A stretch of 42,380 nt of DNA from contig JAFGLU010000059.1 in assembly GCA_016927865.1 (NCBI GenBank), positions 1-42,380 on the forward strand, in the 5' to 3' direction. Below the pieces are notes generated by a model that made no database searches, had not been told where the DNA came from, and saw only the letters and a list, made by a program, of their open reading frames with translations. Positions 1 through 42,380 of this stretch are shown here, one piece after another. The translations under genes were made by a program, and so were the position numbers. How positions within the stretch are numbered: the stretch's first letter is position 1; each line of letters starts with the position of its first letter. This DNA is from Anaerolineaceae bacterium (GTDB lineage: Bacteria > Chloroflexota > Anaerolineae > Anaerolineales > Anaerolineaceae).

Positions 1-291
1 CAGCAAAACAAAAATTACCGCGAAGATCAATGTCATGGTAGACATGAGCTTGATACGATTAAACTTATCTACCACCAGGGACTGTAACGCCCCCACCACC
101 ATCACCAGGGCGTAGTCGATGCCGATGATTAACAGCATCTGGTTTACGCCGCCTTCGCTAAGAAAACCGCTGACCGCCACAATCCCAGCCACCTGACGGG
201 CCAGGGAGTTAAACATCAAAAACAATCCCAACACCATTAAGAGCCGGTCTTCACCCGGTTGTAAGCGGAACAGGCGGCTAATAAATCCCAT
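1..291 (-). CDS. Polytopic membrane protein, N-terminal part (cut by window edge)
   Basis: The reading frame opens at an ATG at 291 and stays open for 97 codons to the window edge, so the C-terminus is missing. The visible part has a short basic, charged N-terminus (about residues 1-16), then hydrophobic stretches at roughly 17-45, 51-70 and 80-97, with a charged loop (VDKFNRIK) between the last two. That pattern of helix, helix, short basic loop and helix fits the start of a major facilitator or ATP/ADP-antiporter-like carrier, but no family motif is clear enough to name a substrate. The start lies 18 bases after the stop of the MinD-like ATPase gene, so the two are probably co-transcribed and may work together at the membrane. 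Family assignment is inference. Confidence 0.6.
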   Translation of the reverse strand, partial: MGFISRLFRLQPGEDRLLMVLGLFLMFNSLARQVAGIVAVSGFLSEGGVNQMLLIIGIDYALVMVVGALQSLVVDKFNRIKLMSTMTLIFAVIFVLL

Positions 292-309
292 AAATTTCCT
301 GGCTACGGC

Positions 310-1065
310 CTAAGCAAGAACGCGGTTGGCAAGTTGTTTATAAAGTTTGGTCACCGGATGATCTGGATTAACCATGGAGAAGATTGAGGAGCTCGCCAGT
401 GTCATGAGATCATCCGAATGCGGAATGACCGCTGCCACCTCGCAGCCGTAGGTCTTCTCCACCCGTTCTTTGATCTCATCGAGATCAAATACCGCTGGAG
501 CTTTGTTGACCAGAATCAGCATCTGGGGCACATCCAGCTTGCGAGCCACGTCCACGGTCACACCCGTGCCCTGGTAGTCCTGTGAATCAGGGCGCATGAT
601 GAGTACCAGCGTGTCGGAAATGGCGATGGAGAGAAGGGTTTCTTCGTTCAGCCCTGGGTGCGTATCGATCACCAGCACGTCCAGCTTGAGCCGTTCGATT
701 AAATCCTGGAAGCCGTCATTGAGCAGCCCTACGTCGTAGCCCTCGCGCAGCACGCGGGCAATTTCACCGGGCTTGATGCTGGAGGGAACCAGGAAAATCT
801 TGCCCTTGATGGGTGTGCCCAGCAAATCGGTTACATCGTGGGCGCATTCTTCGATGTCGCATTTGCCCCACAGGTAATCGTTCAAAGAGTGGCCCATCAT
901 CTTGTCATCCATGCCGAAAATTACATGGATGCCGGGCGAAGCAATATCGGTGTCCACCACGCCGACGCGGTAACCTTGAGCAGCAAACAAATAGGTCAGG
1001 TTTGCGCTGGTATTGGATTTACCTGTCCCGCCGCGGAATGAGTGGACGGAGATGATTTTGGACAT
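310..1065 (-). CDS. MinD/ParA-family P-loop ATPase
   Basis: A 251-residue protein of the SIMIBI class (MinD/ParA/Mrp-like). Residues 11-18 form a deviant Walker A, RGGTGKSN, in which the signature lysine of the usual KGGxGK motif is arginine. A VVDTD segment follows near residue 36, and Walker B is LVIDTHPG near 131-138. Such proteins dimerise on ATP and switch between membrane, DNA or partner proteins. No C-terminal amphipathic MinD membrane helix is obvious. MinC, MinE, ParB and flagellar genes are absent nearby, so this is an orphan ATPase. The start is set by GGAGGAAG a few bases upstream. The only neighbour on its strand is the membrane protein 18 bases downstream. The arginine may still support function, since some ParA relatives carry K/R there. 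Partner and cargo are unknown. Confidence 0.85.
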   Translation of the reverse strand: MSKIISVHSFRGGTGKSNTSANLTYLFAAQGYRVGVVDTDIASPGIHVIFGMDDKMMGHSLNDYLWGKCDIEECAHDVTDLLGTPIKGKIFLVPSSIKPGEIARVLREGYDVGLLNDGFQDLIERLKLDVLVIDTHPGLNEETLLSIAISDTLVLIMRPDSQDYQGTGVTVDVARKLDVPQMLILVNKAPAVFDLDEIKERVEKTYGCEVAAVIPHSDDLMTLASSSIFSMVNPDHPVTKLYKQLANRVLA

Positions 1066-1148
1066 TCAACTTCCTCCAATATCTGGATTGTACGTTCAGT
1101 TCAGGGATTTTCCACTTGTTCGGGATGTAAACAAATGGAAACACAGTA

Positions 1149-1154
1149 ATTATA
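1149..1154 (-). promoter_or_regulatory. -10 box for the MinD-like gene
   Basis: On the minus strand there is a perfect TATAAT in the AT-rich gap upstream of the ATPase start at 1065. No good -35 box is present at 17 bases; CTATTA is the nearest. It is placed to drive the ATPase and membrane protein. The 336-base gap from 1066 to 1401 holds this box, the plus-strand TATAAT at 1291 and the repeat at 1326-1386, and nothing else I can name. Confidence 0.5.
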
Positions 1155-1290
1155 CAAGCTTTTCCTCTGATTAATAGTTGAAGGTTCATTATCGTTAAGA
1201 AGCTGGAAGGTGGTTCTTTAAAAAAAGAGACCGATCAGAGGGCAAAGAGAGTTCCCACATTTTGGGATATGAGAGCGGCTTCGAGCATGG

Positions 1291-1296
1291 TATAAT
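1291..1296 (+). promoter_or_regulatory. -10 box for the YcaQ-like gene
   Basis: A perfect TATAAT preceded by CATGG lies 105 bases upstream of the chosen ATG at 1402. The -35 region is weak. The predicted transcript starts near 1303 and would carry the inverted-repeat element at 1326-1386 in its leader. Confidence 0.45.
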
Positions 1297-1325
1297 TTTA
1301 TCGAACAAATATTCCAATTTCGTCA

Positions 1326-1386
1326 GGTAACTACTCACGCCAAAGGTGAAAAGCCCCGAATTTTCCCAACTCCAGTGAGTAAATAC
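1326..1386. repeat. Inverted-repeat element, copy A (TACTCA element)
   Basis: The 61-base segment starts GGTAACTACTCAC and ends GTGAGTAAATAC. These ends are near-perfect inverted repeats of each other (10 of 12 positions). A second, shorter version lies at 8315-8365 with the same ends and a shared internal GGTGA and CCCAAC. The pair looks like a small dispersed element or a conserved RNA hairpin. Relative to the downstream gene, this copy sits in the opposite orientation to copy B. Confidence 0.55.
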
Positions 1387-1401
1387 TACTTCAGAGGCCC
1401 C

Positions 1402-2598
1402 ATGAGCCAACTCGCTCTCACCCTTCCACAAGCCCTCACCATGATGCTGGCAGCTCAGGGATTGCTCCAGCCGCCTACCATGACAGCCACCAAAGACGAC
1501 GTTCTGGCTTGCATCCGCCAGATGGGCGCCCTGCAGATCGACACCATCCATGTGGTGGCGCGCAGCCCTTACCTGGTGCTGTGGAGCCGCCTGGGAGATT
1601 ACACCCCCGCCTGGTTGGATGAACACCTGGCGGAAGGCCGCCTGTTCGAGTATTGGGCCCATGCGGCTTGCTTTTTGCCCAGCGAGGACTTTGGACTGCA
1701 CCGCCGGATGTTCCTCTCCGACCAGTTCAACAACTGGTACCGGCACTGGTACGACCAGTATCCCCAAGAAATGGCCGCCGTATTGGAATATGTCCGCCAG
1801 AACGGCGAGGTGCGCTCGCGCGATTTTGAGCGCTCCGATGGCAAAAAAGGCACCTGGTGGGATTGGAAGCTAGAAAAGCGCGCCCTGGAGTATTGGTTTA
1901 CAGTTGGCGAGTTGATGATTGTACGGCGCGAGAATTTTCAACGCGTTTATAACCTGCGCGAGCGGGTTCTGCCCGAGTGGCGCGACGAGCAGGCACCCTC
2001 ACTGGACGATACCCTGGACGCGCTGGCGCTGCGCAGCGTGCAAGCCTTGGGCTTTGCCCGCGCCGGTTGGGTGGCCGATTACTTCCGTCTGACCAAAAAA
2101 GACACCCTGGCCCGCGTGAAGGCTTTGGCAGAGGCGGGCCGCCTGGAGACCTTGCGCGTGGAAGGTTGGGACGAGCCTTGCTATGTTCACCCATCGCAGA
2201 TGGCCCTGGCCGAGCAAGCCGCTGCCGGGCAGCTAGAACCCACTTACACCACCCTGCTGTCGCCCTTCGACCCGCTGGTCTGGGACCGCAAGCGCGCACA
2301 GGAGTTGTTTGGATTCGATTACACCATCGAGTGCTACCTGCCCGCCGAAAAGCGCATCTATGGCTATTTCAGCCTGCCCGTGCTGAGCCGGGGAACGCTG
2401 GTGGGGCGGCTGGATGCCAAGGCCAACCGCCAGACGAAGACGTTTGAGGTGCGCTCGCTGCACCTCGAGCCGGGGGTGGAGTTGGATGGGACGTTGAAGG
2501 CCGACCTGGAAGAGGCGCTGCAGCGCTGCGCCGACTGGCACCAGACGCCAAAGGTGGAGTTTTTGCCGCGTATCCATACGCGGCCTACAAGTGATTGA
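1402..2598 (+). CDS. YcaQ/AlkX-type winged-helix DNA glycosylase (HTH_42 family)
   Basis: A 398-residue protein that matches the crosslink-repair DNA glycosylase family (YcaQ/AlkX, AlkZ; PF06224), usually about 390-410 residues. The catalytic motif is Q45-I-D47, inside an LQIDTIHVVARSPY stretch. This is the Q-x-D form of the unhooking enzymes, as opposed to the Q-x-Q form of AlkZ. The family repairs bulky N-alkyl adducts and interstrand crosslinks by base excision. I start at the ATG at 1402, which has AGAGG four bases upstream. An in-frame GTG at 1375 lies inside the TACTCA element and is less likely. The last residues (LPRIHTRPTSD) and the stop are supplied by a hairpin repeat at 2565-2589, so the native C-terminus seems to have been replaced. 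Confidence 0.85.
   Translation: MSQLALTLPQALTMMLAAQGLLQPPTMTATKDDVLACIRQMGALQIDTIHVVARSPYLVLWSRLGDYTPAWLDEHLAEGRLFEYWAHAACFLPSEDFGLHRRMFLSDQFNNWYRHWYDQYPQEMAAVLEYVRQNGEVRSRDFERSDGKKGTWWDWKLEKRALEYWFTVGELMIVRRENFQRVYNLRERVLPEWRDEQAPSLDDTLDALALRSVQALGFARAGWVADYFRLTKKDTLARVKALAEAGRLETLRVEGWDEPCYVHPSQMALAEQAAAGQLEPTYTTLLSPFDPLVWDRKRAQELFGFDYTIECYLPAEKRIYGYFSLPVLSRGTLVGRLDAKANRQTKTFEVRSLHLEPGVELDGTLKADLEEALQRCADWHQTPKVEFLPRIHTRPTSD
2565..2589. repeat. GCCGCGTAT hairpin repeat, copy 1 (within the YcaQ-like gene)
   Basis: A perfect inverted repeat, GCCGCGTAT-CC-ATACGCGGC, is followed by CTACA. It is 22 of 25 identical to the segment at 2711-2735 in the same orientation. This copy is translated as the C-terminal tail of the glycosylase. 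The shape is that of a REP-like dispersed hairpin. Confidence 0.65.
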
Positions 2599-2618
2599 GC
2601 GCGAATGATGGGGGAAGT

Positions 2619-2700
2619 AACCACCGCAGAGACGCGGAGGGCGCGGAGGAACGCAGAGAAAAATAAAAGAAGGAACGGGGGAGAACCGCAGAGGGAGAAA
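2619..2700. repeat. Degenerate CGCAGAG/CGCGGAGG repeat block
   Basis: A purine-rich run of imperfect 8-11-base units: CGCAGAGA, CGCGGAGG, GCGCGGAGG, ACGCAGAG and, after an A-rich spacer, CCGCAGAGG. Blocks of this type occur as dispersed intergenic repeats in many bacterial genomes. It lies between the two GCCGCGTAT hairpin copies and contains no gene. Confidence 0.6.
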
Positions 2701-2710
2701 TACAAAGCCC

Positions 2711-2735
2711 GCCGCGTATGGAAACGCGGCCTACA
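2711..2735. repeat. GCCGCGTAT hairpin repeat, copy 2 (intergenic)
   Basis: GCCGCGTAT-GGAA-ACGCGGC followed by CTACA is the second copy of the repeat at 2565-2589. The three differences are all in the loop region (CC to GG and T to A), so the stem arms are kept. It sits just upstream of the -10 box of the GH116 gene. Confidence 0.65.
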
Positions 2736-2755
2736 CCGGATTTTTCCATTCGGGC

Positions 2756-2787
2756 TATACTAATAGTGCCTGACTTCTCTCCGGAGG
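2756..2787 (+). promoter_or_regulatory. Probable -10 box and ribosome site of the GH116 operon
   Basis: A TATACT box at 2756-2761 is followed 21 bases later by GGAGG (2783-2787), which is seven bases before the ATG at 2795. No convincing -35 box is seen. The ribosome site firmly supports the chosen start. Confidence 0.4.
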
Positions 2788-2794
2788 TTCCCTT

Positions 2795-5266
2795 ATGTAC
2801 TCCTGGCCCGTCCTCAAACGCTATGATTCTGCGCACCTGCGGCGGGTGGCATTGCCCATCGGCGGCATTGGCACCGGCACGGTTTCGCTGGGCGGGCGCG
2901 GCGACCTGCGCGACTGGGAATTGATGAACCGCCCGGCCAAGGGCTTCATCCCGCGCGGCGCGGCGGCTCCCTTCTTCGCCCTCAACTTGCAGCTTCCCGG
3001 CGGGCCGGTCACCCGCGCCCTGGAAGGCCCCCTGGACCTGGATGATTACGAAGGCGCCTGGGGCAGCGAGGCCGCCAATCACGGCCTGCCGCGCTTTGCC
3101 CAGGCCGAGTTCGCCGCCGCCTACCCTTTTGGGCAGGTGTTTCTCTCCGACCCGGCTCTGCCCGTGACCGTCACCCTGCAAGCCTTCAACCCGCTCATCC
3201 CGGCCAACGCCGACGATTCCGGACTGCCGGTGGCGGCGCTGCGCTTTGTGCTGACCAACCGCTCTGACCAACCCCTGACCGCCTCGGTGTGCGGCACGCT
3301 GCCAAACTTCATCGGCATGGACGGCACCCTCACCCAGCGCAACTTCTCCAACCAGCCCGTGGTGGTGGGGGCGGACGGCAACCGCAACCTGTACCGCGAG
3401 TCGGGCGACCTGTGCGGTATTTACATGAAGTCGGAGCGCGTCAACCCCGAGCACGAGGCCTGGGGCACCCTGGCCCTGACCACGGCGCGCGCCGAGGGCG
3501 TCACCTACCGCACTTCGTGGAACCGTAAGGCGGGCGGCTGGGGCAGCGATTTGCTCGGCTTTTGGGACGATTTTGAATCGGACGGCAGGCTGGACGAGAT
3601 CGAGCACGGCGGCGAGGACATGCCGATGGGCTCGCTGGCGGCGCAGGTGGAACTGGCCCCTGGCGAAACCCGCGCCATCCCCTTCCTGCTCACCTGGCAC
3701 TTCCCCAACCGCCCCTCCTGGACGCCCTCTCAGCCGCCCGTGGATGGCGTCTGTGCGCCCGGCGACCGGGTAACAAACTACTACACCAGCCAGTTCGTCG
3801 ATGCCTGGGACGCTGCCCGGCGCATCGCGCCGCGCCTGGAAGCCCTGGAGGCGGAAACGCTGCGCTTCGTGGAAGCCTTCTGCCGCAGCGACCTGCCTGA
3901 AGCTGTCAAAGAAGCGGCCCTGTTCAACCTGAGCACGCTGCGCACGCAGACCTGTTTCCGCGCTTCGGGCGGGCGCCTCTACGCCTGGGAGGGCTGCGGC
4001 GACCAGGGCGGATGCTGCCACGGCTCGTGCACCCACGTGTGGAATTACGAGCAAGCCACAGCCTTCCTGTTTGGTGAGCTTTCCATGAGCCTGCGCTACG
4101 TGGAGTTTGCCCTGTGCACCGGCGAAGACGGATTGATGAGCTTCCGCGCCGGGCTGCCCGAAGAGCGCAGCCGGGGCTGGGTGGCGGCGGCTGCCGACGG
4201 GCAAATGGGCTGCATCATGAAGCTGCACCGCGACTGGCAGCTTTCGGGCGACGAGGCCGCCTTGCGCAAATTCTGGCCCAACGCCAAAAAGGCCCTGGCC
4301 TTTTGCTGGGTGAAGGGCGGCTGGGACGCCGACCACGACGGGGTGATGGAAGGCTGCCAGCATAACACCATGGACGTGGAATATTACGGCCCCAACCCGC
4401 AGATGCAAGGCTGGTACCTGGGGGCGCTGCGCGCCGCCGAGGAGATGGCCCGCCACCTGGGTGAAGCCGATTTTGCCGCCGAGTGCCGCGCCCTGTTCGA
4501 GCAGGGCCGCGCCTGGATGGACGCGCACCTGTTCAACGGCGAGTATTATCAACACGAGGTGCGGCCCATCCCCAACATGGCCGACATCTACCCAGGCCTG
4601 CTCATCGGCATGGGCTCGCTCAACCTAGCGGACCCGGACTTTCAACTTGGGCCGGGCTGCCTGATCGACCAGTTGGTGGGGCAGTACATGTCCCATGTGT
4701 GCGGGCTGGGCTACCTGCACGACCCCGCGCGCGTGCAGACCACCCTGCGCAGCATCCGCAAGTACAACCGGCGAGTGGGCTTCACCGATCACTTCAATTG
4801 CATGCGCTCCTTCGTGCTGGGCGACGAGTCGGCCCTGCTGATGGCGGCCTACCCGCGCGAGCGCCCGCGCAACCCCTTCTCCTACTTTAGCGAGGTGATG
4901 ACCGGCTTCGAGTACACCGCCGCGGTGGGCATGCTCTACGAAGGCATGAATGCCGAAGGGCTGGAAAGCATCGCCGACATCCGTGCGCGCTACGACGGGC
5001 GCAAGCGCAGCCCCTTTGACGAAGCCGAGTGCGGGCACCACTACGCCCGGGCGATGGCCTCCTGGGCCGCCGTGCTGGCCCTGAGCGGCTTCCACTACTC
5101 GGCAGTCACTGGGCGGATGGAATTCAAGCGGCAAGAAGGAACCTTCTTCTGGTCCACCGGCTACGCCTACGGCACGGTTTGCATCACCCGACAGGGCAAG
5201 GAGTGGCAAGCCGACTTGCAGGTGCTGGGCGGGCAGGTGGAAGTCAAAGAACTGGCCCTGGTTTAA
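2795..5266 (+). CDS. GH116 glycoside hydrolase (GBA2-like beta-glucosidase/glucosylceramidase family)
   Basis: An 823-residue protein with the two-part GH116 layout: an N-terminal beta domain (about 15-340) opening with ALPIGGIGTGTVSLGG, and a C-terminal (alpha/alpha)6 catalytic domain (about 350-815; DUF608). By comparison with human GBA2 (nucleophile in LEG, acid in TYDGW), the nucleophile is E399 in YAWEG and the acid/base is D527 in NTMDVEYYG. Both are present, so the enzyme should be an active retaining exo-glycosidase. GH116 members cleave beta-glucosides, beta-xylosides or N-acetylglucosaminides, so the substrate cannot be fixed here. No signal peptide is seen, so it acts in the cytoplasm. 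It leads a five-gene plus-strand set, with the secreted GH12 gene 19 bases downstream. This suggests endo-cleavage outside and trimming inside. Confidence 0.9.
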   Translation: MYSWPVLKRYDSAHLRRVALPIGGIGTGTVSLGGRGDLRDWELMNRPAKGFIPRGAAAPFFALNLQLPGGPVTRALEGPLDLDDYEGAWGSEAANHGLPRFAQAEFAAAYPFGQVFLSDPALPVTVTLQAFNPLIPANADDSGLPVAALRFVLTNRSDQPLTASVCGTLPNFIGMDGTLTQRNFSNQPVVVGADGNRNLYRESGDLCGIYMKSERVNPEHEAWGTLALTTARAEGVTYRTSWNRKAGGWGSDLLGFWDDFESDGRLDEIEHGGEDMPMGSLAAQVELAPGETRAIPFLLTWHFPNRPSWTPSQPPVDGVCAPGDRVTNYYTSQFVDAWDAARRIAPRLEALEAETLRFVEAFCRSDLPEAVKEAALFNLSTLRTQTCFRASGGRLYAWEGCGDQGGCCHGSCTHVWNYEQATAFLFGELSMSLRYVEFALCTGEDGLMSFRAGLPEERSRGWVAAAADGQMGCIMKLHRDWQLSGDEAALRKFWPNAKKALAFCWVKGGWDADHDGVMEGCQHNTMDVEYYGPNPQMQGWYLGALRAAEEMARHLGEADFAAECRALFEQGRAWMDAHLFNGEYYQHEVRPIPNMADIYPGLLIGMGSLNLADPDFQLGPGCLIDQLVGQYMSHVCGLGYLHDPARVQTTLRSIRKYNRRVGFTDHFNCMRSFVLGDESALLMAAYPRERPRNPFSYFSEVMTGFEYTAAVGMLYEGMNAEGLESIADIRARYDGRKRSPFDEAECGHHYARAMASWAAVLALSGFHYSAVTGRMEFKRQEGTFFWSTGYAYGTVCITRQGKEWQADLQVLGGQVEVKELALV

Positions 5267-5285
5267 TACATTCACGGAGCATCAC

Positions 5286-6164
5286 ATGAAAAAACAACTT
5301 TCCACCCTAACCCTGTTCCTGGCCCTCTCCTTGCTGCTTTCCGCCTGCGGGCCGGGGCAGTTGCTGGGGCCCACGCTCACGCCTACCATTGCGCCCACCG
5401 CCACCATCACCCCCACGCCCACGGTCACCCCGCTGCCCCCGGCGGTGACGGCTATTGAGATGCAATGCGAGGATTTTGCCACGTTCAACAGCGGCGCCTT
5501 CCAGGCGCAGAACAACACCTGGGGCAAGGGCAACCTGGAAGGTTGGACGCAGTGCATTGGCATGAACACCAATCCCGACGGCTCATTGGCGGCGCGTTGG
5601 AACTGGGACTGGCCCAAGGCAGGCACAGGGGTCAAGTCCTACCCGGAAATCGTTTACGGACAAAAGCCCGGCGGCGAATCGACCACGCCCTCTCTGCCCT
5701 TGCAAGTGAACCAGGTGGCCTCGGCGCGGGTCGATTACGCCTTAGATTCGACCAACAAGGGCAAGAACAACCTGGCCTTTGACCTGTGGCTGACCGACAC
5801 GGACAACCCGACCAAGTTTGGCGTACCGCCTATCACCCACGAGGTGATGATCTGGGTGGACGGCTGGGACAAGATGACCCCCGGCGGCTCGTGGGTGGAA
5901 AAGGTGGAGATCGACGGGCGGCCTTACATGGTGTTTGTGGCCAACGGTTGGGGCGACGGCTGGCGCTATGTGGCTTTCGTCAGCACCGAGACGCTATATG
6001 GGGAACAAAGCTTTGAAATTGCCAGCTTCCTCAACTACATGGTGGAAAACGACCTGGCCAGCGGCGAAGAATACCTGGCCTCAATTGAGTTTGGTAACGA
6101 GGTCGTCGATGGCACAGGGGATACGATCCTCAGCCGGTATGAGGTGAGTATCGAAGGGAAGTAA
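5286..6164 (+). CDS. Lipoprotein GH12 endo-beta-1,4-glucanase/xyloglucanase
   Basis: A 292-residue lipoprotein. The signal peptide ends in a lipobox LSAC with C21, followed by a Pro/Thr-rich linker (about 28-52). The rest matches glycoside hydrolase family 12: NNTWG at 76-80, VKSYP at 116-120, the nucleophile E186 in HEVMIW and the acid/base E272 in EFGNE. Family members are retaining endoglucanases acting on beta-1,4-glucan, xyloglucan or mixed-linkage glucan, and the domain length of about 235 residues is typical. The protein should be anchored on the outer face of the membrane, cutting polymer near the cell. GGAG lies six bases before the start. The gap to the GH116 gene is 19 bases and to the VOC gene six bases, which implies one transcript. 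Confidence 0.85.
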   Translation: MKKQLSTLTLFLALSLLLSACGPGQLLGPTLTPTIAPTATITPTPTVTPLPPAVTAIEMQCEDFATFNSGAFQAQNNTWGKGNLEGWTQCIGMNTNPDGSLAARWNWDWPKAGTGVKSYPEIVYGQKPGGESTTPSLPLQVNQVASARVDYALDSTNKGKNNLAFDLWLTDTDNPTKFGVPPITHEVMIWVDGWDKMTPGGSWVEKVEIDGRPYMVFVANGWGDGWRYVAFVSTETLYGEQSFEIASFLNYMVENDLASGEEYLASIEFGNEVVDGTGDTILSRYEVSIEGK

Positions 6165-6170
6165 ATAGAT

Positions 6171-6641
6171 ATGTCTACGCCAGGTTCCAGGTTCGTCAAC
6201 TTGTGCCCCGTTTTCATTACCAACGATATTCGCAAAACGGTGCATTTTTACACGGAAAAGCTGGGGTTCAAATCGGCCAAGCATTATGACAAGGTCGAGA
6301 ACTTTGCCACCCTTTACCGTGATGAGATCGAGTTCGTCATCGTCCAGGCCCGCCACGGCGAGGTGAGCAGCAACGCGCAGCGCTACGGGGCAGGTTTTGA
6401 CGCCTATATTGATACGGCTACCCCGGAGGGGATTGAGGAAATTCACGAAGAATACAAAGCCCAGGGGGTGAAAATCCTAACCGCCCCGCACCAGACGGAT
6501 TACGGCTCGTATGAATTCGTTTTTGAAGACATCGACGGGCGGCAGATTGGCGTGGGAAGGATTTTCGATCCAAATACTTATTTCAAGAACTCGGACTTCC
6601 AAAACGAACAAGGAGAAGATCATGGAAGAAGACCCATTTGA
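6171..6641 (+). CDS. VOC-superfamily (glyoxalase/bleomycin-resistance-like) protein
   Basis: A 156-residue protein with the paired beta-alpha-beta-beta-beta units of the vicinal oxygen chelate fold: N-half with FYTEKLGFKSAKHYD and C-half with YEFVFEDIDGRQIGVGR. The phrase VFEDIDGRQIGV is the usual place for a metal-ligand glutamate or dimer edge in this family. VOC proteins include glyoxalases, dioxygenases and antibiotic-binding proteins, and the sequence does not decide among them. The C-terminal 20 or so residues are polar and overlap the start of the next gene by 20 bases, so translation is probably coupled. It is part of the GH116-GH12 transcript, but a link to sugar use is not evident. 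Confidence 0.75.
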   Translation: MSTPGSRFVNLCPVFITNDIRKTVHFYTEKLGFKSAKHYDKVENFATLYRDEIEFVIVQARHGEVSSNAQRYGAGFDAYIDTATPEGIEEIHEEYKAQGVKILTAPHQTDYGSYEFVFEDIDGRQIGVGRIFDPNTYFKNSDFQNEQGEDHGRRPI

Positions 6642-7041
6642 CATCGAGTACATGGAAGAGCCCGCCTGGGACATCATCGGGCAGGGCATATCAGACTATA
6701 ACGCCGAGCAAGCGGGGGACGACCAGGGCAAGAACCTGTGCTTCGTGCTGCGCGGGCCAGACCAAAAGGTGGTCGGCGGGGTGATCGCCGCAACCTACTG
6801 GGACTGGCTGTACATCAACCTGATGTGGATCCAGGCCGAGCATAGAGGCAAGGGCTACGGGGCGCGGCTGCTGGCTCTGGCGGAAGAAGAAGGCAAACGC
6901 CGCGGGGCAAAGCACTCCTACCTGGATACTTTCAGCTTCCAGGCGCCGGGGTTCTATCAGCAACACGGCTACGAAGTGTTCGGCGTGCTGGAGGATTTCC
7001 CCGCCGGGCACCAGCGCTACTTCCTCAAAAAGGAGCTCTAG
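6622..7041 (+). CDS. GNAT-family N-acetyltransferase
   Basis: A 139-residue single GNAT domain. The acetyl-CoA-binding motif A is EHRGKGYGARLL (the R-G-K-G-Y-G loop), preceded by the beta strand LYINLMWI. The C-terminal part (FYQQHGYEVFGVL) is the usual FYxxxGF-type motif B. The substrate is unknown. The frame remains open upstream to 6511, but I start at 6622 because AGGAGAAG lies three bases before that ATG and the fold starts there. It overlaps the end of the VOC gene by 20 bases and is followed three bases later by the HIT gene. Confidence 0.85.
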   Translation: MEEDPFDIEYMEEPAWDIIGQGISDYNAEQAGDDQGKNLCFVLRGPDQKVVGGVIAATYWDWLYINLMWIQAEHRGKGYGARLLALAEEEGKRRGAKHSYLDTFSFQAPGFYQQHGYEVFGVLEDFPAGHQRYFLKKEL

Positions 7042-7044
7042 CCT

Positions 7045-7521
7045 GTGTACAACCACGCCCCCGATGACTACACCTGCCCGTTTTGCATGTTGATTCGCGG
7101 CATTCGCGACCCGCGGGTTTGGTCGGAGCAAAGCGACATCGTCTACCATGACGAGTCGGTGACGGCTTTCATCAGCGCGCACCAGTACCCCAACAACCCC
7201 GGCAACACCCTGGTGACCCCCAACGAGCACTTCGAAAACATCTATGAACTGCCCGTGGCGTGCGTGCTGGATATTCACCGGGCAGCAAAGCGTCTGGCCC
7301 TGGCAATGAAGCTGGCTTACGGATGCGACGGCGTCTCGACGCGCCAGCACAATGAACCCTCCGGAAACCAGGACGTGTGGCATTACCACATGCACATCAC
7401 CCCGCGCTACCAAAACGACCACTTCTACGGCTCGCACCCGGCGCGTATGCCCGTGGAAGAACGCGCCCGGCACGCCGAAATGCTGCGCCGGGTGTTGGAA
7501 GAGGTAGAAATCGAAGGGTAG
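7045..7521 (+). CDS. HIT-family hydrolase (histidine-triad protein)
   Basis: A 158-residue HIT protein. The histidine triad is at H113-Y-H115-M-H117 in WHYHMHITPR, with H115 expected to be the nucleophile that forms the nucleotidyl intermediate. Residues 11-14 are CPFC, a zinc-knuckle half seen in many Hint/Fhit relatives. Such enzymes hydrolyse nucleotide phosphoramidates or dinucleoside polyphosphates. The start is GTG, with AGGAGCT eight bases upstream, just before the stop of the GNAT gene. It is the last gene of the plus-strand set and ends only four bases from the convergent SDR gene. No terminator hairpin fits between them. Confidence 0.88.
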   Translation: MYNHAPDDYTCPFCMLIRGIRDPRVWSEQSDIVYHDESVTAFISAHQYPNNPGNTLVTPNEHFENIYELPVACVLDIHRAAKRLALAMKLAYGCDGVSTRQHNEPSGNQDVWHYHMHITPRYQNDHFYGSHPARMPVEERARHAEMLRRVLEEVEIEG

Positions 7522-7525
7522 GGCG

Positions 7526-8287
7526 CTAAACCGCCGTATACCCGCCATCTACCGGCAGGGCTACCCCCGCCATCAGTGAAGCGCCCTCGGAGCAAAGCCA
7601 CAGCACTGCCTCGGCCACTTCCTCGGGCCTGCCCATGCGGCCAATGGGTTGGTGAGTCAGCAGACGCTCCTGAGCGCCGGGGTCGCGGGCCAGCATTTCC
7701 TCAATCGGGGGAGTTAAGATCCAGCCGGGGCATACTGCGTTGATGCGCACGCCACGCGAGGCATACTGCATGGCTGCCGACTTGGTCAAACCCACTACGC
7801 CATGTTTGGCTGCCGAATACGCAGGGTCCCAGGGGAAGGCGCGCAGTCCATCTACCGAGGAATTGTTAACGATGGCCCCGCCGCCCGCCTTAAGCATAAT
7901 GCCAAGCTCATGCTTCATACACAAGAAAACACTTTTCAAAAAGCCATCAACGGTCAGATCCCAATCGGCTTCCTCAATGTCCGCCAGCCAACCACCTCGC
8001 CCCCCGCTGCCGCCGTTGTTGAAGGCGTAATCCAGGCGGCCATAGCCGGAGATAAGCTGGTCAAACAGGGCTTGCACCTGCGCGGCTTGCGACACGTCGG
8101 TTTGCACCCACTGCGCCTTACCGCCCGCCGCGGCGATTTCGGCCACTGCGGCTTCGCCTGTAGCTTGCGACCGGCTGGCAATGATCACCTGGGCGCCCTC
8201 GCGCGCAAACGCCAGGGCCGTGGCCTTGCCAATGCCCGAACTACCCCCCGTCACCAGGGCAACCTTTCCTTCCATCGATGCGGTCAT
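7526..8287 (-). CDS. Short-chain dehydrogenase/reductase (SDR)
   Basis: A 253-residue classical SDR. The cofactor loop is TGGSSGIG (13-20), the structural NNAG motif appears as N90-N-G-G93, and the catalytic set is S143/S144, Y157 and K161 (YSAAK). R38-S-R near the end of beta-2 suggests NADP preference, which is only a guess. The C-terminal part (VDGGYTAV) is typical. The substrate is unknown. I start at the ATG at 8287, which has GGGAGGG close upstream, and not at an in-frame TTG at 8305. It is a single gene with its own promoter at 8372-8401, and its leader contains a copy of the TACTCA element. Confidence 0.9.
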   Translation of the reverse strand: MTASMEGKVALVTGGSSGIGKATALAFAREGAQVIIASRSQATGEAAVAEIAAAGGKAQWVQTDVSQAAQVQALFDQLISGYGRLDYAFNNGGSGGRGGWLADIEEADWDLTVDGFLKSVFLCMKHELGIMLKAGGGAIVNNSSVDGLRAFPWDPAYSAAKHGVVGLTKSAAMQYASRGVRINAVCPGWILTPPIEEMLARDPGAQERLLTHQPIGRMGRPEEVAEAVLWLCSEGASLMAGVALPVDGGYTAV

Positions 8288-8314
8288 AATCCCTCCCGGA
8301 AACAAAACAAGAAA

Positions 8315-8365
8315 GGTAACTGCTCAGAGGGTGAGGAAAGTTCCCCAACCCCGGTGAGTAGATAC
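8315..8365. repeat. Inverted-repeat element, copy B (TACTCA element)
   Basis: On the minus strand this 51-base segment begins GTATCTACTCACC and ends TGAGCAGTTACC, with ends that pair with each other. It matches the 61-base copy A at 1326-1386 at both ends and in the middle (GTTGGG, TCACC) with two small deletions. On the minus strand its first base lies at the predicted transcription start of the SDR gene, so it forms nearly the whole leader of that mRNA. Confidence 0.55.
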
Positions 8366-8371
8366 ACATTT

Positions 8372-8401
8372 ATTATAGAATATATGTTCACTTTTTGGCA
8401 A
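8372..8401 (-). promoter_or_regulatory. Sigma-70-type promoter of the SDR gene
   Basis: Minus strand: -35 TTGCCA (8396-8401), an 18-base spacer, and -10 TATAAT (8372-8377). The expected start is about 8365. The promoter begins directly after the terminator of the pdxS-plsC unit. Confidence 0.7.
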
Positions 8402-8403
8402 AC

Positions 8404-8439
8404 AAAAAAGCCCGGCAGTTTTTGAAAAACCACCGGGCT
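8404..8439 (-). terminator. Rho-independent terminator after plsC
   Basis: Minus strand: AGCCCGG-TG-GTTTTT, one-base loop, AAAAAC-TG-CCGGGCT, then TTTTT. The stem is 7 bp, a 2-base mismatch, then 6 bp. It starts 27 bases after the plsC stop and closes the ten-gene unit. The plus strand also has T-rich sequence after the stem, so it may work in both directions. Confidence 0.85.
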
Positions 8440-8466
8440 CGTTTTATTGACTCACCGCCCCGCAAC

Positions 8467-9129
8467 CTACATTTCTGTTTGCAGCTCTTTGATACGCGGG
8501 TGGCCTTGATAGAAGCCGTGGTACTTTTCCGGCAGCAGCGCCGCGATGCGGCACATGATCTCGTCGGTATATTCCTTCATCTGTTCGCTGCGCCGGGCGG
8601 GATCCAGCGGTGGAAGCGTGTACGCCGGTCCAAATCGCACCGTGACCTTGGGGAAGCGCAGGGTGAGGGCTTTCTTGATCACCACCTCCGACCCGGCAAT
8701 GGCCACCGGCACAATGGGCACGCCCGCCTTGAGCGCCACCAGCACCGCCCCCGCCTTACCCTCTAGCAGTTGCGCGGTCTTGCTGCGCGTACCTTCGGGG
8801 GCAATACCCATCGCCAGTCCTTGCTTCAAGGCGTCCACTGCCGCGCGGATGGCGCCGAAGTCGGCGTTCTCGCGGTCCAGCCAGATGATGCCCCCCGTTT
8901 CCAAAAGCCACCGGAAAAGGGGGTATTTTTTATACTTATCCGCAACCAGCGCTGTCACATCGAGACGTTGACTGTTAATGAAGAGCAGCAGCGTGTCCAG
9001 GCGGCTCATGTGGTTGGTGGTGATCAACACCCCGCCCTCTTTGGGCAGGTATTCCATCCCCTCATAGGTGGTGCGGGTTAGCCCCCAGATGATTCTGCGA
9101 AGGATGCGCTGTAAGGTCTCGCGTTTCAT
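8467..9129 (-). CDS. plsC: 1-acyl-sn-glycerol-3-phosphate acyltransferase (PlsC family)
   Basis: A 220-residue acyltransferase. The catalytic HX4D motif is H40-MSRL-D45 (in TTNHMSRLD), and the glycerol-phosphate-binding motif is P111-EGTRS. Block IV is VPIVPVAIAGSE. It should add the second acyl chain to lysophosphatidic acid to give phosphatidic acid on the inner membrane face. The length is typical for short PlsC proteins. It is the last gene of the unit, 18 bases downstream of the DedA gene, with a strong terminator 27 bases after its stop. Other lysophospholipid acyltransferases share these motifs, so the exact acceptor is inferred. Confidence 0.88.
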   Translation of the reverse strand: MKRETLQRILRRIIWGLTRTTYEGMEYLPKEGGVLITTNHMSRLDTLLLFINSQRLDVTALVADKYKKYPLFRWLLETGGIIWLDRENADFGAIRAAVDALKQGLAMGIAPEGTRSKTAQLLEGKAGAVLVALKAGVPIVPVAIAGSEVVIKKALTLRFPKVTVRFGPAYTLPPLDPARRSEQMKEYTDEIMCRIAALLPEKYHGFYQGHPRIKELQTEM

Positions 9130-9147
9130 GCGCCTATCTGTGTCCTG

Positions 9148-9822
9148 TCACTCAACCGGCGTGGGAACGGGTTTCTCGCGGCGGCCCTTGATGTATTCGA
9201 ACACCGCGGGCAGCACCGAGATGACGATGATGGCGATGATGACCAGGGAGAAGTTCTCCTTGACCACCGGCAGATTGCCAAAGAAATGCCCGGCCATCAG
9301 GAACAACCCGGTCCATACAATGCCACCGATGATATTGTAGCTGATGAAGTAACCGTAATTCATCTTGCCAATACCGGCCACAAAGGGCGCGAAGGTGCGA
9401 ATGATGGGGATGAAGCGCGCCAGGAAGATGGTTTTTCCGCCGTGCTTCTGATAAAAAGCGTGTGTTCGATCAAGATGCTCTTTCTTCAAAAAGCGCGATT
9501 CTTGAGTAAACACTTTGGGGCCGATAAAATGGCCGATCCAATAATTCGCCGTATCGCCCAAAACTGCCGCCGTGGCTAAAAGGCCAAACAACACCCAGTT
9601 GTTCAAGCCGGTTTCTGGGTTAGCCGCCACTGCCCCCGCCGCAAAGAGCAGCGAGTCGCCGGGCAGGAAGGGCATGATCACCACGCCGGTCTCGATAAAA
9701 ATCACCACAAACAACACCAGGTAGGTCCAACCGCCGATCTGCCCAATGATAATAGGCAGCTGCTCGTCCATGTGCAGGACAAAATTTATAAACCACTCAA
9801 ATACGCTCTGAATTACTTCCAT
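9148..9822 (-). CDS. DedA-family membrane protein
   Basis: A 224-residue polytopic protein of the DedA/VTT family. Family marks are the acidic ETGVVIMPFLPGDSLLF re-entrant segment (about 44-60), GDTANYWIG (about 89-97) and FIPIIRTFAPFVAG (about 137-150), the last containing the conserved arginine. Hydrophobic segments lie at about 30-50, 70-90, 150-180 and 190-212. DedA proteins are linked to phospholipid scrambling or undecaprenyl-phosphate recycling and to membrane-potential upkeep. Which applies here is open. The start overlaps the end of the PrsW gene by 26 bases. Its place beside plsC agrees with a role in membrane lipid handling. Confidence 0.88.
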   Translation of the reverse strand: MEVIQSVFEWFINFVLHMDEQLPIIIGQIGGWTYLVLFVVIFIETGVVIMPFLPGDSLLFAAGAVAANPETGLNNWVLFGLLATAAVLGDTANYWIGHFIGPKVFTQESRFLKKEHLDRTHAFYQKHGGKTIFLARFIPIIRTFAPFVAGIGKMNYGYFISYNIIGGIVWTGLFLMAGHFFGNLPVVKENFSLVIIAIIVISVLPAVFEYIKGRREKPVPTPVE

Positions 9823-11101
9823 CCAACATTCCTTCTTCTTGAGGCTCGTTCGGCGCGTTCATGACCAGAGGCGCTGAAATATTCATCGATTCTACCACAG
9901 CCGAGCGGCTTAACTGACGGTTGGAGAACCACAACAGGAACAGAAAAACTGCGGTCAGCAGCACCATGAACACCACACTGGCTTTTCCCAGCAGGTTCAA
10001 CATCTGGTGCAAAAAGCTAGAGTCGGTAAAAAACTGGCCAAAACCTGAAAGCACGCTAAATGTATTCCAAACACCGTGCAGAAACACCACCCCCAGGTAG
10101 GTGCCAACCGCGCGCAGCCAGCCTCCACCGTTCCACACTTCGGCAATGGCCCGACCCATCAGCGCGGCCGTGGTCACGTGCAACGCGCCGGTCCCGGCCC
10201 TCCCGACGATCACCCCAAGCCAGCTTTCGGGGGCCACGCTGAGCGCCGAGAGCAGCGTCTCCTGCACGGCAAAGGCTCCACCGGCAATTGCCCCCAGCAC
10301 AAAACCTTCCGCCGGGGTAATCTTGCGACCACCCATGGCCCATACCGCCAGCGGCTTGAACAACTCTTCCAGCAGCGGCACCACTCCGGCTATGGCTACC
10401 AGTGCCACCAGCAAGATGATTGGATCGCTAAAAAATGGCGTGAACAATTCCTGCAGCGCTGCTGGGTCGTTTTGCAAGGTAAACAGCTCGCTTCTCAACT
10501 GTTCAAAGCGGCTTGCAATTTCAGGTTTGGTTCCCAAAAACACGCCAATAGCAATCAACCCGCCAATGCCGCCCACCAATTCCACAACCACGGTGAGAGG
10601 ATTGGAGACGAACAGAGCAAAGTTGAACGAGCCCCAGCCGCGCTGCGCCGTGCCGCCTCGCAACCCGCGCCGGCCGAACTCGACCAGCCACCACACTGGC
10701 AGGATGGTCGCCAGGGTGTGCAGGGGCAGGAACACCCACAGCGGCGCGCCGGATTTTTGGGCGGCAAAACCACCCGCCAGCGCCAGCGGCCACACCAACA
10801 TGAACAGGCTCGCCAACCGGAAGCGATCAGGCGCAGGGTTCTGCGCCCGGTCGGGAGCCAGCAAACGACGCACCGCCAGGATCAGCGAGGGCAGCGCCGC
10901 CAGCCCAAAGATACCCGAGACCCAGGCCAGCCCAAAAACCGAATTGAGCTGAGCATTGTCAAAAAACTCGCCTGCGCGGCTCAGGTAGATTCCCACGCCA
11001 AGCCCGGCCAGCACGCCAACAAACGCCAGGGCAAGACCAGTCCCGCTCATCATTGCCTGCAGCAGTGAGCCAACGTGCAGCCGGAAAGGAGGTCGCTCCA
11101 C
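9797..11101 (-). CDS. PrsW-family intramembrane metalloprotease (M82/CPBP-like)
   Basis: A 434-residue membrane protein with many hydrophobic segments. The three PrsW signature motifs are in order: E245-E-L-F-K249 (EExxK), F277-A-V-Q-E281 (FxxxE) and H342-G-V-W-N346 (HxxxN), plus H308 in a hydrophobic helix. In the family these glutamates and histidines bind the catalytic metal within the bilayer. Bacillus PrsW cleaves an anti-sigma factor, but no anti-sigma or sigma gene lies nearby, so the substrate here is unknown. The start is GTG at 11101, directly after the stop of the upstream fusion lipoprotein gene, with GGAG six bases before it. It overlaps the DedA gene by 26 bases. Confidence 0.88.
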   Translation of the reverse strand: MERPPFRLHVGSLLQAMMSGTGLALAFVGVLAGLGVGIYLSRAGEFFDNAQLNSVFGLAWVSGIFGLAALPSLILAVRRLLAPDRAQNPAPDRFRLASLFMLVWPLALAGGFAAQKSGAPLWVFLPLHTLATILPVWWLVEFGRRGLRGGTAQRGWGSFNFALFVSNPLTVVVELVGGIGGLIAIGVFLGTKPEIASRFEQLRSELFTLQNDPAALQELFTPFFSDPIILLVALVAIAGVVPLLEELFKPLAVWAMGGRKITPAEGFVLGAIAGGAFAVQETLLSALSVAPESWLGVIVGRAGTGALHVTTAALMGRAIAEVWNGGGWLRAVGTYLGVVFLHGVWNTFSVLSGFGQFFTDSSFLHQMLNLLGKASVVFMVLLTAVFLFLLWFSNRQLSRSAVVESMNISAPLVMNAPNEPQEEGMLDGSNSERI

Positions 11102-12298
11102 CTATTTCTCCGTGATCTTTACGCTGATGATGCGGTCTGCTTCGGGCAGTTCGGCCCCGCTGGCCGGATCGCGGGCCGTCAGGCTCTCCACAACCTCCAT
11201 GCCTTCCAGTACCTCGCCAAAAATGGTGTAGTTGCCATCCAGGTCCGGCGCGGCGTCATAGGTGATGAAGAACTGGCTGCCGTTGGTGTTGGCGCCGCTG
11301 TTGGCCATTGCCACCAGCCCGGCCCGGTCAAAGACCGCATCGGTGTTTTCGTTGTCAAACTGGTAACCAGGGCCGCCCATGCCCGAACCACTCGGGTCGC
11401 CACCCTGGGCAACGAACCCTGGCAGCACGCGGTGGAAGGGCACATCGTCAAACCAGCCCTGCCGGGCCAGGAAGACAAAGCTGTTCACCGCCAGGGGAGC
11501 CTGATCAGCATACAGGTTCAGCTTGACCTCGCCCTTGGTGGTTTTCATCACCACCGTGTACTGCCTGGCGGCATCAACAATCATCGGCGGGCACTGTTGG
11601 TACTGCTCATCGGCCAGGGCGAACAACTCGACCAGCGAAGAGAGTGTACCCAGCGACATGTCGCTCTGGTAGGGAATGTGGTTGATGAACAGGAAGGGCG
11701 TACCGGGGATTCCTACCGTCATGGCTAATTCCAGCGAGGCATCTACCCGTCCGCGGACGATGGGGTCGGCGAAATCGGCCTGATACTTGGTCGCATCCAG
11801 GTCCAGCTCGGCGGCTTTGGCTACCAGCCAGGTTTCCAGGTCAGCTTCAGTCAAGGCCATCCACTCGGCTTGAGCCGCAAAAATGGCATCAGACATTTCA
11901 TAGAACTTTTCCTGCTCCCCTGCTGCTTCAGCCCCATAGGCCATAATTAACGCATTGGGGTGCGAAGGAATGGGGAAATGGCGGAAAACAATACGCACAT
12001 CGTCCGGATACTTTTCGTGAAGCTGCGCCAGTACCGGCGCTATCATGGCGCAATAAGGGCACTGATAGTCGCTATATTCAATAAACGTGACTGCTGCTTC
12101 TTTATTCCCCAGAATATTGTCATTTTCATCCACGGCAGGAATGAGCGCCTGAACGGTCGGATCGGCCTGCGGAATGGTGCTGGTCACCATGCAGCCCTCC
12201 ATCGGGGGGCCGTCGGGGATGGCAGCTTTGCCGCCGGGCTGGCAAGCCGAAAGCACAAAGGCTGCCGCCAGCAATACCGGTAGAACTTTCTTAATCAT
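11102..12298 (-). CDS. Lipoprotein with DsbA-like thioredoxin domain fused to cyclophilin PPIase (intact copy)
   Basis: A 398-residue lipoprotein with lipobox LSAC (C19). Domain 1 (about 55-240) is DsbA/thioredoxin-4-like: active site C80-P-Y-C83 in SDYQCPYC and the cis-proline loop GIPGTP with P201. Domain 2 (about 245-398) is a cyclophilin peptidyl-prolyl isomerase: PFHR with catalytic R290, VLPGFVAQGGDPSG, and NGSQFFITY. Both active sites are complete, so one outer-face lipoprotein could carry out disulfide exchange and proline isomerisation. C36 and C236, outside CxxC, are kept in the tandem paralog and may form a structural disulfide. The ATG overlaps the paralog's stop as ATGA, and the PrsW gene follows with no gap. 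The partner for re-oxidation is not in the window. Confidence 0.9.
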   Translation of the reverse strand: MIKKVLPVLLAAAFVLSACQPGGKAAIPDGPPMEGCMVTSTIPQADPTVQALIPAVDENDNILGNKEAAVTFIEYSDYQCPYCAMIAPVLAQLHEKYPDDVRIVFRHFPIPSHPNALIMAYGAEAAGEQEKFYEMSDAIFAAQAEWMALTEADLETWLVAKAAELDLDATKYQADFADPIVRGRVDASLELAMTVGIPGTPFLFINHIPYQSDMSLGTLSSLVELFALADEQYQQCPPMIVDAARQYTVVMKTTKGEVKLNLYADQAPLAVNSFVFLARQGWFDDVPFHRVLPGFVAQGGDPSGSGMGGPGYQFDNENTDAVFDRAGLVAMANSGANTNGSQFFITYDAAPDLDGNYTIFGEVLEGMEVVESLTARDPASGAELPEADRIISVKITEK

Positions 12299-13560
12299 TG
12301 GTTTACCCTTTCATCAATTAAAACTTGGAGAATTGTATCACTTTCCGGCAGGTCTCCCATCAAAGATGGGTTGCGAGGGGTGAGTGCCGCAAGCACGTCC
12401 ATGCCCTCCAGCACCTGCCCAAAAATGGTGTACTGCCCATCCAATTCGGGCAAGGCAGTATAAGTAATGAAGAACTGGCTGCCATTTCCGTTGGCCCCGG
12501 CGCTGGCCATGGCCAAACGCCCGGGCTGGTCAAAGCGCAGCGCACCAATTTCATCGCGAAAAGCATAACCAGGGGTGCCCAGCCCCGTGCCGCTGGGATC
12601 GCCCGATTGAGCCAACTGCCCCGGCAGCACCTTATGGAAGGGCGAACCGTCATACCATCCCTGGCGCGCCAAAAACACGAAGTTATTCACCGCCAGCGGC
12701 GCCGCCTGGGCATCCAGTAGCAAAATCACCTCGCCGCGCGTAGTTCGCAGCGTGGCCAGGTACTGGTTTTGAGGGTCGATGACAAAGGGCGGGCAGGTGT
12801 CAAACTGAATGCGGTCCAGGTTGGCCAAATCCACCAGCATTTGCAAGCTACCCGAATCACGCGGGCCGGTGTAAATGCGCCCGTTGATGAGCAGGAATGG
12901 CATGGTCGGAACACCTATATTCAGGCCTTGCTGCTGTGCGTCCAGGGCAGCTTGCTGCACCTGCGCGTCCTGCAAATCAGTTATGAGCTGGGCGGCGTCC
13001 AGGCCAACGGCGGGGACATTTTCCAGCAACCAGGCTTCAAACTCCTCGGGGGTTAATCCCGACCACTGCTCCTGCCGGGGAATGAGCAGATGGTGCAGCG
13101 GCCAGAAGCGCTCTTGCTTTCCGGCTGCGATGAGGGCCGCCGTTGCCAGCACAGACTTATCGTTAGCTGGGATGGGAAACGGGCGGTAAACCCAGCGAAT
13201 TTTATCCTGGTTGCGCGCCACCAGCCCGGTCAGCACTGTATCCAGCACGGCCACCGCGGGCGACTGCACGTCGCCGTATTCCAGAAAGGTGATGGGCGCC
13301 GAGTCAGAACCCAGAACATAGTCGCCGGGCTGCCCGGCAGGTGGGAAGAGCGTATTCCCTTCTGGGGTAGCGGTTGGGTCAGTGCTGACTACCAGACATT
13401 CCATCGTCTCGGGTAGAGCCGTAGGCAAAATGAGTGGAGTTACCGAAGGCTCCAGCGTGGGGGTAGGGACAGGCGTCGGAGCCGGGGCCGCGCAAGCTGC
13501 CAGCCAACCCGCAGCAAGAATCCAGGCTGTCGCGACCCTTACGGCAGCGTCAGGCTTCAT
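12295..13560 (-). CDS. Tandem paralog of the DsbA-cyclophilin lipoprotein, active sites degenerate
   Basis: A 421-residue lipoprotein (lipobox LAAC, C23, then a Pro/Thr-rich linker to about 50). It aligns along its full length with the next gene: TFLEYGDVQ equals TFIEYSDYQ, and the cyclophilin half shares VNNFVFLARQGWYD and NGSQFFITY. The CPYC active site is S100-P-A-V103, so both redox cysteines are gone, although the cis-proline P221 remains. In the cyclophilin half the catalytic arginine is K310 (PFHK) and the following VLPGF is VLPGQ. C55 and C256, matching C36 and C236 of the intact copy, are kept. The frame is intact and the gene is translationally coupled (ATGA) to tmk and to the intact copy. 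It is therefore probably a binding or scaffold protein, not an enzyme. Confidence 0.88.
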   Translation of the reverse strand: MKPDAAVRVATAWILAAGWLAACAAPAPTPVPTPTLEPSVTPLILPTALPETMECLVVSTDPTATPEGNTLFPPAGQPGDYVLGSDSAPITFLEYGDVQSPAVAVLDTVLTGLVARNQDKIRWVYRPFPIPANDKSVLATAALIAAGKQERFWPLHHLLIPRQEQWSGLTPEEFEAWLLENVPAVGLDAAQLITDLQDAQVQQAALDAQQQGLNIGVPTMPFLLINGRIYTGPRDSGSLQMLVDLANLDRIQFDTCPPFVIDPQNQYLATLRTTRGEVILLLDAQAAPLAVNNFVFLARQGWYDGSPFHKVLPGQLAQSGDPSGTGLGTPGYAFRDEIGALRFDQPGRLAMASAGANGNGSQFFITYTALPELDGQYTIFGQVLEGMDVLAALTPRNPSLMGDLPESDTILQVLIDERVNQ

Positions 13561-14174
13561 TTACCTGCCAGCCGCTCGGTCAAAATTTGGCGCAAATCCG
13601 ATTGCACTGCATCCGGCGGGCGGCCGGCATCCACCACCACCCAACGCTCGGGGTTATTTCGCACCAATTCAAAGTAACCCTCACGCACCCGGCGGTGAAA
13701 CTCCAACGCATAGGCGTCCAGGCGGTTCCATTCCGACCCTTTCTGCTTGCGCCGCAGGCCAGCTTCCACGTCCACGTCCAATAGAATGGTCAGGTCGGGT
13801 TGCAGGCCGCCGGTGGCAAAGTTTATCAGTTTGCGCAGCATCTCTAAATCATAGCGGTGTCCATACCCTTGATACGCCAGGGTCGAGTCGGCGTAGCGAT
13901 CGCACAGCACCAGCTTTCCTGCCTCCGATGCTGGACGGATCAACTCCTCCACATGCTGGGCGCGCGAAGCCTGGAAGAGTAAAATCTCGGTGCGCGGGTG
14001 CATGGCGGTGTTCTCCAGGTTGGTGATCACCGCGCGAATCTGGTCGCTGATGGGGGTGCCACCCGGCTCGCGCGTGCAAAGCACCTCGTGCCCACCCTCG
14101 CGCAAGAATTCAGCCAACCGCCTGATCTGAGTGGTCTTTCCACTGCCTTCCGGCCCTTCAAAAGTGATGAACAT
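13557..14174 (-). CDS. tmk: Thymidylate kinase
   Basis: A 205-residue dTMP kinase converting dTMP to dTDP with ATP. Walker A is GPEGSGKTT (7-15), REPGG is at 36-40, the DRY motif is D92-R-Y94 followed by S, and the LID segment carries RKQKGSEWNRLD. Length and motif spacing are typical. The frame is open back to 14237, but family members start at MFITFEG, so I use the ATG at 14174. That leaves 19 bases after the ATPase stop, though no strong ribosome site is seen there. The stop overlaps the next start as ATGA. Its place among lipoprotein and membrane genes probably reflects shared growth-related expression. Confidence 0.93.
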   Translation of the reverse strand: MFITFEGPEGSGKTTQIRRLAEFLREGGHEVLCTREPGGTPISDQIRAVITNLENTAMHPRTEILLFQASRAQHVEELIRPASEAGKLVLCDRYADSTLAYQGYGHRYDLEMLRKLINFATGGLQPDLTILLDVDVEAGLRRKQKGSEWNRLDAYALEFHRRVREGYFELVRNNPERWVVVDAGRPPDAVQSDLRQILTERLAGK

Positions 14175-14193
14175 ATTGCGATGCCGGAAGGGC

Positions 14194-15831
14194 TTACTCG
14201 CGGTAAATCCGCACCCGCCGGTTGGGCTCCTTTCCATAGGATTGCGAAATCAACTCGGCCTGGCGAGCCATCTCATGCTGCATGCGCCGAATAGCTGCCG
14301 AAGCCGGGGCTAAATCAACATAGCGCTCACCGCTCATCACCATTTGAATGGCAGCCTGAGTCTGCAGGTTGAACTCGTCCCAATTATCCGGCAAGGCTGG
14401 AGAGGTAGACATGTTGAATAACTCGGCCAGCAATTGTTCAATCTGATTGTTGGTATTGGCCCGCAGGACATAAATGGGCATGCCACGCTGTTCGGCTTCC
14501 AGGATGGTTTGCTCACGGCTGCGATAATAGGCCCGCAAAGTGATCAGCGCGTCGGCCTCGCCGATCTCGCGCACGACGATGGCCGGCACGCCCAGGCGCT
14601 TGGCGCTCTGCATCAAGCGGTTGCGCGCCACACCGTAAGGGAAAACCCGCACGGGCTGGAGAGTCTGGCCACGGGAAGGCTCCACCGAAGTTTGGGGTTC
14701 GCCATTCATGCGCACAGGGCCGCTGGCAGGGCGCTGCTCCGGCGAGGCGGCAAAGCGCTCGCCAACCGAAGTCCCCGTGCCGCGCCGAAAACCCTGTTGC
14801 TGGTTATAACCCACGCTGTGCACCATCGGCGGGGGAGCCTGTTCAACGACCACCTCTCCCTCCGGGCTGCGGAAGCGAACCTCGGGCTGCAAGGGCATAC
14901 TGCGTACCAGCGCGTCCACCGAGGCAGCCACGTCTGGATGGACGGCCATCCGGTCTCGCTCGATAATCTCGATCAAAACATCGAACGTGGGGGGCGCGCG
15001 CCGCTCCAACACGGTTTTCTGAGTGCCGCGCCGCCGGGCTTCCTCGTCCGAAAGCGTCACGGCTTGAATCCCACCTACCAGGTCCGACAGCGTTGGGTTG
15101 AGCAGCAAGTTTTCCAGCGTGCGCCCATGAGCCGTGCCAACGAGCTGCACGCCACGCTCGGCAATCGTGCGCGCGGCAACCGCTTCCAGTTCGCGACCAA
15201 TCTCGTCGATGACAATGACTTCGGGGTTGTGGTTTTCCACCGCCTCAATCATCACCTCATGCTGCAGCGAAGGCTTGGCCACCTGCATGCGGCGGGCCTT
15301 TCCCACCGCCGGATGGGGCACATCGCCGTCGCCGCCAATTTCGTTCGAGGTATCAACGATCACCACGCGTTTCTGCTCCGCCAAAATGCGAGCCGCCTCG
15401 CGCAGCATGGTAGTCTTGCCAATACCCGGCTTGCCCAGAATCAGCAAACTCTTGCCCGACTCGATCAAGTCTTGGATGATATCAACCGTGCCATACACCG
15501 CTCGGCCCACGCGGCAGGTAAGCCCAACCACGGTGCCCCGGCGATTGCGAATGCCAGAGATGCGGTGCAGGGTGCGTTCAAGTCCGGCGCGGTTATCGGC
15601 GTCAAAATCACCAATGCGTTCGATCACAAAATCAAGGTCGTCGCGGCTAACTTCCTCGTCCGTTAGCTCCACATCACCCGAGACAAAACGGGCAAAGGGC
15701 CGCCGGCCCAGGTCAGCCACAATTTCCAGCAGTTGATCGCTGTTGTTCCTTTGGTTGACGGCCTCGGCAATCTTTGCGGGCAGCACGCCCATCAAAACAT
15801 GCAAATCGTCCGTAATTCGTCGTTGAGACAT
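14194..15831 (-). CDS. R3H-domain AAA ATPase (Ycf45/SpoIIIAA-like)
   Basis: A 545-residue protein. The N-terminal 100 residues are of unknown fold. A P-loop ATPase follows with Walker [10 protein letters not shown] (133-141) and Walker B VIVIDE (205-210), then GTAHG as a sensor-like segment. This resembles the secretion-ATPase-like SpoIIIAA and the chloroplast Ycf45 group. A low-complexity Gln/Pro-rich linker spans about 330-395. A C-terminal R3H nucleic-acid-binding domain ends with the R515-xxx-H519 motif. Its job is not established in the family; binding of single-stranded nucleic acid is predicted from R3H. It lies 18 bases after the GNAT-like gene and 19 before tmk, in the middle of the ten-gene unit. 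Confidence 0.85.
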
Positions 15832-15849
15832 AAAGGTTTTCTTGCCCCT

Positions 15850-16758
15850 TTAATTTTTAGAAGTTGTTGAATTCCGCACCAGTGGAGCGGTGGCTTCGGG
15901 CGAATACACCTCGCGCAGCACCTTGCGACCGACCGCCATATAGGAGCGCTGCCCCAAAGCCAGATGCTTGACCAAGAGTGCCTGCCGCGGCGCGGCGTTT
16001 CCCTCCAGCCGCCCCAAGGAGGTTTCCAGCCAGGCCTGGTATGAACGCGCCGCCACATAAATGGGGCGCACCGGCGAGACAGGCTGCTGAGCCAGCAAAG
16101 CCCCCAGCAGTTCCGGCACGTTCTTCACCGCCGGATGCACCACCGGTTGAAGATAAATCCCCTGCGGGCCATAAACCGCATCGACATAAGCCAGCATGTC
16201 CCCATCCTGGCGGTAAATGAGCCGCGGAGCCGCGCCTGGCACATACGGCTCGGCTGCCTGAACCAGCGGCGGAACCAGAGAATGGTACAGGTTACGCTGT
16301 GTCAATTCTTCCATCGGCTCGGCCAGCCTCCAGGTCCCTTGCTCACCACCCGCTGCGACCGTGGCGGGGAACTGCCAGATGGTTTGCCAGCCGTACACGG
16401 TGAAACCAATCCGTCGCAGCAGTTCCAGCATCGGGCTGAGTTCATCCACTTCGGCCAGCACGTTGCCCGCCCCCCAGGCGCCCGCCTGGGTCACCAAACC
16501 TTCCACCAGGGCCAGCATGCCCGGGTTGTCGGCCTCGTCGTCTGGCGAGAGAAAAGCCATGTGCGCCGAACGCTCCCCGGGCGTATAGTGCACCTGCCCA
16601 ATGACCGCCGAATCGCGGCGCGCCGGGCACACCGCCGTGAACGTCTCCCAGCCCGGGTCAAGCTGCCAGAGCAGCGCCAGCGGCCCCACCGGGCTGCCGC
16701 GCGTCAAAGCTAAAGCGCTGTCGGTGCACAGTACGCGGCGCCGGTAGCGGTAAAGCAT
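15850..16758 (-). CDS. GNAT-like acyltransferase-fold protein, function unknown
   Basis: A 302-residue protein without a clear family name. Residues 45-125 look like half of an N-acetyltransferase fold: strands AVIGQVHY and AHMAFLSP, a helix ALVEGLVTQAGAWGAGNVLAEV, and then LELLRRIGFTVYGWQTIW, which resembles the FYxxxGF-type end of GNAT domains. Residues 150-300 may form a second related half (TQRNLYHSLVPPLVQ; APRQALLVKHLALG). No canonical acetyl-CoA loop (R/QxxGxG/A) is present, so catalysis is doubtful. It is 32 bases downstream of pdxT and 18 bases upstream of the R3H ATPase, and thus firmly inside the unit. The assignment rests on secondary-structure style only. Confidence 0.6.
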   Translation of the reverse strand: MLYRYRRRVLCTDSALALTRGSPVGPLALLWQLDPGWETFTAVCPARRDSAVIGQVHYTPGERSAHMAFLSPDDEADNPGMLALVEGLVTQAGAWGAGNVLAEVDELSPMLELLRRIGFTVYGWQTIWQFPATVAAGGEQGTWRLAEPMEELTQRNLYHSLVPPLVQAAEPYVPGAAPRLIYRQDGDMLAYVDAVYGPQGIYLQPVVHPAVKNVPELLGALLAQQPVSPVRPIYVAARSYQAWLETSLGRLEGNAAPRQALLVKHLALGQRSYMAVGRKVLREVYSPEATAPLVRNSTTSKN

Positions 16759-16790
16759 GATCAGATCGTGCCAGGCAAACGGTCGAACGT

Positions 16791-17372
16791 CTATTTCGTC
16801 ATCTCCAAAAAGTAACGATGGAAACGGTCGTCAGAAGTCAACTCGGGGTGAAACACCGTGGCCAGCAAACGGCCTTCGCGCGCCGCCACAATGCGCCCAT
16901 CTTCCAACTGCGCCAGCGGCCGCGCCGCGCCATGCACGGCTTCGATCAACGGCGCTCGGATGAACACCGCCCGAAAGGGCTGGGCCTGGCTGCCGTTCGA
17001 CCCGCCAAAATCCACCCGTAAATTCGTTTCAAAGCTGTCCACTTGCCTTCCAAAGGCATTGCGCCGGATGCTGATGTCCATCAGCCCCAAAATGGGCTGA
17101 TCCAGGCCAATATCTTTTGCCAGGAAAATGGCTCCGGCACACGTGCCCCACAGCGCCTTGTGGCGTCCAAACTCACGCAGCGGCTCGAGCAGACCGTAGG
17201 CTACCGCCAGCTTGCCAATGGTGGTCGACTCTCCGCCGGGGATGATCAAGCCGTCCAGCCCGTCCAATTGGGCGGGCAGACGCACCTGAACCACCTCGGC
17301 TCCCAGCCGCTCCAGCAGCACCTGATGCTCGAGGAAGGCGCCTTGCAGGGCCAGAACACCGATACGACTCAT
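16791..17372 (-). CDS. pdxT: Pyridoxal 5'-phosphate synthase glutaminase subunit PdxT
   Basis: A 193-residue class I glutaminase that supplies ammonia to PdxS. The nucleophile elbow is GTCAGA (Cys at about 97), the second motif is IPGGEST, and the catalytic His-Glu pair is in VFHPEL near the C-terminus. Length and motifs are standard. The start lies four bases after the pdxS stop, the usual order in bacteria with the deoxyxylulose-phosphate-independent pathway. The complex makes pyridoxal phosphate from ribose 5-phosphate, glyceraldehyde 3-phosphate and glutamine. Confidence 0.95.
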   Translation of the reverse strand: MSRIGVLALQGAFLEHQVLLERLGAEVVQVRLPAQLDGLDGLIIPGGESTTIGKLAVAYGLLEPLREFGRHKALWGTCAGAIFLAKDIGLDQPILGLMDISIRRNAFGRQVDSFETNLRVDFGGSNGSQAQPFRAVFIRAPLIEAVHGAARPLAQLEDGRIVAAREGRLLATVFHPELTSDDRFHRYFLEMTK

Positions 17373-17376
17373 GCGC

Positions 17377-18264
17377 CTACCACCCCCGCCCGGCGATCAG
17401 ATCACCACTCGGGATCGAAGAAATTTGCCGCCCCACCATCGGCTCGCCCAGATTCCGGCTGACTTCAGCCAGGATGGCCGGGTCATTATAGTGAGTGGTG
17501 GCCTTGACAATGGCTGCGGCGCGTTTGGCCGGGTCGCCGGACTTGAAGATGCCCGAGCCAACAAAAACGCCATCCACACCAAGCTGCATCATCAGCCCCG
17601 CGTCGGCGGGTGTGGCGATGCCACCGGCGGCAAAGTTGACCACCGGCAAACGCCCCAGGTTGCGCGTTTCCAGCAGCACTTCGTAAGGCGCGCCGATCTC
17701 TTTAGCAAAGGCCATCAGTTCCTCTTCGGGCAGATTCTGCAGGCGGCGGATTTCACCCAGCACGGTGCGCGCATGGCGTACCGCCTCCACCACGTCTCCG
17801 GTCCCGGCCTCGCCCTTGGTGCGAATCATGGCCGCGCCTTCGCCAATGCGGCGCAAGGCTTCGCCCAGGTTGCGCGCCCCGCACACGAACGGCACGGTGA
17901 AACCGTGCTTGTAGATATGGTGCGCCTCGTCGGCGGGAGTCAGCACTTCGGATTCGTCGATGTAATCGACGCCGATCGACTGTAAAATCTGCGCCTCCAC
18001 GAAATGACCGATGCGGCACTTGGCCATCACCGGAATGGACACGGCCTTCATAATTTTTTCGATCAGGTCCGGGTCGCTCATCCGAGCCACGCCGCCGTCG
18101 GCGCGAATATCCGCAGGGACCCGTTCCAAGGCCATCACCGCGCAAGCACCGGCGTCTTCAGCAATCCGCGCATGTTCAGGGGTAACCACATCCATGATTA
18201 CGCCGCCCTTAAGCATCTGTGCCAGACCCTTCTTCACCGCAAACGTACCTACTTGGGTCTCCAT
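17377..18264 (-). CDS. pdxS: Pyridoxal 5'-phosphate synthase subunit PdxS
   Basis: A 295-residue (beta/alpha)8 synthase. The two catalytic lysines are K82 (VMAKCRIGH) and K150 ([19 protein letters not shown]), matching the known pair in the family. The phosphate site GGIATPADA and GSGIFKS are present. It forms a dodecamer that binds PdxT. AAGGAGGAG lies six bases before the ATG, the best ribosome site in this unit, and the promoter is at 18307-18335. It is the first gene of the ten-gene run that ends with plsC. Confidence 0.97.
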
Positions 18265-18306
18265 TTTGAACTCCTCCTTGACGATATTACTTAAATCTCC
18301 AGTTTG

Positions 18307-18335
18307 ATTCTACCACGCCGCCCACCCTCCGGCAA
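18307..18335 (-). promoter_or_regulatory. Promoter of the pdxS-to-plsC unit
   Basis: Minus strand: -35 TTGCCG (18330-18335), exactly 17 bases, -10 TAGAAT (18307-18312). The start is expected near 18300, giving a leader of about 36 bases with AAGGAGGAG at 18271-18279. The -10 context GGTAGAATCA is the same as at clpC. Confidence 0.75.
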
Positions 18336-18406
18336 CGGGAGGGGGTAGAGTAAACGCATCATGGATATTTGTTCTAAAAATCTCGTGCCCTTTCGCCATA
18401 TTTTGA

Positions 18407-18535
18407 GTGTTTCCCCCACCCTACCTGCTGCGCGACCCGGCAACCAAGATTCTGGATTATCAAGACGCCTGGCCGGGGGAGGTGCCACATTTCGCTATAC
18501 CGATTCCCAAAGAATCAACGGGAGGTGTAAATCAC
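18407..18535 (+). pseudogene. Possible short gene remnant
   Basis: Between pdxS and the GH130 terminator the plus strand holds about 40 codons with the GC-rich third positions of real genes here. They read YLLRDPATKILDYQD, then AWPGEVPHFAIPIPKES, and run straight into the terminator hairpin. There is no sensible start and no family I recognise. It may be the tail of a deleted gene. Apart from this, the pdxS promoter and the terminator, the 330-base gap from 18265 to 18594 shows nothing. Confidence 0.25.
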
Positions 18536-18583
18536 AAAAAACAAGCCACTCCAGCGCAAATGCGCTGGAGTGGCTTGTTTTTT
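18536..18583 (-). terminator. Perfect terminator hairpin after the GH130 gene
   Basis: A perfect inverted repeat of 23 bases per arm (18536-18558 and 18561-18583) with a two-base loop. The outer six pairs are A:T, giving TTTTTT after the GC-rich stem on both strands. It lies 11 bases after the GH130 stop. It should end the LacI-Opp-GH130 operon and insulate the pdxS promoter. Confidence 0.92.
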
Positions 18584-18594
18584 GGTAGATAAGC

Positions 18595-19581
18595 CTAAAC
18601 TTTAGAATTCTTCTTGACGAAATCAACCATTTCGTCAATCTTGGCAAAGGCCAGGCAGGTGACGGTGTCGGCAGCGCCGTAATAAATGGCCATGCGGCCT
18701 GTGTCACCATCGACCAACGCCGCGCAGGGGAAGGTCACGTTGGGCACGTCTCCGGCTGTCTCGTAGCTTTCCCACGGCGCGAGCAGATATGGCTCGGTAC
18801 GGTAGATGACCTTCCAGGGCTTCTCCAGGTCGAGCAGCGCCGCGCCAAAGCTGTAGACGTAGCCGTTGCAGGAGGTTAGCACACCATGATAGATCATCAA
18901 CCAGCCTTCCGAAGTCTCAATCGGGATCGGCCCGGCCCCCACCTTGGTGCTCTGCCAGCCGCCCTTGGTGCCCATCACGTAACGATGCTTGCCCCAATAG
19001 ACAAAATCGGGGCTTTCTGAGTAAAATATGTCGCCAAAGGGGGTGTGCCCGTTGTCGCTGGGGCGGCTGAGCATGGCAAAGTTACCGTTGATTTTGCGTG
19101 GGAAGAGCACGCCGTTGCGGTTGAAGGGCAAGAAAGCGTTTTCGAGCTGGGTGTAGGTCTTAAAATCGGTGGTGGTCGCCGCGCCAATAGTCGGCCCGTG
19201 GAACCAGTTGCACCACGTTACATAGTAGCGGTCCTCAATCCAAACCACGCGCGGGTCGTAGCCATACTCGAAATGGGCAATTTCCGGCTCGGCGCACTCA
19301 AACTCAATCGGGTCGTTCTCCAGAGTCCAGTGGTAGCCGTCCTTGCTGCGCCCGGTATGCAACTGCATGTGGCGAGCACGGTTGTCACAGCGGAACACCC
19401 CGGCGAACTCGCCCTTGAAGGGTACCACCGCGCTGTTAAAAATGCTATTGGACGATGGAATCGCATTCCGCTTGATGACCGGATTGTTCGCCGAACGCCA
19501 GACAACTTCCGACATCCCGGCGGGACGGTCTTCCCAAGGAATATTCGGCAAGGCGCCAACGTTAACCAATTTGAGAGCCAT
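18595..19581 (-). CDS. GH130 glycoside phosphorylase (beta-mannoside phosphorylase type)
   Basis: A 328-residue five-bladed beta-propeller enzyme of family GH130. The catalytic proton donor is D109 in FEYGYDPRV. Phosphate-binding residues expected in the phosphorylase subfamilies are present: R162 (FPRK), R173 (LSRPSDNGH) and H232 (IYHGV). GH130 phosphorylases split beta-1,4-mannosyl-glucose or beta-1,4-mannooligosaccharides into mannose 1-phosphate and a shorter sugar. Mannosyl-glucose versus mannooligosaccharide preference cannot be read here. No signal peptide is seen, so it acts on imported sugar. It is the last gene of the Opp-type operon, ten bases after oppF, followed by a terminator. 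Confidence 0.88.
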
Positions 19582-19591
19582 AGATATTCCT

Positions 19592-20656
19592 TTACTTGAT
19601 GACGGCAGCCAACTTCAAGTCTTCGGCAAAATGGCAGGCCACAAAGTGATTGCCACCCAGGTCGCGCAGTTCCGGCGCATCGGTCTTACAGCGCTCCTTG
19701 GCATACTGACAGCGCGGGTGGAAATAGCAACCGCTGGGCGGGTTGGAGGGGTCAGCGATCTCGCCCTCCAGGTGAATGCGCTGGCGCCCTTCGCGCCCGT
19801 TAGGATCAGCCAACGGCACCGAAGAAAGCAGCGCTTCGGTGTAGGGGTGGCGCGGGCCGGTGTAGATTTCCAGGGCGTCGCTCACTTCCACCACCTTGCC
19901 CACATACATCACCACGATGCGGTTGCAGATGTGGCGGATGACGCTTAAATCATGCGAGATGAACAGGTAGGTCAGATTGAATTCTTTTTGCAGCGACTCA
20001 AGCAGGTTCAAGATTTGCGCGCGAATGGATACATCCAGCGCCGAAACAGCCTCGTCGCACACGATGATGCGTGGGTTGGTAATGAGCGCGCGGGCCACCA
20101 CAATGCGCTGGCGCTCGCCGCCGCTGAACGCATGCGGATAGCGCTGCATGTACTCAGGGCGCATGCCCACTTTTTCCAGCAGCGCACCCACCCGGGTTTG
20201 AATCGTGTCTGAAGATTCAAGCTTATTGACCTTCAACACCTCACTGATCAGCTCCAGAACGGTCATGCGCGGGTTCAACGATGAGTAGGGATCCTGGAAG
20301 ACCATGCGAATGTCTTTCCGGTAGGGACGCACCTCGTCCGGCTTCAACGCGGCCAGGTCCACCACAGAACCATCTTCATTGCGATAGAGGATCTCGCCGG
20401 CAGTGGGCTTGTAGGCCCGCACAATGCAGCGTCCCACGGTGGTCTTTCCACAACCGCTTTCGCCCACCAGCCCCAGGGTCTCACCCTGACGGAGGAAGAA
20501 GCTGACATCATCCGCCGCCTTCACCCACCCGCGAACGCGGGTAGAGATGCCCTTGGTGATGGGAAAATGCATTTTGAGGTTATTGACTTCCAGGATGGTG
20601 TTTTCATCCCGCATTTCGACAGTCTTGGTAGGGGTAAGAGGAGCTTGTGCGGTCAT
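19592..20656 (-). CDS. Oligopeptide/oligosaccharide ABC transporter ATPase, OppF type
   Basis: A 354-residue ABC ATPase. Walker A is GESGCGKTT, the signature is FSGGERQRI, and Walker B is [12 protein letters not shown]. The C-terminal Opp/Dpp extension carries the cysteine set CYFHPRC-x5-C and a later C (HFVACH), which in some relatives binds an iron-sulfur cluster. About 20 extra polar residues precede the domain. It overlaps oppD by four bases (ATGA). Together with OppD it powers import through OppB/OppC. The neighbouring GH130 gene suggests an oligosaccharide, not a peptide, as cargo. Confidence 0.9.
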
Positions 20657-21687
20657 TGTTTTTGCTCCGTAGCAATTCGATTGGCGAAATTCTCATACAG
20701 CAAACACTGCACGGAATGGTTGGGGGTCAGTTGAGTAGTGGTAGGCACGAGCACCTTGCACTCCGCGAAAGCCTGGGGGCAGCGCGGGTGGAAGGGGCAA
20801 CCACCTGGCCGGCGGAAGGGGTTCGGCACCATGCCCTTGATCGGGTCCAGATCCTCGCGCTTGATGGCGATCTTGGGGATCGACTTCAGCAAGGCCTGCG
20901 TATAGGGGTGGCGCGGGCTGTTGAAAATCGTGTACACATCACTCTTTTCGACAATCTTACCCAGGTACATCACCGCCACTTCGTCGGCAATTTCAGCCAC
21001 CACGCCCAGGTCGTGAGTGATGAACAACAGGGTCATGTTGTACGACTTCTGCAAATCTGACATCAGGTCGAGAATGTTGGCCTGGGTGGTCACGTCCAGG
21101 GCGGTGGTGGGCTCGTCGGCGATCAGCAGGTTGGGGTTGCACGAAAGCGCCATGGCAATCATCGAGCGCTGGCGCATTCCGCCAGACAGGCGGAAGGGGT
21201 ATTCATCTACCAACCGGTCTGCCCGGGGAATACCAACCTGGTCGAGCAGCTTGATGGCCAAATCGCGAGCTTGCTCTTTAGTCAAGTTGGTGTGCAAGAG
21301 GATGTTCTCGATGATCTGGTTGCCCACCGTATACATCGGGCTAAGCGAGGTCATCGGCTCCTGGAAGATCATGGAGATTTCTTTGCCGCGAATGTCGCGG
21401 ATCTCTTTCCCCTTGGGATCCATCTTGGCGATATCAATAATCTCGGCTTGACCGCCTTCGGCCCCACGGTTGTAAAGTATTTCGCCAGCGACGACCTTGC
21501 CTGGATTGCGGACGATCTGCATGAGGGCACGGCAGGCAACGCTCTTGCCGCAGCCACTTTCACCCACCAGGGAGAGGGTTCTGCCGCGCTCTAGCTTCAA
21601 ATCCACGCCGTCTACGGCCCGCACCACACCCTCGTCGGTGAAAAAGTGGACCTTTAAGTCCTTGACGTCAATCAGTGTGTTATCCAT
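20653..21687 (-). CDS. Oligopeptide/oligosaccharide ABC transporter ATPase, OppD type
   Basis: A 344-residue ABC ATPase. Walker A is GESGCGKSV, the signature is RLSGGMRQRS, and Walker B is LLIADEPTTALD. The C-terminal extension has CPFHPRC-x5-C and a late Cys (HSVQCL), the same cysteine set as in the partner OppF. The frame is open back to 21735, but the ATG at 21687 matches family starts, has AAGGTAA before it, and falls ten bases after the oppC stop. It forms the heterodimer motor with the downstream OppF-type protein. Confidence 0.9.
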   Translation of the reverse strand: MDNTLIDVKDLKVHFFTDEGVVRAVDGVDLKLERGRTLSLVGESGCGKSVACRALMQIVRNPGKVVAGEILYNRGAEGGQAEIIDIAKMDPKGKEIRDIRGKEISMIFQEPMTSLSPMYTVGNQIIENILLHTNLTKEQARDLAIKLLDQVGIPRADRLVDEYPFRLSGGMRQRSMIAMALSCNPNLLIADEPTTALDVTTQANILDLMSDLQKSYNMTLLFITHDLGVVAEIADEVAVMYLGKIVEKSDVYTIFNSPRHPYTQALLKSIPKIAIKREDLDPIKGMVPNPFRRPGGCPFHPRCPQAFAECKVLVPTTTQLTPNHSVQCLLYENFANRIATEQKQ

Positions 21688-21697
21688 GGTTTTACCT

Positions 21698-22840
21698 TTA
21701 TTGATATGGGTCAGCCGCGTCGCGGAGGCCGTCACCCATGAAGTTCAGTGCCAGCACCACGATGATCACTGCGACGGCAGGATAGAGCAGCCAGGGAGAG
21801 ATGGCCAGCACAGCCACTTTTTGCGTTTCCTGCAGCATGACGCCCCAAGAGACGACTGGCGGGCGCAAACCCAACCCCAAGAAGCTCAGGGCTGTTTCAC
21901 CCAGGATCATGCCAGGGATGGACAGGGTGATGGAGGCGATAATGTGGCTCAGGAAGGATGGCACCATGTGGCGCATGATCATACGGCCGCGCGGCACGCC
22001 GTCCAGGGTTGCTGCCAGGATAAAGTCCTCTTCGCGCAGGGCCAGGAACTTGGATCGCACCACGCGGGCCATGCCCGTCCAACCGACCAGCGAGAGGATG
22101 ACCGTGATCATGAAATACACTTGCAGCGGCTGCCAGTCCAAAGGCACCACCGCAGCCAAAGCCAACCATAAGGGCAGCGTGGGAATGGACATGATGATCT
22201 CGATCAAGCGCTGGATGACATTATCCAGCCAGCCGCCGATCAGGCCCGAGACACCACCAATCATAATGCCCAGGATTAAGCTGAGGGCCACACCCACCAG
22301 GCCGACCGTCAGTGAGACGCGCGCGCTGTAAATAATGCGCCCAAAAACGTCGCGCCCGCTCTTATCCGACCCGAGCAGGTAGAAAGGATCTCTCGGGTTG
22401 TCTGCCGCGACCAGGTGAAGCGAGCCGGGGATGAAGCCCCACAGCTTATATTCCTCACTGCGCACGAGGAAACTGATCGGAACGACTACCGTTTCATCCA
22501 CCGCCCAGGTCTTTTTGAAGGAAATGGGGTCGCGCACAAAGGTATAACCGTTCACATAGGGGTCTAGTTTTCCGTCTCGGAACAGGTGAATGGTTTGCGG
22601 CGGCGCATACACATACTGTTCGTTATAAGTGGTAAAGTGGGTGGGGGCAAAGAATTCGGCAAACATGCCCATCGTGTAATAAATGATCACGATGACCGTG
22701 CCAATGATGGCCATTTTATGTTTGCGAAACTTCCACCACATCAACTTCCATTGAGATGCGACCTCCAGATCCAGCGATTCGGTCACATGCTCTTCTGGCG
22801 TCGGAGCCAGGCTTTTGTTCATCGGAGTTGTTTGTACCAT
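21698..22840 (-). CDS. ABC transporter permease, OppC/DppC type
   Basis: A 380-residue permease. A cytoplasmic N-terminus precedes the first helix (about 42-62). A long extracytoplasmic loop (about 65-165) contains YVYAPPQTIHLF and LLGSDKSGRDVFGR, the latter a common OppC/DppC signature. Five further helices follow. The EAA-like coupling loop is GVPRGRMIMRHMVPSFLSH. The protein is longer than classical OppC (about 300) because of the enlarged loop, a feature seen in Opp-type sugar transporters. It lies seven bases after oppB. Confidence 0.9.
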   Translation of the reverse strand: MVQTTPMNKSLAPTPEEHVTESLDLEVASQWKLMWWKFRKHKMAIIGTVIVIIYYTMGMFAEFFAPTHFTTYNEQYVYAPPQTIHLFRDGKLDPYVNGYTFVRDPISFKKTWAVDETVVVPISFLVRSEEYKLWGFIPGSLHLVAADNPRDPFYLLGSDKSGRDVFGRIIYSARVSLTVGLVGVALSLILGIMIGGVSGLIGGWLDNVIQRLIEIIMSIPTLPLWLALAAVVPLDWQPLQVYFMITVILSLVGWTGMARVVRSKFLALREEDFILAATLDGVPRGRMIMRHMVPSFLSHIIASITLSIPGMILGETALSFLGLGLRPPVVSWGVMLQETQKVAVLAISPWLLYPAVAVIIVVLALNFMGDGLRDAADPYQ

Positions 22841-22847
22841 GGTAATA

Positions 22848-23837
22848 TCACTCCAGGCGAATGCGCGGGTCTAGGACGGCTAACAGAATATCCGAAACAA
22901 ATGTTCCGATCACCGTAAGGGTGCTGAGCAGCAAGATGAAACCAGCCGCCACATACATATCCTGACTGCGCAGGGCGTTATATAGGACGGGGCCCGAAGT
23001 CGGCAAGTTCAGCACAATCGAGACAATAACCTCGCCTCCGATCAGGCCGGGCAGAGTCCAACCGATGGTGCTGACGAAGGGGTTGAGAGCGTGACGCACG
23101 GGGTATTTCATCAACAGTTTGAGCTCGGTGAGACCCTTCGACCGCGCCGTCTCGACATAGGGCTTATTGAGCTCGTCCAGCAGGTTGGCGCGCATGGTGC
23201 GGATCAGGCCGGCGGTGCCGCCCATACCGATCAAAATAACCGGGATCCACAGGTGCTTCAACAGGTCCATAAATTTCGGCCAGGACCAGGGCGCGTCGGC
23301 AAACTCCAACGAGAATAACCCAATCATGGCTTGATCAAAGTAGCGATAGCTGAGAAAGAGGAAGATCAAGGCCAGCAAGAAGTTAGGCACCGCCAGGCCG
23401 ATGAACCCAATGAAGGTAAAGACGTAATCTCCCAGAGAATACTTCTTTACCGCCGAGTAGACGCCAATGGGGAAGGCCACCGCCCATACAAACAGGAAGC
23501 TGCCAAATGATAGCGCAAAGGTCATCGGCAGCCGTTCAGTGATCAACTCCGCGGCGTCGCGTTTATATACCAGGGAATACCCAAATTCACCCTTCGTGAT
23601 GATGCGGGAAATCCACTTGAAATACTGCACATACATCGGGTCGTTCAAGCCGTAGACTTCGCGGAGCTGCATTTCGTAATCCGAAGGCAGCGCCTCTCCA
23701 CCCGCCGAAATCATTTGATTGATCAGGTTGGTGACGTAGTCACCCGGGGGGAGCTGGATCACTACGAAAGAGATGACCGAAATCACCCATACCGTGAAGA
23801 CCATGTAGCCAGTGCGTCGTAGCAAATATTTCCACAT
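22848..23837 (-). CDS. ABC transporter permease, OppB/DppB type
   Basis: A 329-residue permease with six predicted helices, the first at about 10-30 (VFTVWVISVISFVVIQLPPG). The EAA coupling loop is ARSKGLTELKLLMKYPVRHALNP, and the family motif GEVIVSIVLNLPTSGPVLYNAL follows. It pairs with OppC to form the channel. A 228-base hairpin-rich gap separates it from the upstream oppA, so oppA may be expressed more strongly than the membrane genes. Confidence 0.9.
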   Translation of the reverse strand: MWKYLLRRTGYMVFTVWVISVISFVVIQLPPGDYVTNLINQMISAGGEALPSDYEMQLREVYGLNDPMYVQYFKWISRIITKGEFGYSLVYKRDAAELITERLPMTFALSFGSFLFVWAVAFPIGVYSAVKKYSLGDYVFTFIGFIGLAVPNFLLALIFLFLSYRYFDQAMIGLFSLEFADAPWSWPKFMDLLKHLWIPVILIGMGGTAGLIRTMRANLLDELNKPYVETARSKGLTELKLLMKYPVRHALNPFVSTIGWTLPGLIGGEVIVSIVLNLPTSGPVLYNALRSQDMYVAAGFILLLSTLTVIGTFVSDILLAVLDPRIRLE

Positions 23838-23860
23838 ATTTACGCCCTCGCAATCGATTT

Positions 23861-24045
23861 AAAATTTTATGGGGTTGTCAATAAAATTTTGTGGCTGCTC
23901 AGCCAGTTTGGAAGAACCCCTGTCTTGCAAAGCTGCCTGAGCAGCTACAAATCCTTTGTTACTGCCTGGAGGCGGCGGTGAAGCCGCCCCCAGGCTAATA
24001 CTTCTGTTTTCCCGAAAGAAGTTGGCCGGCAATACGCCGGCCAAC
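23861..24045 (-). repeat. Hairpin-rich oppA-oppB spacer
   Basis: Several inverted repeats stand in a row: GTTGGCCGGC/GCCGGCCAAC (24021-24045, 5-base loop), a 13-bp GC-rich stem with one mismatch (23964-23976 with 23983-23995), AGCTGC/GCAGCT (23931-23946) and AAAATTTTAT/ATAAAATTTT (23861-23890). None has a long T-run on the minus strand. They more likely protect the oppA message 3' end or partly terminate than fully stop transcription. Confidence 0.6.
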
Positions 24046-24065
24046 CAGCAATTATCTGGCGAAAC

Positions 24066-26114
24066 TTACTCGCGCAAGAACCACTGCTCGGGATAGAGGA
24101 TCTTCTGAACGCCTTCGAGCCAGCCGTCGTACCAGGTCTCGGGGATACCACCGAGGCGGGTGTTGAACGGATAGTACATCACAGGCATGCGGGAAATACC
24201 GATCACGTAGAACTGTTCCATCGCGTCCTTCATAACTTCCTTCATGCCAGCGATCTGCAGTTCCTGGGTCGGCTGAGTGAGCACGCCGTCGGTGTACTTG
24301 GCGCGCAGGTCTTTGATCTCCTGAGGAGGCTCAACCTTGACCTCGCCGGCGCTGGCGTTGGTGATCCAGTAGTTCCAGCCGTTACCAAAGTAACCGGCAT
24401 ATTCGCCAGGAACATAGTAACGAGGATCGAGGATCGCGGTGATGCCCGCGCCGCCTTCACTGGTGTAAATCCAGGCTTCGATGTTATTGTTCTTCTTGTT
24501 CTCGTCGTGCTGCGGGCCGGGGATCGAGTTCAACAGAACTTTCACGCCCACTTTGTCCCAGTAGCCGATCAAGAGTTCACCCACCTGAACGTAGGTGGTT
24601 CCAAAGGTAAGGTCGTTCTGGACGGTGAAGATGATCTCAAGTTCCTTACCATTCTTGTCCAGGCGGTAGCCGGCAGCGTTCTTCTCGGGCAGGACCTTGT
24701 CGAGGTATTCGTTGGCCTTGGCCACATCGTATTCAACATACTGCTCGGCGAAGCCTTCCAGGTACAGCGGGGAGTCTTCCAACGGAGCTTGCTGAGCGGG
24801 GACGCCCTGGCCGTTGTGGACGATCTCGATGATCTCCTGGCGGTTGATCGCGTAGGACATACCGATGCGGAAGTCCTTGCTGGCGAAGATCTCAGCCTTC
24901 ACCGGGTCGGCGATGGTGCGGTTGAAGTGAATGGTGTTGGTGTTGGCGCCGTCAGACTGCGGGTACATAATCTGGATCGGCTTGCCTTCGTTCATGGCAT
25001 CGTGGTACACAACGCGGTTGTCATTGCCGGGGTCCTTGACGAAGTCGAGGTCACCGTTGAGCATGGCGAAGGTGCGGCTCTCAGCGTCCTGGTAGGAGAT
25101 ACCGAGGATGCTGTCGATGTAAGGCAGTTGATTGCCGGCCTCGTCAACCTTCCAGTAATAGGGGTTGCGCTCCAGCACAACCTGGGTGCCGGTGCCGAGG
25201 GGCTGGGTGGTGACCCAGGGATACAGGCAAGGCAGCTCGGTGAACTCATAGAAGCGGTCGGGGCTGCCCCAGGAATCGGGACCGTACTTGTAGAACAAAG
25301 CAACCCAGTCGGCCACAGAACCGTCAGCGGTCACCAGCGAATCCACGTCCGCATTGTAGGTCTTGTGGAACTGCTGCAGGTAGTGCTTGGGATACATGGC
25401 GAACGAGCGGCCTTGCCACTGCGCCAAAACGTACTGGAAGATACCGTAAGGCTTGGGGAAGGACAGCTTGATGGTGTAATCATCAATCTTCTCGGCCTTG
25501 AAGCCCTCGGCCTGTTCGGCAGAAAGCCAGTCGGCGGTGCCACCGGGGTTCAGTTCTTTGTTCTGGACAACATCCACAATGTAGAACATGAGGTCATCGG
25601 CGGTGAAAGGCTCGCCATCGGACCACTTCATGCCTTTGCGCATGTAGATGGTATATTCCTTGACGTCCTCGCTGGCCACAATTTCCTCAACGAGGTTGGG
25701 CTCAACGCCGCTGAAGTCGGGCTTCCAGCTGGTCAGGTGTTCCCACGCCGCAACGAAGAGCATACCGCCCCATGTCACGCTGGTGCCAACGAAGCCAACG
25801 CGCATCTGGCCGCCGTAAACGCCCTGCTCATCGGTCAAACCCGCGATGACACGGGGGTTGGTGGGCAGGCGATCTTCAACGGGGGGCAGCTCGCCGGCGG
25901 CAACTTTGTCGGCCAGCATGGGGGACTCTTTAAATTTGGCCTCGGGCACTGCGGTAGCCGCAGGGGCATCGGGGGCTTTGGTGGCCTCAGGGGCCTTGGT
26001 GGCCTCAGGAGCCTTGGTAGGATCCACGGCCGCGGGTTGTGTAGCCTGTGGTTGGCAAGCGCCCAACAACATGGCTAACATAACCACAATGTTCAAAACA
26101 AGAAACTTACGCAT
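24066..26114 (-). CDS. Extracellular solute-binding lipoprotein, family 5 (OppA-like)
   Basis: A 682-residue lipoprotein with lipobox MLLGAC (C20) and a repetitive Ala/Pro/Thr/Lys linker (about 27-55; APEATK repeated) before the binding domain. The rest fits solute-binding family 5: KWSDGEPFTADD (about 165-176), LDRKYYV-like edges and a C-terminal GGIPETWYDGW. It is larger than peptide-binding OppA (about 520-540), as is common for the oligosaccharide-binding members found in Thermotogae and Chloroflexota. I start at the ATG at 26114, five bases after GGAGGA, and not at 26129. It captures the sugar that OppBCDF imports. The ligand is inferred from the GH130 gene at the end of the operon. Confidence 0.9.
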   Translation of the reverse strand: MRKFLVLNIVVMLAMLLGACQPQATQPAAVDPTKAPEATKAPEATKAPDAPAATAVPEAKFKESPMLADKVAAGELPPVEDRLPTNPRVIAGLTDEQGVYGGQMRVGFVGTSVTWGGMLFVAAWEHLTSWKPDFSGVEPNLVEEIVASEDVKEYTIYMRKGMKWSDGEPFTADDLMFYIVDVVQNKELNPGGTADWLSAEQAEGFKAEKIDDYTIKLSFPKPYGIFQYVLAQWQGRSFAMYPKHYLQQFHKTYNADVDSLVTADGSVADWVALFYKYGPDSWGSPDRFYEFTELPCLYPWVTTQPLGTGTQVVLERNPYYWKVDEAGNQLPYIDSILGISYQDAESRTFAMLNGDLDFVKDPGNDNRVVYHDAMNEGKPIQIMYPQSDGANTNTIHFNRTIADPVKAEIFASKDFRIGMSYAINRQEIIEIVHNGQGVPAQQAPLEDSPLYLEGFAEQYVEYDVAKANEYLDKVLPEKNAAGYRLDKNGKELEIIFTVQNDLTFGTTYVQVGELLIGYWDKVGVKVLLNSIPGPQHDENKKNNNIEAWIYTSEGGAGITAILDPRYYVPGEYAGYFGNGWNYWITNASAGEVKVEPPQEIKDLRAKYTDGVLTQPTQELQIAGMKEVMKDAMEQFYVIGISRMPVMYYPFNTRLGGIPETWYDGWLEGVQKILYPEQWFLRE

Positions 26115-26195
26115 GATACTCCTCCACATGTTTCTAATTGGTTGAAACTAACTCACAGATACGATGGGGAACGACTTATTCTTCTTCTTGCCGAA

Positions 26196-26207
26196 ATCAC
26201 CTCCTTT
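26196..26207 (-). other. Perfect anti-16S sequence without a start codon
   Basis: On the minus strand AAAGGAGGTGAT is fully complementary to the conserved 3' end of bacterial 16S rRNA. It lies in the 124-base gap between lacI and oppA, about 80 bases before the oppA start, and no ATG, GTG or TTG follows at a usable distance. It may be a remnant of a lost start, or a ribosome-binding pause or protection site in the leader. Confidence 0.3.
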
Positions 26208-26238
26208 GGCGTACTGGGCCCGCTGTACCAGTAAATGC

Positions 26239-27270
26239 TTATCTTCTAGGCGGGCATGTTGAATCACGGATGAGAAGCTCGGTTGCCAGCCGTACCGACA
26301 GCTTGGGCTGTTCGGGATACGTGGCACGCTCCAACAGAAACCGTACCCCCATTGCCCCCAACCAGCTTTTTGGCACTGCAATGGTGGTGAGGGCGGGTAC
26401 GACCTCTTTCGCCAGGTCGATATCGTCGAAACCGATAATGGAAAAATCGCGGGGCACATCCAACCCCAGGTCGCGCGCGCCATACAGCGCACCGATGGCG
26501 GTATCGTCATTGCACACCATCACCGCGGTCACCTGCGGGGCGCGCGCCAGCAAGCGCTGCACCCCGGCATAACCATCGGCGCGGGTGAGTTTTGAACATT
26601 CGATATAGCTTTGGGGGATTCCATGTGCTTTTAGCGTGGACAGGTAGCCTTCCATGCGCTCCCAAATGCCGGGCGGGCTGTCTTCCATCCAACCCAGCAG
26701 ACCAATGTGCCGATGCCCCAGGCGGATTAAATGCTCAACGCCCAGGGAGAATCCCTGAGCGTTGTCAATGAGTACCATATCAATGGGCATGGAAGGGGCG
26801 TAACCATCGACCATGATGATCGGCTTGGAGACTTGCCGCTGGATGAGGTCCACTGTGTCTTCCAAGAAGGTGCCGATCAGCAGCAAGCCATCGGCACGCT
26901 GCTCCGATACCATCGCCGGCCACACCACCGGCCTGTTCCGGGCATCCACTTCGATGTTCGAGAACATCAAGCTTAACCCGCGCCGGCGACATTCACTTTC
27001 TACCCCTGCCTGAACGTGAGAAAAATAGGGGTTGACTGAAACCGGTTCTCCAAAATCATGCTTGACCAACATGCCAACCACCGCAATCGAGCGGTCGACC
27101 GCGATCATCCCCGAGTCCTTGAACAAGTATCCCAACGACTGGGCGGCCTCAATCACTCGAGCCCGTGTTTCAGGTGAAACACTGGGGCGATGGTTGAGCG
27201 CCTGCGAAGCGGTACCAATCGAAACTCCAGCTCGCTCTGCTACGTCACGCAGTGTGGCAGTAGAACCCAT
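26239..27270 (-). CDS. LacI-family transcriptional regulator of the sugar operon
   Basis: A 343-residue regulator. The N-terminal helix-turn-helix is TLRDVAERAGVSIGTASQAL (about 5-24), and the hinge region follows VSPETRARVIEAAQSLGY. A periplasmic-binding-like effector domain (about 62-340) carries ADGLLLIGT and FSIIGFDDIDLA, typical of the family. The upstream ATG at 27369 would add 33 non-matching residues, so I start at 27270. It heads the operon and its promoter holds a LacI-type operator at 27382-27395, so it probably represses its own operon until a mannoside-type sugar is present. OppA starts 124 bases downstream. Confidence 0.92.
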   Translation of the reverse strand: MGSTATLRDVAERAGVSIGTASQALNHRPSVSPETRARVIEAAQSLGYLFKDSGMIAVDRSIAVVGMLVKHDFGEPVSVNPYFSHVQAGVESECRRRGLSLMFSNIEVDARNRPVVWPAMVSEQRADGLLLIGTFLEDTVDLIQRQVSKPIIMVDGYAPSMPIDMVLIDNAQGFSLGVEHLIRLGHRHIGLLGWMEDSPPGIWERMEGYLSTLKAHGIPQSYIECSKLTRADGYAGVQRLLARAPQVTAVMVCNDDTAIGALYGARDLGLDVPRDFSIIGFDDIDLAKEVVPALTTIAVPKSWLGAMGVRFLLERATYPEQPKLSVRLATELLIRDSTCPPRR

Positions 27271-27367
27271 AGATACTTGGCTTTCCTTTGGAGAGTAGGA
27301 AAATAAACAAGGACGAACGGAGACGGTAATTGAACTATTAAATTTAAAACTTTCAGTGAACAATTTC

Positions 27368-27396
27368 ATTGTATATCGTTATGTAAGCGCTGTCAA
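27368..27396 (-). promoter_or_regulatory. Promoter of the lacI-opp-GH130 operon
   Basis: Minus strand: consensus -35 TTGACA (27391-27396), exactly 17 bases, and -10 TACAAT (27368-27373). This is the best sigma-70-type promoter in the window. The leader to the lacI start is about 90 bases. Confidence 0.8.
27382..27395. promoter_or_regulatory. LacI/CcpA-type operator overlapping the -35 box
   Basis: TGTAAGCGCTGTCA is a near-palindrome with the TG-N3-GCGC-N3-CA layout of LacI/GalR-family operators. It also fits the catabolite-responsive-element consensus TGWAANCGNTNWCA. It covers the -35 box of the promoter, the right place for repression. The likely binder is the LacI-family protein encoded just downstream. 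Confidence 0.8.
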
Positions 27397-27440
27397 TGTA
27401 CAAATGTTCAATTTATTAACCCGTTCTTAACGTGTTTAAG

Positions 27441-27472
27441 CTCAAAACAGGCGCGCAAAGGCCTGTTTTGAG
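27441..27472 (-). terminator. Probable terminator after the M23-like gene
   Basis: A perfect 12-bp stem CTCAAAACAGGC/GCCTGTTTTGAG with an 8-base loop, 33 bases after the stop of the large secreted protein. The T-run (TTTT) lies inside the stem's far arm and there is no long T-tail, so termination strength is uncertain. Confidence 0.5.
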
Positions 27473-27505
27473 GAGTTGTCTATACAGTTGTTCAATTGAA
27501 AAATT

Positions 27506-30500
27506 TTAACGGTTTATCACAGGCAGATGCAACCAGTTCCCCGGGCCCACCCACACCGAATACTGCACCGCACTGCCGTAGAGGCCAGCGTCAAGAGCAC
27601 TGATCATCATGCGGTAATTGCCCGAAGCAGGCGGATCAAAGCGCATTGCCAACCCAGAACCCAGCGCAGTGGCCGAGCCCCCGCCCACCTGTTGACCGGC
27701 GCCGTCAAAAATGACCACACGCACGGCCGCGCCGCCGCCCAACGAGCGGAACATCAGCAGCAGCGGCTGGCCTTGCTGCGCGTTGAACGACACCCAATCG
27801 GCATCATTCTGACAGAGGGTGTGCAATTGAGGTGTTCCCAACGGCAAAGGCACGGCACTGCCAAAGGCCCCGTCTGCCGCGTCATAAGCATCAGCTGCAC
27901 AGGTGCCAAGCAGCGTCACACTGGCTTCCGCCTCCGCGGGGTAGGCTTCCTCGTGCCCGGCAAAGTCCACTGCCCGCAAGCGGAACTGGTAGGTTCCGGG
28001 CGCCGCCAAGAACCAGGTGCTGCGCGCCGAGCCTGGGATGGGGTTGCCGCTCCAGTTGGTCCAGGCGCTGGTGCCCACGCGCGTTTGCAGGTCAAACCGT
28101 TCAATACCACCGGCATCGGAGGCCGTCCAGGTCAACTGCACGGCAGTGCTTTCCACGCTACCCGGCAGGCCTTGCAGTGCACTCACCGGAATATCCGAAT
28201 CCGGCTTCAGGCCAGTCATCAGAGCCCCCGCCGTGCCGCCGCTGTTGTTGGTTGCCATGTAGTAGAAGGCGCTGCCTGTGGTGTCTCCCGAGGGCGTGAA
28301 GATGCCCCACCAACCGTCGCTGATGGTAGCGTCGGTCACAAACTTGACCCAGTTGCCATTCACCCAATCGGCGCTGTGCCAGTAGAAATCTACCTGGCGC
28401 ACGCCGCTGCCCAGCGGGTCCTGCGCTTGGGCCTCGACAATGAAAGGCACCACTGGCAGGGCGCCGCTGGAAGTGGGTTTGCTGATACTGATGGTGGGGC
28501 GGGTAATGGACACCACTTTGGCGCTCAATTTGAGATTGTAAAGATGATTCATGCTGCCCGCCCCAGGATAATCCCACGGGCGCACGCGAATATAATAGGT
28601 GCCCGTCGCCGGAAGAATGAATTCCAGCTTTGAATCCTGCACGGTTCCATACACTTCGTCGTCATTGGTTGCCAGAACATCCTTTTGATTAGTGCCGATC
28701 ACTTCGATCAAGCTGTCCAGTTCGGAAGGCGGGTCGAGATTAAGAATCTTGGCATCCACATCGACAATAATCGTCTGCCCGCCGGTACCGCTGAACTTGT
28801 AGTAGTCCCAATCTCCCGCAGGGCAAATCAGGGACCCTGTGATGGTCTGGCCAATGGCAATCGAGGCAGCCGTGGCAGCAGTATTGTTATTATCGAAGGC
28901 GCAACTCGCCGGGCCGGTGGTGTTGATCTGCACGTCGTCCACGGCCCAGCCCAGCTTGTTGTTATTCAGTCGGTCCACCGAATCAAAGTGGAAGCGGATG
29001 CGCACGATCTTCCCGGCATAGGCGCCCAGGTTGATGGCGGGGCTATCCAGCCAGATCGAATTTTGCACGTCGCTGTTCATTTGGTACAGGTCGCTGAAGG
29101 TGGCCCCGCCATCCGTCGATATCTGCACCCGGCGCTGATCCCACAGCGTGGTAGCAAAGGTGGAACCAGCCGCCAAAGCGCCTTCCACATCGCTCCAGGA
29201 GCGGAAACGTAGATAGTACGTCGAACCAGAGGGCAGCGTAATGGGCGGCGAGGTTAAGTCGCCCGCCCGGTACGTGCTGTCGTTGTAATCCATGCCGTTG
29301 CTGAACAGCCAGGTTCCGGTCGCGCCACGATAAGGCTTGTCCAGGGTCACATGCCCCCACAGGCCGCTGCCTGTCCAATTTGAGGCCCCTGCCTCAAAAT
29401 CGTAGTTCACCGGGGCACTGGTGGAACCGGTGGTTGGCAGGCTGGCTACGCTGACATTGAAACTCAAGACAGTGTCGTTACTGTATGCCCCCACCGCCGT
29501 GACTGTCCACTGGTAGCTGCCCGCGGGCAATGTGCCTACCGACCAGGTGTGCGTGTTCTGCTGGGTCATGCTCTTGTACGAAACGCCGTCTTTCCGCAAA
29601 CTGGACGTGAAGCCGTCGGCTCCTTCGCCGCCCGTCCAGGCCAGCACCAGCGAATCGACCGCGCTCGGCCCCGCCGGGTTGCCCGCGCGCGAATCATTGT
29701 CGCTGTCCACCAGGTTGCCAGGGAAGGTCAGGAAGGGTTCATCCACGCCGCTACAAGTGTGCACCGCTAATGCCGAAAGCATGTCGGCGCCCATGCGGTT
29801 GTCGGCCAAATTGGCATCCGAATCTTTGAGAGTCTCCATGCGCCCAAACTGGTAAGCGTTTTGCATGTCCAGGGCGTCCTCATAAAGCACCGCGCACACG
29901 TCGGCGCCCACCTGCACCGAAGCGGTATTGTTATCGCCCACACTGCCCAACTGGGCGTTGTTATATTCTCCGGCAGAAAACTTTTGACAGGTGCCCGTGT
30001 AGTTCACATCGGAGTACAGCGCTACCTGGTTGGAAGCAGGCGTGCATACCGGCACAGGCGCGGTGGGGACGCCTTCGCAGGCGGCGTTGTTGAACAACTG
30101 ACGCAGGCCGGTATATTCGGCGGCGCGATTCCCCTCCCTATCCCAAATGCGCACTGCCAGCCCAAACGGCCCGCGCGGAATAGTCGTGCCGCACAAGCTG
30201 AGAGTCTTGCTAAAGGCGCCGTTGGCGTAATCGGCGCTGCCAATGTCCTTCCAGCCAGCGCCAATGTTGGCCAAAATTTGCACGCGGCTGATTGCGCGGT
30301 CGTCGCTAGCCACCCCTGAAAGGGTGAAGGTCGTGTCGGTAAACGTGCTCCATTCAGCAGGCGCATTCAACTGCCCGGTGGGCGGGTTGGTGCCCACATT
30401 CCCTGAGATGTAAACATTGTCTTCCCGATACTCGTCACCCAGCTCCGGGTACTCCAGCGCCTCGGCTTTGGTGCGCGGGGTGCCGTCGTTTTCGGCCACG

Positions 30501-31456
30501 TCATCAAAGCGAATATCGACTGAGATGCCCCAGGGCAGCGACTGACCGTTACTCAGGTAGTAGTACAGGTTGTCAGTGACGTGATAGTGCAGATGGTGCC
30601 CCGTGGAATATCCTGTGTCGTCCACATCTCCCACATACTGGCCCTGCCGCACCAAAACACCTTTTTGAAGTTCATTTGGAATGGAATTATAGGCGAGGTG
30701 GAAATAAATCTGGTAGGTGGTGGGCGAGGTGGACTGATCTTCCAACACAAGATAATTGGTGCAAGTGGTGCTGCCGTTGCCACAGGTATCGTGAAGATCT
30801 TTTACAATGCCGCCCTTGGCCGCCAGGAGGGGGAACATGGTGCCGTCGGCAAAATCATACGCGTAGCGGCAGGCATTCGGGCACGAAGTGAGTCCGCCCG
30901 AAACCGGGTAGACATGCCCAATCGTGTTGGTGACGCGCTTGCCCAGGCCTGCCGCCCAGGGCAATTTGTACCCGCGCAGCGGTAGGGTCAGGGCTTTCGG
31001 TGTAATCGCACTGGTTTCCAGATAGCGCAGTTCCAGATCGCTGCCGCCAATTTCGTCTGGGAGGGCTTCCAACAGGGTTTCCCAATTGGCCTCCACTGGA
31101 AAGGTTACCCCCCAGGCCTCGCTATCGAGCAGTTTTCCAAATCGGTTGCGGGCAATGGCCGCGCCAGGCTCGGTAGCAATCACCTCCCCCGATTCAGAAT
31201 CAAAGCCCGCCAGCCACACCACGGCCCAGCGCATATCCTCAGAGTACTGAATGTTATCAACCAACAACTCGGCGGGCAGCGCCGCCGCAATATCCTTAGG
31301 GGCTTCGCTAAACGCGTTTAGCACCGCAGAGCGAATGGCCGCTTCCAATTCATCGGGGGGTGGGGGCGTTGACTGGGCCGAGCCAGCCAAAGGGTTGCTC
31401 AACAAACCCAGCATCAAACCAGCCAACACCAAGCTGCGAATAATTCGTCCTATCAT
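27506..31456 (-). CDS. Large secreted multidomain protein with M23 peptidase-like domain
   Basis: A 1316-residue secreted protein: signal peptide (about 1-28, ending GSAQ), alpha/beta region (35-150), M23/LytM-like domain (165-300), Ig-like domain (358-455), beta/gamma-crystallin-like domain (475-568), FN3-like domain (595-672), jelly-roll domain like those in immune-inhibitor-A peptidases (683-855), pre-peptidase C-terminal-like domain (857-985), Ig/FN3-like domains (about 990-1180) and a second PPC-like domain to the end. In the M23 part YFHL (H253) and HHLHYH (H288, H290) are present, but the usual HxxxD is R197-YAY-D201, so the first zinc ligand is missing and peptidase activity is doubtful. 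It may instead bind cell wall or glycans. The start at 31456 has AAAGGAG six bases upstream. It is the last gene of the radA unit, 56 bases after holA. Domain limits are rough. Confidence 0.8.
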   Translation of the reverse strand: MIGRIIRSLVLAGLMLGLLSNPLAGSAQSTPPPPDELEAAIRSAVLNAFSEAPKDIAAALPAELLVDNIQYSEDMRWAVVWLAGFDSESGEVIATEPGAAIARNRFGKLLDSEAWGVTFPVEANWETLLEALPDEIGGSDLELRYLETSAITPKALTLPLRGYKLPWAAGLGKRVTNTIGHVYPVSGGLTSCPNACRYAYDFADGTMFPLLAAKGGIVKDLHDTCGNGSTTCTNYLVLEDQSTSPTTYQIYFHLAYNSIPNELQKGVLVRQGQYVGDVDDTGYSTGHHLHYHVTDNLYYYLSNGQSLPWGISVDIRFDDVAENDGTPRTKAEALEYPELGDEYREDNVYISGNVGTNPPTGQLNAPAEWSTFTDTTFTLSGVASDDRAISRVQILANIGAGWKDIGSADYANGAFSKTLSLCGTTIPRGPFGLAVRIWDREGNRAAEYTGLRQLFNNAACEGVPTAPVPVCTPASNQVALYSDVNYTGTCQKFSAGEYNNAQLGSVGDNNTASVQVGADVCAVLYEDALDMQNAYQFGRMETLKDSDANLADNRMGADMLSALAVHTCSGVDEPFLTFPGNLVDSDNDSRAGNPAGPSAVDSLVLAWTGGEGADGFTSSLRKDGVSYKSMTQQNTHTWSVGTLPAGSYQWTVTAVGAYSNDTVLSFNVSVASLPTTGSTSAPVNYDFEAGASNWTGSGLWGHVTLDKPYRGATGTWLFSNGMDYNDSTYRAGDLTSPPITLPSGSTYYLRFRSWSDVEGALAAGSTFATTLWDQRRVQISTDGGATFSDLYQMNSDVQNSIWLDSPAINLGAYAGKIVRIRFHFDSVDRLNNNKLGWAVDDVQINTTGPASCAFDNNNTAATAASIAIGQTITGSLICPAGDWDYYKFSGTGGQTIIVDVDAKILNLDPPSELDSLIEVIGTNQKDVLATNDDEVYGTVQDSKLEFILPATGTYYIRVRPWDYPGAGSMNHLYNLKLSAKVVSITRPTISISKPTSSGALPVVPFIVEAQAQDPLGSGVRQVDFYWHSADWVNGNWVKFVTDATISDGWWGIFTPSGDTTGSAFYYMATNNSGGTAGALMTGLKPDSDIPVSALQGLPGSVESTAVQLTWTASDAGGIERFDLQTRVGTSAWTNWSGNPIPGSARSTWFLAAPGTYQFRLRAVDFAGHEEAYPAEAEASVTLLGTCAADAYDAADGAFGSAVPLPLGTPQLHTLCQNDADWVSFNAQQGQPLLLMFRSLGGGAAVRVVIFDGAGQQVGGGSATALGSGLAMRFDPPASGNYRMMISALDAGLYGSAVQYSVWVGPGNWLHLPVINR

Positions 31457-31512
31457 GATCCACTCCTTTGTGCCTCTCGCGGAGGTGCGCAAACATGCAC
31501 TGCGATGGAGGT

Positions 31513-32520
31513 TCAGGCGCGGGCCAGGTCGGCGATGAAAGTGTCCAATGAAAGCCCCATGTCCATTTGACCGGTTTTCGCCGCTTCATCAATTTCCAAC
31601 AACCGGTGATAAAGCCCGATCAAGCGGTCCATTTTGAAGCGGCGGGCCTGCTCGATCAACTTGCGGGCGATAAAATCACGCCGGTCGACCTCTTTCACCA
31701 CATCCGCCAGATCTTTGCCTTCGTCTAGCAGCTCACGAGTCTGAATGAGCAACCGGAACTGGCGCACGATCATGCCAAACATGGCGAATTCGTCTTCTTC
31801 CTCCAGGAGTTTATGGAGCAAGTTCTGTGCCAATTGAGCGTTTCCGGCAGCCAGAGCGTCCACCATGCCAAACACATTGGCCTGGCCGCCCATCTGCGCG
31901 CACAGTTCCTCCACGTCCTCCACCTCAACAGCCCGCTGCCGGTCGACAAAGGTGAGCAGCTTATCGATCTCCAGGCTGGCGATGCGTGTTTCGTTGCCTA
32001 CGTGGGCCACCAGTGATACCGAAGCCTCAGGCGTAAAGCGCCCACCCTGCCGAACAGCCTCTTTGCGCACCCACTCGGCCATTTGCCCCAGGGGCGGGAG
32101 TTGGCAGAGTTGATAGTAGACGCGATTGCCGCCTTTTTCTTCCCACCAGCGTCGCAACCAGTGTCGCTTGCCAAAAGATGCCCAGTCGCCGCGCTCAAAT
32201 GTGTCGTCCAGCACAATCACCAGGGCAGTGCTCTCGGGCAGGCCTTCTAACATGGCCCGAAAGCGCGTGCGCGAGGGTTCAGAGGTCAATTTAGTAAAAG
32301 GGTGGGTGAGGATGACCATGCGCCGGTCTACAAAGAAGGGTAGCGCATAAGCCGCGCTGCGAATGGCCTCCTCAGATGAATCGCGTCCGTCCACGCGAGA
32401 AATATTCATCTCTACCATAGCCGGGTCTTCGCCCATACGCGCCGCCATCTCATCTACCGTTCGCTTGATGCTAAACGGGTCGTCACCGTGTAAGATGTAG
32501 ATGGTCGGCTTGATTTCCAC
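31513..32520 (-). CDS. holA: DNA polymerase III subunit delta
   Basis: A 335-residue clamp-loader delta subunit. The N-terminal IYILHGDDPFSIKR is the HolA form of the degenerate ATPase start (xxxGDDxFx). FFVDRRMVIL, VAHVGNETRIASLEIDKLLTF and the C-terminal helical collar (FGMVDALAAGNAQLAQNLL; FRLLIQTRELL) follow in order. It opens the beta clamp. The frame is open further upstream, but a GTG at 32520 gives the family start and lies one base after the stop of the DUF6391-like gene, with GAGGAT eight bases before. It is a housekeeping gene in an accessory-looking neighbourhood. Confidence 0.92.
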   Translation of the reverse strand: MEIKPTIYILHGDDPFSIKRTVDEMAARMGEDPAMVEMNISRVDGRDSSEEAIRSAAYALPFFVDRRMVILTHPFTKLTSEPSRTRFRAMLEGLPESTALVIVLDDTFERGDWASFGKRHWLRRWWEEKGGNRVYYQLCQLPPLGQMAEWVRKEAVRQGGRFTPEASVSLVAHVGNETRIASLEIDKLLTFVDRQRAVEVEDVEELCAQMGGQANVFGMVDALAAGNAQLAQNLLHKLLEEEDEFAMFGMIVRQFRLLIQTRELLDEGKDLADVVKEVDRRDFIARKLIEQARRFKMDRLIGLYHRLLEIDEAAKTGQMDMGLSLDTFIADLARA

Positions 32521-32521
32521 G

Positions 32522-33028
32522 CTATCCTCGGGTGAGAATGCGGAACATGGGCATGTCGCCGCGCATCTGCCGGGTGACGCTGACAACTTGCATTCCAAGC
32601 GGCGCAGCCGCCGTGGTGACACGCGCTTGCAAGAAGGGCCCCACTGGCTGGGCCAGCATCAACGCCAGCGTTACCAGTGAAACTATCACGGGAAAACGCT
32701 CCAACTTGCTGCGGAAGCTGCGGGCACCCAGCATGCCAAGCCAGGCAAATGACCCGGCCATCAATCCGGCAGCCACCAAATTCGTCCCGCAGTTAGGATG
32801 CACCGCCAGGGTTGCCTCTCCACCTTCCAGGCGTTGCAATGCTTGTTGGGCGGCGGTAGCCACCTCGTCCAACTCAGCCTGCCCCAACAGCCAGAAGCCC
32901 TGCGCATCCGAGTAACCGCCCATACGCAAGGTGGGGCGGCGAGCCGATAATACCTGTAAAGTGGCGTGTTCTAGCGCATGGTTGCGCCGGATTCGTGAGA
33001 AAGGTCCCCAATCGAGAACAGACATCAT
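32522..33028 (-). CDS. DUF6391-like membrane protein
   Basis: A 168-residue protein. Residues 10-90 carry RIRRNHALEHATLQVLS, then a GFWLLG segment, then LAVHPNCGTNLVAAG. The two histidines of NHALEHA, together with the HPNCGTN motif, suggest a metal or active-site cluster next to the membrane. Two hydrophobic segments follow (about 85-105 and 115-135), then a short C-terminal tail. This pattern is that of the uncharacterised DUF6391 family seen in cyanobacteria and Chloroflexota. GGAGG lies before the double ATG. It ends one base before holA, so the two are probably translated together. Function unknown. Confidence 0.7.
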   Translation of the reverse strand: MMSVLDWGPFSRIRRNHALEHATLQVLSARRPTLRMGGYSDAQGFWLLGQAELDEVATAAQQALQRLEGGEATLAVHPNCGTNLVAAGLMAGSFAWLGMLGARSFRSKLERFPVIVSLVTLALMLAQPVGPFLQARVTTAAAPLGMQVVSVTRQMRGDMPMFRILTRG

Positions 33029-33067
33029 ATACCTCCAAAATCCGCGAGAATCCGCCTCAACGGCACG

Positions 33068-34381
33068 CTAAGTCGCGTCATTGGCCAGCGCGGCCCGCTC
33101 GCTCAAATCTATCTGCGCCTCGCGGCGGAAGCGCCCAGTATCGATATGCGGCAGCATAAACAGTGAAATCACCATAAAGCTAGCTTGCACCAGGAATACT
33201 ACCATATAACCCACCAGGGGCGTATTGAACGCATAGGCAAACACATCCCGCACCACGCCCGCCAGCAGCGTGCCGATTAAACGCGAGATGGCATTAGCCA
33301 CGCCCCAGGCGCCCATGAATAAACCCACCTGCGAGGTGGTCATATCTAACATCAGCGACAAGTTCGAGGTGGTCGAAAAGCCGGTGCCCAACCCCAAAAG
33401 GAACACCCCAACGTAAAACACACTGCTCAACGCAAATGGCCCTGCCCCGGCGATGAGCACAAAACCAGTAATGGCGGTGATGGCCCCTGCCCGTGCCACG
33501 CCGCGTTTGGTGATGGTCCTTTCAAGCCAACCCGCCGCCAACAATGCTACCAGGAAGCACCCACCCCAAATCGAGGTGATTCGCGTAGTGTCCGCCACCG
33601 ACAGGTGGAAAATTTCACCACCATACGGTTCCAGCAGAATATCCTGGCCCAGGATCGCTGCCAACAAAAGGATCAAATAGATGAAAAATAACTTCGCCTG
33701 GCGGTTTTTAAGCACGCTGCGAATCAAGCCCTGCCATTGAGCGCGTTTCTCGGTCTGCGGCAGGACTTCACCCTCGCTGGGCGCATAGCGCGGCTCCAGC
33801 CTGACCAGGCCGGCCAGCCCCAGACCCAGGGCAATGCTCGCCACCACCATGAAGGCCGTTGCCAGGGTTTGGGGGGTATAGTTTTCCAGCATGTGCCCCA
33901 GCGTAACTGAGGTGAGGATAATGCCGATAATCATCACGAACCACATTACAGACACGGTCCGCGAGCGGCCCTTCTCGCCGGAAAGCTCCGAGGCCAGTGA
34001 AAGGTATGAGACGCTGGCAAGGTTGTAGCCCATGCCCCAGGCCCCAAAGGTAAGCAAGCTGAAGAACAAGCCGAGGAGGGTGTTTTCAGGCAGATAGTAC
34101 ACTGCCAGAGGCGCCAGGGCCACACCCGCCGCGCATAGGAGCAGCCCCAGGGCAATATAAGGGGTGCGCCGCCAACCAAAAATGGGATGGCGGTCGGAAT
34201 ACGAGCCAATCATCACCTGCAAGGGAGAAAACAAATAGGGTAGAGATGCCAAAATTGCGACCAGCGAGGCAGAGAGCGCCAGTTCTTTGATCATCACCCG
34301 GTTGAGCGTGCTGTTGATGGGCACGAGAGTCATGGCAACCGCGACGTGGATGAGGGCGAGTTGGATGCGTTTAATCACCAT
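33068..34381 (-). CDS. PucC-type (BCD family) MFS transporter
   Basis: A 437-residue, twelve-helix major-facilitator protein. LPYLFSPLQVMIGSYSDRHP, FGWRRTPYI and, in the second half, GQDILLEPYGGEIFHLSV are marks of the PucC/LhaA bacteriochlorophyll-delivery family (PF03209). In phototrophs these proteins help assemble light-harvesting complexes and probably move or bind (bacterio)chlorophyll. No photosynthesis gene is visible in this window. Members in non-phototrophs are of unknown substrate, perhaps a tetrapyrrole or lipid. It follows the DinB-like gene by 12 bases and precedes the DUF6391-like gene by 39. Confidence 0.82.
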   Translation of the reverse strand: MVIKRIQLALIHVAVAMTLVPINSTLNRVMIKELALSASLVAILASLPYLFSPLQVMIGSYSDRHPIFGWRRTPYIALGLLLCAAGVALAPLAVYYLPENTLLGLFFSLLTFGAWGMGYNLASVSYLSLASELSGEKGRSRTVSVMWFVMIIGIILTSVTLGHMLENYTPQTLATAFMVVASIALGLGLAGLVRLEPRYAPSEGEVLPQTEKRAQWQGLIRSVLKNRQAKLFFIYLILLLAAILGQDILLEPYGGEIFHLSVADTTRITSIWGGCFLVALLAAGWLERTITKRGVARAGAITAITGFVLIAGAGPFALSSVFYVGVFLLGLGTGFSTTSNLSLMLDMTTSQVGLFMGAWGVANAISRLIGTLLAGVVRDVFAYAFNTPLVGYMVVFLVQASFMVISLFMLPHIDTGRFRREAQIDLSERAALANDAT

Positions 34382-34393
34382 AAGACTTCGACA

Positions 34394-34855
34394 TTACTCC
34401 TTCAACATTGCCTTGCGAATCTCTTCGGCATGTTCCGCTTCATGTTCGGCAAAAATATTCACAATACCTTCTACCGTGCCGTACCCGCCCCACGGCAGGA
34501 TCATCTTCTCGAAGAACTTATCATCCGGGGTATCTAAAATAGCTTGCTTGACCTCCGCGCGGTTCATATCGAACTCGCGGCGGGTCTGCGCATAGCTCAG
34601 CGCTTCGCGGGTTTCCACAGATTGCGCGTTAAAGATGTTGATTCCACGCACGGCGGGGGTGCCCGATTCATGCCCACCGGAATGGGCGCGCAACGCCGCC
34701 AGAGTGGCTTCGTCCCACCCGGCAATGTGCGCCAGCACCTGCCGCATCGTCCAGGCGGGGTAAACCTCTTCTTCTGTGCTCACCAGCGGGATGAGCGCTT
34801 CCATTTGGGCGCGGGCGCTATCCAACTGGTCAATTAATTGTTGTTTGCTTTTCAT
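34394..34855 (-). CDS. DinB/ClbS-type four-helix-bundle protein
   Basis: A 153-residue alpha-helical protein of the DinB superfamily. The presumed metal ligands are H43 (VLAHIAGWDE) and H138/H142 (FAEHEAEHAEEI), in the usual spacing. Family roles include thiol transferases, colibactin self-resistance (ClbS, DfsB) and damage-induced proteins of unknown action. It sits between radA and the PucC-type gene with gaps of 33 and 12 bases. Being next to the repair gene radA hints at stress expression but proves nothing. Confidence 0.85.
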   Translation of the reverse strand: MKSKQQLIDQLDSARAQMEALIPLVSTEEEVYPAWTMRQVLAHIAGWDEATLAALRAHSGGHESGTPAVRGINIFNAQSVETREALSYAQTRREFDMNRAEVKQAILDTPDDKFFEKMILPWGGYGTVEGIVNIFAEHEAEHAEEIRKAMLKE

Positions 34856-34888
34856 CGTTCCATTTCTCCGGGCTACCTTTCATTCAGG

Positions 34889-36304
34889 TTATGCCTCTGC
34901 GTCTGCCTTCAACAAAGCCAGGTTGAGCGCTTCGCGGAGCGAGCGCGCCTCGGACACCTGAATGCCCTCTGGCCAGGGCTCACCGGTTTTGCGGATGCGG
35001 TGCGGGATGATAGCGCTGCGGAAGCCCAGCTTGGAGGCCTCGCGCAAGCGGGTAGCCATCTGGCCTACCATGCGCAGTTCGCCCGATAGACCCACCTCGC
35101 CAATCAGAACCGTGTCGGCGCGCACCGAAACGTCGCGCATCGAGGAAGCGATCGAAGCGGCCACGGCCAAATCGGCGGCGGGCTCGTTGATGCGCATGCC
35201 GCCGATGACGTTGACGAACACGTCCTGCTCGCCCAGGTGCAGCCCCAGGCGGCGAGTGAGCACCGCGCTGATCATCAGCAGGCGGTTGATCTCAATACCG
35301 TTGGGCGTGCGGCGGGGATTGCTGAGACTGGAATGGCTGGTAAGGCCTTGAATCTCAACCAGCAATGGGCGGGTGCCTTCCATGGTCACCGCGATGGCCG
35401 AGCCCGGCACATTGACCATGCGCTCGGCCAGGAAGGCTTCGCTGGGGTTGGTCACCTCGGCCATGCCGTACTCGCGCATATCAAAGACGCCCACCTCCGA
35501 GGTGGCCCCAAAGCGGTTCTTCACCGAGCGCAGCAGGCGGTAGGATTGGAAGCGGTCGCCCTCCAGGTACAGTACCGTGTCGACGATGTGCTCCAGCACG
35601 CGCGGCCCGGCGATGACGCCTTCTTTGGTGACGTGACCGATGACAAACACCGACACGCCGTTGGTCTTAGCCAGATCGCGCAGGCGACTGGAGCATTCGC
35701 GCACCTGCGATACCGAACCCGCCGAAGAATCAAGCTCAGGGAGGTATACGGTTTGGATCGAGTCAACCACCAGAATCGAGGGCTGAAAAGCACGGGTGTG
35801 TTCGAGAATGGTTTCCAGGTTGGTTTCGGTCACCAGCAGCAGGCCCTGCGGAACCGTTTTCTCTTTGGCCTCGGGGTTTTGCAGCACGCGCAGCGCGCGC
35901 ATCTTCACCTGCCGCTCCGATTCCTCCCCCGAAACATACAGCACCGTCTGCCCGGCGGCCATCTCGATAGCCAGTTGCAGCATGAGCGTGGATTTGCCGA
36001 TGCCGGGGTCGCCGCCCACCAGGACGATGGAGCCGGGCACCACACCCCCGCCCAGCACACGCGAAAACTCACCAATGGGCACGGGCAGGCGGCTCTCCAG
36101 GTCGCTGTCAATCTCATCCAGGCGGCGGGGCAGCGAAGCGCCCCCCAACCCCGATTTCGGCGCGCCTTTGGCCGGGGCCGCCGGGGCAGCAATCACTTCT
36201 TCGACCATGCTGTTGTAGGTGCCGCACTGCGGGCAGCGCCCCAGCATTCGAGGGGCTGTGCGCCCGCAGCTTTGGCATACAAAACGTGTTTGAGTCTTAG
36301 CCAT
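34889..36304 (-). CDS. radA: DNA repair protein RadA
   Basis: A 471-residue branch-migration ATPase. The N-terminal zinc finger is C10/C13/C24/C27, Walker A is GDPGIGKST (98-106), the RadA motif is K262-N-R-F-G266, and a Lon-like C-terminal domain (about 310-460) follows. All diagnostic parts are present and the length is usual (450-470). It processes recombination intermediates with RecA. The ATG lies six bases after a TATAAT box, so the mRNA is probably leaderless, and no ribosome site is seen. It is the first gene of the unit that runs to the M23-like gene. Confidence 0.96.
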   Translation of the reverse strand: MAKTQTRFVCQSCGRTAPRMLGRCPQCGTYNSMVEEVIAAPAAPAKGAPKSGLGGASLPRRLDEIDSDLESRLPVPIGEFSRVLGGGVVPGSIVLVGGDPGIGKSTLMLQLAIEMAAGQTVLYVSGEESERQVKMRALRVLQNPEAKEKTVPQGLLLVTETNLETILEHTRAFQPSILVVDSIQTVYLPELDSSAGSVSQVRECSSRLRDLAKTNGVSVFVIGHVTKEGVIAGPRVLEHIVDTVLYLEGDRFQSYRLLRSVKNRFGATSEVGVFDMREYGMAEVTNPSEAFLAERMVNVPGSAIAVTMEGTRPLLVEIQGLTSHSSLSNPRRTPNGIEINRLLMISAVLTRRLGLHLGEQDVFVNVIGGMRINEPAADLAVAASIASSMRDVSVRADTVLIGEVGLSGELRMVGQMATRLREASKLGFRSAIIPHRIRKTGEPWPEGIQVSEARSLREALNLALLKADAEA

Positions 36305-36310
36305 GTTTCG

Positions 36311-36316
36311 ATTATA
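36311..36316 (-). promoter_or_regulatory. -10 box of radA, leaderless layout
   Basis: Minus strand TATAAT, followed by six bases and then the radA ATG. The transcript should start at or next to the start codon. The -35 region falls inside the terminator hairpin at 36320-36363 and is poor (GCCCAA). Confidence 0.6.
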
Positions 36317-36319
36317 TAC

Positions 36320-36363
36320 ACAAAAAGGGCAAATTGGGCTGCGTACGCTCCCAATTTGCCCTT
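36320..36363 (-). terminator. Terminator hairpin between clpC and radA
   Basis: Minus strand: AAGGGCAAATTGGG (36350-36363), an 11-base loop, CCCAATTTGCCCTT (36325-36338), then TTTTTG-type sequence. The stem is a perfect 14 bp. It ends clpC transcription about 125 bases after its stop and directly abuts the radA -10 box. Confidence 0.8.
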
Positions 36364-36418
36364 CCTTAGAAACCTATAACCTTAGTGGTTCTCTCGCCAA
36401 GGTAGCGGGTTATATTTT

Positions 36419-36451
36419 GGTTTGTTTGTGCGGCTACGCCGCAAACAACCC
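36419..36451. repeat. Hairpin without T-tail downstream of clpC
   Basis: A stem with a TG bulge: GGTTTGTTTG-TG-CGGC, loop TAC, GCCG-CAAACAACCC. No T-run follows on either strand. It may be a REP-like unit or an mRNA 3'-end guard. Confidence 0.4.
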
Positions 36452-36486
36452 AAAAATAAATATCACTTATTTAGCGACAAGACCTC

Positions 36487-39027
36487 TTAGGCCCCGACGC
36501 CCAGCGCAGCTTCGGGCTCGGTCGGATTTTCCTCCGACTTGCTCAACAGGAACTCGTTGGTCTCCGGGTCATAATCAACCAGGATCTCGTCACCGGCGTT
36601 GAACTGCTTGGCCAGCACCGCGTCCGACAGGCGATCCTCGATCTTGAACTGGATCACGCGGCGCAGCGGGCGGGCACCCATTTCGGGATCGTAGCCTTCC
36701 TGGGCCAGTTGGTCAAGGGCAATTTCGGTCGCCTTGAGGGTGATCTGGCTCTCTTGCAGCCGCTCGGCCACCTTGTTCAGTTCCAGGGTCACGATGCGGC
36801 GGATGTGCTCGCGATTGAGCGAGCGGAACACGATCACGGAATCGAGGCGGTTGATGAACTCGGGGCGGAAGACGCGCTTGAGCGAATCGAGCAGCTTCTT
36901 GCGCATCTCGTCGTAAGCCATCTCTTCCTCGCGGGCCTCGTCGCGGGCTAGCGAAAAACCTAGCGAGGTCTGCCGCTTGATCATATCCGCGCCGATGTTG
37001 GAGGTCATGATGATGATGGCGTTACGGAAGTCCACCTTGTGGCCCTTGGCATCCGAAAGATGCCCTTCTTCCATGATCTGGAGAAGCATATTGTGCGCCT
37101 CGGGGTGGGCCTTCTCGATCTCGTCAAATACCACAATCGAGTAGGGGCGGCGGCGAATGGCCTCAGTAAGTTGCCCGGCGTCCTCAAAACCCACGTATCC
37201 GGGCGGCGCGCCGACCAGGCGGCTGACCGTGTGGCGTTCCATGAACTCGGACATATCCAATTGAATCAGGGCGTCTTCGCTGCCAAACATGAAGCGCGCC
37301 AGAGCCTTGGTCAGCTCGGTCTTGCCCACGCCCGTGGGGCCCAGGAAAATGAACGAGCCGATGGGGCGCTTGGGGTCTTTCAACCCAGCGCGAGCGCGGC
37401 GCACGGCCTTGGAGATGGCATCGATGGCCTCATCCTGGCCGATAATCTGTTTGCGCAGTTCTTCTTCCATGCGCAGCAGCCGCTCCGATTCCTCGGTGGC
37501 CATCTGCATCACCGGCACGCCGGTCCACATGGAGACCACCTCGGCAATGTCATCGGCGCTGACGCTGGGGCTGGCCGTGCGGTCCCAAGCAGTGCGCAGA
37601 CGCTCGATCTGGTTTTCCAGTTCGGTCTCGCGCTGCACAAGGTCTTGCGCTTCAACGTCACGCCCATCGTCCACCGCCAGCGAATGATTCTGTCGCACCT
37701 GGCGCAGTTCGCGCATCAAATCGCGGGCGCTGGTGGCGGCGGGACTCTTATACATGCGCACCCGCGAGGATGCCTCATCCACCAGATCGATCGCTTTGTC
37801 CGGCAAGAAGCGGTCAGCCACATAGCGGGCCGACAGCTTGGCCGCGGCTTCCAGAGCCTCTTCTGAGATGGTCAGACGGTGATGCTCTTCGTAGGCGGAC
37901 TTGATGCCCTTGAGAATTGCAATCGTCTCGTCGATGGACGGCTCATTGACCACAATGGGCTGGAAGCGCCGTTCGAGGGCGGCGTCGCTCTCGATGTGTT
38001 TGCGGTACTCCTCGAGCGTGGTGGCGCCGATGACCTGCAGCTCGCCGCGAGAAAGGGCGGGCTTGAGGATGTTGGCTGCGTCTACCGAAGAGCCGGCGGC
38101 GCCGGCGCCTACCAGCATATGCACCTCATCGATGAAGAGGATGGCGCCGGAAGACTTCAACTCGTCGATGACTCGCTTGAGGCGTTCCTCAAACTGGCCG
38201 CGATACATGGTGCCTGCCACTAACGAGCCGACATCCAGTTGCAAGACCCGCTTGCCCAGCAGCAGCGCCGGGACGTCGCCTTCGACGATGCGCTGTGCCA
38301 ACCCCTCGACGATGGCCGTCTTGCCCACGCCGGGCTCGCCGATCAGGGCGGGGTTGTTCTTCGAGCGGCGCGCCAAAATCTGGATCACACGCTCGATCTC
38401 CATTTGCCGCCCAATGACCGGGTCCAGCTTGCCTTCTTCAGCCTTGGTGGTCAAGTCCACTGCCAGTTGATCGACCAGCGGGGTCTTGCCTTTTTCTTTA
38501 TCTTTATCTTGTTGTTGCTGGCGCGCAGCGGGCCGGTTGGCCGTGGGCGCAGCGGGGCCGCCGGTGGGGGCCGCGGGAGTACTGCCGGTGCTTTCGGTCA
38601 AAATACGGCGGGTTTGGCGGCGAATTTGCTCAGGGGTCACGCCCAGCTTGCGCAGCACGTCCATGCCCAGGCCGTCGGTGGAACGCACCAACCCCAGCAA
38701 CAAATGTTCGGTGCCGATGTAGTGATGACCCATGCGGCGGGCTTCGTCGATGGCCAGTTCCAACACTTTCTGCGTGCCGGGAGCCAGGTCAATCTTGCCG
38801 CCTCGGTAATCGCCAAAGCCGCCTAATTTTTCAACAGTCTCGCGCACCCGCTCCGGCTCCAGGCCTAATTCACGCAGAACGCGCCCGGCGATTCCGCCTT
38901 CCTCCTGGATCAAACCCAGCAGGAGATGCTCCGTGCCGATTGCGTTCTGGCGCAGGCGCTCAGCTTCCTGATGAGCCAGACTCAATACCCGTCTGGCCCG
39001 TTGGGTGAAACGCTCCATTCCAGACAT
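36487..39027 (-). CDS. clpC: ATP-dependent Clp protease ATP-binding subunit ClpC
   Basis: An 846-residue Hsp100 unfoldase. It has two Clp_N repeats (about 5-75 and 80-145), a Gln/Lys-rich linker, AAA-1 with Walker A GEPGVGKT (230-237), a coiled-coil/UVR-like middle segment (about 433-480), AAA-2 with GPTGVGKT (563-570), and a ClpP-docking loop with [10 protein letters not shown]. It feeds substrates into ClpP. I start at 39027, where GAGGAG lies six bases upstream, although the frame extends to 39096. The usual Firmicute partners ctsR and mcsAB are not adjacent, and no CIRCE or CtsR-like operator is evident, so control differs. It is a single-gene unit with its own promoter and terminator. 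Confidence 0.95.
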
Positions 39028-39186
39028 ACGAACTCCTCTTCTACCGCTCCCTGCCCAAATCGGGCAGGCCTTGATAAGAACTGGGAAGTGGCCCACCGTC
39101 GATCCATACCCGTAATGGCCTAACCTTCCCGTAAAGTCACAATACTCGCCCCCTCATGAAAGAGGCTTCCAATACTTCTGAATATG

Positions 39187-39214
39187 ATTCTACCATCAAT
39201 AAATGGTTTGTCGA
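39187..39214 (-). promoter_or_regulatory. Promoter of clpC
   Basis: Minus strand: -35 TCGACA (39209-39214), a 16-base spacer, -10 TAGAAT (39187-39192). The leader is about 150 bases. The -10 context GGTAGAATCA is shared with the pdxS promoter. No heat-shock operator is evident. Confidence 0.6.
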
Positions 39215-39250
39215 GTCACCCGTTTTGACGATATAAGGTTTCACCCCCAG

Positions 39251-39294
39251 CGGACAACGAGGCGTGGGCGAGCAATCTCGGAGAGCAATGTCCG
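39251..39294. other. Possible structured segment in the clpC upstream gap
   Basis: Outer stem CGGACA/TGTCCG (39251-39256 with 39290-39295, approximately) encloses an inner CGAG-CAAT-CTCG hairpin. It lies in the 321-base gap 39028-39348, between the divergent clpC and helicase-domain promoters. It may be a protein-binding site or a small RNA, and no known RNA family is recognised. Besides this and the two promoters, the gap holds nothing I can name. Confidence 0.25.
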
Positions 39295-39335
39295 TCTAAT
39301 TAAACCAGCGGCCCCTCATACAAGGGGATTTCCGG

Positions 39336-39341
39336 TACAAT
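39336..39341 (+). promoter_or_regulatory. -10 box, leaderless layout
   Basis: TACAAT, then seven bases (AAACCCC), then the ATG at 39349. Transcription should begin at or beside the start codon, and no ribosome site is present. This is the same layout as at radA. Confidence 0.6.
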
Positions 39342-39348
39342 AAACCCC

Positions 39349-40971
39349 ATGCCCACCTTACAAGATGTGTTGCGCGGGCGCGACCTCAGCTTTCTCAAAA
39401 TGGTTGCTAATGCCTGGCGGCTCGACCTGAGTGCCCCAGACGCTGCCACCTACCTACCCCAATTGGTCACCGGCATCCTGGCCCACCCCTGGCAAGACGA
39501 GGTGCTGGCCAGTTTCCCCGCCGAGGTGCAATCAGCGCTGCAAGCTTTGCTGCTCAACGAAGGCCGCCTGGGCTGGGCACTGTTTACCCGCCGATGCGGC
39601 GAGGTGCGCCCGTTTGGCCCTGGCAAACGCGAAAAAGAACGCCCCGACCTCAACCCCATCTCTCCCGCCGAATACCTGTGGTACCGTGGACTGGTGGGAC
39701 GCGCCTTCCTGCAAACCCCCGGCGAACGTGAAATGCAGGAATATGCCTTCATCCCCGATGACCTCCTTGAACACCTGCAGCCGCTCATCGACGCCGAGCA
39801 AGCCCCGCCTGGGCGGCCTGCCTCACCCGGTGAAAGCGCCCACCTGCGCCCCGCCACCGACCGCATCCTGGATCACGCCTGTACGCTGCTGGCAGCCTTG
39901 CGCTGCGGGATGGCCCTCGACGAATTGCCCGCTCCAGGCTGGATTCTACCTCCCGCTGCGATTCTCGATCTGCTGCGTGCTGCCGGGCTGGTGGATTCCG
40001 CCGGGCTGCCCGTGGCCGAAGCCGCGCGCGCCTTCCTGGAAGCGCCCCGCGCCCAGGCCCTGGCCCAACTGGCGCGCGCCTGGATCGATGCAGTTGAATT
40101 CAATGAACTGCGCCAACTCCCCGGCCTGAAGTTTGAAGGCGAATGGGTGAACGACCCGCTCACCGCCCGCCAGGCCGTGCTGGGACACCTGGGCAGCGTG
40201 CCCGCTGAAGGCTGGTGGAGCTTGAGCGGCTTTGTTCGCGCCATCCACGAGCGCGACCCAGATTTTCAGCGCCCCGCCGGTGATTACGACTCCTGGTTCA
40301 TCCGCCGCGAAGACAGCGAAACCTACCTGCGCGGCCCTTCTGTCTGGGACGAGGTGGACGGGGCGCTGCTGCGCAGTATGGTCACGGGCCCATTGCATGC
40401 CCTGGGCCTTCTTGACCTGGCCGGCCCCGCGCCCGAGGCTCCACCTGCGGCTTTCCGCTACACAGCCTGGGCCGCCGACCTGCTGCACGGACAGCCGCCC
40501 GCCGAGCTGCCTGCCGAGCAGGGCGTCATCCAGGCCGGGTCGACCGGGCGGTTATCAGTGCCGCGCCTGACGCCACGGGCCGTGCGCTATCAAATTGCGC
40601 GCTTTTGCCAGTGGGAAGAAGCCGAGCCTGAAACCTACCATTACCGTATCACCCCTGCCGGGCTGGAACGCGCTGCCACCCAGGGGCTGCGCCCGCGCCA
40701 ATTGCTGGCCCTGCTGCGCAAGCACGCCGCCCTGGTGCCGCCGCTGCTTGCCCAAGCCCTGGAGCGTTGGGAAATCTCCGGCACCCAGGCCCGCCTGGAG
40801 CAGGTGGTACTGCTGCGCCTGAGCAGCCCCGAGATTCTCGCTGCGCTACGCAAATCGCGTGCCGCGCGGTACATCGTCGAAGAGATCAGCCCCACCGCCG
40901 TGCTCGTGCGCGCCGGTGCTGAAGAAAAAGTCCGCGAGGCGCTGCTGGAGTTGGGGTACTTGGGGGGGTAA
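39349..40971 (+). CDS. Helicase-associated (XPB N-terminal-like) domain protein
   Basis: A 540-residue protein. The C-terminal part (about 395-535) contains VIQAGSTGRLSVPRLTP, YHYRITPAGLERAATQGL, LPPLL-type and WEISGTQARLEQVVLLRL stretches typical of the helicase C-terminal-3 / XPB-Ssl2 N-terminal-like domain (PF13625). The first 390 residues are helical and likely winged-helix-rich. There is no Walker A or helicase motor, so the domain stands alone. In other bacteria the domain precedes XPB-like helicases or occurs in such stand-alone proteins, whose role in repair or transcription is unproven. It is a single gene, divergent from clpC, and its mRNA is probably leaderless. Confidence 0.75.
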   Translation: MPTLQDVLRGRDLSFLKMVANAWRLDLSAPDAATYLPQLVTGILAHPWQDEVLASFPAEVQSALQALLLNEGRLGWALFTRRCGEVRPFGPGKREKERPDLNPISPAEYLWYRGLVGRAFLQTPGEREMQEYAFIPDDLLEHLQPLIDAEQAPPGRPASPGESAHLRPATDRILDHACTLLAALRCGMALDELPAPGWILPPAAILDLLRAAGLVDSAGLPVAEAARAFLEAPRAQALAQLARAWIDAVEFNELRQLPGLKFEGEWVNDPLTARQAVLGHLGSVPAEGWWSLSGFVRAIHERDPDFQRPAGDYDSWFIRREDSETYLRGPSVWDEVDGALLRSMVTGPLHALGLLDLAGPAPEAPPAAFRYTAWAADLLHGQPPAELPAEQGVIQAGSTGRLSVPRLTPRAVRYQIARFCQWEEAEPETYHYRITPAGLERAATQGLRPRQLLALLRKHAALVPPLLAQALERWEISGTQARLEQVVLLRLSSPEILAALRKSRAARYIVEEISPTAVLVRAGAEEKVREALLELGYLGG

Positions 40972-41014
40972 ATTAGCACCATATGCTCGTAGTCACAAAA
41001 ACACCAACCCGCGT

Positions 41015-41058
41015 GGTCTGTGTAGGGGGCAATTCATGAATTGCCCCCTACACAGACC
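41015..41058. repeat. Perfect 44-bp palindrome (GTAGGGGGCAATTC type)
   Basis: Each 22-base half is the exact reverse complement of the other, with no loop, centred between 41036 and 41037. The core is GTAGGGGGCAATTC-ATGAATTGCCCCCTAC. It lies 43 bases after the stop of the helicase-domain gene. Palindromes of this GTAGGGGC...GCCCCTAC kind are dispersed intergenic repeats in several bacterial groups. It might also act as a terminator, though no T-run follows. Confidence 0.75.
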
Positions 41059-41150
41059 GCCCCAAGCAGACACGGGGGGTGATGAAACACCGGCTGACCC
41101 GCGCCTTTCCTCATGTCTCGCGGAACAGAGCCAGAACCTCACGTAAACGG

Positions 41151-41156
41151 TATAAT
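41151..41156 (+). promoter_or_regulatory. -10 box of kbl
   Basis: TATAAT preceded by AACGG, 40 bases before the ATG at 41197. The -35 region is weak. GAGGTGA lies just before the start codon as the ribosome site. Confidence 0.55.
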
Positions 41157-41196
41157 ATATTCATCCATTCCCCCTACTCTTTTCCCCGAGGTGACT

Positions 41197-42380
<1,184 letters not shown>

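Follow-up and report, generated by a model that had tools for sequence, protein, structure and literature searches.

A DsbA-cyclophilin lipoprotein without redox cysteines, conserved together with a complete copy in a genus of Anaerolineaceae, and its possible role as a client-binding paralogue

The closest described relatives of the two proteins considered here, which we call copy A and copy B, are the DsbA-like/Thioredoxin_4 oxidoreductases (PF01323, PF13462) and the cyclophilins (PF00160; for example M. tuberculosis PpiA, 1w74, and the spliceosomal PPIL1/PPWD1 domains). With the former they share export and a DsbA-type thioredoxin domain, which in A has both a CPYC motif and the cis-Pro, and with the latter a full cyclophilin fold, the pocket residues of which are complete in A. 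They differ from the oxidoreductases in that a single lipoprotein combines the DsbA-like domain with a cyclophilin, that B lacks the catalytic cysteines, and that fusion relatives of A and B use selenocysteine (Sec) or a moved cysteine pair; they differ from the cyclophilins in that this domain is the C-terminal part of a membrane-anchored DsbA fusion, in which B has Lys and Gln in place of Arg and Phe60. The solved structures nearest to A by sequence are 3gyk, 3f4t/r/s, 4n30 and 4gxz. A partial match to the DsbA half of both copies is given by NCBIfam NF041057 (Rcas_1661 family thioredoxin-like (seleno)lipoprotein), a family that likewise has Cys or Sec forms, although the match to this 247-position model stops before the cyclophilin half and the scores (71.0 bits for A, 61.6 bits for B) lie below its cut-off of 190 bits. 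DsbA-like selenoproteins (PF01323, UxxC) are included in a 2026 review of the prokaryotic selenoproteome (PMC13188914), and the Sec relatives described below resemble them in having UxxC at the DsbA active site but differ in that the Sec domain is joined to a cyclophilin on a lipoprotein. The terms cyclophilin and peptidyl do not occur in the main text of that review, nor were they found in the selenoprotein papers PMC12013277 and PMC9312934, and among open-access titles and the opening lines of abstracts we found no description of a DsbA-cyclophilin fusion or of its Sec form.

The DNA analysed here (the window) is a stretch of 42,380 nucleotides from contig JAFGLU010000059.1 of an Anaerolineaceae assembly (GCA_016927865.1; G000 below) that has 147 contigs and is 84.5% complete. 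The genes and sites that concern us are as follows.

9148..9822, minus strand: DedA-family protein of the same gene string (profile matches and gene order)
9797..11101, minus strand: PrsW-like intramembrane protease, on the downstream side of the conserved slot (a prsW homologue lies downstream in relatives)
11102..12298, minus strand: copy A, same architecture as B, both active sites present (CPYC, R290; open frame, Pfam matches)
11120..11554, minus strand: A, cyclophilin domain, residues 249-393 (Pfam PF00160, E 2.5e-42)
11429..11431, minus strand: A, Arg290, the cyclophilin catalytic Arg at the CypA Arg55 position (sequence, alignment)
11627..12124, minus strand: A, DsbA-like domain, residues 59-224 (Pfam PF13462, E 8e-22)
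12050..12061, minus strand: A, CPYC catalytic motif, residues 80-83 (sequence)
12295..13560, minus strand: copy B, lipoprotein with DsbA-like and cyclophilin domains, without redox cysteines (open frame, Pfam matches, intact orthologues, AF2 pLDDT 90.6)
12379..12753, minus strand: B, cyclophilin domain, residues 270-394
12616..12618, minus strand: B, Gln315 at the Phe60-equivalent pocket position (VLPGQ; sequence, alignment)
12631..12633, minus strand: B, Lys310 in place of the cyclophilin catalytic Arg (T/R/R in orthologues)
12793..12795, minus strand: B, Cys256
12829..13329, minus strand: B, Thioredoxin_4/DsbA-like domain, residues 78-244 (Pfam PF13462, E 5.6e-13)
13252..13263, minus strand: B, SPAV instead of catalytic CxxC, residues 100-103 (sequence; AAAS/APAS/TEAS in three orthologues)
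13396..13398, minus strand: B, Cys55, belonging with Cys256 to the second, probably structural, cysteine pair (pair kept in 118/129 fusion proteins)
13557..14237, minus strand: tmk (dTMP kinase), on the upstream side of the conserved slot (4-nt overlap with B)

The initial annotation had read the two adjacent genes as encoding the same fusion of lipobox, DsbA-like domain and cyclophilin domain, and the open reading frames and Pfam matches bear this out: both frames are complete and open on the minus strand, both proteins match Thioredoxin_4/DSBA and Pro_isomerase over the gathering cut-offs, and they are 45% identical over 364 aa. The residues it had picked out (CPYC 80-83, R290 and C36/C236 in A; SPAV 100-103, K310, VLPGQ and C55/C256 in B) are all as it gave them, and the lipobox cysteines, read by eye from the translations, lie in LSAC19 (A) and LAAC23 (B). 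A and B share 4 nt (12295-12298), B and tmk share another 4 nt (13557-13560), and the prsW frame starts at the base (11101) adjoining the stop of A. Besides the two fusions, G000 has a separate cyclophilin and a separate DsbA-like match.

A scores 78.6 bits against PF13462 (cut-off 23.2), carries the CxxC of the catalytic DsbA-like oxidoreductases in the form CPYC, and, to judge by its residues, remains the working enzyme of the two. B scores 49.9 bits against the same profile and is just over the cut-off of PF01323 (26.5 vs 25.6); as it has SPAV at the catalytic position and its only three cysteines are the lipobox C23, C55 and C256, we assign it on its sequence to the DsbA-like fold family but not to the enzyme class. 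The proline at the cis-Pro loop position is present in A, in B and in every row of the residue table described below, its cis state being taken from the family. The cyclophilin half of B matches the PF00160 profile and has the fold, with K310 where the catalytic Arg would be, and keeps six of eight scored pocket positions, the changes being that Arg and the Phe60-equivalent. The description of B as having both active sites erased thus holds for the DsbA site and goes too far for the cyclophilin site, where two of eight positions are changed, although the exchanges of Arg to Lys and Phe to Gln probably leave the cyclophilin of B in G000 catalytically weak. An AF2 model of B has a pLDDT of 90.6 and a pTM of 0.81. 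Structure searches with this model (VIA-align, Foldseek) gave cyclophilin rows and no solved DsbA structure among the matches listed; the Foldseek row 8j07 is a loose alignment (rmsd 21.8).

Further insight comes from four other genomes (G001, G002, G003 and G004) of the same genus, which is probably Anaerolinea because the DNA of the G002 contig carrying B is identical to a record of Anaerolinea thermophila isolate TT109. (A genome with the same family code as G000, G016, has DNA identical to Ornatilinea apprima P3M-1.) A and B are both present with open frames in all four genus genomes that have the fusion (G000, G001, G002 and G004), and no fusion was found in G003, which is 61% complete; the genus comparison behind our preferred reading is thus one of four genomes. 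Between tmk and prsW, G001 and G004 have B followed by A, as in the window. In G002 A occupies the slot with prsW, and B is found by itself elsewhere on that contig, at a distance of about 288 kb, flanked by genes that, as named from their first residues, are TerC-type-like and P-type ATPase-like. CPYC and a complete pocket are found in each of the four A genes. The catalytic Cys pair, present in every A gene, is absent from every B gene, the site reading SPAV, AAAS, APAS and TEAS, and sequencing or assembly error is an unlikely source of its absence from G000, as the B orthologues in the three other genomes also lack it. The cyclophilin catalytic Arg of B is K in G000, T in G001 and R in both G002 and G004, and the Phe60 position is Q, Y, Y and L in the same order; the equivalents of Q63, A101, Q111, F113 and L122 are present in all four B genes, and the N333 position is S in three of them. 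The initial annotation had supposed a joint loss of the two sites, which does not agree with a Cys pair gone from four of four B genes and an Arg position that reads K, T, R and R. Because the Arg is still found in two of the four, we conclude that redox loss came first in the B clade; the weakened cyclophilin of G000 would then be a later change, absent from two of the three orthologues, and some B proteins, such as the two with the Arg, may still be active isomerases.

Purifying selection acts on B. The B orthologues share 51-61% identity with open frames in four genomes, each of the six B pairs rejects omega = 1 (2dlnL 192-330), and dN is 0.28-0.44, little above the 0.25-0.33 of A. dS is saturated, so that the dN/dS comparison proposed earlier yields the rejection of omega = 1 and no point estimate of omega. 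Outside the catalytic pair, 17-19 of the 20 conserved columns of the DsbA domain are kept in B, as are 47-49 of the 52 conserved cyclophilin columns. The residue before the cis-Pro is Met in four of four B genes and Thr in four of four A genes, which suggests a re-tuned groove rather than decay. Mean pairwise identity is higher in the cyclophilin than in the other part of the protein, both in B (67% vs 53%) and in A (73% vs 56%). The initial annotation had named a frameshifted or decayed B in other genomes as the outcome that would count against it; the three other genomes with B were examined and all have it intact, and its view of B as an intact, conserved protein that retains its fold without redox chemistry is upheld by the frames, the omega tests, the conserved columns and the AF2 model.

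In a 50-row tree A and B each form a clade of their own in the genus (100/100) with the same internal order, and because of this it is most likely that A and B have been inherited side by side. The B clade has evolved somewhat faster than the A clade, and some inner branches of the two are weak, the placing of G000 within B being 98/47. In a quick tree of 129 rows B groups among other lost forms, which may be long-branch pull; A and B as one clade is not rejected by the AU test (p 0.97), and the 50-row tree fits either placing.

The slot that holds the fusion is itself conserved. The gene string pdxT - GNAT-like gene - R3H/SpoIIIAA ATPase - tmk - [fusion] - prsW - dedA - plsC (pdxT and GNAT-like being our own reading of the sequences, the other names coming from profiles) is common, whole or largely so, to most of the loci examined from the family of G000, and the order in which the tmk-[fusion]-prsW-dedA slot is found is probably the Anaerolineales. 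In 80 of 114 loci with at least 700 nt readable downstream, from several families of the order, a prsW homologue starts no more than 900 nt after the fusion; when dedA is counted wherever prsW does not follow, the number is 95, and 19 loci have neither. dedA without prsW follows in 5/7 loci of family f8 and 6/6 loci of genus g126. A match to B at E <= 1e-55 was found in 315 of 400 sampled genomes of the order. In a sample of 400 genomes of the phylum, the matches listed that cover both halves come from this order and from families f16, f20, f22 and f23 of the class, and outside the class it is mainly the cyclophilin half that is covered among the matches listed.

To place B among its relatives we compiled a table of 129 fusion proteins, drawn from 112 genomes and a further six named loci. 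Apart from those six loci the rows are matches to B, and the table is a non-random set that takes in part of the 315 fusion-bearing genomes; 134 rows were extracted and five, from loci L119, L120, L122 and L123, dropped as having the same DNA as G002, G272, G206 and G016, and twenty further loci were examined outside these counts. Positions 80/83 are Cys/Cys in 69 rows, Sec/Cys in 28, a moved pair in 18 and otherwise lost in 14, of which 13 lack both cysteines and one has CPYS. In the moved-pair form C80 is lost, C83 is kept and a Cys stands at position 76; this Cys76 is present in 18/18 rows with C83 but no C/U at position 80, and in 0/98 rows with C/U there. The residue before the cis-Pro is Val in 17 of the 18 moved-pair rows, including the separate case G046, as against Thr in 55/69 Cys rows and 27/28 Sec rows. 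Of the 129 proteins 118 have the second pair, C36/C236, which is absent from 11 loci examined from other families of the class, where its calling depends on the alignment. On the quick tree, many branches of which are weak, the minimum number of changes is 9 between catalytic and non-catalytic states, 13 for the presence of Sec, 11 for the state of the pocket, 7 for full loss and 2 for the moved pair. Erasure of sites is not special to the A/B pair but recurs across the whole family. Genus g126 alone has UPAC, UPGC, CAGC, DPPS and DPAS, that is Sec, Cys and no-chemistry forms together, and in this genus the pocket carries the exchanges Q to E, A to K and L to Y, with UPGC persisting in G275. 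Either loss can thus precede the other, redox in Anaerolinea B and pocket in g126, and joint loss as a single event is rejected since the order differs between lineages. The pocket is lost in 10 of the 14 redox-lost rows as compared with 14 of the 115 others, pocket calls in very diverged rows (e.g. G020, G032 and G036) being dependent on the alignment; on the tree this association comes down to four independent pairs, and a sign test gives it no support (median p 1), so that we make no claim of a coupling between the losses. VKOR was found in 63 of 80 genomes with no tie to redox state visible by inspection, and among the four Anaerolinea genomes it was found in G001 and G004 and not found in G002 and G000.

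There are 28 rows with an in-frame UGA at position 80, all of them relatives and neither A nor B, and in 27 of these a SECIS hairpin of 7 bp with the loop CGTGNT lies at +19 to +39 after the UGA. At least six of the seven Watson-Crick pairs form in 26/28 Sec genes, as compared with 3/69 Cys, 0/18 moved-pair and 0/14 lost genes. In 27 aligned Sec genes, a set that leaves out L127 with its different hairpin, 97.4% of cells are paired and four pairs change on both sides, which 0/500 shuffles reach. This position-specific pairing is far clearer than the shift in SECIS folding energy, for which the mean z is -0.76 in the 28 Sec genes and -0.15 in the 69 Cys genes (one-sided rank test, p 0.003) and the raw energies differ at p 0.06. 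The Cys gene of G054 keeps a hairpin with the loop CGTGCT, likely as a SECIS fossil. UGA occurs at the same position in families f22 (one locus) and f23 (two loci) of the class, but with no such hairpin at that place. SelB is over the cut-off in 24/27 genomes with the Sec form and also in 69/85 others, so its presence is only compatible with the Sec form; at 93/112 genomes whatever the form, it does not discriminate Cys from Sec genomes. Rfam searches at gathering thresholds over four sources gave two tRNAs only.

What, then, might B do? With moderate confidence we propose that B is a paralogue, under selection, of a membrane-anchored DsbA-cyclophilin foldase and that it binds clients without redox activity, its function being a prediction. 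Since its lipid anchor, its structural cysteine pair, the cis-Pro loop of the DsbA-like domain and the greater part of the cyclophilin groove are all retained, B is most likely a client binder: on the outside of the membrane it would bind exported proteins along unfolded or proline-containing segments and would hold them, as a putative holdase, without disulfide chemistry. On this proposal binding surfaces have most likely been kept in B and chemistry dropped, the binding, the site of action and the benefit all being predicted. Non-catalytic PDI-family chaperones of the eukaryotic ER such as ERp27 are thioredoxin-fold client binders without redox cysteines. They may offer a works-like analogy, although they are eukaryotic ER proteins with another domain order and the likeness drawn here is one of fold.

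A possible, though somewhat doubtful, alternative is that B is only redox-dead, with a working cyclophilin for which the DsbA-like domain serves as a substrate-binding or positioning module, the Lys of G000 being a local reduction in activity and not a loss of it. The Arg in G002 and G004, the five pocket residues common to all four B genes and the slower evolution of the cyclophilin half would fit this, although that half is the slower one in A as well, and the K and T at the Arg position, the Q, Y, Y and L at Phe60 and the S for N333 in three of four genes do not. It is quite unlikely that B acts on its sister A as a partner, decoy or regulator, for example in a heterodimer, which was the reading of the initial annotation. 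B lies directly before A in three of the four congeneric genomes, with the 4-nt overlap in the window, and in 11/11 genomes with two fusions one copy has both active sites, the second missing at least one in eight of them (G000, G001, G002, G004, G017, G018, G035 and G318). However, both copies persist in G002 some 288 kb apart, and because 20 of 101 genomes with a single fusion carry a defective one (18 more having the moved-pair form), loss needs no sister; here "single" means one found at the thresholds used, at which diverged second copies could be missed.

The conserved neighbourhood raises a different idea, that B or the fusion as a whole is an adaptor of a PrsW-type protease, capturing misfolded exported proteins and handing them over or reporting them, for which chemistry lost with the fold retained would be fitting and prsW lies close downstream in 80/114 loci from several families, or prsW or dedA in 95/114. 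We regard this as very unlikely, as the evidence for it is gene order, it is A and not B that stays with prsW in G002, and dedA follows without prsW in most f8 and all g126 loci, with neither gene in 19/114. Strongly disfavoured, finally, is the view that B is a superfluous duplicate in slow decay. The loss of both active sites in G000 and the variable residues at the lost positions (SPAV, AAAS, APAS and TEAS; K, T, R and R) are what such decay might leave, but four genomes have open frames whose products are 51-61% identical, each of the six pairs rejects omega = 1, the scaffold columns are kept, a new residue has been fixed before the cis-Pro, and B is retained separately in G002; as a decaying pseudogene B is rejected by the frame, omega and scaffold-column tests.

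We also consider, although we think it unlikely, a broader reading in which the order-wide slot holds a lipoprotein with optional chemistry (a Cys/Sec switch, a moved pair or none) whose selected function would be client capture or hand-over at the membrane, possibly to PrsW, with B as its pure form. If so, redox and isomerase activity would be add-ons, and several lineages lose the isomerase pocket too. One gene family offers a natural series of a two-domain foldase with Sec, Cys, a moved Cys pair or no chemistry, which makes testable both what favours or disfavours selenocysteine at a particular site and the usefulness of a foldase fold without catalysis. The Anaerolinea pair adds an in-cell comparison between an active and a redox-dead copy inherited side by side, and the shape of the fusion may matter as much as its chemistry.

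The DsbA-cyclophilin fusion lies in the window within a gene string that is conserved across the family, and the fusion-prsW-dedA order is found also in further families of the order.

8467-17372: pdxT, GNAT-like gene, R3H/SpoIIIAA ATPase gene, tmk, fusion, prsW, dedA, plsC

In two relatives, the second copies at L051 (genome G035) and L216 (genome G318), each the tandem partner of another fusion, retain redox chemistry (UPYC, U being selenocysteine) and have lost the isomerase pocket, the reverse of the redox-dead copy B. Within a single f12 genus, g126, selenocysteine, cysteine and redox-lost forms of the same fusion gene are present (loci L096, L094, L107, L108, L209 and L113); here the pocket was altered first and redox loss came after.

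A further form, seen at loci of family f12 such as L053:7035-8267 and L049 and also at L064 (G046, family f11), has lost C80, retains C83 and carries a new cysteine four residues upstream (EYCDFQSQGC), with Val preceding the cis-Pro. It represents two changes on the tree, and the upstream cysteine and C83 may constitute a redox pair that has moved.

At L062, L064 and L069 a short cyclophilin-only ORF adjoins the fusion; other genomes have a second fusion beside the first. At L081:6122-7642, L085:6393-7688 and L089:6635-8023, one ORF (431-506 aa) contains two matches to cyclophilin and probably encodes a double-cyclophilin protein.

An in-frame UGA, read as selenocysteine, occupies the first catalytic position of the fusion at L041, L042, L043, L051 (second copy), L054, L057, L068 and in 21 more rows of the table, accompanied by a covarying SECIS hairpin. 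The cysteine-form gene L038:3570-4922 (G054) has a SECIS hairpin that looks intact, with loop CGTGCT, and is likely a recent switch from selenocysteine to cysteine. The selenocysteine-containing fusion is possibly a selenoprotein architecture not yet described.
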